A stretch of 64,000 nt of DNA from assembly GCF_019668465.1 (NCBI RefSeq), contig NZ_AP024828.1:4960001-5024000 (forward strand). The letters are read 5' to 3'. How positions within the stretch are numbered: the first letter of the stretch is position 1; each line of letters starts with the position of its first letter. The position numbers and the translations under genes are program-made. Under the pieces are notes generated by a model that was given only the letters and a program-made list of their open reading frames with translations, made no database searches and was not told the origin of the DNA. The stretch comes from Mycobacterium senriense. GTDB taxonomy: Bacteria > Actinomycetota > Actinomycetes > Mycobacteriales > Mycobacteriaceae. Below are positions 1 to 64,000 of the stretch, piece after piece.

Positions 1-1120
1 AACCCAGCCACAGCGGCTGATCCGCCGGCCGGTCCTGCCCGTAGGTCGCCAGAACCGCTTGCGCCTCAATGGGATCCCCGAGCATGGTGCCCGTGCCGTG
101 ACCCTCGACCAGATCGACGTCGGCCGTGCCCAGGCGCGCGTTGGCCAGCGCCGCCCGGATCACCCGTTGCTGCGACGGCCCGTTGGGCGTCGCCAGGCCG
201 TTGGAGGCGCCGTCCTGATTCACCGCGGACCCGCGTACCACCGCGAGCACCGGATGACCATGCCGCCGGGCATCGGCCAGCCGCTCCAGCACCAGCACTC
301 CGACGCCTTCGGAGAACCCGGTGCCGTCGGCGGCACCCGCGTACGCCTTGCACCGGCCATCGGCGGCCAGCGCCCGCTGCCGGCTGAACTCGATGAACAT
401 CGCCGGTGTCGCCATCACGGTCACGCCGCCCGCCAGCGCCAGATCGCACTCGCCGGAACGCAACGACTGCGCCGCCAGGTGCAGCGCCACCAGCGACGAC
501 GAACACGCCGTGTCCACCGAGACGGCCGGGCCCTCGAACCCCAGCGAATAGGCCACCCGGCCCGAGGCGACGCTGAGCGTCGAACCGCGCAGGCCGTATC
601 GCTCCAGGTGGCCCGGCACGCGTCCCTGACCCCCGTAGGAGCCGTGGAATATCCCGGCGAACACACCGGTCGCCGAGCCGCGCAGGGTGGCGGGGTCAAT
701 CCCGGCCCGCTCCAACGCCTCCCAGGACACCTCGAGCAGCAGGCGTTGTTGCGGGTCCATGGCCAGCGCCTCGCTGGGGGCGATCCCGAAGAACGCGGCA
801 TCGAAATCGCCGACATCCGAGAGAAACCCGCCGCAGCGGGCGTACGACTTGCCCGCGGCGTCGGGATCCGCGTCGAACAGACCGGTCAGGTTCCAGCCGC
901 GGTCCGCGGGGAACTCCGAGACCACATCGCGCCCCTCAACCACCATCTGCCACAAAGCCTCTGGTGAATTCACGCCGCCCGGGTACCGGCAGGCCATGCC
1001 CACCACCGCCACCGGTTCGGTCGCGGCGGCCAGGTACTGGCGGTTCTCGCGCTTGAGCCGCTCGTTGTCTTTCAGCGACTGGCGAAGAGCCTTGATCAGC
1101 TCTTCGGTGTTGCCGTTCAT
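1..1120 (-). CDS. Type I polyketide synthase, N-terminal part (Pks7-like), runs off the left edge
   Basis: Reading the minus strand from the ATG at 1120 gives 373 codons with no stop before the window edge. Residues 1-35 are a charged, probably coiled-coil docking segment. A beta-ketoacyl synthase domain follows, opening with [15 protein letters not shown]. It contains the nucleophile motif DTACSSSL and the active-site histidine motif [14 protein letters not shown], in which the usual EAHGTG is EGHGTG. Such modular synthases extend acyl chains by decarboxylative condensation. Position next to a type III PKS and the arg cluster matches M. tuberculosis pks7, so I call it Pks7-like. The acyltransferase and later domains lie outside the window, so substrate and product cannot be judged. 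Confidence is high for the KS domain, moderate for orthology. Confidence 0.9.
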
Positions 1121-1261
1121 CGAAGGCGGCCTCTCGTGTCACTCACAGCGATACCTCCGCGGTGGGTCCCTGCCACGCCAACCGGCGTCCCACCGCCACA
1201 CACTCTTTAACGCCCAAAAAGCCGACGCCTTACGGTAGGAACGGAAGCGCGTGCGCGAAAA

Positions 1262-2323
1262 TCAGTACCAACGCAGCAACACCAGTTCGGAACAGAATCC
1301 TGGACCCATCGCGAGCATCAGACCGGGGCTTCCGCTCGGCGGCGGCTTGGCCATGGTGTCGCGCAGCACGTGCAGCACCGACGCCGACGACAGGTTGCCG
1401 ATCTCGCCGAGTGAACGCCAAGTGAGTTCGAGCGCCTCGGGCGGCAGGCTGAGCGCCGCGGTGATGGCCTCGATGACCTTGGGGCCGCCGGGGTGGCTCA
1501 CGAAAGCACCGATGTCTGCCGTCGTCAGGCCGTGCGCGCCCAGGAACTCTGTGACATCCGCTTCGATGTACTGCTCGACGACGGCGGCGACGTCCTTGGA
1601 CAGCACCAGCTCGAAGCCGGTGGCGCCGACGTCGAAGCCCATGGTGCGCAGCGAATCGGGGTACAGGTGGCTGCGCGAGTCGAGGATGGTCGGTCCGCCG
1701 GCGGCCAGTTGTTCGGCGCGCCGCTCGCCGACGGACACCACCGCCGCGGCCCCGTCGGCGAACAGGGCGCTGCCGACCATGCCGGCCAGCGACGGCTTGT
1801 ATCCGGGATAGGTCAACGAGCACAGCTCGACGGAGAGCAGGGCGGCCACGGCGTCCGGTGCGCCGCGCAGGTAGTCGTGCACGCGGGCCATCCCCGCTGC
1901 GCCGGCCACGCAGCCAAGGCCGAACATCGGCACCCGTCGCACGTCGTCGCGAAGGCCGAGCTGCGCGGCGATCCTGGCGTCCACGGACGGCACGGTGAGA
2001 CCGGTGACGGTGGTGGTGATGAGCACGTCGACGTCCCGGGGCTGCAGTCCCGCCTCGTCGAGCGCGCCGGACAGCGCGTCGCAGCCCAGCTTCACGGCAT
2101 GCTCGGTAAAGATCCGGTTCGCCATGCCGAAATCGGTCAGCGCAGGGTACTGCTCTAGCGTTAGCACCAGATGACGGCTGTCGACTTTGGCGCTGGCATG
2201 CAGCTGCCGGACGATGTCCTCGTAGCCCTCGAACTCCGGGATGCTGACGAAGAAGTCGGTGAGCTCGCGCTGGGAGTATCGGTGCGGCGGTAGCGCACCG
2301 AAGACGCCGGCGACCACGCTCAT
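1262..2323 (-). CDS. pks10: Type III polyketide synthase (chalcone synthase-like), Pks10 homologue
   Basis: This 353-residue protein is a homodimeric, ACP-independent ketosynthase of the chalcone/stilbene synthase family, which condenses malonyl-CoA units onto an acyl-CoA starter. The catalytic triad is visible: Cys138 in [10 protein letters not shown], His277 in VSHPGGPK and Asn310 in GNLSSAS. The C-terminal GPGF loop is also present. The start ATG at 2323 is preceded by a purine-rich GGGTGGGAG ribosome binding site. It lies 111 bases downstream of argH and 141 bases upstream of the Pks7-like gene, the same order as pks10-pks7 in M. tuberculosis. Whether it shares a transcript with the arg genes is not clear; a TAGACT hexamer in the argH-pks10 gap could be its own -10 element. 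Confidence 0.9.
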
Positions 2324-2434
2324 TGTTCTCCCACCCCTTGGTGACGAGGACCCGGTCCGTAGCGTTCAACCGGATGCCTTTGAGCCCGAAGTCTAGTCTG
2401 CCTGCCACGGCCCGTCAGGGAAACCAACTTCATC

Positions 2435-5070
<2,636 letters not shown>

Positions 5071-5096
5071 GAACCAATCTCCTTAGGTTGAAACGC

Positions 5097-7722
<2,626 letters not shown>

Positions 7723-7749
7723 TGGTGACGCTCCTCTGCATCGTCGCCG

Positions 7750-8633
7750 TCACGCGCTCACCACCTTGGTGCCGGTGCCCTCGTCGGTGAAAAGCTCCAC
7801 CAGCACGCAGTGTTCGACCCGCCCGTCGATGACGTGCGCGCTCGGCACGCCCGCGGTCACCGCCCGCAGACAGGCTTCGACCTTGGGAATCATGCCGGCC
7901 TCCAGCGTGGGTAGCAGTTGTGACAGTGTGGCGGTGTCGATTTCGCTGACCAGCGAACCGCGGTCCGGCCAGCTGGTGTATAGGCCTTCGACATCGGTGA
8001 GCATCAACAGCTTCTCGGCGTTCAGCGCCTCGGCCAGCGCCGCCGCGGCGGTGTCGGCGTTGATGTTGTGCACCACGCCCTCGGCATCCGGGGCCAGCGT
8101 CGACACCACCGGAATGCGCCGTGCGGCAATCAGATCCAGCACCGCGGCGGTGTTGACCATCTCGACGTCGCCCACCAGGCCGATGTCGGTGGCCACGCCG
8201 TCCACGGTGACGCTGCGCCGCACCGCGGTGAACAACTGGGCGTCCTCGCCGGTGATGCCGACGGCATACGGCCCGTGCGCGTTGATCAGGTTGACCAGCT
8301 CGCGGCCGACCTGGCCGAACAACACCATCCGCGCCACGTCGAGCACTTCCGGTGTGGTGACCCGGAATCCGCCCTTGAAGTCGCCGGCGATGCCGAGCCG
8401 GCGCAGCATCGCGGTGATCTGCGGGCCGCCGCCGTGCACGACGACGGGATGAACGCCGCAGTTACGCAGGAACGCCATGTCGGCGGCGAACGCATGGCGC
8501 AGCGTGTCGTCGGTCATGGCGTTGCCGCCGTACTTGATGACGACGATCTTGCCGTGCAGCTGCTTGAGCCAGGGCAGGGCTTCGGCGAGCACCTGCGCCT
8601 TGACCGCGGTGGGCAGCGCTTCGGTAGCGGAGC

Positions 8634-8637
<4 letters not shown>
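7750..8637 (-). CDS. argB: Acetylglutamate kinase
   Basis: ArgB phosphorylates N-acetylglutamate, the second step of arginine synthesis and usually its feedback-inhibited step. The 295-residue amino-acid-kinase fold opens with the nucleotide motif [10 protein letters not shown] and contains the VVHGGGPQI substrate loop. I chose the ATG at 8637 because it overlaps the argJ stop (ATGA) and gives the family length. The longer upstream frame runs through argJ and is not coding. Confidence 0.96.
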
Positions 8638-10934
<2,297 letters not shown>

Positions 10935-13429
10935 CTAGGCGCGGAGCTCCGCGCCGACCGCCTCTGCGGCGCGGCGGACCGCGGCATCGCGGGCCGCCGT
11001 GGCGTCGTCCTCGGTGAGGGTGCGATCGGGCGCGCGGAACCGCAGCGCGAACGTCAGCGACTTGCGGTCCTCGCCGATCTGCGGGCCGGAGAACACGTCG
11101 AACAGTTGCAGGTCTTCGAGCAGCTCCCCCGCGCCCTCGCGGACGGCGTCGGCCACCGCCTGGGCCGGCACGTGCGCAGGCACCACCAGGCTGAGGTCCT
11201 GGAAGACGGCCGGGAACGGCGACACCCGGGGCGCGGGCAGCGCCGCGGTGATGGGCATCGCATCCAGGTTCAGCTCGAGGGCGCAGGTGCCCTTGGGCAG
11301 CCCGGAGCGCTCGATCACCGCGGGATGCAGCTGGCCCGCGTAACCCACCGGGGTCTCCCCGACGAGCACTTCGGCACACCGACCCGGATGCCACGGCAGC
11401 TGCTGCGCCGCGCGCAACCGCACGTCGATTCCGCTCGCGCGGGCGATGATGCGGACCGCCTCGAACGCGTCGGCGGCCTCGGCCCGGCGGCCGGGGCCCC
11501 AGGGTCCGCGGCGCTCGCGCAGGCCGGTCAGCACCGCCGCGACGTGCTGCGGCTGACGCGGCAACGACGCGTCGAGCTCGGCGATCTCGATTTCGGTGGG
11601 CCGGCGGTCGACGGGGATGAGGTCCACCGCGCGAGTGTTCGCCGTCGGCTGGACCACCTGCGCCAAGGCGTACAGCGACACGTCGACCAGGCCGCGAGAG
11701 ACGTTGCGCACCAACGCTTCCAGCAATGCGGGCAGCAGCGTGGTGGCCAGGTGCGGGCGGTCGGCCTCCAGCGGGTTGAGCACGTCGGTGGTGGTGCGCC
11801 GCGGGTCATCGGCCGGCAGGCCCCACAGGTCGAACACGTCCGCGGGCAAAAACGGCGTCGGCAGGATCTCCACATAGCCGGACTGGGCCAGGGACTTGCC
11901 GATGGCGCGGCGGCGCTTCTGCACGTCGGACAGACCCCTGCCGGCCGGCGCCGGCGGCAGCACCGACGGGATGACCTCCAGCCCCTCCAGGCGCAGCACC
12001 TCCTCGACGAGGTCGGCGGGCTGCACGAGGTCGGGCCGCCAGCTGGGTGGGGTGACCGTCAACGTGTCGCCCCGCTCGGCCACGTCGGCGCCGATCTGGG
12101 CGAGCCGCTTGGCGGTCGTGCCCGCGGCGTAGGGCACCCCGGCGACGCGATCCGGCAGGTCGGCGGCGATCTCGATGGGCGGGAGCGACCAGTCGTCGCG
12201 CGGTGGCTCACCGCGCCAATCGGTCAGGCCGTCGGAGACCACTCCGCCCGCGATGTCGGCGAGCAGCGTGGCGCACCGGTCCAGCGCGGCCACCGAGATG
12301 GCCGGATCCACGCCCCGCTCGTAGCGGCGGGCGGCTTCGCTGGGCAGGTGCAGCCTGCGCTGGGTGCGCGAGACGGCGGCGGGATCCCAGACGGCGGCCT
12401 CGAGCAGCACGTCGGTCGAATCGGCGCGCACCTCGGTGCTTGCAGCGCCCATCACGCCGCCGATCGCGGTGGTCGCCGTGTCGTCGACGATGAGGACGTC
12501 GCCGGGCTCGAGTTTGCGCTCGATGTCGTCGAGGGTCACCACGGTCTCGCCGGGCCGGGCGAACCGCACGCCGAAGCTTCCATTGATCCGCTTGCGGTCG
12601 TGGGCGTGCATGGGGTGACCGAGCTCGAGCATCACGTAGTTCGTCACGTCGACCGCCGGGGAGGCCGCGCGGATGCCGGACAACAGCAGCCGGCGCTGCA
12701 GCCACCACGGCGACACGGCCGCGGGGTCGATGCCGGTGACCGGGCGCAGCGCGAAGCGCCGCACGCCGGTGCCGGGCTGCACGGTCAGCGGCCAGGCCTC
12801 GCCGTTGACCGGCAGCGGCTTGATCACCTGGCTGCCGGCCGGGTCGACGAAGTTCAGGTCGTAGGCGCAGGCGATCTCGCGGGCCAGGCCGCGCAACGAC
12901 ATGCAGTAGCCGCGGTCGGGCGTGATCGCCAGGTGGAAGATCACGTCGTCCAGACCCAGCACCGCGGCGCCGTCGGCGCCCGGGTCGGCGGTGCCCGGCG
13001 GCAGCACCAGGATCCCGGAATGGTCGGCGCCCAAACCGAGTTCCGCCGCCGAGCAGATCATGCCGTCGGAGTTGCGCCCGTAGGTCTTGCGGGCGGCGAT
13101 CTGGAAGTCGCCCGGCAGGGTGGTGCCGGGCAGCGCCGCCACGATCAGGTCACCCACGGCGAAGTTGGTTGCACCGCAGACGATCTCACGGTCTTTGCCC
13201 TCGCCGACGTCGACGTGGCAGAACCGGATCGGCTTTTTGAAACCGGTGAGTTCTTCGATGGCGGTGACCCGGCCCACGGTCAGGGGTCCCTCGACCGGCC
13301 CGAGGGTGGCCACCTCTTCGACCTCGTGGCCGATGCGCACCAGCGCCTGCTCGAGCTCGGCCGGGGCGACGTCCCAGTCCGGCGCGCCGGCCGCCACGAT
13401 CTCACGTAGCCAGCTGTACGGAACGCGCA

Positions 13430-13430
<1 letters not shown>
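10935..13430 (-). CDS. pheT: Phenylalanyl-tRNA synthetase beta subunit
   Basis: PheT is the large subunit of the alpha2-beta2 PheRS, which charges tRNA-Phe. The 831-residue product has, in order, a tRNA-binding EMAP-like domain (about 45-155), B1/B3 core domains, the B5 domain, a catalytic-like core and a C-terminal ferredoxin-like anticodon-binding domain beginning near [13 protein letters not shown]. The B3/B4 editing region that clears mischarged tyrosine is present. The ATG at 13430 shares one base with the pheS stop (TGATG). Confidence 0.97.
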
Positions 13431-14617
<1,187 letters not shown>

Positions 14618-15442
14618 TTAGCCGGCGACGGCCGGCTGCGGAACGGCCAGCACATCGTCACCGTCGAGCGGCAGGTCCGGCAGGCCGCGACCGCCGGCGA
14701 ACTTCGCCAGCTTGTAGGCGACGAAGGCACCCAGGAGGCCGAACACCGGTGTCGCCGCCATGGTCCCCCAGTGGTGGGCCAGCATCAGGAAGCCGAAGCC
14801 CGAGGACGCCGCCAGCATCAGGTACCGCGCCGGCGTCCAGTGGATCGGCTGCCGGAACCGGGCGGAGACCATCACGCCCAGGATCACCGCGACGGTGTGG
14901 CCGGCGTCGGTGAAGTCGCCGCCGATGATCGCCGAAGCGATGCCGGCTGCCACCCACCAGCCGACCCAGGCGGCCCGCCAGCGCGACGGGATCACGGCCG
15001 TCATCGCGCCGAGAACCGCCAGCGCGCCGTAGCTCATGCCGACGTCGCTGGCCCGGGTGATGGACATGGGCAGCCAGCCGAACTCGACCGACGCGGCCAG
15101 GGCAGCGGCCACCAACAGCGTCGCGCCGATGTGGCCGACCAGGAAGGCGACCATCAGCCGGATGGTGCGCAGATGCAGCTCGGCCAGCGCCAGCAGGCAG
15201 GTCAGGAAGGGCAGCCAGAAGTAGAGCGGGCCGGCGTCGACCACCAGCGCGCTGCCCAGCAGAGTGCCCAGGTGGCCGTGGGCGAGGTTGTGCACGTTCG
15301 TGCTGGCGCGCTGAACGATGACGTCATGCGCGTGCGGGCCCAGGGCCAGGATGGAGCAACTGATGGCAAGCAGCACCGCGGCATACCCCACGGTGAATTG
15401 GACCCGGGCGAGCCGGGACACGATGCCCCCTAACATTGGCAC
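14618..15442 (-). CDS. Rhomboid-like polytopic membrane protein (Rv1648-like)
   Basis: The 274-residue protein has about six to seven hydrophobic helices and matches the Rv1648 position upstream of pheS. The sequence resembles actinobacterial rhomboid-like proteins. A helix carries VGMSYGALAVLG, reminiscent of the GxSxG serine loop of rhomboid proteases, and a later helix carries AGHTVAVILG, which could supply the histidine of a Ser-His dyad. The early segment NVHNLAHGHLGTLLGS is also rhomboid-like. Proteolytic activity is an inference; a non-catalytic membrane role is possible. It is 145 bases upstream of pheS on the same strand and only 3 bases after the cyclase gene. Confidence 0.75.
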   Translation of the reverse strand: MPMLGGIVSRLARVQFTVGYAAVLLAISCSILALGPHAHDVIVQRASTNVHNLAHGHLGTLLGSALVVDAGPLYFWLPFLTCLLALAELHLRTIRLMVAFLVGHIGATLLVAAALAASVEFGWLPMSITRASDVGMSYGALAVLGAMTAVIPSRWRAAWVGWWVAAGIASAIIGGDFTDAGHTVAVILGVMVSARFRQPIHWTPARYLMLAASSGFGFLMLAHHWGTMAATPVFGLLGAFVAYKLAKFAGGRGLPDLPLDGDDVLAVPQPAVAG

Positions 15443-15445
15443 CCA

Positions 15446-16357
15446 TTATGGCTGCGGTTTCGTCTCGGCTGTGTCATCAGAGCCTGACAACTCCTTAAGA
15501 GTCTTGAGGCGATATATCGCCAAATCGTCGGGGATGCCGGCGGGCTTCGCCCCGAAAACCGGCTTCCTCGTGCGTTTGGCCTCGACGCCCAACGCGTCCA
15601 ACTCGCTTTGCGGTATGAGATCTAACGTTGAACTCGACACCATGATTCCACCCTTGGTGGCTCTTTCCATAACCCGTGCGGCGATATTCACATCGACACC
15701 GAGCCAGTCCGCCGCCAGCCGCTGCGGTCGCCCGGTGTGAATCCCGACCCGCATCCGGGGCGTATGACCCGCCACCTCGACCGATTTCAGCGCCTCCTTG
15801 GCGGCCAGCACGGCCCGCACGGCGACGGTCGGATCGCCGAATACGGCCATCAGGCCGTCGCCCATCCGTTTGACGATGTGCCCGCCGGCGTCGAGCAGGG
15901 GTGGCTCGAGCGCCCGCGCCACCTGGCGCAGCAGCGCCAGCGCCGCGTCGTCACCGGCCTCCAGCGACCACGTCGAGAAGCCGACGAGATCGGTGAAGAC
16001 CAGCGTCACCTCCGCGTTGGCCGGCCGCCGGGACACCCCCTCGGTCAGCGCCTGCCACACCTGCAGCACCCCGAGGCTGACCTCGCGTGACACCGCGTCG
16101 CGATCCCCCAGCAACCGGTCGGCCGCGCGCGCCGCGGCACGCGGACCGCCGTCGCCCGCCGTGGACAGCGGATCGCCGAACTCGGGGTCGCCGGGCAGCA
16201 GCTTGCGCGCGCGCCGGATCAACGCAACCGCCCCGGGGCTTCGGTTGCGGCTGTGCAGCCAGTGAGTCGCGCTGTGCAGTGGAGAGCGTTGCGTCGGGGA
16301 TTGCGCCTCGGTCTCTTCGCGCTCACCCGGGTCCAGATCGCGACGCGCGAGTTCCAC
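15446..16357 (-). CDS. Class III adenylate cyclase (Rv1647-like)
   Basis: This 303-residue cytosolic protein ends in a class III nucleotidyl cyclase catalytic domain. The metal-binding aspartates are Asp123 in FTDLVGFSTW and Asp167 in KRMGDGLMAVF. Lys163 and Asp222 are adenine-specifying residues, and Asn224 and Arg228 in VDVNIAARV are the transition-state residues. A full set in one chain implies an active homodimer making cAMP. The N-terminal 100 residues have the helical look of the pH-sensing or regulatory modules of mycobacterial cyclases. The start is a GTG at 16357 with no strong ribosome binding site. M. tuberculosis has PE17 next to this gene; none is present here. Confidence 0.9.
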   Translation of the reverse strand: MELARRDLDPGEREETEAQSPTQRSPLHSATHWLHSRNRSPGAVALIRRARKLLPGDPEFGDPLSTAGDGGPRAAARAADRLLGDRDAVSREVSLGVLQVWQALTEGVSRRPANAEVTLVFTDLVGFSTWSLEAGDDAALALLRQVARALEPPLLDAGGHIVKRMGDGLMAVFGDPTVAVRAVLAAKEALKSVEVAGHTPRMRVGIHTGRPQRLAADWLGVDVNIAARVMERATKGGIMVSSSTLDLIPQSELDALGVEAKRTRKPVFGAKPAGIPDDLAIYRLKTLKELSGSDDTAETKPQP

Positions 16358-16568
16358 CTGGCCAGGTTATTTGTTTTCGTTCCAGGCAGGCAACGACAGT
16401 CCGAGACGGTTCTGCCGAATGTGTCACATCTCGCACCGAAACACCTGATCACGGTGGCGCCACACCGATGTGGAAGCTCGATAACACCCTCGCCGACACA
16501 TCGCCGAAGTCGTAGACAACACGCGTTGTCAAAGTTATCGTAAGCGCAATCGGAGCAGGAGGCCCGCG

Positions 16569-17648
16569 ATGACTGGCACTGTGAACGCTTGCGGGAGCGA
16601 ATCCGCGGACCCGCTCGGACCAGATTCCCTGACCTGGAAGTATTTTGGCGATCTGCGCACCGGAATGATGGGTGTCTGGATCGGCGCGATCCAGAACATG
16701 TACCCCGAACTCGGGGCGGCCGTCGAGGAGCATTCGATCCTGCTGCGGGAGCCGCTGCAGCGGGTGGCCCGGTCGGTCTACCCGATCATGGGCGTGGTCT
16801 ACGACGGCGACCGGGCATTGCAGACCGGCCGACAGATCACCAGCTACCACCACACCATCAAGGGCACCGACGCCGCCGGGCGGCGCTATCACGCGCTCAA
16901 CCCGGAGACCTTCTACTGGGCGCACGCCACGTTTTTCATGTTGATCGTCAAGGTGGCCGAGTACTTCTGCGGCGGCCTGACCGAGGCCGAGAAGCGGCAG
17001 CTGTTCGCCGAGCACGTGCAGTGGTACCGGATGTACGGGATGAGCATGCGGCCGGTGCCCGACACGTGGGAGGACTTCCAGGAGTACTGGGAGCGCACCG
17101 GCCGAGACACCCTGGAAATCAACCGGGCGACGCTCGACATCTTCCAGATGCGGATCCCGAAGCCGAAGTTCGTCTTGATGCCGACCCCCGTCTGGGACCA
17201 GATCTTCAGGCCGCTGGTCGCCGGCCAGCGCTGGATCGCGGCGGGACTTTTCGAGCCCTCGGTGCGCGAGAAGGCCGGAATGCGTTGGACGCCGGGCGAC
17301 GAGGTATTGCTGCGGTTGTTCGGCAAGCTCGTCGAACTGGCGTTCGTGGCGGTGCCCGACGAGATCCGGCTGCATCCCCGCGCGCTGGCCGCCTACCGCC
17401 GCGCCGAGGGTCGGCTGCCCAGCGACGCGCCGCTGGTCGAAGCCCCGCCGTTCGTGGCGCCGCCGCGGGACCGCCGCGGGCTGCCGATGCATTACTTTCC
17501 GCCGCCGCCCAAGTCGCCGTTGGACCCCGCGCTGCAGCCCGCCCGGGCCCTGATGGAACGCGCCGGATCCCTGGTGCACACCACGCTGTCGCTGGCCGGC
17601 CTGCGGGCGGGCCGCGGTCGGCCGAAGCGGCCGGCTACGGCCGCGTAG
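16569..17648 (+). CDS. Oxygenase MpaB family protein (DUF2236, Rv1645c-like)
   Basis: The 359-residue product belongs to the DUF2236/MpaB-Lcp family, which includes the latex-clearing oxygenase and fungal MpaB. It has the family block SYHHTIKGTDAAGRRYHA followed by an aromatic/histidine helix (FYWAHATFF) that may coordinate haem. No signal peptide is seen. It is transcribed divergently from the cyclase and converges on tsnR, overlapping it by 14 bases. The substrate is unknown; a redox role on a lipid is only a family-based guess. Confidence 0.85.
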   Translation: MTGTVNACGSESADPLGPDSLTWKYFGDLRTGMMGVWIGAIQNMYPELGAAVEEHSILLREPLQRVARSVYPIMGVVYDGDRALQTGRQITSYHHTIKGTDAAGRRYHALNPETFYWAHATFFMLIVKVAEYFCGGLTEAEKRQLFAEHVQWYRMYGMSMRPVPDTWEDFQEYWERTGRDTLEINRATLDIFQMRIPKPKFVLMPTPVWDQIFRPLVAGQRWIAAGLFEPSVREKAGMRWTPGDEVLLRLFGKLVELAFVAVPDEIRLHPRALAAYRRAEGRLPSDAPLVEAPPFVAPPRDRRGLPMHYFPPPPKSPLDPALQPARALMERAGSLVHTTLSLAGLRAGRGRPKRPATAA

Positions 17649-18450
17649 GCAGGCTCAGCGCCCGCGCGCTCTGATACAGACAGATGGCCGCGGCCGACGC
17701 CACGTTGAGACTCTCCGCGCCGCCGGCCATGGGGATGCGCATGCGGTGGTCGGCCGCCGCCGCGATTTCGGTTGGCAGACCGTGTGATTCGGGGCCGAAT
17801 AGCCACGCCGTCGGTGCGCCGAGCAGGTCGCTGGCCTGGTCGAGCCGCGTCTCGCCGTCCACGGTGGTGGCGAGCAGCTGCAGGCCCGCGGCGCGCAACG
17901 CGTCGAGCGCGGCGGCCGTGTCGGGCGCGACCGCGACCGGAACCGAGAAGATGCTGCCGGCCGACGCGCGCAGGCACTTGCCGTTGTACGGATCGACGCT
18001 GTGGCCGCCGATGATCACGCCGGCCGCGCCCAGCGCGTCGGCGAGGCGGATGAGGGTGCCCGCGTTGCCCGGCTCGCTGATCCCGACGGCGACCGCGACC
18101 AGCGCGGGCGCGCCGGCCAGCACGTCCCGCAGCTGGGTCTGCGGCGTTTCGCACACGGCGACCAGTCCGGCCGGGGTGACGGTGTCGGACAGCGCTTTCG
18201 CCGCGCGCTCGGTGACCGAATGCACCGGGCATCCCGCGGATGCCAAGGTCGCCAGCAGCGACGCATGACGCTGCTGGGCGACCTCGGTGACGAAGACGTC
18301 GCGAACCAGGCCGCGGCGGGCGGCGGCCTCCACGAGGTTGGGGCCTTCGGCGAGGAATCGGGCCGCCCGCCGGCGGCCGACGTGGCGGTGCAACTTGACC
18401 GCCGCAACCACCCTGGCCGAACGTTCGGTCAGCACCTGGCCGGTCCGCAC
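17635..18450 (-). CDS. tsnR: SpoU/TrmH-family RNA 2'-O-methyltransferase
   Basis: The 271-residue protein has the N-terminal RNA-binding substrate domain (FLAEGPNLVEAA) and a C-terminal SPOUT knot with motif 1 (GISEPGNAGTLIRLADALG), motif 2 (LFGPESHGLP) and motif 3 (IPMAGGAESLNVASAAAICLY). These use SAM to methylate a ribose in rRNA or tRNA. It begins nine bases after rplT, so it belongs to the infC-rpmI-rplT operon, and ends in a 14-base convergent overlap with the MpaB-like gene. The exact RNA target is not predictable from sequence. Confidence 0.92.
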   Translation of the reverse strand: MRTGQVLTERSARVVAAVKLHRHVGRRRAARFLAEGPNLVEAAARRGLVRDVFVTEVAQQRHASLLATLASAGCPVHSVTERAAKALSDTVTPAGLVAVCETPQTQLRDVLAGAPALVAVAVGISEPGNAGTLIRLADALGAAGVIIGGHSVDPYNGKCLRASAGSIFSVPVAVAPDTAAALDALRAAGLQLLATTVDGETRLDQASDLLGAPTAWLFGPESHGLPTEIAAAADHRMRIPMAGGAESLNVASAAAICLYQSARALSLPTRP

Positions 18451-18459
18451 CGTCTCTGG

Positions 18460-18855
18460 TTAGGCCGCTTCTCCGGAATCCGAGGGAGCGTTGACGTCCT
18501 CGGGCAGTGCCGCCCGCGCGATGTCGACCAGCGCCGTGAAGGCGGCCGGGTCGGCGATCGCGATGTCGGACAGGTTCTTACGGTCCACTTCCACGCCGGC
18601 GGCCTTGAGACCCTGGATCAGCCGGTTGTAGGTGATGTCGTTGGCGCGCGCCGCCGCGTTGATCCGGGAGATCCACAGCTTGCGGAACTCGCCCTTGCGC
18701 GCACGACGGTCGCGGTAGGCGTAGTTCAGCGAATGAAGTTGCTGCTCTTTGGCCTTGCGGTAGAGCCGGGATCGCTGGCCGCGATAGCCCTTCGAGGCCT
18801 TCAGGATGCTGCGCCTCTTCTTGTGGGCGTTGACCGCCCGCTTCACGCGTGCCAT
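18460..18855 (-). CDS. rplT: 50S ribosomal protein L20
   Basis: L20 binds 23S rRNA early in 50S assembly. The 131-residue product starts with the basic tail [18 protein letters not shown] and keeps the conserved helical core [13 protein letters not shown]. It has a short acidic C-terminal extension typical of mycobacterial L20. It follows rpmI in the infC-rpmI-rplT operon. Confidence 0.98.
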
Positions 18856-18935
18856 TGGATGTTCCTACTCTCGTTCAAAATTAGTTGGTCGGGTCGCCGT
18901 GCCAGCTCGCGATGCGGGTCTGGCCGGCGTGGTGG

Positions 18936-19130
18936 TCAGCCGTTCAGCAGGCTGTTAACGCGCTTGGTGTCGTTGGCCGACACGGTGATTCGGCCGTCCA
19001 GGCGGCGGGTCCGCTTCGAGGGCTTGTGCTCGAGCAGGTGCCGGCGGTTGGCCTGCTGGCGGACGATCTTGCCGGTTCCGGTGCGCCGGAACCGCTTTGA
19101 CGCTCCGCTGTGGGTCTTGGCTTTGGGCAT
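18936..19130 (-). CDS. rpmI: 50S ribosomal protein L35
   Basis: This 64-residue basic protein (start [18 protein letters not shown]) is L35. It sits between infC and rplT, as in nearly all bacteria. The gap to infC holds a 24-base perfect palindrome (19148-19171). Confidence 0.98.
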
Positions 19131-19147
19131 TTTTCCTCTGTTCTATG

Positions 19148-19171
19148 AAGTGCTCGAGCGCTCGAGCACTT
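19148..19171. repeat. 24-base perfect palindrome between infC and rpmI
   Basis: Two 12-base arms with no spacer, AAGTGCTCGAGC followed by its reverse complement, lie in the 56-base infC-rpmI gap on the operon transcript. In RNA the arms would form a hairpin without an unpaired loop of normal size, so the real fold loses the central pairs. There is no T-run, so it is not an intrinsic terminator. It may be a processing or translational control element for rpmI, or a protein-binding site. Confidence 0.8.
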
Positions 19172-19186
19172 GCTGCTGTCTAGCGG

Positions 19187-19792
<606 letters not shown>

Positions 19793-20249
19793 GGGGCCTC
19801 CCTTGTTGGGCTTCTATATGTCGTGCGGTGACGACCGGTCGGGTCGGTCCGGGAAGCAGCGGCGGAGACACCACACCACTAGCAAAAAAGCCCTGCACAA
19901 GCAGGGCCCAATGCCGACCGATCGCGGCTGGAAACTAGTCGAGCCGCCCGCGTTGCCCGCGGAACAGGCATCCGCGATGCCTGTGACCGGACCGCTGAAC
20001 CTTGGAAGATCCGCTCAGGGATTTCGTCGGCGCGCGGTGGGAGTGGGACTCCACTTAACTGTTCCTGGCATTCGCCGGGATGGTCGCAGCCGCCAGTTTA
20101 GCAGCCTTGAGGTGGCTTTTAGCACTTCGACCGGGCGACCGCGCTGCAACGGGGGTCAACGCGGCCCGAAAAGCGGTCCCAAACTCGTGCCCGCCACACT
20201 TAGCGCTTCAACAAGCTTTTCACGGATTGAGGGCATATCCTCGCGGTCT
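19793..20249. promoter_or_regulatory. infC leader / lysX divergent intergenic region
   Basis: This 457-base region separates infC and lysX. On the minus strand it holds the structured infC leader (hairpin 19964-19984, attenuator 19884-19907, ribosome binding site at 19797-19804). On the plus strand a TATCCT hexamer at 20236-20241 lies eight bases before GTG 20250 and may be the -10 box of a leaderless lysX transcript. An open frame crosses the whole region in the lysX frame, but much of it looks non-coding. Confidence 0.7.
19884..19907 (-). terminator. Intrinsic terminator (attenuator) in the infC leader
   Basis: On the minus strand GCCCTGC-TTGT-GCAGGGC is followed directly by six T residues. 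It stands 92 bases upstream of the infC start. As lysX is divergent, no upstream minus-strand gene is there to be terminated, so this should be a conditional terminator in the infC leader. A second hairpin with 9-base arms (ACAGGCATC, loop CGC) lies further upstream at 19964-19984. Confidence 0.85.
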
Positions 20250-23200
20250 GTGACACTCGCATCTCCTCGATCGGGGCCGCGATTGGGGCCCGACGGCCGG
20301 TCGAACTCGCGGTACCGCTGGGTGCCGGCGGCGGCCGGATGGACCGTTGGCGTCATCGCCACCGTATCGCTGCTCGGAAGCGTGTCCCCGCTGATCAGGT
20401 ACCTGATCAAGGTCCCCCGCGAGTTCATCAACAACTATCTGTTCAACTTTCCGGACACCAGCATCGCGTGGTCGTTCATCCTGGCCCTGCTGGCCGCGGC
20501 GCTGACCGCCCGCAAGCGCATCGCCTGGCTGCTGTTGCTGGCCAACATGATCCTGGCCGCCGCGCTGAACGCCGCCGACATCGCCGCGGGCGACAACACC
20601 GCCGCCGAGATCTTCGGCGAAAACCTCGGGTTCGCCGTACACATCGTGGCGATCGTCCTGTTGGTGCTGGCCTACCGGGAGTTCTGGGCCAAGGTGCGCA
20701 GGGGCGCGCTGGTCAAGGCGGCCGCGGTGCTGGTCGCGGGCGACGTGGTCGGGATCCTGGTGTCCTGGGGTCTGGTCGAGTTGTTCCCGGGAACGCTGGC
20801 GCGCCCGGACCGCCTGCCGTATGTGGCCAACCGGGTGGTCGGGTTCGCCTTGGCGGACCCGGACCTGTTCACCGGCCGGCCGCACGTGTTCCTCAACGCG
20901 ATCTTCGGGTTGTTCGGTGCGCTGGCGCTGATCCTGGCGACGATCGTGCTCTTCCAGTCCCAGCGCGCGGAGAACGCGCTGACCGGCGAGGACGAATCGG
21001 CGATCCGCGGGCTGCTCGAGCTGTACGGCAAGAACGACTCGCTGGGTTACTTCGCCACCCGCCGCGACAAGTCGGTGGTGTTCGCTCAGAGCGGGCGCGC
21101 CGCCATCACCTACCGGGTCGAGATCGGCGTGTGCCTGGCCAGCGGCGACCCGATCGGTGATCCTCGGGCCTGGGGCCAGGCCGTCGACGCCTGGCTGAGT
21201 CTGTGCCAGACCTACGGCTGGGCGCCCGGCGTGATGGGCGCCAGCACCCAGGGCGCGCGGGCGTACCGCGAAAGCGGCCTTAACGCGCTCGAGCTCGGCG
21301 ACGAGGCCATCCTGCGGACTTCCGATTTCAAGCTGTCCGGCCCCGACATGCGCGGGGTCCGTCAGGCCGTGACCCGGGCCCGCCGGGCGGGGCTGACCGT
21401 GCGGATCCGGCGCCACCGCGACATCGCCGCCGACGCGATGGCCGACATCATCGAACGCGCCGACGCCTGGCGGGACACCCAGACCGAGCGCGGCTTTTCC
21501 ATGGCGCTGGGCCGGCTCGGCGACCCCGCCGACGGGGACTGCCTGCTGGTCGAAGCGCTGGACCGGGACGGCAGCGTCGTGGCGATGCTGTCGCTGGTTC
21601 CGTGGGGCACCACCGGCGTTTCCCTGGACCTGATGCGCCGTTCGCCACAGTCCCCCAACGGCACCATCGAGCTGATGGTCAGCGACCTGGCGCTCAACGC
21701 CGAAACCCTCGGCATCACCCGCATTTCACTGAACTTCGCGATGTTCCGCTCGGCGTTCGAACAGGGCGCCCAGCTCGGCGCCGGTCCCGTCGCCCGACTG
21801 TGGCGGGGACTGTTGCTGTTCTTCTCGCGGTGGTGGCAGCTGGAGACCCTGTACCGCTCGAACATGAAGTACCAGCCCGACTGGGTGCCGCGGTACGCCT
21901 GCTACGAGGACGCCCGGCTGATTCCGCGGGTCGGCGTCGCCTCGGCGCTCGCCGAGGGGTTCCTGGTGTTGCCGTTCGGCCGGCGCAAGACGCACACCGG
22001 CCACTACCCGGCCGTCCCGCCGCGATTGGCGGAGTCCGGACTGCTGCATCACGACGGCAGCGCCCCGGACGTCAGCGGGCTACGGGAGCGTCGCGAAACC
22101 GCCGACGAAGAGGAGACCAGGTCTCGGCTGCCCGAACAGGTGCGGGTGCGGCTGGCCAAGCTGAAGATATTGCAGCGCAACGGCATCGATGCGTATCCGG
22201 TCGGAACCCCGCCCAGCCACACCGTGGCCGGCGCGCTCGACGCGGATGACCGGGACACCATCACCGTCTCGGGCAGGATCTTGCGGATCCGCGACTACGG
22301 CGGCGTGCTGTTCGCCCAGCTGCGCGACTGGTCGGGGGAAATGCAAGTGCTGCTTGACAATTCGCAGCTGCAGCAGGGACGGACCGCCGACTTCACCGCG
22401 GCCATCGACCTGGGCGACCTGGTCGAGGTGTCCGGGCACATGGGCTTTTCCAAGAAGGGAACCCGCTCGCTGATCGTCGCCGACTGGCGGATGATCGGAA
22501 AGTGCCTGCGGCCGTTGCCGAACAAGTGGAAGGGGCTGACCGACCCGGAGGCGCGGGTGCGGACCCGCTACGTCGACCTGGCCGTCAATCCCGAGTCGCG
22601 GGAGTTGATCAAGGCGCGCAGCGAGGTGTTGCGCTCGGTCCGGCAGACGCTGTTCGCCAAGGACTTCATCGAGGTCGAGACCCCGATCCTGCAGCAGATC
22701 CACGGCGGAGCCACCGCCCGCCCCTTCGTAACCCACATCAACACCTACGACCTGGACCTGTTCCTGCGCATCGCGCCGGAGCTCTACCTGAAGCGGCTGT
22801 GCGTCGGCGGCGTGGAGCGGGTCTTCGAATTGGGCCGGGCTTTCCGCAACGAGGGTGTGGACTTCAGCCACAACCCGGAATTCACCCTGCTCGAGGCCTA
22901 CCAGGCCCACGCCGACTACAAGGTGTGGATCGACGGATGCCGCGAGCTCATCCAGAACGCCGCCCAGGCCGCGCACGGCGAACAGGTCGTGCTGCGGCCC
23001 GGCGCCGACGGCCGGCTGGAACCGGTCGACATCTCCGGGGTCTGGGCGGTCAAGACGGTCCATGACGCCGTGTCCGAGGCGCTCGGCGAGCACATCGATC
23101 CCGCGACGTCGCTGTCCGCCCTGCGCAAGCTGTCCGATGCCGCGCACATCCCGTATCGGGCGCAGTGGGATGCGGGCGCGGTGGTGCTGGAGCTGTACGA

Positions 23201-23582
23201 GCATCTGGTCGAGGACCGGACCGAGGAGCCGACCTTCTATATCGACTTCCCGACCTCGGTGTCCCCGCTGACGCGGCCGCACCGCAGCCAGCCGGGCGTC
23301 GCCGAGCGGTGGGACCTGGTGGCGTGGGGTGTCGAGCTGGCCACCGCCTACAGCGAGCTCACCGATCCGGTGGAGCAGCGGCGCCGGCTGCAGGAGCAGT
23401 CGCTGTTAGCTGCCGGCGGGGATCCCGAGGCGATGGAGCTCGACGAGGACTTCCTGCAGGCGATGGAATACGCGATGCCGCCCACCGGTGGCCTGGGAAT
23501 GGGCATCGATCGGCTCGTCATGCTCATAACGGGCCGCAGCATCCGCGAAACGTTGCCATTTCCGCTGGCCAAGCCGCATTAG
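20250..23582 (+). CDS. lysX: Lysylphosphatidylglycerol synthetase / lysyl-tRNA synthetase fusion
   Basis: LysX makes lysyl-tRNA and transfers the lysine to phosphatidylglycerol, reducing membrane negative charge and giving resistance to cationic peptides. The N-terminal half has about six to seven membrane helices followed by the MprF-type synthase domain (DLYGK-like block to [17 protein letters not shown]). The C-terminal half is a class II LysRS with an OB-fold anticodon domain, motif 2 ([14 protein letters not shown]) and motif 3 ([12 protein letters not shown]). I use the GTG at 20250 (1110 residues). GTG 20043 would match the longer M. tuberculosis annotation, but as I remember that protein the intervening residues are not conserved. 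Confidence 0.93.
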
Positions 23583-23659
23583 CCCAGGCCCCGACCGCCC
23601 GGAAAGCCCTGAGCGAACATTAGGTGAATATGTTCCAGGCCGGTTACCGATAGATCACA

Positions 23660-25144
23660 ATGAGTCACGTGACAGCCCCGACGGACAGCGCTCCCGCGCA
23701 GTTCCTGGCAAGTAGCCACACCTCTTTGATGCATGGCTGGGTGCCGGCGACGATCCAGGTGCTCGCGGCCGTGGTGCTGACATTGGCGGTCGGCTGGCGG
23801 TCGCGCCGCTGGCGCACGGTGTGGATGCCGGCCGCCGCGCTGGCCGGCGGGGTCACGGCCTACCTGACGCACTGGTACATCGTCGACCGCGGGCTCTCCG
23901 ACGACCCCGCCCCGGCCGCCCTGTGGCTCTGGGTCACGCTGACCGGCATGGCGGCGGCGGTGCTGGTGCTGGGCTGGAGCACCGCGCGCCGCTGGCGGCG
24001 CGGCGCCGCGGTGCTGGCCGTGCCGCTGTGCGTGCTCAGCACCGCGCTGATGCTCAACGTCTGGGTGGGCTACTTCCCCACCGTGCAGTCGGCGTGGAGC
24101 CAGCTGACGTCGGGCCCGCTGCCCGATCAAACCGATCGGGCCACCGTTACCGCGATGGCCGCCCGCCGAATCCGGCCACCGCACGGCACGGTGGTGCCGG
24201 TGGCGATCCCCTCGGATGGATCGCACTTCAAACACCGCGGTGAGCTGGTCTACCTGCCGCCCGAATGGTTCGCGACCACCCCACCTCCGCCGTTGCCGAC
24301 CGTGATGATGATCGGCGGGCAGTTCAACACGCCGGCGGACTGGACGCGTGCGGGCAACGCGGTCAAGACGATCGACGATTTCGCCGCCGCGCATGACGGC
24401 AAGGCGCCGGTGCTGGTGTTCGTGGATTCCGGCGGCGCCTTCAACAACGACACCGAATGCGTCAACGGGGTTCGGGGCAACGCGGCCGACCACCTGACCA
24501 AAGATGTTGTGCCGTTTATGATTTCGAGTTTCGGGGTCAGCCCGCACCGGGCCAACTGGGGCGTAGCGGGCTGGTCCATGGGCGGGACCTGCGCGGTGGA
24601 CCTGACCGTCATGCACCCCGACATGTTCAGCGCGTTCGTCGACGTGGCAGGCGATTTCTTCCCGAACGCCGGCACCAAGTCCCAAACCATCGCCAGGCTG
24701 TTCGGCGGAAACGCCGACGCCTGGGCGACTTTCGATCCGACGACGGTGATCAACCGGCACGGCCCTTACCGCGACGTGGCCGGCTGGTTCGCGATCTCGT
24801 CCGACGGCCCGCCCAGCCCACGCCGCGACCTCCAGCTCAGCGACAGCGGCGCCATCCGGCTCGCCGGACGCGAGGCGGCCGCCAATCCCGGCAACCAGAC
24901 CGCCGCCGCCTATTCGCTGTGTGCGCTCGGCCGCTCCGCGGGAATCGACTGCGCGGTGGTGCCGCAGCCCGGCAAGCACGACTGGCCCTTCGCGGACCGC
25001 GTGTTCGCGGCCTCGCTGCCCTGGCTCGCCGGGGAGCTCGGCACCCCGGGAATTCCGCGGACGCCGCTGCCCACCGCGTCCGCGCCCACCGTGGGTGCCC
25101 CGGTGGTCGTCCCGGCCGAGCGTTCCAACACCGCCAAGCGATAG
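23660..25144 (+). CDS. Membrane-anchored alpha/beta-hydrolase esterase (Rv1639c-like)
   Basis: The 494-residue protein has four N-terminal membrane helices (about 25-150) and then an esterase D/antigen-85-type alpha/beta-hydrolase domain facing the periplasm. The nucleophile elbow is GWSMGGT and the catalytic histidine lies in GKHDWPFA; an acid residue is expected near PGNQTAA. Together with a GQFNTPADW oxyanion region this suggests an acyl hydrolase or acyltransferase on a cell-envelope lipid. It lies 77 bases downstream of lysX on the same strand, as in M. tuberculosis. The substrate is unknown. Confidence 0.85.
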   Translation: MSHVTAPTDSAPAQFLASSHTSLMHGWVPATIQVLAAVVLTLAVGWRSRRWRTVWMPAAALAGGVTAYLTHWYIVDRGLSDDPAPAALWLWVTLTGMAAAVLVLGWSTARRWRRGAAVLAVPLCVLSTALMLNVWVGYFPTVQSAWSQLTSGPLPDQTDRATVTAMAARRIRPPHGTVVPVAIPSDGSHFKHRGELVYLPPEWFATTPPPPLPTVMMIGGQFNTPADWTRAGNAVKTIDDFAAAHDGKAPVLVFVDSGGAFNNDTECVNGVRGNAADHLTKDVVPFMISSFGVSPHRANWGVAGWSMGGTCAVDLTVMHPDMFSAFVDVAGDFFPNAGTKSQTIARLFGGNADAWATFDPTTVINRHGPYRDVAGWFAISSDGPPSPRRDLQLSDSGAIRLAGREAAANPGNQTAAAYSLCALGRSAGIDCAVVPQPGKHDWPFADRVFAASLPWLAGELGTPGIPRTPLPTASAPTVGAPVVVPAERSNTAKR

Positions 25145-25149
25145 CGCCC

Positions 25150-25569
25150 GTGCTGTCCGTCGCGCGGGTTCGGCGCGCCGTTTTCGCGCGGCACTGCCAT
25201 CCGTTCAGCGCATGGACCCGGTGGGCCAGCACGCCGCTGATCCTGATCCCGGTCTGGACGCGGCGACGGGCCCACGCGGCGTGGATTGCGTTGTGGCTGG
25301 CCGTGAATCCCGTGGTCTTCGGCAAGCCGGCGCATCACCGCGCATGGTCGACGCGGGCGATGCTGGGCGAAGAGCTGTGGATCAGCCGTCGACCCCGCGA
25401 CGCGGCGATGGTGGTCAGCGCGGCGACGTCGGCGGCCGCGCTGGTGGCGCTGGTCGCCGCGCGCCGGCATCGGCTGCACCCGGCGCTGATCGCCGTCGTG
25501 GTGCAGATGGCGCTCACGCTGGTGTACTGGCAACAGATGGTCCGGTACTTCGAGCGCCGATCGCGCTAG
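25150..25569 (+). CDS. DUF6653 family small membrane protein
   Basis: The GTG at 25150, five bases after the esterase stop, opens a 139-residue protein. It has the DUF6653 pattern: an ARHCHPFSAWTRW start, a helix pair, AVNPVVFGKP and a W/Y-rich C-terminal helix ending in VYWQQMVRYFE. Three to four short membrane helices are expected. Tight spacing suggests one transcript with the upstream esterase. Function is unknown. Confidence 0.72.
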   Translation: MLSVARVRRAVFARHCHPFSAWTRWASTPLILIPVWTRRRAHAAWIALWLAVNPVVFGKPAHHRAWSTRAMLGEELWISRRPRDAAMVVSAATSAAALVALVAARRHRLHPALIAVVVQMALTLVYWQQMVRYFERRSR

Positions 25570-25646
25570 CGGGCTAGGGCTCCGTCTGCGACCTCCGCCC
25601 CTCGTGCGGAACGCAAACGCTCGAATCGATACGCACTCTACGGTGA

Positions 25647-25666
25647 TCCGATATCCACGTATCGGA
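25647..25666. promoter_or_regulatory. Probable TetR operator
   Basis: TCCGATA-N6-TATCGGA is a perfect inverted repeat 26 bases upstream of the favoured TetR-family start. It overlaps the expected -35 region of the promoter whose -10 box is TATATT at 25679-25684. Such placement is typical of TetR autorepression. Confidence 0.75.
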
Positions 25667-25678
25667 ATGCGGTGCGGG

Positions 25679-25695
25679 TATATTGTCCGGCCGTG
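25679..25695 (+). promoter_or_regulatory. Candidate leaderless promoter of the TetR gene
   Basis: TATATT at 25679-25684 is followed after eight bases by GTG at 25693. That is the spacing expected if transcription starts on the GTG itself, a common arrangement in mycobacteria. No Shine-Dalgarno sequence is seen. Confidence 0.6.
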
Positions 25696-26340
25696 GGATC
25701 CACCCGGCTGTTTCCGTATGACCCGCCCCCGCCAGCAGGGCCCTCCCCCAAGGAGCGAATTCGCGACGCCGCGCTGAGCTGCTTTGCTGTTCGCGGCATC
25801 GCCGCCACGACGCTGCGCGCGATCGCGGAGACCGCGGAGGTTTCGATTGGGCTGGTGCAGCACCACTTTCGTACCAAGGCCGCGCTAGCCGCCGCAGTCG
25901 ATCAGTACGTCCTGCAGGTGGTAAGCGAGGCTTTGGAACCCACAACGTTGCCCGACCCCCCCTCCGACGGGCTCAACGCGGCCGGGCGCCAACTGACAGC
26001 ACTTATGGTCGAACGACCCGACGTGATGACCTATCTCGGTCGCGCGCTTGCCGAGGGCGGCGCATTGGGTTCGGTAATCTTCACCGGGCTGTTGGGGATC
26101 AGCACGGCCCAGCGCGATGAGTTCTCCCGACGGAACAACATCCACCCCGACCTCGATCCCGATTGGGCTGCGCTCAACCCGCTGATCCTGCGTGTCGGCG
26201 CGATCATTCTGCATCCGTACATCGAGCTATACCTGCGGGAATCTTTCTTTACCGAGCCGCAATTGCGCCGCTGGGATGCAGCCGTCACCAACCTCATACG
26301 GCACGGGCAATTCCTCGACGAATCGACACCTCGGCGTTGA
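25693..26340 (+). CDS. TetR-family transcriptional regulator
   Basis: The protein has a TetR DNA-binding domain: KERIRDAALSCFAVRGIAAT with recognition helix SIGLVQHHFRTK. A helical ligand-binding domain of about 150 residues follows. A start at GTG 25693 (215 residues) fits the -10 box; GTG 25672 would add seven residues. It precedes the MoeY-like and c-di-GMP genes on the same strand. In M. tuberculosis Rv1353c (TetR), Rv1354c (GGDEF-EAL) and Rv1355c (MoeY) sit together, so this looks like the same functional set, rearranged. The inducer is unknown. Confidence 0.88.
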   Translation: MGSTRLFPYDPPPPAGPSPKERIRDAALSCFAVRGIAATTLRAIAETAEVSIGLVQHHFRTKAALAAAVDQYVLQVVSEALEPTTLPDPPSDGLNAAGRQLTALMVERPDVMTYLGRALAEGGALGSVIFTGLLGISTAQRDEFSRRNNIHPDLDPDWAALNPLILRVGAIILHPYIELYLRESFFTEPQLRRWDAAVTNLIRHGQFLDESTPRR

Positions 26341-26407
26341 TCTTGCGCTACACAAACCGGCTCAAACCCGGTCCGGCTCGCCGCCCAGGTGCTATACACA
26401 TAGCACC

Positions 26408-28534
26408 ATGGATGAGCCCGGCGTAATCGCCTACACCGCGGAGATTCTCGACGCTGCTGAGGCGCACGGCGAGTTGGTGTTGCGGCGATTACACGCCGAT
26501 CCCAGCGTGGAGTTCATCGACCGGCTCGATGCACAGACAGCCAACCTGCGTAGCCTGCGGCCCAGCCCGCATCCTGAGCTTCTGACAGAGCCCGGCCGCT
26601 GGGCCTACTACCCGTGGCGGCGCGCGGTTGTGGCGGTGCTGGGCCCGCGCGGATATCGCGCTGTACGCCTGGACCGCAATCGCAATAACATAACTCCGGC
26701 GGAACAGGACCGGCTGAGCGCACTGCGCGTCGGCGTTGCCGGTCTCAGCGTCGGCCACGTCATCGCGCACACCGTGGCGGCCCAGGGATTGTGTGGCCGC
26801 CTTCGGCTGGCTGACTTTGATCATCTCGAGCTATCGAACCTGAATCGGGTGCCTGCCAGCGTGTTCGACCTTGGCGTCAATAAAGCTTGCGTGGCGGCGC
26901 GCAGGATCGCCGAGCTCGACCCGTACCTACCGGTGGAGGTGTTTGACGCCGGACTGACCTTCGATACCGTCGACGCATTTTTGGACGGGCTCGACATCGT
27001 CATCGAAGAATGCGATTCACTGGATATGAAGGCGGTCTTGCGGGAAGGCGCCCGCAGCCGTCGCATTCCGGTGTTGATGGCGACCAGCGATCGCGGCCTG
27101 ATCGATGTGGAGCGTTTCGATCAACAGCCTCACCGACCGATTCTGCATGGTCTGCTCGGCGACCTCGACATCGGATTATTGCCCGGCATGAGCAGCCGCG
27201 AGAAGGTCCCCCACATCCTGCGTCACCTTGAGGCCGAACGTCTTTCACCCCGGACGGCTGCCTCATTGTTAGAGATCGACCGCACGGTGTCGACCTGGCC
27301 GCAGGTGGCCTCGGATGTCGTGCTGGGGGCGTCGGCGTTGGCCGAGGGCGTGCGCAGAATTGGGCTCGGCGAAGAGCTTCGCTCGGGCCGTACTCGCATC
27401 GACATCGGCTGGGCGCTCGACCAACTCCGTGACCCCGACATGGCCAGGCACCACCCCGCGCCGGTAGACCATCCCGAGCCACCGGAACTACCCGGGATCG
27501 CCGGAGTCGTCGCCGCCGCGGCGATCCGCGCACCTTCCGGGGGAAACGTTCAGCCCTGGTGTGTCCAAGCCGGACCTACCGAGATCACCATCGATATTGC
27601 CGCGCAACACACGTCGACAATGGACGTCGGATTCCGGGGCAGCGCTGTCGCAGTGGGGGCTGCCCTCTTGAACGCCAGGATCGCCGCCGCGGCTCACCAC
27701 GTTCTGGGCCCCGTCAGCCTCACCGAAATTGGCAACGGATCGCCGCTGCGCGCCACACTGAAATTGAGCGACGGCACCGACCCCGACCTTGCCGATCTCT
27801 ATCAACCGATGCTCGAGCGCGAAACCAACCGCCACCATGGCAGCCCCCGGCCGATCGGCGCCGCCACTATCGAGGCGCTGCGCGCCGCGGCGAAACGGGA
27901 AGGCGCGCATTTACACCTCATCACCGACAGAGACGACATCGCGCATGCGGCAACAATTCTTGCCGCGTCCGACCGCACCCGCTACCTGACGCCGCAGCTG
28001 CACAAAGAGATGGTCTCCGAACTGCGCTGGCCCGGTGATGCCGACCCCGACACCGGCATCGACGTGCGCAGTCTGGAACTCGACACCGGAGATCTGGCGA
28101 TGCTCGATATCCTGCGCCGCACCGACGTCATGACCCATTTGGCCCAATGGAACGCCGGCAGCGCCCTCGGTGAAGACGCCCGGGACCGGGTATTAGCCAG
28201 TTCTGCGCTGGCCGCGGTCTCCGTACCGGGACAGGACCTTCGCGACTACGCCAGGGGAGGAGCGGCTGTTGAGTTGGTCTGGATCATTGCGCAGCGGCAA
28301 GGGCTTTCCGTGCAGCCGGTCTCGCCGGTCTTCCTGTACGCCCACAACCAAACCGAATTCGGCGAGCTGTCAACCCAATTCGCGAATGAGCTAAAGCAAT
28401 TGCAGCGCGACTTCCGAAGTTTGGCAGGCATACCTTCCGAACATTCCGCGGTGCTGGTACTCCGGTTCACTGCCGGTCCACCGGCATCGGTACCAAGCCG
28501 CCGCAATTTTGACCGCGGACGGGTGCTTCGTTGA
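26408..28534 (+). CDS. ThiF/E1-like plus nitroreductase fusion protein (MoeY/Rv1355c-like)
   Basis: The 708-residue protein has an N-terminal E1/ThiF-type adenylation domain (about 95-340). Its nucleotide loop is GVAGLSVG (109-116), with the acidic end of strand 2 at ADFDH, Asn144/Arg147 and Lys159. The C-terminal half (about 355-700) is nitroreductase-like, starting with the FMN-binding stretch AAIRAPSGGNVQPW. No zinc CxxC pairs or obvious conjugating cysteine are seen in the E1 part. The MoeY name implies a link to molybdopterin that is not shown by the sequence; modification of a small molecule or peptide by adenylation plus flavin redox is equally possible. It lies 67 bases after the TetR gene. 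Confidence 0.82.
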   Translation: MDEPGVIAYTAEILDAAEAHGELVLRRLHADPSVEFIDRLDAQTANLRSLRPSPHPELLTEPGRWAYYPWRRAVVAVLGPRGYRAVRLDRNRNNITPAEQDRLSALRVGVAGLSVGHVIAHTVAAQGLCGRLRLADFDHLELSNLNRVPASVFDLGVNKACVAARRIAELDPYLPVEVFDAGLTFDTVDAFLDGLDIVIEECDSLDMKAVLREGARSRRIPVLMATSDRGLIDVERFDQQPHRPILHGLLGDLDIGLLPGMSSREKVPHILRHLEAERLSPRTAASLLEIDRTVSTWPQVASDVVLGASALAEGVRRIGLGEELRSGRTRIDIGWALDQLRDPDMARHHPAPVDHPEPPELPGIAGVVAAAAIRAPSGGNVQPWCVQAGPTEITIDIAAQHTSTMDVGFRGSAVAVGAALLNARIAAAAHHVLGPVSLTEIGNGSPLRATLKLSDGTDPDLADLYQPMLERETNRHHGSPRPIGAATIEALRAAAKREGAHLHLITDRDDIAHAATILAASDRTRYLTPQLHKEMVSELRWPGDADPDTGIDVRSLELDTGDLAMLDILRRTDVMTHLAQWNAGSALGEDARDRVLASSALAAVSVPGQDLRDYARGGAAVELVWIIAQRQGLSVQPVSPVFLYAHNQTEFGELSTQFANELKQLQRDFRSLAGIPSEHSAVLVLRFTAGPPASVPSRRNFDRGRVLR

Positions 28535-28646
28535 GCGGTCCCCTGCTGATGCACCACTTATGGATTCGGAGTCTGTTTGGCGCGCAGACCCATGACCCAG
28601 TACGCAATGTCGGCGCAGCCCACGACTTGAAGCTACGGTAAGGGCA

Positions 28647-30515
28647 ATGTCGGGCACGCTAGATTATTTGGTCACCGCGGCCGCCGCAGAGTTGATGGCA
28701 GCCACCGCGGCTAACTCTGCCGCGATTAGTCAACGAGTGCTCGGCGACTTGGTCCGCGAATTGGCTGTGGACTTTAGCTTCCTGCGCCACAACGATCACA
28801 CGATCCACGCCACGGTGCTCGTCGCCGAGTGGCCGCCACGCAACGCCGACCCCGACCCGATCGGCGTCATCTATTTCTCCGACGCCGACTCCGTCTTCGC
28901 CCAGGCCGAGCACCTCAAAGTGCCGCAAGTCGTGCGTCCCGCGCCGGCGAATGCCGACTATCAACGCAATATCGACGAGGGCACCGGGTGGGGCACCGTC
29001 TCCCTGGCCGCCGTGCCGCTGCTGTCTGGCGATGTAACGACCGGCACGCTGGCCTTCGGCAAGGTCGGAGACCGCGAATGGCTGCCCGAAGAGCTCAACG
29101 CGGTGCAGGCGATCGCCGCGCTCTTCGCCCAATTGCAGGCCCGGGTCGTCGCCGAAGAGCAGATCCACTACCTGGCTGAGCACGACGAACTCACTGGGTT
29201 GCTGAACCGCAGGGCGCTCATCGCCTACCTCGACAAGCGGCTGGCCGAGGGACAGCCGGGTCCGGTCTCAGTAGTGTTCGTCTCACTCGACCGCTTCAAA
29301 GTCATCAATGACCGCCTCGGCCAAGACGCCGGCGACCGGTTCATCGTGGCCTTCGCCGCGCTGCTGCGCGAGGCCACCGATGCCGTCCCCACGGTCATTG
29401 CGCGTTTCGGCGGTGACGAGTTTGTCGTCGTGCCGACCGTGCCCATGGACGTCGAGGCTGCCGAAGCATTCGGTCGGTCGCTGCACAACCAGGTTCACGG
29501 ACAAGTCTCAATCGACGGCGAGATGCTCAGTCGTACCGTCAGTATCGGCGTCGCAGCCGGCCTACCCGGACACGAGAGCACGTCGGACCTACTGCGTCGA
29601 GTCGACCAGGCCACCCGGTCAGCTAAGGGTTCCGGCGGCAACAAACTCGCAACCTTCAGTCCGGAGATGTCTACGACAGACATGATCCGCAACGACATCG
29701 AATTGCACCTGGACGGAACGATCGATAGCGGTATCGGGACCTTAGTGCTCCACTACTTGCCGGAGTTCGACATGAATACCGGCGCCATCCTCGGTACCGA
29801 GGCGCTAATCCGTTGGCAACATCCGACTCTGGGGTTATTGATGCCCGATTCGTTCATTCAGGTCGTGGAATCGATCAACCTCGGTGCCAAACTCGGCCGT
29901 CTCGTAATGCGTTCCGCGTGTGCGCAGTTTGGGCTCTGGCAATCACGCGGCGTCGGACATGGCACGGTGCTACGTGTCAACGTATCGCCGGTGCAGCTTG
30001 TCACAGATGGTATTGTCGCTGCCGTCGCAGCCACCCTCGACGAGTTTAGTCTCGATCCCAGCACCGTATGTCTGGAGATCACCGAAAGTGTTGTGGTTCA
30101 AGATATCGACGCCACACGCAAAACATTGTTCGGATTGAAGGATATCGGCGTACAGATCGCCATCGATGACTTCGGCACCGGATACAGTGTGCTGACGTAT
30201 CTGAAATCTCTGCCCGTCGACGCACTTAAGATCGACAAGGGGTTTGTCCGCAGTCTCGATACCAACGCCGGTGATCTGGCGATCGTGCGCTCGACGATGG
30301 CCCTGGCCGAGGCCTTCGGGCTCGAGGTCGTCGCCGAAGGGGTCGAAACCGTGGCCGCAGCCAAGACGCTGCTCAGCCTCGGTTGCCATCGCGCACAAGG
30401 CTTTCTGCTGTCCCGCCCGCTGGACAACGCGGCGATGGAGTCGCTCTTGATCAAACGCGTCGTCCCGATTAACTTCTCCGACACGGGGTCTTCTGGAATA
30501 GGCAACTCGTTGTAG
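28647..30515 (+). CDS. GAF-GGDEF-EAL bifunctional c-di-GMP enzyme (Rv1354c-like)
   Basis: The 622-residue cytosolic protein has a GAF-like sensor (about 20-170), a GGDEF diguanylate cyclase domain with intact RFGGDEF (GGDEF 255-259), and an EAL phosphodiesterase domain with GTEALIRW (EAL 385-387), NVSP, EITES, IDDFGTGYS (DDFG 507-510), LKIDKGF and AEGVET. Both active sites appear complete, so it could make and degrade c-di-GMP. The RxxD product-inhibition site normally just upstream of GGDEF is absent. Length and domain order match M. tuberculosis Rv1354c. It is 112 bases after the MoeY-like gene. Confidence 0.92.
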   Translation: MSGTLDYLVTAAAAELMAATAANSAAISQRVLGDLVRELAVDFSFLRHNDHTIHATVLVAEWPPRNADPDPIGVIYFSDADSVFAQAEHLKVPQVVRPAPANADYQRNIDEGTGWGTVSLAAVPLLSGDVTTGTLAFGKVGDREWLPEELNAVQAIAALFAQLQARVVAEEQIHYLAEHDELTGLLNRRALIAYLDKRLAEGQPGPVSVVFVSLDRFKVINDRLGQDAGDRFIVAFAALLREATDAVPTVIARFGGDEFVVVPTVPMDVEAAEAFGRSLHNQVHGQVSIDGEMLSRTVSIGVAAGLPGHESTSDLLRRVDQATRSAKGSGGNKLATFSPEMSTTDMIRNDIELHLDGTIDSGIGTLVLHYLPEFDMNTGAILGTEALIRWQHPTLGLLMPDSFIQVVESINLGAKLGRLVMRSACAQFGLWQSRGVGHGTVLRVNVSPVQLVTDGIVAAVAATLDEFSLDPSTVCLEITESVVVQDIDATRKTLFGLKDIGVQIAIDDFGTGYSVLTYLKSLPVDALKIDKGFVRSLDTNAGDLAIVRSTMALAEAFGLEVVAEGVETVAAAKTLLSLGCHRAQGFLLSRPLDNAAMESLLIKRVVPINFSDTGSSGIGNSL

Positions 30516-30551
30516 ACCCGCACGAAGCGACAACCCTTTGCTGACCGGCGG

Positions 30552-31163
30552 TCAAGGGCGGCGTTGAAACAGGTAGTAATACGTCGCGGTCTTGTCGTCG
30601 AGTTCCCGCTCGTTGCCGGTGGTCAGCAGTTTCCAGCCGGGAGCGAATCGTCGTTCGATCTCGGCGTGATCAATGCCCGGCACCCCGAACCGGCCACCGG
30701 GAGGGAACGCGACAATGAATAGCCGCGTATCGGGCGCCGCCACGGCGGTGATCTCCCGGACGTAGGCCTCACGATCGGCGCCACTCATGTTGTGGATGCA
30801 CCCGTTATCGACGATCAAGTCAAAGCCCGTACCGATTCCGGATTGACTCAACTGGGTGACGTCAGCACGGACAAAATTGACCGGAACCTTGGCGGCGCCG
30901 GCCTTGGTCCGCGCCTTGTCGAGCGGCTTTGCGACGTAGTCAACCCCGGTGACCCTCCAGCCCTGCTGAGCAAGGTAGATGGCGCAATCCCCGGTGCCGC
31001 ATCCCACGTCGAGAGCCGATCCCTGGCGCAATGCCGGGGTCTCCGCGCTTCCCTCGACCAGATCTCGCAGACCCTGCCCGATCGGATGGCCCTCCCACGG
31101 CGTGAAGCCAACCCGATAGAAGAACCGAAATCGCATGTGTCGAGAAGCCATAGCCGCAATCAT
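30552..31163 (-). CDS. Class I SAM-dependent methyltransferase
   Basis: This 203-residue protein has methyltransferase motif I ALDVGCGTGDCAIYLA (from residue 50), the acidic loop GVDYVAKPLDKA and motif post-I FVRADVT. The VDNGCIHNM segment resembles thiopurine- or small-molecule-type methyltransferases. In-frame ATGs at 31151 and 31136 are alternative starts; no clear ribosome binding site decides. It is the last gene of a three-gene minus-strand unit with the P450 and GNAT-like genes, so a tailoring methylation is plausible. The substrate is unknown. Confidence 0.85.
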   Translation of the reverse strand: MIAAMASRHMRFRFFYRVGFTPWEGHPIGQGLRDLVEGSAETPALRQGSALDVGCGTGDCAIYLAQQGWRVTGVDYVAKPLDKARTKAGAAKVPVNFVRADVTQLSQSGIGTGFDLIVDNGCIHNMSGADREAYVREITAVAAPDTRLFIVAFPPGGRFGVPGIDHAEIERRFAPGWKLLTTGNERELDDKTATYYYLFQRRP

Positions 31164-31239
31164 GGCATTCGCGACAACTTGCCGGTCCCCACCCCGCCGG
31201 CAGGTGCGGCACCGCGTCAGGACTTAGGCAACGGAAAAG

Positions 31240-32610
31240 TTACTGACGTAGTCGTATCTTGGCCCTGATCGGAGCCGCCGCGACCATTGTGAAGGGCACG
31301 GCCAGCGGGAATTCTTCGGAAAGAGACTCGATTTCGACTCGGCGCACGATGGTCGCCAACGCGAGGGTGGCTTCCAGCATCGCGAAGTGGTCCCCGATAC
31401 ACGAGCGCGGCCCGCCCCCGAACGGAACGTACTGCCAACGGTCGCGACCGTCAGCGCGCTCGGGACTGAACCGGTCCGGATCGAATCGCAGCGTATCGTC
31501 CCACAGGCCCGGGTCGGTTTGTACCGCCATCCTTCCGAACGCCAGCATGGTGCCGGCTTTGACGCGGTAGCCGGCGACTTCTACATCGCGCGTCGCCATT
31601 CGGGTTCCGGTCGGGCCCGGTGGGCACAGCCGCAGCGCCTCCTGAAGTACACGGACGGTAAAGCCCAGCCGCGCAACGTCGTCGGGAGTGAGTTGGCGAT
31701 TTGGTAGGCGGGCGGCTTCGGCCGCGACGCGCTGCTGGAAGTCCGGGTGGCGACCCAGCGCCCACAGCGCGTAGGTCAGAGTCGTCGCCGTCGTGTCGTG
31801 GCCGGCGAACAAAAAAATGATCATTTCGTCGCGGATCTCGTTGTCCGACAACGATAGCCCGGTCTCTGGATCGGTGGCGGCGATTAGCGCGTGTACCAGC
31901 GGAGCCTCCCGCTCGGGGTCGGCACGACACGCTTGCAAAATCTCGTCGGCCAGCCTGCGAATCGCCGCGGCCGCAGCGCGGGCACGCCGACGCGCCGGTG
32001 TGGGCATCCACTCCGGTGCGCGCACCGGCCGCAGCGCGCGCCGTACCGCGTAACTCGTCGCCACGCGCAGCGGCTCGGCGATCGCATCGGAGCGCTCGTC
32101 GAGATCCAAACCTAATACCGAGCGACCCAGTGCCCGCAACGTCAGCGTGCGGCATTGCGCGTCCAGATCGATCTCGGCGCCGTCGCGCCACTGGGCACGC
32201 ACGATCTCCGCGGCCTCGGCCATGTGCCCACCGAACTGGCGGACCCGCTGGCGGGTGAACACCGGTTGAAGGGTGCGTCGGCGCGGCAACCACTCCGAGT
32301 GAGGCAAGACGAACAGGTTTCCGCCAAGCAGCCGACGAAGCTCGGTGGACACCGTGCTGGTCTTGTCGACCGAACCGTCTCTCACACTGACGATGTCGCG
32401 GATACCTTGTGGTGACGTCGCCAAAACGATCGGCGGGATCAGCCACTTCGGCCCCAAGGTAACCCGAGTGACAGGCCCGCCGGCATCGCGGAGTTTGTTG
32501 GTGCCGGTATGGAATTCCCTGATGGCCTTCAGTCGGTCCCGATACGGAAGCGGGTTTTTCGGGGCCAACGGCAGCGCTGCAACGTCGCGCGCGGGCTCAG
32601 CGATGGACAC
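31240..32610 (-). CDS. Cytochrome P450
   Basis: The 456-residue P450 has the I-helix AGHDTT (269-274), K-helix EALR (324-327), the PERF-region equivalent FDPDRFSPER and haem loop FGGGPRSCIG with ligand Cys404. There is no membrane anchor, as usual for bacterial P450s. The I-helix and meander look closer to the eukaryote-like fatty-acyl/terpenoid class than to camphor-type enzymes, but I cannot assign a CYP family. It starts 29 bases after the GNAT-like gene and ends 76 bases before the methyltransferase. Electron donors are not encoded nearby. Confidence 0.93.
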   Translation of the reverse strand: MSIAEPARDVAALPLAPKNPLPYRDRLKAIREFHTGTNKLRDAGGPVTRVTLGPKWLIPPIVLATSPQGIRDIVSVRDGSVDKTSTVSTELRRLLGGNLFVLPHSEWLPRRRTLQPVFTRQRVRQFGGHMAEAAEIVRAQWRDGAEIDLDAQCRTLTLRALGRSVLGLDLDERSDAIAEPLRVATSYAVRRALRPVRAPEWMPTPARRRARAAAAAIRRLADEILQACRADPEREAPLVHALIAATDPETGLSLSDNEIRDEMIIFLFAGHDTTATTLTYALWALGRHPDFQQRVAAEAARLPNRQLTPDDVARLGFTVRVLQEALRLCPPGPTGTRMATRDVEVAGYRVKAGTMLAFGRMAVQTDPGLWDDTLRFDPDRFSPERADGRDRWQYVPFGGGPRSCIGDHFAMLEATLALATIVRRVEIESLSEEFPLAVPFTMVAAAPIRAKIRLRQ

Positions 32611-32639
32611 GAGTCGACCCTAGAACACTTTGATTTCTG

Positions 32640-33356
32640 CTACGCCGAGATGCGGCTGAGGATTTCGGCGTTCTCGGCGCACATCAGCTTGAATTGTGCC
32701 GGCTCGGCATGTGTGGAAAGGGTGCGACGATCCCACCACATCACCTTGGTCCGGTAGTCCTCCGTGGGATAGGCCGTCGCCGGTACGCGGTTGGCCACAA
32801 CGCCCCCGGAGGACTGCCACTGCTCCAGCACGTGAGCCGCCGCGGTGGCCATCACGAACTGAACACCCAGCAAAGTCATCATCGGCAGCGCGGTGCGGGC
32901 CAGCACGGTGGACAGCGCGCGGTTGCCATATTCGCGAGAATTGGTCCACGCGCCTTTCACCTCCACGACGCCAAACGGAAGCCGGTTGGAGATCATATGG
33001 CGCAGCAACGGAAGACCTGGGTTGCCGTTCCATTCCTCGAGAGCGTGGGAGTCCTCCGGCGAGCGCAAAGGCCCGACAACGCGCGTACCTCCGACGACTC
33101 GCCCGTCTGGGTCGAGCGCAGCAAAAAACAAGGATGTGTCGGCTCCATCCTGCACCTGGTCGAGGTCGAGCACCCAGTCCAGCCCGTGCCGGCGATAGCT
33201 GTTCAGCGCGCCATCTAGGTACTCATCCCACAGATCGGGCTCCGCGGCCGGCGTCGCCGCGGTGACCCAGCACCCCGTCGCATGATCGCGCCAACCAAAC
33301 CCCGATTCCGAGCACGGACCGTCAATCCCGAGCTTCGTGATTTGCATCGCTTCCAT
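32640..33356 (-). CDS. GNAT-fold protein, tentatively LuxI/FeeM-like N-acyltransferase
   Basis: I do not recognise a close family. The 238 residues fit the layout of acyl-homoserine-lactone/N-acyl-amino-acid synthases. There is an N-terminal YRRHGLDW-type segment, a core strand-turn FFAALDPDGRVVGGTRVVGPL (compare the VVGxxRLLPT region of LuxI), a strand with a conserved Glu (VVEVKGAW), and a C-terminal GVQFVMATAAAHVLEQW helix preceding a small-Gly turn. The classical ESR triplet is not preserved. A GGAGG ribosome binding site precedes the ATG at 33356. It heads the unit with the P450 and methyltransferase. Another GNAT role is possible. Confidence 0.5.
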   Translation of the reverse strand: MEAMQITKLGIDGPCSESGFGWRDHATGCWVTAATPAAEPDLWDEYLDGALNSYRRHGLDWVLDLDQVQDGADTSLFFAALDPDGRVVGGTRVVGPLRSPEDSHALEEWNGNPGLPLLRHMISNRLPFGVVEVKGAWTNSREYGNRALSTVLARTALPMMTLLGVQFVMATAAAHVLEQWQSSGGVVANRVPATAYPTEDYRTKVMWWDRRTLSTHAEPAQFKLMCAENAEILSRISA

Positions 33357-33379
33357 ACGTGACCTCCGCCTATTCGCCG

Positions 33380-33442
33380 TTACTAACGAGTAATTTTTTG
33401 AACGGCTCTGAATCGTTTGTTAATTGACTCGCGACAAATTAA
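33380..33442. promoter_or_regulatory. AT-rich upstream region with two inverted repeats
   Basis: In a 68% GC genome this stretch upstream of the GNAT-like gene is unusually AT-rich. It holds TTACT-N4-AGTAA (33380-33393) and a longer near-palindrome at 33420-33442, with TTAATT and AATTAA arms around a central TCGCGA. These are plausible operators and promoter elements for the minus-strand unit, and the composition suggests horizontal origin or silencing by a nucleoid protein. Confidence 0.5.
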
Positions 33443-33629
33443 CCAATGGAATTGTGACATAAACAGGCGAATTCGACTGCAGCGCGAAGGGCAGTGGGTC
33501 CACGAAGCGGTCCTTGCGGCGCATTTGTTTTGGCCGTCGGACTCACCGTAGTGCCGTGACGCGATATTGACGCTGCCGCATCAGATTGCGACGCGGCATC
33601 ACGATCCGTCGTCGCAGTACCGTGACGGC

Positions 33630-33878
33630 ATGCCCGACGAACCAGTCACGCCCGGCCCGACGGGGCCCGCACCCGAGTACGACGACACCGGTGTGCCGAC
33701 CTTCGAGTCGGTGCGCGACCAGATCGAGGCCCGGTACGCGACCGCGCAAGGCGCCGCGGAACTCGACGCGGAGTCACCCGAAGGCCGCTCGGTTGACGAA
33801 CAATACGACGAACGCCGGCGTGCCGCGGCCGAGCGGCTGACCCAGATCCGGCAATCGATGCGGCCCGATCAGGGATGA
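33630..33878 (+). CDS. Small conserved hypothetical protein next to uvrA
   Basis: The 82-residue protein is hydrophilic and acidic at its start, then has a charged helix (ESVRDQIEARYATAQGAAEL) and an Arg-rich C-terminus. I prefer the ATG at 33630; a TACCGT hexamer just before it may be a -10 box. It converges on uvrA with six bases between stops. A similar small gene is annotated at this place in M. tuberculosis (Rv1638A). Function is unknown. Confidence 0.65.
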   Translation: MPDEPVTPGPTGPAPEYDDTGVPTFESVRDQIEARYATAQGAAELDAESPEGRSVDEQYDERRRAAAERLTQIRQSMRPDQG

Positions 33879-33884
33879 CCGGGC

Positions 33885-36800
<2,916 letters not shown>

Positions 36801-36956
36801 CGCTGCCCCTCTCAGGAACTATCTGGCGACTTCTCGTAGCCGCGCTGCGGAATCCGAGCCGGAATTGCGCGCGGCGCATTCCATGCTATGTGCCCATACC
36901 GACAAGCAACGTGCGACCAGTAACGTGGCTGAAGTCGGGACCAAGGAGTGGCGCAC

Positions 36957-37634
36957 ATGACTGCAGTGGACGACAACTACACCGGACACGTTGACCCCGG
37001 TACCGCGGCCCGCCGGACCCTACCCGGCGCCATGATCCTAAAGGTCTCGGTCGGCCCCATGGACAACAACGCATATCTGATTACTTGTTCCGCTACCGGC
37101 GAAACACTGCTGATCGACGCCGCCAACGACGCGGACGTGCTGATCGACCTGATCCGGCAGTACGCGCCGAAGGTGTCGCTGATCGTGACCAGCCACCAGC
37201 ACTTCGATCACTGGCAGGCGCTGGAGGCGGTGGCGGCCGCCACCGGGGCGCCGACCGCCGCCAACGAGATCGACGCGGAACCGCTGCCAGTCAAACCGGA
37301 CCGTTTGCTGGACAACGGCGATACCGTGCAGATCGGCGACCTGACGTTCGACGTCATCCACCTGCGCGGGCACACCCCGGGCTCGATAGCGCTGGCCCTG
37401 GACGGGCCCGCGACCGGCGGGGTCGCCCAGTTGTTCACCGGCGACTGCCTGTTTCCGGGCGGCGTCGGGAAGACGTGGCAGCCGGGCGATTTCACCCAGC
37501 TGATCGAGGACGTCAGCACCCGGGTGTTCGACGTGTATGACGACTCCACGATCATCTACCCCGGCCATGGCGACGACACGGCGTTGGGCGCCGAGCGCCC
37601 GCACCTGAGCGAATGGCGCGAGCGGGGCTGGTAG
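36957..37634 (+). CDS. Metallo-beta-lactamase-fold hydrolase (Rv1637c-like)
   Basis: The 225-residue protein is a glyoxalase-II-type MBL-fold hydrolase. The metal motif HxHxDH is SHQHFDHW (His80, His82, Asp84, His85). Further ligands sit in LRGHTPGS, TGDCLFPGGVG and YPGHGDDT. I prefer the ATG at 36957, because AAGGAG lies eight bases before it; GTG 36948 overlaps that ribosome binding site. It is divergent from uvrA. It likely hydrolyses a thioester or similar bond; the substrate is unknown. Confidence 0.9.
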   Translation: MTAVDDNYTGHVDPGTAARRTLPGAMILKVSVGPMDNNAYLITCSATGETLLIDAANDADVLIDLIRQYAPKVSLIVTSHQHFDHWQALEAVAAATGAPTAANEIDAEPLPVKPDRLLDNGDTVQIGDLTFDVIHLRGHTPGSIALALDGPATGGVAQLFTGDCLFPGGVGKTWQPGDFTQLIEDVSTRVFDVYDDSTIIYPGHGDDTALGAERPHLSEWRERGW

Positions 37635-37641
37635 CGCGCGG

Positions 37642-38085
37642 CTACGTCGTGGTGTGCACGATCAACACGTCGGTCTTGGCCCGACGCGAGACGTTGGCCG
37701 GCACCGATCCCAGCAGCCGGCCGGCGATCGTGCTCAAGCCGACGTTGCCGACCACGAGCAGATCGGCCTGCTCCTCCTCGGCGAGGTGCACCAGCGCGTC
37801 GACCGGCGCCCCGACGATGGGTCGCTCGTCGATGTTCTGTGCACCGGCGGCGTGGGCGCGGTCCTTGGCGTCACGCAGGATCGCGTAAATCGGGGCGGTG
37901 CCCGAAACCTTGTAGCTTTCGTCCCGCAGGACGTCGGCGGCCCGGGCGTCCTCGTGTTGGGGCAGGTACGCCGACGCCACGATCAGCTTGGCGTCCCCTC
38001 CCGCGATCTGCGCCGCCTTCTCCACCGCGCGCATCGACGAATCCGAGCCATCGGTTCCTACCACCACAGTCCGATAGGCGCCCAT
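37642..38085 (-). CDS. Universal stress protein (Rv1636-like)
   Basis: This 147-residue USP-A-type protein starts VVVGTDGSDSS and ends with the nucleotide-binding motif VGNVGLSTIAGRLLGSVPANVSRR across two strands, matching the G-2x-G-9x-G-S/T pattern. Its M. tuberculosis counterpart Rv1636 has been reported to bind cAMP and ATP, so it may buffer cAMP made by cyclases such as the one at 15446. It converges on the metallo-hydrolase gene, seven bases apart. Confidence 0.92.
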   Translation of the reverse strand: MGAYRTVVVGTDGSDSSMRAVEKAAQIAGGDAKLIVASAYLPQHEDARAADVLRDESYKVSGTAPIYAILRDAKDRAHAAGAQNIDERPIVGAPVDALVHLAEEEQADLLVVGNVGLSTIAGRLLGSVPANVSRRAKTDVLIVHTTT

Positions 38086-38369
38086 TTACCCTCCCAGTTT
38101 CGGTTGGTCAGCCAACCCAAGACAGTAGCGCGTTTGCTCGATGCGCAGGAGGCAGATTAACGACACCGCGTGGCGTGGCGCGTGCGCAATTTGCGGGCGC
38201 TGGCTGAGGCAACGGACAATATTGCCAATGACAAAACAATCGAATGCACGCGGCCAACGTGGAAGGCATTGCATTACGCCGCTTTTCGCCGAAGTGAACA
38301 CGAAGTGCGAATGCGCCGGACGCCGTTTGTGACCCGTTCCATCAACGGCGCCTTACAGTAACAAGCATC

Positions 38370-39953
38370 ATGTCCATGCCGACCCTCGAGCCCACCGTCG
38401 AGCCCCGTGCAGGGGATTTTGGCGCCGAGCCCGCGTCCGGGTGTGCGCGCGGCGGATTGCTCGATCCGTGGGCAATCGCCCTGTTCGCCACCGCTGTCAG
38501 CGCCGCCTGGGCCTGCCGGCCTTCGCTCTGGTTCGACGAGGGGGCGACGATATCGGCGTCGGCCAGCCGGACTTTGCCGGAGCTGTGGCGGTTGCTGGGT
38601 CACATCGACGCCGTCCATGGCGCGTATTACCTGCTGATGCACGGTTGGTTCGCGGTGTTCCCGCCTACCGAATTCTGGTCGCGTTTCCCCAGTTCCCTGG
38701 CGATCGGAGCCGCCGCCGCCGGCGTCACGGTGTTCACCAGGCAGTTCTCGACGCGGCCCGCGGCGGTGTGCGCGGGGGCGATGTTCGCGATCCTGCCGCG
38801 CACCACGTGGGCCGGAATGGAAGCGCGGCCGTACGCCTTCGTGGCCGCCGCGGCCGCATGGGTGACCGTGTTGTTCGTCGTCACCGTCCGGCGCAACAGG
38901 CCGCGCGGGTGGGTTTGGTACGCGCTGGGACTGATGCTGTCGATACTGCTCAACCTCAACCTGGTGCTGTTGGTGCCGGTGTACGGCGCGATGCTGCCGC
39001 TGCTGGCACCCAAAGGTGCGCGCAGGTCTCCGGCGCTCTGGTGGGCCGCCGCGTCGGCCGTGGCGGTGGCGGTCATGACGCCGTTTTTGGTGTTCGCACA
39101 CAACCAGGTTTGGCAGGTCAACTGGATCTACCCGGTCAGCTGGCACTACGCGTTCGACATCATCCTGCGCCAGTACTTCGACCACAGCGTGGCCTTCGCC
39201 GTCGCGAGCGCGGTCCTGATCGTCGCGGCGGCCGCGACACGGTTGGCGGGCGTGCCGGCCCCGGCCGGCGATTTGCGCCGGTTGTTGCTCATCGCCACGG
39301 CGTGGATGGTGATTCCCACCGCCCTGGTCGTCATCTATTCGGCCGTCAGTGAACCGATCTACTACCCGCGCTACCTGATCTTCACCGCCCCCGCGATGGC
39401 CGTCGTGCTGGCCGTCTGCCTTGTCACCGTCGCGCGCCGGCCCTGGCCCATCGCCGGCGGGGTGCTGCTGTTCGCCATTGCCGCGGTACCGAATTACCTG
39501 TTCGTCCAACGCTGGCCGTATGCCAAAGAGGGGTGGGACTACAGCGAGGTCGCCGATCTGATCAGCTCCCACGCCGCCCCCGGTGACTGTCTGATGGTGG
39601 ACAACACCGTGCCATGGAAGCCAGGGCCGATTCGTGCGCTGCTGGCCACCCGTCCGGCGGCTTTCCGGTCGTTGATCGACGTGGAGCGCGGCTTGTACGG
39701 CCCCAAGGTCGGATCGTTGTGGGACGGGCACGTCGCCGTGTGGCTGACGACGGCCAAAATCAATAAATGCCCGGCGATCTGGACCATCACCAATAAAGAC
39801 AACTCGCTGCCCGACCATCAGGCCGGGCAATCGCTACCGCCCGGAAGCGCATTCGGGCGCGCCCCGGCGTACCGGTTCCCGGGCTACCTCGGCTTCCACA
39901 TTGTCGAGCGGTGGCAGTTCCACTACTCGCAGGTTGTCAAGTCCACGCGGTGA
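38370..39953 (+). CDS. GT-C-type polytopic glycosyltransferase (Rv1635c/CapA-like)
   Basis: The 527-residue protein has about ten membrane helices and a large C-terminal periplasmic part. An early loop carries WFDEGAT, the acidic motif typical of polyprenyl-phosphate-sugar-dependent GT-C enzymes. Position between the MFS and USP genes matches Rv1635c, reported as the mannosyltransferase that begins mannose capping of lipoarabinomannan. A similar role in LAM capping, using polyprenyl-phosphate mannose outside the membrane, is likely. The 284 bases upstream hold no gene I can support. Confidence 0.82.
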   Translation: MSMPTLEPTVEPRAGDFGAEPASGCARGGLLDPWAIALFATAVSAAWACRPSLWFDEGATISASASRTLPELWRLLGHIDAVHGAYYLLMHGWFAVFPPTEFWSRFPSSLAIGAAAAGVTVFTRQFSTRPAAVCAGAMFAILPRTTWAGMEARPYAFVAAAAAWVTVLFVVTVRRNRPRGWVWYALGLMLSILLNLNLVLLVPVYGAMLPLLAPKGARRSPALWWAAASAVAVAVMTPFLVFAHNQVWQVNWIYPVSWHYAFDIILRQYFDHSVAFAVASAVLIVAAAATRLAGVPAPAGDLRRLLLIATAWMVIPTALVVIYSAVSEPIYYPRYLIFTAPAMAVVLAVCLVTVARRPWPIAGGVLLFAIAAVPNYLFVQRWPYAKEGWDYSEVADLISSHAAPGDCLMVDNTVPWKPGPIRALLATRPAAFRSLIDVERGLYGPKVGSLWDGHVAVWLTTAKINKCPAIWTITNKDNSLPDHQAGQSLPPGSAFGRAPAYRFPGYLGFHIVERWQFHYSQVVKSTR

Positions 39954-40004
39954 TTTGCGCTTCACCGACCGGGTGAAGGGCCGGGGCATGCTGTGCGCCC
40001 GGGC

Positions 40005-41423
40005 TCAGCCCCCGGTGGCGACCGGCTCGGCTTGCCGGGTGGACCGCGTCGCGGCGTAGGACACCGCCACGCCGGCCGCGCTCAACGCGGTGAACACCGT
40101 GAACAGCATGTGCGCCGCCATCTCCTCGCCGCCGGTGGCGGTGTTGACGACGACACCGGCCAAGCCGGCACCGATCGCGGCGGAGGTCAGCTGGACGGTG
40201 TTGATCGCCGCGGAAGCGGCGCCGCCTTCGGCCGGGTCCGCAACGGAGGCCATCGCGCGGGCCGACAGGTGCGGCCAGGCCATCCCGATCCCGACGCCGG
40301 CGACCAGCAGGGCCACCGCCCACAGCGCGGCGGTCCAGGCCGAGCCGTCGCCGTGTCGGGCGACGGCGCCCAGCGCCAGGCCCGACGCGGCCACCATCGG
40401 CGCCAGCATGACCACCCGCCCGACCGTCCGCGGGTTCTCCAGCGATGCGCTGACGATCTCGCTCACCGTCCAGCCCAGCGCCAGCGCCGCTCCCAGGAAT
40501 CCGGCCGCGATCGGCGTCAAGTGGGCCAGCCGCTGTCCGAACAGCGGCACGTAGGTGTTCACCATCGCCGCGCCCATCAGCACGCCCATGGTGAGGTAGA
40601 TCCACTTCAGCGGGCCGGACGAGAACACGCTGGGCGGCAAGATGGCCGCGTGCATCCGCCAGTCGACGATCACGAAGACGCCGACCAGGCCGATGCCCGC
40701 CGCGAGCAGCCCATACGTCGCGGCGGTGTTGCGCGGGACCTGCGCGACGCTGACGGCCAGCGCCGCCACCCCGATGATCAGCAGCGACCACACCGGGACC
40801 TTCATCCTGGCCAGGCCGTTCGTCGGGTTGACGCGGGCCAGCGCGACCGGCACCAGCAGGGCCATCAGCAAGGTCAGGATGGCCATTGCGACGAAAGCCC
40901 ATCGCCAGATCCCGAGCTGCGCGAACAGGCCACCCGTGGTGGGGCCGACGACGGTCGCGACCCCCCACATCGCCGACACCAGGGCCGAGCCCCTCGTCCA
41001 CAACCAGCGGGGCAGGGCGGAGTTGATGACCGCGTAGCCCAGTCCGGCCAGCAAGCCGCCGGCGATCCCCTGCATGGCCCGCCCAGCAATCAAAACATGC
41101 ATGGTTGGTGCGGCAGCGCAAATTAGGCTGGCGATGCCGAACACGGCGAGACTCATCAGATATGACGACCGCGCCCCGATGCGCAGCAGCATCGGATTGA
41201 CCATCGTCGCCGCGACCACCGACCCCACGAGGTACAGCGTCGTCACCCACGCGTAGAGCCGGCTGCCGCCGATTTCGGCGATGGTGTTGGGCAATAAGCT
41301 GGTGGTCAGGAACTCATTTGTGGCGTAGAGCGCCACCCCGCCGGCCAGCAGGATGGAAGTTCTCAGGTACCTCGCGCCCAGCAGCTCACGCCAGCCGCCG
41401 GTGATAGTCGCCGCGTCGGTCAC
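40005..41423 (-). CDS. MFS transporter (Rv1634-like drug efflux pump)
   Basis: The 472-residue major-facilitator protein has about 14 helices. It includes the loop 2-3 region NPMLLRIGARSSYL, the GRAMQGIAGGLLAGLG motif and the efflux motif C-like GVATVVGPTTGGLFAQ, typical of drug:H+ antiporters of the DHA2 class. It is on the same strand as uvrB, 57 bases downstream. The M. tuberculosis counterpart is considered a fluoroquinolone-related efflux pump; the substrate here is not predictable. Confidence 0.92.
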   Translation of the reverse strand: MTDAATITGGWRELLGARYLRTSILLAGGVALYATNEFLTTSLLPNTIAEIGGSRLYAWVTTLYLVGSVVAATMVNPMLLRIGARSSYLMSLAVFGIASLICAAAPTMHVLIAGRAMQGIAGGLLAGLGYAVINSALPRWLWTRGSALVSAMWGVATVVGPTTGGLFAQLGIWRWAFVAMAILTLLMALLVPVALARVNPTNGLARMKVPVWSLLIIGVAALAVSVAQVPRNTAATYGLLAAGIGLVGVFVIVDWRMHAAILPPSVFSSGPLKWIYLTMGVLMGAAMVNTYVPLFGQRLAHLTPIAAGFLGAALALGWTVSEIVSASLENPRTVGRVVMLAPMVAASGLALGAVARHGDGSAWTAALWAVALLVAGVGIGMAWPHLSARAMASVADPAEGGAASAAINTVQLTSAAIGAGLAGVVVNTATGGEEMAAHMLFTVFTALSAAGVAVSYAATRSTRQAEPVATGG

Positions 41424-41480
41424 CCCTCTACCGTATGGGGTCGCGGGGAGATAAGAGCCGGAGATCGGTTGCCAGCAAAC

Positions 41481-43640
<2,160 letters not shown>

Positions 43641-43945
43641 GCCACCAGGGTAGAACCGATCACCGACAAGTGCCGCGGAGCTGGTCCGCCCAGGTCAGTA
43701 CCCGCGCCAAGCCACATCCGCCACACGCGTACCTGTAGGGAAGGACAAGGTGGTTCCCAAACGTGCTAGCGGATGCGCTAGCGGATTCGAGACTCACCTA
43801 TTGGTACCCGAAGACCCGGACCCGCAGGCCCACCGACCGGGAGGCTAGCCCGCCGGGCGCGTCCACTTTTGAACGTTCGCTCATCAACTGGACGATCTCG
43901 GGAGCAGTGCGACCGCCTATAGCCGTTTCTGGGTAAAGCGGATGC
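43641..43945. other. Intergenic stretch upstream of uvrB containing repeat copy 1
   Basis: This 305-base stretch holds the uvrB promoter region on the minus strand and the left copy of a 144-base direct repeat (43723-43866). The repeat includes a dead duplicate of the last seven codons of the kinase gene at 44852. I see no gene of its own here. Confidence 0.6.
43723..43866. repeat. 144-base direct repeat, left copy
   Basis: Matches 44730-44873 base for base at a constant offset of 1007, with a handful of mismatches confined to the first 35 bases and about 110 identical bases after that. This copy contains the 3' end and downstream region of the PknF-like kinase gene, cut off from the rest. 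Inside are short internal repeats around GCTAGCGGAT. Confidence 0.9.
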
Positions 43946-44437
43946 TCATAGCGGATTTCCGTACAGCCGAGGCTCCGTCACACGTTGCTCTTGGTCTTCG
44001 CCGTGCTTCAACGAAGGCGCTTCAGGCGACGGCGTGTGCCGGTACTTGTCAGGGATATCCGATATGCGGTCCGGGAGCTCGTTGCGAGGAAAGCCGAACC
44101 ACCAGATGGTGTCCGGCTCGCCCGGTCGGCGGAAGGACGAAGACGGTTGGTTTTCCTGGAAATCGACCAAGTAGTAGTACTGCACCGCCTCGTGCAAATC
44201 TGGCCATGGGCCAGGGTCGATGACTGACTCTCTGGTGTCGCGAACGAGTCCCCAAGTTCGGTCCGATGGCGGTGCCGTGTACACGACATACATGATTGGT
44301 CCGTCGGTCCACGCATGTGAGACCAGAAACGGTTTATCCGCTCTGTTGTTCTCAGATTCGATGTGGCGCAGAAGGTTTCGCAACACGTCGGCGGCAAAGC
44401 GAATTTGCGCGTCGTCGGCGTCAGTTGATCGGCACAT
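43946..44437 (-). CDS. Hypothetical protein, possible immunity-type protein
   Basis: I do not recognise this 163-residue protein. It is acidic, has no signal peptide or membrane helix, and has aromatic strands (PIMYVVYTAPP, AVQYYYLVDFQ, TIWWFGFPRNELP) like many small SUKH/Imm immunity proteins. Local composition is clearly lower in GC than in neighbouring genes. It lies between 144-base direct repeats, 37 bases downstream of another small unrecognised gene. The immunity idea rests only on size, composition and context. The ATG at 44437 has a weak ribosome binding site. Confidence 0.5.
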   Translation of the reverse strand: MCRSTDADDAQIRFAADVLRNLLRHIESENNRADKPFLVSHAWTDGPIMYVVYTAPPSDRTWGLVRDTRESVIDPGPWPDLHEAVQYYYLVDFQENQPSSSFRRPGEPDTIWWFGFPRNELPDRISDIPDKYRHTPSPEAPSLKHGEDQEQRVTEPRLYGNPL

Positions 44438-44474
44438 TTTTGTTCACCCACGGCGGGCATAGCGTCCAACCCGG

Positions 44475-44804
44475 TTACACTTCGACTACGCCACTACCCC
44501 CTGCGAGCGGATACATCGAGATCACTCCCTTCTGACCCCCGTCAGGGGTCCCGGCGCGCCCTTCGTTGATATTCACCACGATTCTCATCGTCAGGCTCTC
44601 ACCAGTGTCCTCACAATCTGGGATTCCTACTGGCCCTCGGGTGCAATGGACACGATTGATCGGCACTTCGTAGACCAGGGTCCCGTCTCGATTGCTTATC
44701 GGTCGACTATGTGAAATCAAATCCTTGAAACACGCGTACCTGTCGGGAAGGACAATGCCTTTCCCAAACGTGCTAGCGGATGCGCTAGCGGATTCGAGAC
44801 TCAC
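44475..44804 (-). CDS. Small hypothetical ORF, possible toxin-tip fragment
   Basis: A 109-codon frame starts at a GTG at 44804 inside the right repeat copy, so its first 25 or so codons (SLESASASASTFGKG) are repeat sequence antisense-side to nothing known. The unique part has two cysteines (RVHCTRG, PDCEDTG) and beta-strand-like stretches (TLVYEVPINRV, LTMRIVVNINEG). It could be a displaced C-terminal domain of a secreted protein, placed upstream of a putative immunity gene, or a spurious ORF. Confidence is low. Confidence 0.35.
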   Translation of the reverse strand: MSLESASASASTFGKGIVLPDRYACFKDLISHSRPISNRDGTLVYEVPINRVHCTRGPVGIPDCEDTGESLTMRIVVNINEGRAGTPDGGQKGVISMYPLAGGSGVVEV

Positions 44805-44873
44805 CTATTGGTACCCGAAGACCCGGACCCGCAGGCCCACCGACCGGGAGGCTAGCCCGCCGGGCGCGTCCAC
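44730..44873. repeat. 144-base direct repeat, right copy
   Basis: Right partner of 43723-43866. Its last 22 bases code for the C-terminus and stop of the kinase gene (44852-46930), so this is probably the original copy. The two copies bound about 860 bases of unique, lower-GC DNA with two small genes, as expected for a duplication-associated insertion. Confidence 0.9.
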
Positions 44874-46930
44874 GTCCGGGTGACCGGATCGCACTGCAGC
44901 AGGTAGCCGTCGCTCGAGGTGCTCATGGCGAACACCGACGTGCCCGGCCGGTCGCATGAGCTGCCGGCGGCGTGCACGCCCATCGTGATCGGCGCCTTGG
45001 CCCAGCTGCTGCCCTCGCAGACGATCTGCTCGTTGTTGGTCGGGTCGTAGGCGACCTTGCCGACGTCGCTGCACAGCCCGCCGAGCACCGGCGGCGCCGG
45101 CGCGGACGCGGTGGTCGAGGTGTTGATGACCTGGGTGGGGTCGCCCAACGCCACCTTCGCGGGCACGTCGCCGGTCCGGGCGGCGACCACCGGCACCCGC
45201 ACCACCGCCCCCTGGGCGCCGCACTCGTTGCTCAGCACGGTCTCGGTCATCGTGCCGCGCAGCGTGCCGTCGGTCTGGGGCGCCAGGGACCAGGCGATGG
45301 TTTCCTGCTGGGTGGCCCGGACCTGGCCATTGGGCTGAGTGCAGCCCACCCTCTGCTGCGCGGGGGCGCCCTGCCAGTAGCCCCCGACGAAGCGCAGGGT
45401 GTCGGCCTGTCCCCCGTCGGTGGTGTTCGCCACCTGGTGGGTGGCATCGTCCAGCTGGATCCCGGTGGCCGCGCATCCATTGGTGGTGCACGCCGACCGG
45501 AATGCCCACCAGCTGGTGGCGGCCCCGTCGTGCCGGATCGAGATGCCGTTGGTGGTGCGCTTGGTCTGGTCGTAGTCCAGCTTGTAGGTCCCGTTCAGCA
45601 CCGGGCCGCCCGCGGTGGGGGCGGCGCTGGCGGCCGGGGCGGACGGCCTCGATGCGAGTGCGGGGTTGCTCGGCGGCGTGTCGGGCTGAAACGAGTAGAG
45701 CAGTGACCAGGTCGCCGCGACGGCGATGAGCACCGCACACACCAGCGCGGTCGACCACCTGGTCTTCGCCGAAAACCGGTGACCCAGCCCGGCCACGGCG
45801 CCGGCGGGCCCGCGCCGGCGATGCGGTGTAGACACGGCGGCGCGCGGCTGGGCGTCGGGGCCGACCTCGGAGGCACCGCCGGCCGGCTCGCTGAGGGCGG
45901 CGGCGAACGCGCGGCAGCGCTCGAACCGGTCCTCGGGTCGCTTGGCGAGGGCGCGGAAGAACACCTCGTCGAGCTCGGCCAGATCGGGGCGGAAATCGCT
46001 GAGCCGGGGCGGGTCCTCGTGCAGGTGCTGACTGATCACCGCGATCGGGTTGGAGTGCTGGAACGGCGGCGCCCCGGTCAGCAGGTGGAAAGCCGTTGCG
46101 GCCAAAGCGTATTGGTCCGCCCGGCCGTCGATCGGGGAACCCGTCAGCTGCTCGGGCGCGGCGTATGCCACGGTTCCGACCGCGACGTTGGTTTCGGTGA
46201 TCCCGCTGATGTCGCCCAGGTGACGCGCGACGCCGAAGTCCGCCAACAGGATTCGGCGCTCCCCCTCATCGGGATGGGTGAGCAGGATGTTGGCCGGCTT
46301 GACGTCGCGGTGCAGCAGGCCACGGTCGTGGGCGTAATCCAGCGCGCCCGCGACCGCCTGCACGATGGCGCACACCTCGTGGATCGGCATGCCGTCGGCG
46401 TAGTTCTCCTTGACCAGCCGCGAGGCGTCGGTGCCCTCGACGTAGTCCATCGAAATCCACAGATGCCCGTTGAATTCGCCCCGGTCGTGCACACCGACGA
46501 TGTGCGGATGCCACAGCGTCGCCGCGAGATCGGCCTCCCGGTTGAACCTTTCGCGAAACTCCGGGTCGGCTGTCACCGCCTCGGCCAGGACCTTGATCAC
46601 GTCACGGCGGGGCAGCCTGGGGTGCAGCGCGAGATACACCTCGGCCATGCCACCCGCGCCCAGCTGCCGCAGAATCGTGTAGCCGGCGAACGACGCCCCG
46701 TTACCGACCGCAAGTCGCGACCCCGACGAGTCGCTGGGCTGTTGCGCCACCACGGGTTCCGCGTTCGGCGCGGAATCGACGGGGGGTATCCGGCGGAACA
46801 TCTGCCCGATGGGCATGGCGGGCAACGAGTGAAAACCCGCACGCAATGCCTCACGGGCTTGCCGCGGGTTGCTCAGCAGCCGTCGCCCGGCGCCGATGCG
46901 CCGGGTAGTTCCCCTGTGTTCGTTCGTCAC
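44852..46930 (-). CDS. Transmembrane Ser/Thr protein kinase (PknF/PknJ-like)
   Basis: The 692-residue kinase has a 78-residue N-terminal extension, then a Hanks-type catalytic domain (about 80-350). Features include the Gly loop [10 protein letters not shown], Lys113 (in VIKVL), HRDVKPANI (Asp209), DFG (231-233) and APE (258-260). One membrane helix (about 393-414) leads to a Cys-containing extracellular domain of about 275 residues. The kinase domain closely resembles PknF of M. tuberculosis, but the ectodomain is much longer and different. It is divergent from the FHA-ABC gene at 47232, so that transporter is the likely substrate. A later start would drop the N-extension. Confidence 0.9.
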
Positions 46931-47231
46931 AGCATTGCCCCCTCGTTTCCCGGCACCGCCCCGGTGTCACCGCACTGTGATGCGGATCGCACACCAGGGC
47001 ACGCGCATAGCGATTGGGCCCTCTACTCCGTCTCGCCAGCTGCCGGCACAACGCTGTGCTCGGCGCGCGGACACAATCGAGCTTTCCCCTCCGGTTCGAA
47101 TAATGCCGCACCGCCGTAGGCGATTCGTCGCAGCAGGCTATGAAAGGGCTATGAGAGGCCGAATCGAAACAAAGCGAAGTCACAGCTGGGTCCAATAGAG
47201 CGCACTGCCGAAACGGGCCGATACTTGAGTA
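46931..47231. promoter_or_regulatory. Divergent kinase / FHA-ABC intergenic region
   Basis: This 301-base region separates the two divergent genes. On the plus strand GATACT at 47220-47225 lies six bases before the GTG at 47232, so the transporter transcript is probably leaderless. No ribosome binding site or other gene is visible. Confidence 0.6.
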
Positions 47232-49991
47232 GTGACTCGACCCGCTCCGCCCATCCTGACAATTCGGCACGACGGGTCCCAACGATCCTTCGCGGCCGGC
47301 CACGAGGTGGTCGTCGGGCGCGACGTTCAGGCCGACGTGCGCATCGCCGATCCGCGGATCTCCCGCGCGCATCTGATCCTGCGGTTCGACCAAGGCCGGT
47401 GGCTGGCAATCGATAACGGCTCGCTGAACGGGACCTACCTCAACGGCTACCGGATGCCGGTGGTCGACATTCACGACGGCCAGAGCATTCACGTCGGAAA
47501 CCCGCAGGGACCGCGCCTGACCTTCGCGATCGGACCTCAGCAGGGTCATGCCGGGCATCCGCCGCGCACCCGGCCGAGCCACGATTCCGGGCCGCCGACC
47601 CTGCCCTGGTCCGCGGTTGCTGAGCAAACGAACCCGACCCACCCGCCGCTGCCCCCGCAGGCCCGGCCGGGCGGCCCGGGCCGGAGCCCGGCGCGTGGCG
47701 GTCCGCAGGGGGCGCCGTCGCGCCCCGTGCAACCGCGGCAGCCGGCCAGACCGCCGAACGCGCCGCCGCGACAACCGGCGACACCGCCGCCCCGTCAGGC
47801 GCCGCCACCCCGCGTGCCTGCGCCACCGGCGCCGCGTGGCACACCGCCCGACCAACTCACCGTGATCGACCCCGGCTCGCCGGCAAGGTTGCAGGTCACG
47901 CCGCCGATCGCGGGCGAAACCGCCGCACCGTCGCAGCCATCCCCCACGCCCGCAGCGGAATTCACCGTCATCGACGCCAAGACGGCCGACGTGTCGAACC
48001 TGGCGACGCGTTTTGTGAAATTGCTCTCGCCGCGCGCGTCCTCGGCCGCCGGCACGGCCGGCGCCATGACGATCGGCCGGGCCGCCGAGAACGACATCGT
48101 CGTCTCCGACGTCCTGGCGTCGCGTCAGCACGCGACCCTGGTGCCCACCCAACTGGGCACCGAGATCCGGGACAACAGCGTCAACGGAACGTTCGTGAAC
48201 GGCACCCGGATCGGGTCGGCCATCCTGTCCGAGGACGACATCGTCACCATCGGCAACGTCGACCTGGTGTTCCGCGACGGCACCCTGACCGAACACGGCG
48301 GCGCCGCCACCCGCACCGGCGGTTTGGAAGTGCGCGACGTCAAGTACGTCGTCGACAACGGCAAACAACTGTTGGACGACATCTCGCTGACCGCGCGCCC
48401 CGGCACGCTGACCGCCGTGATCGGCGGTTCGGGCGCCGGGAAGAGCACACTAGCCCGGCTCATCGCCGGCTACACCATCCCGACGTCGGGCTCAGTGACG
48501 TTCGAGGGCCACAACATTCACGCCGACTACGCGTCGCTGCGCAGCAGGATCGGCATCGTCCCGCAGGACGACGTGGTGCATCGCCAGTTGACCATCAACC
48601 AGGCGTTGGGCTACGCGGCCGAGCTGCGGCTGCCGCCCGACACCAGCAAAGCGGACCGCGCCAAGGTGGTCGCCCAGGTGCTCGAGGAGCTCGACCTGAC
48701 CAAGCACGCCGATACCCGCGTCGAGAAGCTGTCCGGCGGGCAACGCAAACGCGCCTCGGTGGCGCTCGAATTGCTGACCGGGCCGTCGTTGCTGATCCTC
48801 GACGAGCCCACCTCCGGCCTGGATCCCGCGCTGGACCTGCAGGTGATGACGATGCTGCGCCAGCTGGCCGACGCCGGCCGTGTCGTGCTGGTGGTGACGC
48901 ACTCGCTGTCCTACCTGGACGTCTGCGACCAGGTGTTGCTGATGGCGCCCGGCGGCAAGACGGCCTACTGCGGCGCGCCCGACCAGATCGGCGGGGCGAT
49001 GGGCACCACCAACTGGGCGAAGATCTTCACGCAGGTCGGCGCCGACCCCGACGAGGCCAACCGCCGTTTCCTGGAACAGAAGGAGGCGCAGAAGCGGCCG
49101 CAGAAGTACCTGCCGGACAAGACCGACGAGCCGAGCAGTCTCGGCGAACCGGTGCACACCAGCGTGCGGCGCCAGATCTCGACGATCGCCCGCCGCCAGG
49201 TCCGCCTGGTGATCGCCGACCGCGCCTACTTCGTCTTTCTGGCGCTGCTGCCGTTCATCCTCGGCTCGCTGTCGCTGACGGTCCCGGGCAGCAACGGATT
49301 TCATGTCCCGGCACCCAACGCGGGGACGCCCGACGAGGCCGCGCAGATACTTGCCCTGCTGATGCCGGCCGCGGCATTCATGGGTACCGCCTTGACAATT
49401 CGCGACCTGGTCGGCGAGCGCGCCATCTTCCAGCGCGAGCAGGCGGTCGGGTTGTCGACCACGGCCTACCTGCTCGCCAAGAGCGCGGTGTTCTGCGGGT
49501 TCGCGATACTGCAGTCGGCGATCGTGACCGCGATCGTGGTGATCGGCAAGAGCGCCCCGACGCGCGGCGCGGTGCTGTTCGGCCACTCGACCGTCGGGGC
49601 CACCGTCGAACTGTTCGCCACTGTGGCGGCGACGTGCGTCGCCTCGGCCATTCTGGGCCTGGCGATTTCGTCGCTGGTTCGGTCCAGCGAGCAGATCATG
49701 CCGCTGTTCGTGGTGACGGTGATGGCGCAGCTGGTGCTGTGCGGCGGGATGGTCCCGGTGACCGGCCGGCTCGGTTTGAACCAGCTGTCGTGGGCGATGC
49801 CGGCGCGCTGGGGCTACGCCGCGGCGTCGTCGACGGTGGACCTGCGCCACCTGGTGCCCGAATCGCTGCTGTCCCAAGACCGGTTCTGGCAACACACGTC
49901 CAAGATCTGGCTGCTGGACATGGGCATGCTGGCCGCATTGTCGCTCTTCTACGCCGGGTTCGTGCGGTGGAAGATCCGGTTGCGCCGTTAA
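47232..49991 (+). CDS. FHA-domain ABC transporter (Rv1747-like)
   Basis: The 919-residue protein has two FHA phosphothreonine-binding domains: about 10-100 with VVVGRDVQADVRI and RISRAHL, and about 250-345 with MTIGRAAEND, SRQHA and NGTFVNG. A Pro-rich linker joins them. An ABC ATPase follows with Walker A GGSGAGKSTLA, signature LSGGQRKRA and Walker B LLILDEPTSGLD, then a six-helix ABCG-type membrane domain (about 665-915). In M. tuberculosis PknF phosphorylates linker threonines that dock on the FHA domains; TVID motifs in this linker are candidate sites. It probably exports a cell-envelope lipid or glycolipid component. Confidence 0.93.
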   Translation: MTRPAPPILTIRHDGSQRSFAAGHEVVVGRDVQADVRIADPRISRAHLILRFDQGRWLAIDNGSLNGTYLNGYRMPVVDIHDGQSIHVGNPQGPRLTFAIGPQQGHAGHPPRTRPSHDSGPPTLPWSAVAEQTNPTHPPLPPQARPGGPGRSPARGGPQGAPSRPVQPRQPARPPNAPPRQPATPPPRQAPPPRVPAPPAPRGTPPDQLTVIDPGSPARLQVTPPIAGETAAPSQPSPTPAAEFTVIDAKTADVSNLATRFVKLLSPRASSAAGTAGAMTIGRAAENDIVVSDVLASRQHATLVPTQLGTEIRDNSVNGTFVNGTRIGSAILSEDDIVTIGNVDLVFRDGTLTEHGGAATRTGGLEVRDVKYVVDNGKQLLDDISLTARPGTLTAVIGGSGAGKSTLARLIAGYTIPTSGSVTFEGHNIHADYASLRSRIGIVPQDDVVHRQLTINQALGYAAELRLPPDTSKADRAKVVAQVLEELDLTKHADTRVEKLSGGQRKRASVALELLTGPSLLILDEPTSGLDPALDLQVMTMLRQLADAGRVVLVVTHSLSYLDVCDQVLLMAPGGKTAYCGAPDQIGGAMGTTNWAKIFTQVGADPDEANRRFLEQKEAQKRPQKYLPDKTDEPSSLGEPVHTSVRRQISTIARRQVRLVIADRAYFVFLALLPFILGSLSLTVPGSNGFHVPAPNAGTPDEAAQILALLMPAAAFMGTALTIRDLVGERAIFQREQAVGLSTTAYLLAKSAVFCGFAILQSAIVTAIVVIGKSAPTRGAVLFGHSTVGATVELFATVAATCVASAILGLAISSLVRSSEQIMPLFVVTVMAQLVLCGGMVPVTGRLGLNQLSWAMPARWGYAAASSTVDLRHLVPESLLSQDRFWQHTSKIWLLDMGMLAALSLFYAGFVRWKIRLRR

Positions 49992-50018
49992 GGAATCGCC
50001 CGGCGGCGGTAGGGTGAC

Positions 50019-50528
50019 ATCATTCACCCGCCGAAGCACGAGACGTTCGACCTCCCGGCCCGCACGAACACCGATCCCAAGGGGATCGTGCGGACCGTTG
50101 ACGAGTACGCGGTGCACCCGTGGGGCCTCTACGTCGCCCGCCCTACTCCCGGTCGCGCCCAGTTCCATTACCTCGAGTCGTGGCTGCTGCCGTCGTTGGG
50201 CTTGCGCGCCACCGTGTTTCACTTCAATCCCGGGCATGAACGCGACCACGATTACTACCTGGATGTGGGCGAATACTCACCCGGGCCCACCGTGTGGCAT
50301 TCCGAGGACCACTACCTGGACATCGAGGTCCGCACCGGCGCCAGCGCCGAGCTCACCGACGTCGACGAGTTGCTGGATGCCGTCCGGCACGGATTGCTGA
50401 CTCCCGAGGCCGCGGAGCAGGCAGTGCGACGCGCCGTGGTCGCCGTCGATGGGTTGGCCTGCAACGGCTATGACCTGTCGCGGTGGCTGGCGCACCACGG
50501 CATGGCGCTGAGCTGGCGCGGGTCGTAG
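50019..50528 (+). CDS. DUF402 family protein
   Basis: The protein has the DUF402 fold pattern: WGLYVARPTPGRAQFHYLESWLLPSLG, an aromatic/acidic core with DHDYYLDVGEY and EDHYLDIEVRTG, and a C-terminal helix DELLDAVRHGLLTPEAAE. The first canonical start is GTG 50088. However, the 23 codons upstream (HPPKHETFDL... TNTDPKG) look like protein, and the frame opens at ATC 50019/ATT 50022 after an in-frame stop, so a non-canonical start is suspected. It is one base away from the glycosylase gene downstream. Some DUF402 proteins are phosphatases; function here is unknown. Confidence 0.75.
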   Translation: MIHPPKHETFDLPARTNTDPKGIVRTVDEYAVHPWGLYVARPTPGRAQFHYLESWLLPSLGLRATVFHFNPGHERDHDYYLDVGEYSPGPTVWHSEDHYLDIEVRTGASAELTDVDELLDAVRHGLLTPEAAEQAVRRAVVAVDGLACNGYDLSRWLAHHGMALSWRGS

Positions 50529-50529
50529 T

Positions 50530-51306
50530 GTGCCTGAACTGCCGGATGTCGAAGGATTCCGGCGCGAGCTTGCTAAAACCTTGCCCCGCCGCCGGATTGA
50601 ACACGTTGATGTCCTTGACCCCGGAATCCTGCGCAACACCTCCGCCGCCGCGCTCGCCCGGCGCCTGGCCGGGCACCGTTTCCGCGCCCCGCGCCGGCAC
50701 GGCAAATGGCTGGTACTGCCGACCGATGGCCCGGCGCTCCTGATCCACAGTGGCATGACCGGACACCCGTACTACGCCGAAGCGGGCGCCGAGCCGGAAA
50801 AGTATGAGCGCCTGGTGGTGTCGCTCGACAAGGGTGAACTGCGCTACGCCGACCTGCGCAAGCTGCGCGGGGTGTGGCTGACCGACGACGAGGACGACCT
50901 GGCGGACGTGCTGGGTTCGCAGGGGCCCGACGCGCTGGGCATGGGTCTGCGAGAGTTTCGCGACGTGATTGCCGGGCGACGCGGCCGGCTGAAACCGACA
51001 CTGATGGACCAGTCGGTGATCGCGGGCCTCGGCAATCTGCTCGTCGACGAAATCTGCTGGCGGGCCAGGATACGGCCCACCGTTGCGATTGCGGAGTTGG
51101 ACGACGGAACCGTCAAGGACTTGCATCGCGCCATGACGCAGGTGCTGCACACGGCGGTGCGCCACGGCCGGGTGCCCGGCCTCCCGCGCTGGCTCACCGG
51201 GGCACGCGACGATCCAGACCCGCACTGCCCGCGCTGCGGCAGCGCCCTTCGCCACGGCCGGATCGGCGGCCGGATGTCGTTCTGGTGTCCCCATTGCCAG
51301 CCCTAG
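50530..51306 (+). CDS. Fpg/Nei-family DNA glycosylase
   Basis: Base-excision-repair glycosylase/AP lyase of 258 residues. After removal of the first residue the N-terminus is PELPDVE, giving the catalytic Pro-Glu pair. It has the H2TH region (KPTLMDQSVIAGLGNLLVDEICW) and a C-terminal zinc finger with CPRCG and CPHC. It starts with GTG one base after the DUF402 stop, so the two are surely co-translated. Whether it prefers oxidised purines (Fpg) or pyrimidines (Nei) is not decided by the motifs. Confidence 0.92.
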   Translation: MPELPDVEGFRRELAKTLPRRRIEHVDVLDPGILRNTSAAALARRLAGHRFRAPRRHGKWLVLPTDGPALLIHSGMTGHPYYAEAGAEPEKYERLVVSLDKGELRYADLRKLRGVWLTDDEDDLADVLGSQGPDALGMGLREFRDVIAGRRGRLKPTLMDQSVIAGLGNLLVDEICWRARIRPTVAIAELDDGTVKDLHRAMTQVLHTAVRHGRVPGLPRWLTGARDDPDPHCPRCGSALRHGRIGGRMSFWCPHCQP

Positions 51307-51362
51307 GGGCTGCACCGAACAGCCTGGTGGGCCGGGCGACGTTGGGCGTAATCTCAGCTGCT

Positions 51363-51776
51363 ATGACCTCCCAACCCCGCAGGTGGCTGCCGATCGCCGC
51401 GCTGACGGTCATCGCCGCCGGCGCCCAGCTGAGTCCCTCAATCGCACGAGCGGATCTGCACAACATCACCTATCGGGCGAGGATCGACGCTTTGACGACC
51501 GGTAGCCAGGCCACGTTCGTGACCAACGGCGGCCAGACGAGCACGACCGGGCTTCCTTCCATGCCCGGCAACGTATTCGAGGCCAACACCGTGCTTCCCG
51601 ACCCGGCGCAGGCCGGCCTGCGGATTGTGCTGCGCTTTCCCTACGCGGCCAACGTGCACTGCGAAATCGACGCCGACGACAACGTTTTCACCCAGACCGA
51701 CCAAATGGTGAGACCGACGGCCGGTAACAACGATCCCAACAATGGTGCGCTGCAGTGCGGCGCACCGTTGCCCTGA
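51363..51776 (+). CDS. Small secreted protein of unknown function
   Basis: The 137-residue product begins with a Sec signal peptide (basic start TSQPRRW, hydrophobic core, likely cleavage after SIARA). The mature part is rich in Thr/Asn, has one cysteine near residue 100 (NVHCEIDADD) and a second at the C-terminus (LQCGAPLP), suggesting a disulfide. It resembles a mycobacterial secreted-protein family but I do not know a function. It lies 56 bases after the glycosylase gene. Confidence 0.75.
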   Translation: MTSQPRRWLPIAALTVIAAGAQLSPSIARADLHNITYRARIDALTTGSQATFVTNGGQTSTTGLPSMPGNVFEANTVLPDPAQAGLRIVLRFPYAANVHCEIDADDNVFTQTDQMVRPTAGNNDPNNGALQCGAPLP

Positions 51777-51782
51777 TAAGGG

Positions 51783-52997
51783 TCAGGGCTTCCAGCCCGT
51801 CGAGTCGGCCCACTCCCAGGCCCGGCGGTACGCGTCCAGGAACCACGGCTCTTTCACCTCGACGTAGGCCGCGGTGTCTCCGGCGCCGCCCTTTTCGGCG
51901 GCGCGCTTGACGTTTAGGTAGTCGGCTCGGGCGGCGGGGTTGGCCGTCAGCCAGTCCACGAACAGCAGGGCGAACTGCTGATTGGGCCAGCCGTCCACCC
52001 GGATGTGCACGTTGGTCGGTCGACCGGGATCGGCCGAGGCGTGAACTCGCTTGAGCCACAGCCCCGGATCGTCCCGGTGGTCGTAGCTCTCGACGGTGCT
52101 GCGGGCGTCGGGCTTGGCCACGTCCTCGGCGACGTGCTCGATGCGCGGGTACCCGGCGGACAGCAACGGCTCGACGAGTTCGTCTGCGACTGCCAGGGAT
52201 TCGACGGTGATCTGAACGTCGATGACGTCCTTGGCCGGTAAGTCCGGCACGGCGGTCGAGCCGATGTGATCGACGCGCAGCGCGCGGTGACCGCAGCTGG
52301 TCTTGAGGCGGCTCACAATTCGTTGCGCCTGGTCCGACCAGCTCGGGTCGGGCGGCACCAACCGGGCCGGAGCCCGGACGATCTGGTGTGCGCTCAGGTT
52401 GTGCGCGAACGGGACGATGCGGGTGTCCCACACGTCGTGGGCCCGCTGTACCAAATCCTCGAGGCTGCCCGAGTTGTCCACCCAGATGTCGGCGACCGCG
52501 CGGCGCTGCTCGTCGCTGGCCTGCGCGGCGATCCTCGCGCGGGCGTCATCCTCGGGCATGCCGCGCTGGTCGACCAGTCGCCGCAGCCGCACCTCCACGT
52601 CGGCGTGGACGATGACGACGAGCGGGAACAGTGGCGCCATCCCGGACTCCACCAGCAGCGGAATGTCCTCGACCACAACGGAATCCTCGGGCACCGAGGC
52701 GATGATCTCCGAACGGCGATTGCCCACCAGCGGGTGGACAATCCCGTTCAGCGTCTTGCGTGCCTCGTCGTCGCGAAAGGCTTTCGCGGCCAACGCCGGT
52801 CGATCCAGCGATCCGTCCGCAAGCAGGATGTCGCTTCCGAACGCCTCGACCAGCGCGGCCAGGCCCTCGGTCCCCGGCTGCACCACCTCACGTGCGATGA
52901 CGTCACCGTCGACGATGACGGCACCGCATTGCTCGAAGGTGGACGACAGCGCCGACTTGCCGGCGCCGATGCCACCGGTCAACCCGATCCGCAGCAT
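51783..52997 (-). CDS. coaE: Dephospho-CoA kinase fused to a GrpB/UPF0157 domain
   Basis: The N-terminal 195 residues are dephospho-CoA kinase, which phosphorylates the 3' hydroxyl of dephospho-CoA, the last step of CoA synthesis. They include the P-loop GLTGGIGAGKSA and the DxD-like VDGDVIARE. The C-terminal 200 residues are a GrpB/UPF0157 nucleotidyltransferase-like domain (VDHIGSTAVPDLPAKDVIDVQI). The fusion is characteristic of mycobacteria. It lies 18 bases downstream of rpsA on the same strand. Confidence 0.96.
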   Translation of the reverse strand: MLRIGLTGGIGAGKSALSSTFEQCGAVIVDGDVIAREVVQPGTEGLAALVEAFGSDILLADGSLDRPALAAKAFRDDEARKTLNGIVHPLVGNRRSEIIASVPEDSVVVEDIPLLVESGMAPLFPLVVIVHADVEVRLRRLVDQRGMPEDDARARIAAQASDEQRRAVADIWVDNSGSLEDLVQRAHDVWDTRIVPFAHNLSAHQIVRAPARLVPPDPSWSDQAQRIVSRLKTSCGHRALRVDHIGSTAVPDLPAKDVIDVQITVESLAVADELVEPLLSAGYPRIEHVAEDVAKPDARSTVESYDHRDDPGLWLKRVHASADPGRPTNVHIRVDGWPNQQFALLFVDWLTANPAARADYLNVKRAAEKGGAGDTAAYVEVKEPWFLDAYRRAWEWADSTGWKP

Positions 52998-53015
52998 GAC
53001 GTGCTCAGCAGAGCG

Positions 53016-54452
53016 TCACGCGTTGCCGGCGAGTTTCTCCCGCAGAGCGGCCAATTGGGCGTCGCTGGCCAGCGATCCGCCCGCCTTCTCCGGAGGAGCA
53101 CCGTTGCCCGGCGACTGCTCGGTGTGCCCGGCAGCCTCGGCGGCGGCGAACTTCTCCATCTGCGCCGTGTGCATCTTGTGCCGGCGCTCGGCCTCGGCGT
53201 AGCGGGCTTCCCACTCGTTGCGCTGCTTGTCGAAGCCCTCGAGCCATTCGTTGGTCTCGGAGTCGAAGCCTTCGGGGAAGATGTAGTTGCCCTGCTCGTC
53301 GTAACTGTCGGCCATGCCGTACTTCGCCGGGTCGAACTCGTCGGTGTAGTCCTCGTTGGCCTGCTTGAGCGACAACGAGATCCGGCGGCGCTCCAGGTCG
53401 ATGTCGATGACCTTGACCATCGCGTCGTCGCCGACGGCGACCACCTGGTCGGGGACCTCGACGTGGCGCTCGGCCAGCTCGGAGATGTGCACCAGACCTT
53501 CGATGCCCTCCTCGACACGCACGAACGCACCGAACGGAACCAGCTTGGTGACCTTGCCGGGCACGATCTGGCCGATGGCGTGGGTGCGGGCGAAGTGGCG
53601 CCACGGGTCTTCCTGAGTCGCCTTGAGCGACAACGAAACCCGCTCGCGGTCCATGTCGACGTCGAGCACCTCGACGGTAACCTCGTCGCCCACCTGCACC
53701 ACCTCGGACGGGTGGTCGATGTGCTTCCAGGACAGCTCGGAAACGTGCACCAGACCGTCCACACCGCCGAGGTCGACGAACGCACCGAAGTTGACGATGG
53801 AGGAGACGACACCCTTGCGGATGGCGCCCTTCTGCAGCTGGTTGAGGAACTCGCTGCGCACCTCGGACTGGGTCTGCTCCAGCCATGCGCGGCGGCTCAG
53901 CACCACGTTGTTGCGGTTCTTGTCCAGCTCGATGATCTTGGCCTCGATCTCCTTGCCGATGTACGGCTGCAGATCGCGCACCCGGCGCATCTCGACCAGC
54001 GAGGCGGGCAGGAAGCCGCGCAACCCGATGTCGAGGATCAGGCCACCCTTGACCACCTCGATGACGGTGCCCTTGACGGCCTCGTCCTTCTCCTTGAGCG
54101 CCTCGATGGTGCCCCAGGCGCGCTCGTACTGCGCGCGCTTCTTGGAGAGAATCAGGCGACCCTCTTTGTCCTCCTTGGTGAGGACCAGGGCTTCGACCTC
54201 ATCACCGACGGAAACGACCTCGTTGGGGTCGACATCGTGCTTGATGGAGAGTTCGCGGGCGGGGATGACCCCTTCGGTCTTGTAGCCGATATCGAGGAGC
54301 ACCTCGTCCCGGTCCACTTTGACGATCGTGCCTTCGACGATGTCGCCATCGTTGAAGTACTTGATCGTTTTGTCTATTGCGGCGAGAAAGTCCTCGCTCG
54401 AGCCAATGTCGTTGACGGCTACTTGCGGCGAGGTGACGGCGGGACTCGGCAT
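53016..54452 (-). CDS. rpsA: 30S ribosomal protein S1
   Basis: S1 helps recruit mRNA to the 30S subunit. The 478-residue actinobacterial form has four S1/OB-fold RNA-binding repeats (about 35-105, 120-190, 205-275 and 290-365) and a long charged C-terminal tail (AERRHKMHTAQMEKF ending REKLAGNA). The tail is the region discussed in pyrazinamide resistance in M. tuberculosis. It is upstream of coaE on the same strand. Confidence 0.97.
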   Translation of the reverse strand: MPSPAVTSPQVAVNDIGSSEDFLAAIDKTIKYFNDGDIVEGTIVKVDRDEVLLDIGYKTEGVIPARELSIKHDVDPNEVVSVGDEVEALVLTKEDKEGRLILSKKRAQYERAWGTIEALKEKDEAVKGTVIEVVKGGLILDIGLRGFLPASLVEMRRVRDLQPYIGKEIEAKIIELDKNRNNVVLSRRAWLEQTQSEVRSEFLNQLQKGAIRKGVVSSIVNFGAFVDLGGVDGLVHVSELSWKHIDHPSEVVQVGDEVTVEVLDVDMDRERVSLSLKATQEDPWRHFARTHAIGQIVPGKVTKLVPFGAFVRVEEGIEGLVHISELAERHVEVPDQVVAVGDDAMVKVIDIDLERRRISLSLKQANEDYTDEFDPAKYGMADSYDEQGNYIFPEGFDSETNEWLEGFDKQRNEWEARYAEAERRHKMHTAQMEKFAAAEAAGHTEQSPGNGAPPEKAGGSLASDAQLAALREKLAGNA

Positions 54453-54662
54453 GTTGTTGGGTTGCTCCGGACAGGTTTGGTCGTAGGGACAATTGGGATT
54501 TACCTGTCGAGGCTACTCGACTGTGCTGATGCTGGCCAAACCCAGCCTCTCTTACCTCTGAATATCTGACGCGGACATGACGTGCGGGCAAATTTTGGGC
54601 CGCTTTGTCACCGTGGCGTTCCGTGGCGTTTTGCTCGCGAGGCCGCAGGGCCGCTCCAACTG

Positions 54663-55109
54663 TCAAAACCTGGCGATCAGCACTACTCCGCACACCATGA
54701 GGACGCCGCCGAGGGCCCTGGGCAGCGTGATCGGGTGAGGATCCAGCCGCAACCAGCCAAAATGGTCGATCACCAGTGACATGATGAGCGCTGACGTGAC
54801 GGTGATGCCCATGAACGTGCCGGCCCCGACCCGGTTGACCAGGGTGAGGCCGGCATAGACCTGGACGGCCCCGACCAGGCCACCGACCACGGCCCACCAA
54901 GGCATCGACGCGACGTCCCTGGCCGTGGGCAGCGGTTTCGGCATCAACAGGAATGCGGCAACGAAGAAAACGGTGATCACCGCGAAGGACACTGCCGACG
55001 CCAGCCACGGGTTGATCAGGTGCTTGTAGAGCTGGCCGTTCATGGCGGCTCCGCACGTCTGAAGCGCGCCGCCCAGGACGATGAACGGAATGATCCAGCC
55101 TGCGTTCAT
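54663..55109 (-). CDS. YdcZ-type DMT family transporter
   Basis: The 148-residue protein has five hydrophobic helices in the pattern of YdcZ/DUF606 half-size transporters (GGALQTCGAAMNGQLYKHL start, GLVGAVQVYAGLTLVNRVGAGTF middle). Such proteins may act as homodimers. The substrate is unknown. It lies between polA and rpsA on the same strand. I do not recall a counterpart at this place in M. tuberculosis. Confidence 0.85.
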   Translation of the reverse strand: MNAGWIIPFIVLGGALQTCGAAMNGQLYKHLINPWLASAVSFAVITVFFVAAFLLMPKPLPTARDVASMPWWAVVGGLVGAVQVYAGLTLVNRVGAGTFMGITVTSALIMSLVIDHFGWLRLDPHPITLPRALGGVLMVCGVVLIARF

Positions 55110-55225
55110 GACACTCCCGGGTTCGTCGCGCTAGTCGTCGCCTGCGGTGTGACCCGGATTCGCTCGCGACAAACGCCGGTGTCGACGTTCGCTTAGTGCG
55201 CAACCACGTCGGCCGGATCGCCGCG

Positions 55226-57943
55226 CTAATGCGCCGCGGCGTCCCAGCTGCGGCCGTAACCCACCGAAACCTCCAGCGGCACGTCGAGCGGGTAGGCGCC
55301 GCCCATTTTGGCGCGTACCAGCGCCTCCAGCTGGTCCCGCTCGCCGGAGGCGACCTCGAACAGCAACTCGTCGTGCACCTGCAGCAAAATCCGGGACGAA
55401 AGCCCTGCGTCTTTGATCGCCCTGTCGACCTCGAGCATCGCCACCTTGATGATGTCGGCCGCGCTGCCCTGAATCGGCGCGTTGAGCGCCGCCCGCTCGG
55501 CGGCCTCGCGCACCTGACGGTTGCTGCTGTCGAGTTCGGGCAGGTACCGACGGCGGCCGAAGACCGTCGACGTGAAGCCGTCCTTGCGGGCCTGCTCCAC
55601 GACGTCCATCAGGTAGTCGCGCACCCCGCCGAACCGGGCGAAGTATTGCTCCATCTGGTCTTTGGCTTCCTCGGTGGAGATTTTCAGCTGCGCGGACAGC
55701 CCATAGGCGCTCAATCCGTAGGCCAGGCCGTAGGACATCGCCTTGACCCGGCGGCGCAGCTCGGCGGTGACCTCTTCGATCGGCACGCCGAATGCCCGCG
55801 AGGCGACGAACGAGTGCAGGTCCTCCCCGGTGTTGAACGCCTCGATGAGGCCCGCGTCCTTGGACAGGTGGGCCATGATCCGCATCTCGATCTGGCTGTA
55901 GTCGGCCGTCATCAGCTCGCTGTAACCGTCGCCGACGACGAACGCGTCGCGGATCCGCCGGCCCGCCTCGGTGCGGATCGGAATGTTCTGCAGGTTCGGC
56001 TCGGTCGACGACAATCTGCCTGTGGCCGCGATGGTCTGGTTGAACGTGGTGTGGATGCGCCCGTCCGAGGCCACCGAGTTCAGCAACCCGTCGACGGTGA
56101 CTTTCAGCCGAGTGGCATCGCGGTGGGTCAGCAGATGCTGCAGGAACGGATGGCCGGTCTTGTCGAACAGCGATTGCAGGGCATCCGCGTCGGTGGTGTA
56201 GCCGGTCTTGGTGCGCTTGGTCTTCGGCATCTCCAGCTCGTCGAAGAGCACCGTCTGCAACTGTTTTGGCGAGCCCAGGTTGATCTGCTTGCCGATCACT
56301 GCGTACGCCGCCTCGGCCGCGTCGCGGATCTGGTGGGCGAAATCGCTCTGCAGCTCGTTTAGCAGATCCAAATCGACTGCGATACCGGCGTTTTCCATGC
56401 CGGCCAGCACCGCCTGCACCGGGAGCTCCATGCCGCTCAACAAGGACGTGGAGTTGATGCGCGCCAACTCCTCGTCGAGCGCGTCGGCCAGGTCGAGCAC
56501 CGCCACGGCGCGCAGGATCAGCGTCTGCACCGCCTGGTCGTCGGTGCCCTCGTCGTCGTCGAGCAGCGAAAGTTGTTGCTGTTCGGGGTTTTCCGCGCGC
56601 AGCTCGCGGCGCAGGTAGCGCAGCGAAAGGTCGTCGAGGGAGAAGCTGCGCTGCCCGGGCCGCACCAGGTAGGCGGCCAGCGCGGTGTCGGAGGTGACGC
56701 CGGCCAGCGTCCAGCCGCGTCCGGCCAGGTCGTGCATTGCCAGCTTGGCCTCGTGCAGCGCCTTGGGCGGACCGGGGTCGGCAAGCCAAGACGCCAGCGC
56801 CGCTTCGTCTTCTGGATCCAGCGTCGCGGTGTCGATGTAGCGGCCCTCGCCGTCGGCGGAGACGATGGCCAGCGCGGTGGCGTCGGCGTCGTAGGCCAGG
56901 TGGGTACCGACGACGGCCAGGCCGAACCGCTTTCCCGAGCTGTGCTCGGCCAGCCACACGGCGAGCTCGCCGGCTTCCAGCGCGCCGCCGCGCACGTCGA
57001 AGCCCTCGTCGACCTCGGGCTCCACCGCGGCCAGGGTTTCGAACAACCGGTCCCGCAACACCCGGAACTCCAGGTCGTCGAAGAGCCGGTGAATCTGGTC
57101 GCGATCCCACGGCTGCAGCCGCAACGTGTCCGGAGTCTGGGCCAGCGGCACGTCTTTGACGAGATCGGTCAGCTCGCGGTTGCGGATGACGCTGGCCAGG
57201 TGTGCGCGCAGCGCGTCGCCCACCTTGCCGCGCACCGAGTCGGCGTTGTCCACCAGCGCCTGCAGCGACCCGTATTCGCCGATCCATTTGGAGGCGGTCT
57301 TCTCCCCCACGCCGGGAATGCCGGGCAGGTTGTCGCTGGGATCGCCGCGCAGTGCCGCGAAGTCGGGGTACTGCTTGGGCGTCAGCCCGTACTTCTCGAC
57401 GACCGCGTCCGGGGTGAAGCGGGTCAACTCGCTGACCCCCTTGCGGGGATACAGCACCGTCACGTTGTCGCTGACCAACTGCAGCGAGTCACGGTCGCCG
57501 GTGACCACCAGCACGCGGTAGCCGTCGTTTTCGGCCTGGGTGGCCAGCGTTGCGATCAGGTCGTCGGCCTCGAAACCCTCCTCGGCCAACACCGTGATGC
57601 CCAACGCCGCGAGGACTTCCTTGGTGATGTCGATCTGGCCGCGAAACTCGTCGGGCGTCGCCGACCGGTTGGCCTTGTACTCCGGGTAGCGCTCGGAGCG
57701 GAAGGTCTGCCGCGACACGTCGAACGCCGCGGCGATGTGGGTCGGGGCCTCGTCGCGCAGCAGGTTGATCAGCATGGCGGTGAAGCCGTAGACCGCGTTC
57801 GTGGTCAGCCCGCCGCGGGTTTTGAAGTTTTCGGCGGGCAGCGCATAGAACGCCCGAAACGCCAGCGAGTTGCCGTCCAGCAGCATGAGCGTCGGCGTGG
57901 TTTCTTCCTCGCTGGCCTTCGTAGTGGTTTTCGTGGCGGGCAC
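55226..57943 (-). CDS. polA: DNA polymerase I
   Basis: PolA fills repair gaps and removes Okazaki primers. It has an N-terminal 5'-3' exonuclease/FEN domain (LMLLDGNSLAFRAF, GDRDSLQLVSD, LRGDPSDNLPGIPGVGEKTA). The 3'-5' exonuclease-like middle domain appears degenerate, as in other mycobacteria. The polymerase domain has motif A DYSQIEMRI, motif B RRRVKAMSYGLAYG and motif C VHDEL. I prefer the GTG at 57943 (905 residues); GTG 57952 and a start at 57961 are possible. Confidence 0.96.
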   Translation of the reverse strand: MPATKTTTKASEEETTPTLMLLDGNSLAFRAFYALPAENFKTRGGLTTNAVYGFTAMLINLLRDEAPTHIAAAFDVSRQTFRSERYPEYKANRSATPDEFRGQIDITKEVLAALGITVLAEEGFEADDLIATLATQAENDGYRVLVVTGDRDSLQLVSDNVTVLYPRKGVSELTRFTPDAVVEKYGLTPKQYPDFAALRGDPSDNLPGIPGVGEKTASKWIGEYGSLQALVDNADSVRGKVGDALRAHLASVIRNRELTDLVKDVPLAQTPDTLRLQPWDRDQIHRLFDDLEFRVLRDRLFETLAAVEPEVDEGFDVRGGALEAGELAVWLAEHSSGKRFGLAVVGTHLAYDADATALAIVSADGEGRYIDTATLDPEDEAALASWLADPGPPKALHEAKLAMHDLAGRGWTLAGVTSDTALAAYLVRPGQRSFSLDDLSLRYLRRELRAENPEQQQLSLLDDDEGTDDQAVQTLILRAVAVLDLADALDEELARINSTSLLSGMELPVQAVLAGMENAGIAVDLDLLNELQSDFAHQIRDAAEAAYAVIGKQINLGSPKQLQTVLFDELEMPKTKRTKTGYTTDADALQSLFDKTGHPFLQHLLTHRDATRLKVTVDGLLNSVASDGRIHTTFNQTIAATGRLSSTEPNLQNIPIRTEAGRRIRDAFVVGDGYSELMTADYSQIEMRIMAHLSKDAGLIEAFNTGEDLHSFVASRAFGVPIEEVTAELRRRVKAMSYGLAYGLSAYGLSAQLKISTEEAKDQMEQYFARFGGVRDYLMDVVEQARKDGFTSTVFGRRRYLPELDSSNRQVREAAERAALNAPIQGSAADIIKVAMLEVDRAIKDAGLSSRILLQVHDELLFEVASGERDQLEALVRAKMGGAYPLDVPLEVSVGYGRSWDAAAH

Positions 57944-58050
57944 GGCTCTCACTCTAAGCACCCGGTGTGACGGACCAGGCGCCCCAACCGTGCCACCAGC
58001 AGAACTGCAACACGTTTCAGTTTTGAGTTTGGGCTGGGTAGTCTGGCCCA

Positions 58051-58494
58051 GTGCCAGAGGTCACCAGTCAAGAACCCGCGATCGACGGGTGGTTCGCCAC
58101 CGATGACGCCGGAAATCCCCATCTGATCGGCAGCAAGTGCCCCGAGTGCGGCACCTTCGTGTTCCCGCCGCGGGAGAACAACTGCCCCAATCCGGCGTGC
58201 GCCAGCGACGCCCTAGAGTCCGTCGCATTGTCGACCCGGGGAACGCTGTGGAGCTACACCGAGAACCGGTACCCGCCACCGGCGCCCTACCCGGCGGCGG
58301 ACCCGTTCGAACCGTTCGCCATCGCCGCGGTGGAGCTGGCCGACGAGGGCATCATCGTGCTCGGCAAGGTGGTCGAGGGCACGCTGGCCGCCGACCTGAA
58401 GGTCGGCATCGAGATGGAGCTGGCCACCATGACCCTGTTCACCGACGCCGACGGCGTCGAACGCCTCGTGCACGCGTGGAAGGTGGCCTCATGA
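58051..58494 (+). CDS. DUF35 OB-fold zinc-ribbon protein (Rv1628c-like)
   Basis: The 147-residue protein has an N-terminal zinc ribbon (CPECGTFVFPP with a second pair CPNPAC) and an OB fold, the DUF35 arrangement. DUF35 proteins partner thiolases in acyl-CoA channelling, and this one overlaps the thiolase gene downstream by four bases (ATGA). A lipid or sterol side-chain beta-oxidation complex is the likely setting. Confidence 0.9.
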   Translation: MPEVTSQEPAIDGWFATDDAGNPHLIGSKCPECGTFVFPPRENNCPNPACASDALESVALSTRGTLWSYTENRYPPPAPYPAADPFEPFAIAAVELADEGIIVLGKVVEGTLAADLKVGIEMELATMTLFTDADGVERLVHAWKVAS

Positions 58495-59693
58495 GCGCTC
58501 CGGAACCGCTCTACATCCTCGGGGCCGGGATGCACCCGTGGGGCAAATGGGGCCGCGACTTCACCGAATACGGCGTGGTCGCCGCGCGCGCCGCGCTGGT
58601 CGAGGCGGGGCTGGACTGGCAGCAGATCCAGCTGGTCGCCGGCGCCGACACGATCCGCAACGGCTACCCGGGCTTCATCGCGGGGTCGACGTTCGCCCAG
58701 AAGCTCGGCTGGAACGGCGTGCCGGTCAGCTCCAGCTACGCGGCCTGCGCCAGCGGTTCGCAGGCGCTGCAGAGCGCCCGTGCCCACATCCTGGCCGGCT
58801 TCTGCGACGTCGCGCTGGTCATCGGCGCCGACACCACCCCGAAGGGCGCGTTCGCCCCAGTCGGCGGCGAGCGCAAGAACGACCCCGACTGGCAGCGCTT
58901 CCACCTCATCGGTGCGATGAACCCCGTGTACTTCGCGTTGCTGGCGCGGCGCCGGATGGATCTCTACGGCGCGACGTCCGAGGACTTCGCCGCGGTGAAG
59001 GTGAAGAACTCCCAGCACGGCCTGCAGAACCCGAACGCCCGCTACCGCAAGGAATCTTCGGTCGAGGACGTGCTGGCGAGTCCGGTGGTCTCGGACCCGT
59101 TGCGGCAGCTCGACATCTGCGCCACCTCCGACGGCGCCGCGGCACTGATCGTGGCCAGCGCCGAGTTCGCCCGCAAGCACCTCGGCTCGCTCGAGGGTGT
59201 GCCGTCCGTGCGCGCGGTCAGCACGGTCACGCCGCGCTACCCGCAGCACCTGCCCGAATTGCCGGACATCGCAACGGATTCCACCGCCGTCGTGGCCGCC
59301 CCGGAGCGGGTGTTCAAGGATCAGATCCTCGATGCGGCCTACGCCGAGGCGGGCATCGGACCCGAGGACGTGAGCCTGGCCGAGGTCTACGACCTGTCCA
59401 CCGCGCTGGAACTCGACTGGTACGAGCATCTGGGGCTGTGCGCCAAGGGCGAAGCGGAGGAACTGCTGCGCAGCGGCGCCACCACGATCGGCGGCCGGGT
59501 CCCGGTCAACCCGTCGGGTGGGCTGGCGTGCTTCGGCGAAGCGATCCCCGCCCAGGCGATCGCTCAGGTCTGCGAGTTGACCTGGCAGCTGCGTGGCCGG
59601 GCCACCGGCCGGCAGGTGGAGAACGCCACCGTCGGGGTGACCGCCAACCAGGGGCTGTTCGGGCACGGCTCGTCGGTGATCGTCGCGCGTTAG
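58491..59693 (+). CDS. Non-specific lipid-transfer/thiolase-superfamily protein (Rv1627c-like)
   Basis: The 400-residue thiolase-superfamily enzyme has the nucleophile region SSYAACASGSQALQSA and a C-terminal NPSGGLACFGEAIPAQAIAQ block (compare NxxGGxxxxGHPxGAT). The catalytic His loop has Phe-Gly-Glu instead of Gly-His-Pro, as in SCP2-type thiolases. With the overlapping DUF35 partner it probably forms a heteromeric thiolase or aldolase for acyl-CoA shortening. Whether it cleaves or only binds substrate cannot be said. Confidence 0.88.
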   Translation: MSAPEPLYILGAGMHPWGKWGRDFTEYGVVAARAALVEAGLDWQQIQLVAGADTIRNGYPGFIAGSTFAQKLGWNGVPVSSSYAACASGSQALQSARAHILAGFCDVALVIGADTTPKGAFAPVGGERKNDPDWQRFHLIGAMNPVYFALLARRRMDLYGATSEDFAAVKVKNSQHGLQNPNARYRKESSVEDVLASPVVSDPLRQLDICATSDGAAALIVASAEFARKHLGSLEGVPSVRAVSTVTPRYPQHLPELPDIATDSTAVVAAPERVFKDQILDAAYAEAGIGPEDVSLAEVYDLSTALELDWYEHLGLCAKGEAEELLRSGATTIGGRVPVNPSGGLACFGEAIPAQAIAQVCELTWQLRGRATGRQVENATVGVTANQGLFGHGSSVIVAR

Positions 59694-59720
59694 GACCTAC
59701 GGGCGCCGGCGATTACGGTC

Positions 59721-60338
59721 TCAGGCGTCCTTGGACGGGTCCAGGGTCTCCAGGACGACTTCGGCCACCCGTTTCATCGTGGTCCTGCGGTCCATGGCGG
59801 CCCGTTGAATCCACTTGAAGGCCTCGGGCTCGGTCATGCCCTGCTCGCTTTGCAGCAGCCCCTTCGCGCGCTCCACGAGCTTGCGGGTCTCCAGCCGGTC
59901 GGACAACGAGGCCACCTCGCGCTCCAGCTCGGCGATCTCACTGAAGCGGCTGAGTGCCAATTCGATGGCCGGGATGAGGTCGCTGATGGTGAACGGCTTC
60001 ACCAGATAGGCCATCGCCCCGGCGTCGCGCGCCCTTTCCACCAGATCGCGTTGGCTGAAGGCGGTCAGCACCACGATCGGGGCGATGCGCTTGCTGGCAA
60101 TCTCCGAGGCCGCGTCGATGCCGTCGCGGCGCGGCATCTTCACGTCCATGATCACCAGGTCCGGCTGATGGCGCTCGGCCAATTCGACGGCTTCCTGTCC
60201 GTCGCCGGCCTCTCCGACGATCTCGTAACCCTCCTCTCGGAGCATCTCGGCGAGATCCATTCGGATGAGCGCTTCGTCTTCAGCGATCAGGACCCGGCGC
60301 GGCACAGCGGCGTCGGTGTCGGTCGTGGGGCCTGTCAT
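59721..60338 (-). CDS. pdtaR: ANTAR-type response regulator PdtaR
   Basis: The 205-residue protein has a CheY-like receiver (LIAEDEALIR acidic pocket, phosphoacceptor Asp in LVIMDVKMP, Lys in YLVKPF). An ANTAR RNA-binding domain follows (LETRKLVERAKGLLQSEQGMTEPEAFKWIQ). On phosphorylation, ANTAR regulators bind dual-hexaloop RNAs to prevent termination. Its M. tuberculosis homologue Rv1626 pairs with the distant kinase PdtaS. Start is the ATG at 60338. Confidence 0.95.
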   Translation of the reverse strand: MTGPTTDTDAAVPRRVLIAEDEALIRMDLAEMLREEGYEIVGEAGDGQEAVELAERHQPDLVIMDVKMPRRDGIDAASEIASKRIAPIVVLTAFSQRDLVERARDAGAMAYLVKPFTISDLIPAIELALSRFSEIAELEREVASLSDRLETRKLVERAKGLLQSEQGMTEPEAFKWIQRAAMDRRTTMKRVAEVVLETLDPSKDA

Positions 60339-60450
60339 GACGCATATTGTGTCGTGAACGCCTCAGACCAGCGACCTCGGGGGCGGTGAGGCAGTTGAGC
60401 ACTCCTGATCCTCTATGGTGGGAGGCTGCCTCTAAGGTAAGAGGCCGCGC

Positions 60451-60524
60451 GCCCTCGTATCCCAACTGGCAGAGGAAACGGATTCAAAACCCGTCCAGTG
60501 TGAGTTCGAATCTCACCGAGGGCA
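60451..60524 (+). tRNA. tRNA, anticodon CAA (Leu), without a long variable arm
   Basis: A 74-base cloverleaf fits: acceptor stem GCCCTCG (60451-60457) pairs with CGAGGGC (60517-60523). The D stem is short (TCC/GGA). The anticodon loop TTCAAAA has CAA at 60485-60487. The T arm GTGAG-TTCGAAT-CTCAC is perfect. The variable loop is only five bases, and the last anticodon-stem pair is A-C. By anticodon it is Leu, yet tRNA-Leu is normally class II with a long variable arm, so identity needs care. The CCA is not encoded. The integrase gene follows immediately. Confidence 0.8.
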
Positions 60525-60573
60525 CTCAAGCTGTAAGTCCGTTGTTGCAGGTAGGACGGCGTTTCGATGTTTG

Positions 60574-61689
60574 CTAGATCGCCGCGTCACCCCCTCGTGC
60601 CCACACTTTGCCCACAGTTTCAGATAACTTGTCGGCGACTGCAGTGAAATCGTCGTCGAAAAGATCGGCGTAGACATCGAGCGTCATCGCGGCCGAGGAG
60701 TGCCCGAGCATCCTCTGAATCACCTTGACGTTGGCGCCCGCCGACACCGCCAGCGACGCCGCGGTGTGACGTAGAGCGTGTGCGGTGATCCGCGGAAATG
60801 TCTTGTCGGCCTTCTGGCATCGTTCCACTGCGCCGGCCAGCCAGGACTTATTCGTCGGTGGCGCCAGGTACCCTCCGTCGCGCGCAGGCCAGATCAGTTC
60901 GTCGCGGTCCTTGCCCGCGCAGGTAGCCGCGAGCTCGTCGACGACGAACGCCGGTAGCGCCACCGTGCGGCTGTGCCCGGTTTTGAGCGTGCCGACGTGA
61001 GTTGTTCCCCCGACAGCCACCGCGTTCTCGTGCAGCACGACACGGCGCCGCAGGAAGTCGACGTCAGCAACGCGCAGCGCCGCGGCCTCACCCCAACGCA
61101 GGCCCACGGTCCCGAGCAGCAGCACCAGCGACCCGTAACGCCCCGATTCGATCGCCAAGCAGCGCAGCTGGTCCGGTGAGAGATAGACGTTCTTCCGCTT
61201 GCCGCGGCGCGGCAGCTTCACGCCACGCGCCGGATTCGCAGCGATCAAACGGTCCCGGGCGGCGTCATCAAGGATGCCTGCCAGCACCGAATACACCGTG
61301 GTCACCCGCGATGCGCTGAGCTTCTTGGACAGCCCGGCGACCCAGGCCTGAACCGCGGTGTAGCGGACGTCGGCAACCTTCGTCGCGCGCCAGTGCGGCT
61401 CGACGTACACCCGCCACGCGTTCTCATAGGAGCGATACGCGCTGGGCTTCATATGGCCTTCTTTGCGCAGCAGCCACGCTGTGCCCAACTCCCCGACCGT
61501 GACCCGCCCGAGGGATGGCGCGACATACTCCCCGCGCGCTTTGGTGACCTCGACGCTGTTGGCGAATGCCTCGGCGTCCCGCTTGGTTTTGAACCCGCGT
61601 TTATCGGTCTGACCCCGTTCGGGAGTCCGGTAGCGGACGCGGTAAAGCGTTGCACCGCTTGATGTTTGATACTTACTGATGGTTGCCAC
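60574..61689 (-). CDS. int: Tyrosine recombinase (phage integrase)
   Basis: The integrase has an N-terminal arm-binding domain (RVRYRTPERGQTDKRGF), a SAM-like core-binding domain (about 60-150) and a catalytic domain. The full tyrosine-recombinase set is visible: Arg198 (GLRWGEAAAL), Lys236 (TLKTGHS), His304 and Arg307 (HALRHTAAS), His330 (LGHSSAAMT) and the nucleophile Tyr340 (DVYADL). I prefer GTG 61689, which follows GAGGG by eight bases and lies one base after the repressor stop; TTG 61704 would add five residues. Confidence 0.95.
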   Translation of the reverse strand: MATISKYQTSSGATLYRVRYRTPERGQTDKRGFKTKRDAEAFANSVEVTKARGEYVAPSLGRVTVGELGTAWLLRKEGHMKPSAYRSYENAWRVYVEPHWRATKVADVRYTAVQAWVAGLSKKLSASRVTTVYSVLAGILDDAARDRLIAANPARGVKLPRRGKRKNVYLSPDQLRCLAIESGRYGSLVLLLGTVGLRWGEAAALRVADVDFLRRRVVLHENAVAVGGTTHVGTLKTGHSRTVALPAFVVDELAATCAGKDRDELIWPARDGGYLAPPTNKSWLAGAVERCQKADKTFPRITAHALRHTAASLAVSAGANVKVIQRMLGHSSAAMTLDVYADLFDDDFTAVADKLSETVGKVWARGGDAAI

Positions 61690-61690
61690 G

Positions 61691-62188
61691 TCAGTCGCCC
61701 TCAACCGACTTGTGGGCGATCTGTTCTTCGCGTTCGATGTCGCGCTGGATCGTGTGCGCGCCGAGCTTGAGGGTCATCGCGTCGCCTGTTTCGCGGCCGG
61801 TCATCTTCTCGGCCCACCGCAGCGGGTGCGAATCGCGCACGAACGTCACCTCATCGCCGGCAAGCGGCCACCTGCCCATGCCCCAATCCCATATCCGGGC
61901 AGCCGAATAGCGTTCGCCGTTGGACACCAGCGCGCTTTCCTCGGTCGGCAGCAGCAACCGCAGCGGCGATACCTCGAGCGCCAACGCAAGCGCGGCCAGA
62001 TCGTCGACGTCTATTCGCCGTTCGCCGGCCTCGATACGTCGCAATCCCAACGGCGGAATCGGACGGCCGAGGCCGTCGAGGATCCGGGCCAATTCGGCAT
62101 AGGTCAGCCGTCGTTTTTCCCGGAGTGTGCGCACCGTTTCGGCGGCATGGGCTCCGATCGGCCCCAGATCCATCGACTTACCTGACAC
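61691..62188 (-). CDS. Phage-type HTH repressor
   Basis: An XRE-type helix-turn-helix (TVRTLREKRRLTYAELARILDGLG with RRIEAGERR) is followed by a C-terminal domain with WDWGMGRWPLAGDEVTF of unknown role. I choose GTG 62188 (165 residues) because a good promoter places the transcript start on it; ATG 62173 is an alternative, and the longer frame from 62311 crosses the promoter. It probably represses the divergent gene at 62327 and is followed directly by int, so repressor and integrase are made together in the lysogenic state. Confidence 0.82.
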   Translation of the reverse strand: MSGKSMDLGPIGAHAAETVRTLREKRRLTYAELARILDGLGRPIPPLGLRRIEAGERRIDVDDLAALALALEVSPLRLLLPTEESALVSNGERYSAARIWDWGMGRWPLAGDEVTFVRDSHPLRWAEKMTGRETGDAMTLKLGAHTIQRDIEREEQIAHKSVEGD

Positions 62189-62326
62189 GCCACGAGTATG
62201 CGCGATCAAAAATGAAGATTCAAGTATCAGAGTGATGTTGGTTTGCGCAATAAATCGAGACCGTCTATAACTTGATGGAGACGCGATCAGACTGAACGCG
62301 GATGAGATCAAAGATAGAGGTTTCAG
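62189..62326. promoter_or_regulatory. Divergent repressor / early-gene promoter pair
   Basis: On the minus strand TTGAAT (62218-62223), a 17-base spacer and CATACT (62195-62200) form a sigma-70-like promoter whose start falls on GTG 62188. On the plus strand TTGCGC (62243-62248), a 17-base spacer and TATAAC (62266-62271) drive the excisionase side. CAAGT at 62221-62225 and ACTTG at 62270-62274 form inverted half-sites that overlap the two promoters and could be repressor operators. Confidence 0.75.
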
Positions 62327-62548
62327 ATGGGCGGCAACGACCTTCCCGAAGTCATGACATCGGCCGAGCTGGCCAAATTCATGCGAACAACGCCCGCATC
62401 ACTGGCACAGGATCGGTACCTCGGCCGCGGTGTCCCCTTCGTCAGATTCGGGGAACGGCGCGTCCGGTATTTGCGCTCAGATGTGCTCGCTTACCTCGCC
62501 GCGAACCGGATGCAGCGCACCGACGATCAGCGCAGCGCCGTGGTATGA
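62327..62548 (+). CDS. Excisionase-like small HTH (MerR/AlpA-type) protein
   Basis: The 73-residue protein is a helix-turn-helix of the excisionase family: MTSAELAKFMRTTPASLAQDRYLGRG, then VPFVRFGERRVRYLRSDVLAYLAAN. These proteins bend attachment-site DNA to favour excision or act as activators. It is the first gene on the right of the divergent promoters, and its TGA overlaps the next ORF (ATGA). Confidence 0.88.
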   Translation: MGGNDLPEVMTSAELAKFMRTTPASLAQDRYLGRGVPFVRFGERRVRYLRSDVLAYLAANRMQRTDDQRSAVV

Positions 62549-62796
62549 GCCAGAAACGAGGAAGCCGGCGCCCGGATGGTGGGGCGCCGGCTTCCAGATC
62601 CCAGTTGCCACCGCTGACGAAAGAGACCAGCTGTGAGTCTAGCGCTGGCAACCGACACGGGCACGGCGCTGAGCTGTTGGCGCAATTGCGGCGCAGACAT
62701 GAAGCGGCGCGCCGGCTTCCGCCGCTGCCACACACCCGCCGACGTGACCCGCTGACGCCGCGAGAACGGGCCGACGGGTGGCCGCGCAATGGCTGA
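62545..62796 (+). CDS. Small Arg-rich hypothetical protein
   Basis: An ATG overlapping the previous stop opens 83 codons rich in Arg, Pro and His (SQKRGSRRPDGGAPASR... RRRHEAARRLPPLPHTRRR). It ends by overlapping the ATPase start by eight bases, which favours translation. Against this, a very strong hairpin covers its codons 6-17, and another frame in the same stretch has a short Cys-rich reading (CWRNCG then FRRCH). I do not recognise either product. Confidence 0.45.
   Translation: MSQKRGSRRPDGGAPASRSQLPPLTKETSCESSAGNRHGHGAELLAQLRRRHEAARRLPPLPHTRRRDPLTPRERADGWPRNG
62560..62595. repeat. Strong inverted repeat with 14-base arms
   Basis: GGAAGCCGGCGCCC (62560-62573), an eight-base loop and its exact reverse complement (62582-62595) form a very stable GC-rich hairpin 12 bases after the excisionase-like stop. 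There is no T-run. It could act as a U-less terminator, an mRNA-stability or translational element, or a protein-binding site in the early operon. Confidence 0.85.
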
Positions 62797-64000
62797 CGCT
62801 GGCATTGACCGCTCCGACGAGTATCTCGAATGGCTCGCCGAGGACGAACGCCGGGACACAGCGATCCGCAATGGCGCCCACCCGGACGACCCCGGACCTT
62901 CTGAACAACCCCCCGACGATGATGGCGCTGAGGCCGCGCAACTGCCCGATCCGGCCGTTACAGGCGCCCGGTTCATCCTCGACCAACCCGCCGAGGTACC
63001 CGCGATATGGGGCGAAGGCACCCAAGTGCTCTGGGCGCCAGGAGAAGCGCTGATGATCGCCGGTCCGCAAGGCGTCGGAAAAACCACGCTGGCCGGGCTC
63101 ATCGTCAAAGCACTCCTCGGCGGCCTCGAAACGGTCCTGGGGCTGCCCTTCGCTGAGTTCGACGGCCGGATTTTGTACTTAGCGATGGACCGTCCGCGGC
63201 AGATATCACGTTCGCTGCGAAGGCAATTCAGCGAAAGCGATCGCCCGCTACTGACACAGCGGCTCACTGTGCGCCCGGGCCCGCCGGCCGCCGACATCGC
63301 GGTCAATCCGACGCTGCTCGCGGCGATGGCTACCCAACACGCGGCCGACGTCGTGATCGTCGACTCGCTGAAAGACGCCGCGATCGGCCTCTCTGACGAC
63401 ACCGTAGGCGCCAGCTACAACCGCGCGCGCCAACACCTTCTGACCTCGGGCTGTCAGCTCATCGAGCTGCATCACGTTGTCAAGCGCAACAACCGACATG
63501 ACCAGCCCGGCTCGGCCGTGGACATGATTTACGGCTCGACATGGCTGACCTCCGGCTGCGGCTCGGTCATCCTGCTCGGCGGTGAACCTGGCGATCCTAT
63601 TGTCGGGTTCCGACATGTCAAGCAGCCCGCCGAGGAAGTGGGCCCGTACCATCTGCTGCACGACCAAGGCGCGGGGATCCTGTCGATTGAGCACGGTATC
63701 AATCTCGTCGAGCTGGTGAAGGCGTCTGGGCCGGACGGGCTGACCGCGAAGGGCGCGGCGCAAGCGATTACCGAGAAGCCGCAACCAAGCCGCGCCGATA
63801 TTGAGAAGGGGCGCCGCAAACTCGACAAGCTAGTTGCTACCGGCGTGCTGGTGCGCATCGAGGGCAGTAAGGGCGGCGATGACGGCGGCGTCGCGGCAGC
63901 GTATTTCGTCGCCGAACGCACCGATCACGGCCGATCACGCGCAGACGAAAAACCGCAGGTCAGGGCCGATCACGGACTTTTCGATACCGACGACGATCAC
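62789..64000 (+). CDS. AAA-family ATPase (RepA/DnaB-like, AAA_25), runs off the right edge
   Basis: From the ATG at 62789 the frame is open for 404 codons to the window end. An acidic N-terminus (about 1-60) is followed by a RecA-like ATPase with Walker A GPQGVGKTTL (92-101), a Walker B-like ADVVIVDSLKDA, and LIELHHVVKRN as the sensor strand. A winged-helix-like C-terminal part (SRADIEKGRRKLDKLVATGVL) follows. This is the AAA_25/RepA helicase type common in actinophages and integrative elements, where it supports element replication. The C-terminus is missing. Confidence 0.88.
   Translation, partial: MADAGIDRSDEYLEWLAEDERRDTAIRNGAHPDDPGPSEQPPDDDGAEAAQLPDPAVTGARFILDQPAEVPAIWGEGTQVLWAPGEALMIAGPQGVGKTTLAGLIVKALLGGLETVLGLPFAEFDGRILYLAMDRPRQISRSLRRQFSESDRPLLTQRLTVRPGPPAADIAVNPTLLAAMATQHAADVVIVDSLKDAAIGLSDDTVGASYNRARQHLLTSGCQLIELHHVVKRNNRHDQPGSAVDMIYGSTWLTSGCGSVILLGGEPGDPIVGFRHVKQPAEEVGPYHLLHDQGAGILSIEHGINLVELVKASGPDGLTAKGAAQAITEKPQPSRADIEKGRRKLDKLVATGVLVRIEGSKGGDDGGVAAAYFVAERTDHGRSRADEKPQVRADHGLFDTDDDH

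What the first reader, a model, noticed from the sequence alone, without database searches (positions are those of the whole stretch)
30552..33356. Compact acyltransferase-like / P450 / methyltransferase unit, a possible small-molecule cluster
Three minus-strand genes (GNAT-fold LuxI/FeeM-like protein, P450, SAM methyltransferase; gaps of 29 and 76 bases) sit in an accessory block not found at this place in M. tuberculosis. The first gene has the layout of acyl-homoserine-lactone or N-acyl-amino-acid synthases. Acylation, oxidation and methylation would be a minimal route to a lipid signal or surfactant. Seen: the genes and motifs. Inferred: the fold of the first gene and the joint pathway.
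Basis: partly seen in the sequence, partly recalled or inferred. Interest (0 to 1): 0.7.

Follow-up and report, generated by a model that had tools for sequence, protein, structure and literature searches.

The report
Tailored mycobacterial tryptazolone-type gene cluster
This stretch of a mycobacterial genome looks like an enlarged version of a recently described pathway that makes small acylated amino-acid rings, with an extra oxidase and methylase, and closely related strains seem to swap this version for other versions at the same spot.

Summary
The three minus-strand genes are real and lie where stated. So this is a trz-type N-acyl oxazolone cluster with tailoring genes.

All 39 trz-linked P450s tested fall in one 42-row clade; none of 31 rows outside is linked. 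Methyltransferase-like genes occur in 24 of 37 P450-bearing trz loci and 3 of 81 others. Neither oxazolone paper searched mentions P450 or methyltransferase.

New here: from the trzA stop codon to the next gene (about 25585-32639) the block is replaced by a plain trzS-GGDEF cassette in close relatives. Cassette types scatter over the trzA tree as by chance, slightly less so over a uvrA tree. Product, tailoring order and any signalling role are inferred.

The parts
32640..33356 (-). TrzA-type N-acyl amino acid synthase (FeeM/LuxI-like GNAT fold)
   Evidence: AlphaFold2 model pLDDT 87.8; FeeM and LasI top in VIA-align; BjaI and FeeM top in Foldseek; M. tuberculosis homologue P0107 57% identical over 88%
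31240..32610 (-). cytochrome P450 of a trz-linked clade; proposed tailoring oxidase
   Evidence: Pfam PF00067; 42-row clade holds all 39 trz-linked P450s of the tree; motifs intact; the other three matches in the own genome are 27-28% identical
30552..31163 (-). class I SAM methyltransferase; proposed tailoring methylase (start may be 12 bases further in, inferred)
   Evidence: Pfam PF13649; copies of 78% identity or more in 9 genomes including the own, in the trz stretch in all 9
28647..30515 (+). GAF-GGDEF-EAL c-di-GMP enzyme, usual neighbour of trzS
   Evidence: Pfam GGDEF, EAL, GAF; GGDEF and EAL motifs present; such a gene in 107 of 117 fetched TrzS stretches
26192..28534 (+). TrzS-type ThiF cyclase fused to FMN oxidase (longest ORF; true start probably near 26408, inferred)
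   Evidence: NCBIfam PRK07877 'Rv1355c family protein' 1045 bits, cut-off 476; D275 and R597 in 107 of 107 aligned
25672..26340 (+). TetR-family regulator upstream of trzS, same strand
   Evidence: Pfam PF00440
25647..25666 (.). perfect dyad TCCGATA-N6-TATCGGA before tetR; candidate autoregulatory operator
   Evidence: only exact match in the window; with up to 3 mismatches 3 matches against 1.02 expected by chance, none of them before trzA; upstream sequences
25586..32639 (.). exchangeable cassette (tetR, trzS, GGDEF-EAL, methyltransferase, P450), replaced by about 4 kb of plain trzS-GGDEF in L031, L034 and L039
   Evidence: collinearity breaks at 32640 and at 25584/25585/25567; near junction aligned for L031 and L034, far junction for L031, L034 and, less clearly, L039

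Best explanation
The locus is a tailored trz-type (N-acyl oxazolone) biosynthetic cluster. TrzA transfers an acyl group from acyl-CoA to an aromatic amino acid, probably tryptophan; TrzS cyclises it with ATP and desaturates it with FMN and O2 to an N-acyl oxazolone. Those steps were shown by others for homologues and are inferred here. The P450 then probably hydroxylates the product or its precursor, and the methyltransferase probably methylates the new oxygen or a ring atom; both steps and their order are inference. TetR and the GGDEF-EAL enzyme would tie production to regulation and c-di-GMP. The block downstream of trzA is an exchangeable cassette, so close relatives would make plain or differently decorated products from the same acyl-amino-acid precursor.
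For: Fold: FeeM and LuxI-type synthases lead the structure comparisons. Orthology: the M. tuberculosis homologue P0107 is 74-75% identical to TrzA genes that sit beside trzS in two 3.27-Mb genomes. TrzS: NCBIfam Rv1355c family far above cut-off; residues matching the published D217 and R540 (assigned by motif and spacing) are kept in 107 of 107, Q651 in 86 of 107. Linkage: of 117 TrzS stretches, TrzA lies within 8 kb in 98, a GGDEF-EAL within 1.5 kb in 89, a P450 within 5 kb in 36; three have trzA-P450-trzS-GGDEF on one strand (L099, L101, L125). The P450 tree puts all 39 linked rows in one clade (100/98), with 3 unlinked rows in it and none of 31 outside linked. Methyltransferase with P450: 24 of 37 against 3 of 81. 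Published parallel: Stieleria has N-acyl amino acid synthase genes near a methyltransferase, a ThiF and a nitroreductase gene (PMC12479983, passages seen; in one of the two species the authors thought that methyltransferase the less likely one).
Against: No product is known for this genome. trzA and trzS are on opposite strands and not adjacent, and no shared operator was found. 81 of 118 trz loci lack the P450, and 13 of 37 P450 loci lack a methyltransferase by my profile (some of these stretches are short). 15 of the 36 P450-bearing TrzS stretches have no trzA within 8 kb (my count; L067, L094 and L180 among them lie at a contig end). Fisher tests ignore relatedness. Three P450s in the linked clade are not linked: L190 and L191 lie on contigs of 4.6 and 8.0 kb, L219 is a second copy in one genome. 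Three P450s of 67% identity (L184-L186) lie just outside the clade and one of 66% (L187) further out; none is linked.
Confidence: 0.7

Rival explanations
1. TrzA here is a true LuxI-like synthase that uses SAM and acyl-CoA to make an acyl-homoserine lactone signal, and the P450 and methyltransferase modify it.
For: BjaI and LasI are among the closest folds.
Against: FeeM ranks as high; the characterised homologue acylates L-tryptophan (PMC12856293); the usual partner TrzS acts on acyl-amino acids and would have no use for a lactone (inference).
Confidence: 0.06
2. The P450 and methyltransferase are a separate detoxification pair that merely sits beside the trz genes.
For: Among solved structures the methyltransferase also matches the heterocyclic toxin methyltransferase Rv0560c (7bgg, E 1.8e-11, fifth of 17); both genes are optional in trz loci.
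Against: The P450 clade is trz-linked in many gene orders, one of them between trzA and trzS; three dissimilar methyltransferase types occur in P450-bearing trz loci.
Confidence: 0.17
3. The cassette differences are old losses and rearrangements inherited down lineages, not exchange between strains.
For: Within one cassette type, silent-site divergence roughly follows the flanking genes; on the uvrA tree the labels are slightly clustered (12 changes against 14.7 shuffled, 53 of 1000 as low).
Against: Gene-precise junctions; sister rows with different cassettes on the uvrA tree and labels scattered on the trzA tree; the window and L032 differ less inside the cassette (0.03-0.07) than at uvrA (0.12) and trzA (0.11), though the short usp and mbl genes are also low (0.03, 0.06).
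Confidence: 0.15

Closest known systems
trzAS tryptazolone pathway (Rv1356c-Rv1355c; PMC12856293, text parts 1-4 of 7 read, and a term search of the main text)
   Same: Homologous acyltransferase and ThiF-oxidase fusion, catalytic residues kept, beside a c-di-GMP gene
   Different: Here trzS is on the other strand, and a P450, a methyltransferase and a TetR gene are part of the block; the paper's main text mentions neither P450 nor methyltransferase
tyzACB tyrazolone pathway (PMC10404671, passages seen) and oxzAB (as described in PMC12856293)
   Same: Acyltransferase, ThiF cyclase and flavin oxidase logic
   Different: tyz has separate ThiF and oxidase genes; no P450 or methyltransferase in the main text of PMC10404671
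Stieleria stieleriacine loci (PMC12479983, passages seen)
   Same: N-acyl amino acid synthase genes near methyltransferase, ThiF and nitroreductase genes
   Different: Planctomycetes; no P450 in the main text; no acyl-oxazolone observed for those compounds
FeeM N-acyl amino acid synthase and LuxI-type synthases (BjaI, LasI)
   Same: Predicted fold of the first gene
   Different: Only 9-19% identity over the structural alignments; a ThiF-oxidase partner is not known to me for FeeM or LuxI (recalled)

Membership tests
TrzA / N-acyl amino acid synthase | FeeM/LuxI-like GNAT fold | tested here: met
   (a plain GNAT is tied in Z with LasI, over fewer residues)
TrzA / N-acyl amino acid synthase | N-acylates an aromatic amino acid with acyl-CoA | not testable with these tools
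   shown for Rv1356c and homologues in PMC12856293, not for this protein
TrzS (Rv1355c family) | ThiF domain fused to Acg-type FMN oxidase | tested here: met
   PRK07877 1045 bits; ThiF stretch 161-299, Rv3131_FMN_oxido 441-723 at 110 bits, under that model's cut-off of 199
TrzS (Rv1355c family) | residues whose change blocks cyclase and desaturase (D217, R540 in M. smegmatis) | tested here: met
   D275 and R597 in 107 of 107; matched by motif and spacing, the M. smegmatis sequence itself was not identified
trzAS cluster | acyltransferase and ThiF-oxidase genes in one cluster | tested here: met
   4.1 kb apart in one block
trzAS cluster | trzA directly upstream of trzS as a putative operon | tested here: not met
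   opposite strands with P450, methyltransferase and GGDEF-EAL between; hence filed as a variant
LuxI acyl-homoserine lactone synthase | a LuxI-type sequence model in Pfam | tested here: not met
   no such match for the window protein (E<=1) or any of 65 family members (E<=5)
LuxI acyl-homoserine lactone synthase | SAM as acyl acceptor | not testable with these tools
   not assayed
dedicated trz tailoring P450 | one clade that holds the trz-linked P450s | tested here: met
   42-row clade 100/98 holding 39 of 39 linked rows and 3 unlinked

The most novel reading that the evidence does not exclude
The locus is a chemotype-switching locus: trzA stays fixed while alternative downstream cassettes, each with its own trzS and c-di-GMP enzyme, are exchanged gene-precisely among close relatives and kept as a long-lived shared polymorphism, as for the signal types of a cell-cell signalling system. 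Different strains would then send differently decorated oxazolones.
Probability: 0.22. Interest if true: 0.85.

Novelty: new variant of a known kind. Interest (0 to 1): 0.62.

Why it matters
PMC12856293 calls the physiological role of oxazolones a major unresolved question. A P450 and methyltransferases tied to the pathway predict undetected, decorated products and give a substrate class for a clade of uncharacterised P450s. A locus at which close relatives carry different product cassettes gives natural comparison strains and suggests selection for difference between strains, a testable lead towards a signalling or antagonistic role.

Tried and rejected
Sequence searches for the fold of the first gene gave nothing: Pfam and NCBIfam, PDB by sequence, PDB by profile, Pfam on 65 members; only structure prediction settled it. 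A shared operator for the TetR arm and the trzA arm was looked for and not found; a first alignment was unreadable. Literature, held open-access library only: no paper with 7wzl, the nearest solved P450; no paper with five of the terms Rv1355c, trzS, nitroreductase, cytochrome P450, methyltransferase, gene cluster; oxazolone and ThiF terms with P450 gave two papers, both with no 'cytochrome P450'; a wider listing showed the same papers among unrelated ones; 'tryptazolone' is in one paper. Listings on LuxI in mycobacteria, signal-type polymorphism and accessory P450s with c-di-GMP in the M. avium complex showed nothing on this locus; those papers were not opened. Methyltransferase family 'MT1' merges two types by single linkage (30% identical), so I count methyltransferases by profile; the narrower family count is 24 of 37 against 1 of 81.

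Full report
What is there. The three reported genes are open, intact and exactly placed. Next to them, on the other strand, the same block holds a GGDEF-EAL gene (28647-30515), a 780-aa ORF of the Rv1355c family (26192-28534) and a TetR gene (25672-26340). The nearest named relatives by trzA are M. colombiense E1334, 852002-51834 and NS-7390 (93-94%).

What it is. A literature search for Rv1354c-Rv1357c led to PMC12856293 (text parts 1-4 of 7 read; term search of the main text): Rv1356c (TrzA) acylates L-tryptophan with short acyl-CoAs, and TrzS (Rv1355c; in vitro the M. smegmatis enzyme) cyclises and desaturates the product to an N-acyl tryptazolone. The authors could not detect tryptazolones in M. 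tuberculosis itself, only in M. smegmatis and R. jostii. They note neighbouring c-di-GMP genes. Neither that paper nor the earlier tyz paper, PMC10404671 (passages), mentions P450 or methyltransferase in the main text. That P0107 is Rv1356c is inferred from this, not read from a label.

Neighbourhoods. The same 198 congeneric genomes were searched: TrzA matches in 116 (E<=1e-3, a few weak or partial), TrzS in 113 (E<=1e-60), the P450 in 124 (E<=1e-130, match list cut off), the methyltransferase in 62 (E<=1e-50). I fetched 117 TrzS stretches (four partial second pieces were left out), 15 stretches around P450 hits without trzS nearby and 20 more of lower identity. In the 117 TrzS stretches, TrzA lies within 8 kb in 98, GGDEF-EAL within 1.5 kb in 89 and P450 within 5 kb in 36; 66 are plain trzA-trzS-GGDEF on one strand. 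GGDEF-EAL occurs somewhere in 107 of 117, against 2 of 33 control stretches, there at 34-37% identity. So GGDEF-EAL is the usual companion and the P450 an optional one.

The P450. In a tree of 73 rows (39 trz-linked including the window, 34 not, one of these a 26% outgroup), all 39 linked rows fall in one 42-row clade (100/98). The three unlinked rows inside are two on contigs of 4.6 and 8.0 kb and one second copy. None of the 31 rows outside is linked. I chose the lower-identity rows by hand down the ranking, and hits below about 57% were not fetched. In an order-wide sample of 249 genomes, two genomes not in the first sample (G397, G404) had P450 matches of 67% or more, and both lie beside trzS; 15 genomes outside the genus have trzS, of which one (G273) has a P450 match (E<=1e-110), at 51% and far from its trzS; another outside genome (G342) has a 59% P450 and no trzS. 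In this sample the tailored form looks like a mycobacterial elaboration.

The methyltransferase. Copies at 78% identity or more occur in 9 genomes including the own, all in trz stretches; the lower matches (72% or less) I did not place one by one, apart from what the profile below finds. With a profile built from the methyltransferases of trz loci, 24 of 37 P450-bearing trz loci have a class I methyltransferase-like gene, against 3 of 81 others (Fisher p 1e-12, not corrected for relatedness). One of the three, L070, has a P450 of the clade on another contig of its genome (L191). The three types are 30% alike over 155 residues, 28% over 87, and without a significant match for the third pair, which favours a shared role over shared descent. 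A dienelactone hydrolase also recurs (12 of 37 against 1 of 81).

TrzS. A quick tree of 111 sequences puts all 32 P450-linked TrzS in one clade of 40 (support 0.84), the window's in a 22-row subclade of which 21 are P450-linked. The P450 therefore goes with a subtype of TrzS.

The cassette. L031 (M. colombiense E1334), L034 (M. vulneris) and L039 (M. arosiense) are collinear with the window apart from small gaps (94-97% identical in L031 and L034, 87-89% in L039) up to window base 32640, the last base of the trzA stop codon, and again from about base 25585; between these they hold plain trzS and GGDEF genes in the orientation of trzA (about 65% identical DNA where blastn aligns it). The junctions are at the trzA stop codon (aligned in L031 and L034) and about 16 bases past the stop of what is probably the neighbouring gene (24457-25569 ORF); the far junction in L039 is less clear. 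L032 and L033, also named M. colombiense, have the window's type. The library holds one genome per GTDB species, so these are close sister species under GTDB though they share a name.

Scatter of cassette types. I sorted 30 named loci and the window by rule into P450 after trzA (APM, 11), P450 between GGDEF and trzS (SPb, 11), plain (5), no P450 (2), unknown (2). Without L048 the trzA tree needs 9 changes for APM against 9.2 by shuffling, 9 against 9.2 for SPb, 5 against 4.8 for plain; well-supported branches force at least 5, 5 and 3. On a uvrA tree of 29 rows the total is 12 against 14.7 (53 of 1000 shuffles as low), so there is slight clustering; neighbours with different cassettes include the window with L031/L034 (support 0.84), L051 with L052 (both named M. 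interjectum, 0.90) and L041 with L047 (1.0). Silent-site divergence within a type roughly follows the flanks, which suggests old types shared across species. The window and L032 differ by 0.03-0.07 in the cassette, 0.12 in uvrA and 0.11 in trzA, but the small usp and mbl genes differ by only 0.03 and 0.06, so recent exchange is suggested, not proved.

Mechanism and its standing. Shown by others in homologues: acylation, cyclisation, desaturation. Shown here: presence, catalytic residues, linkage, cassette replacement. Inferred: substrate of this TrzA, P450 hydroxylation, methylation, order, link to c-di-GMP and any signal role. Regulation: a perfect dyad precedes tetR but has no counterpart before trzA, so one regulon for both arms is not supported.

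Noticed in passing
L050 10193-11263 (-): A further GGDEF protein lies between P450 and methyltransferase, on the other strand; similar gaps are seen in L038, L045, L052 and L054 but were not read.
   Followed up: partly
L084 12807-17553: P450-type trz locus with dienelactone hydrolase, methyltransferase, GGDEF-EAL and an EAL-DICT protein in a row; a hydrolase could open the oxazolone ring.
   Followed up: partly
P0095: An M. avium subsp. avium entry has only a 148-aa trzA homologue (59% of the query covered), perhaps a shortened gene or a start-site choice.
   Followed up: no
L048 8001-8714: trzA of M. lepraemurium has an internal stop, and its trzS and GGDEF matches are partial, so this cluster seems to be decaying there.
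   Followed up: no
G000:C1:2854411-2855016: Second methyltransferase of the same family (70% identical) elsewhere in the own genome, with one TGA reported in the match.
   Followed up: no
window 33420-33442: AT-rich inverted repeat TTAATTtgtcgcgagtcAATTAA in the trzA upstream region, partly kept in the closest relatives; possible operator of a different regulator.
   Followed up: no
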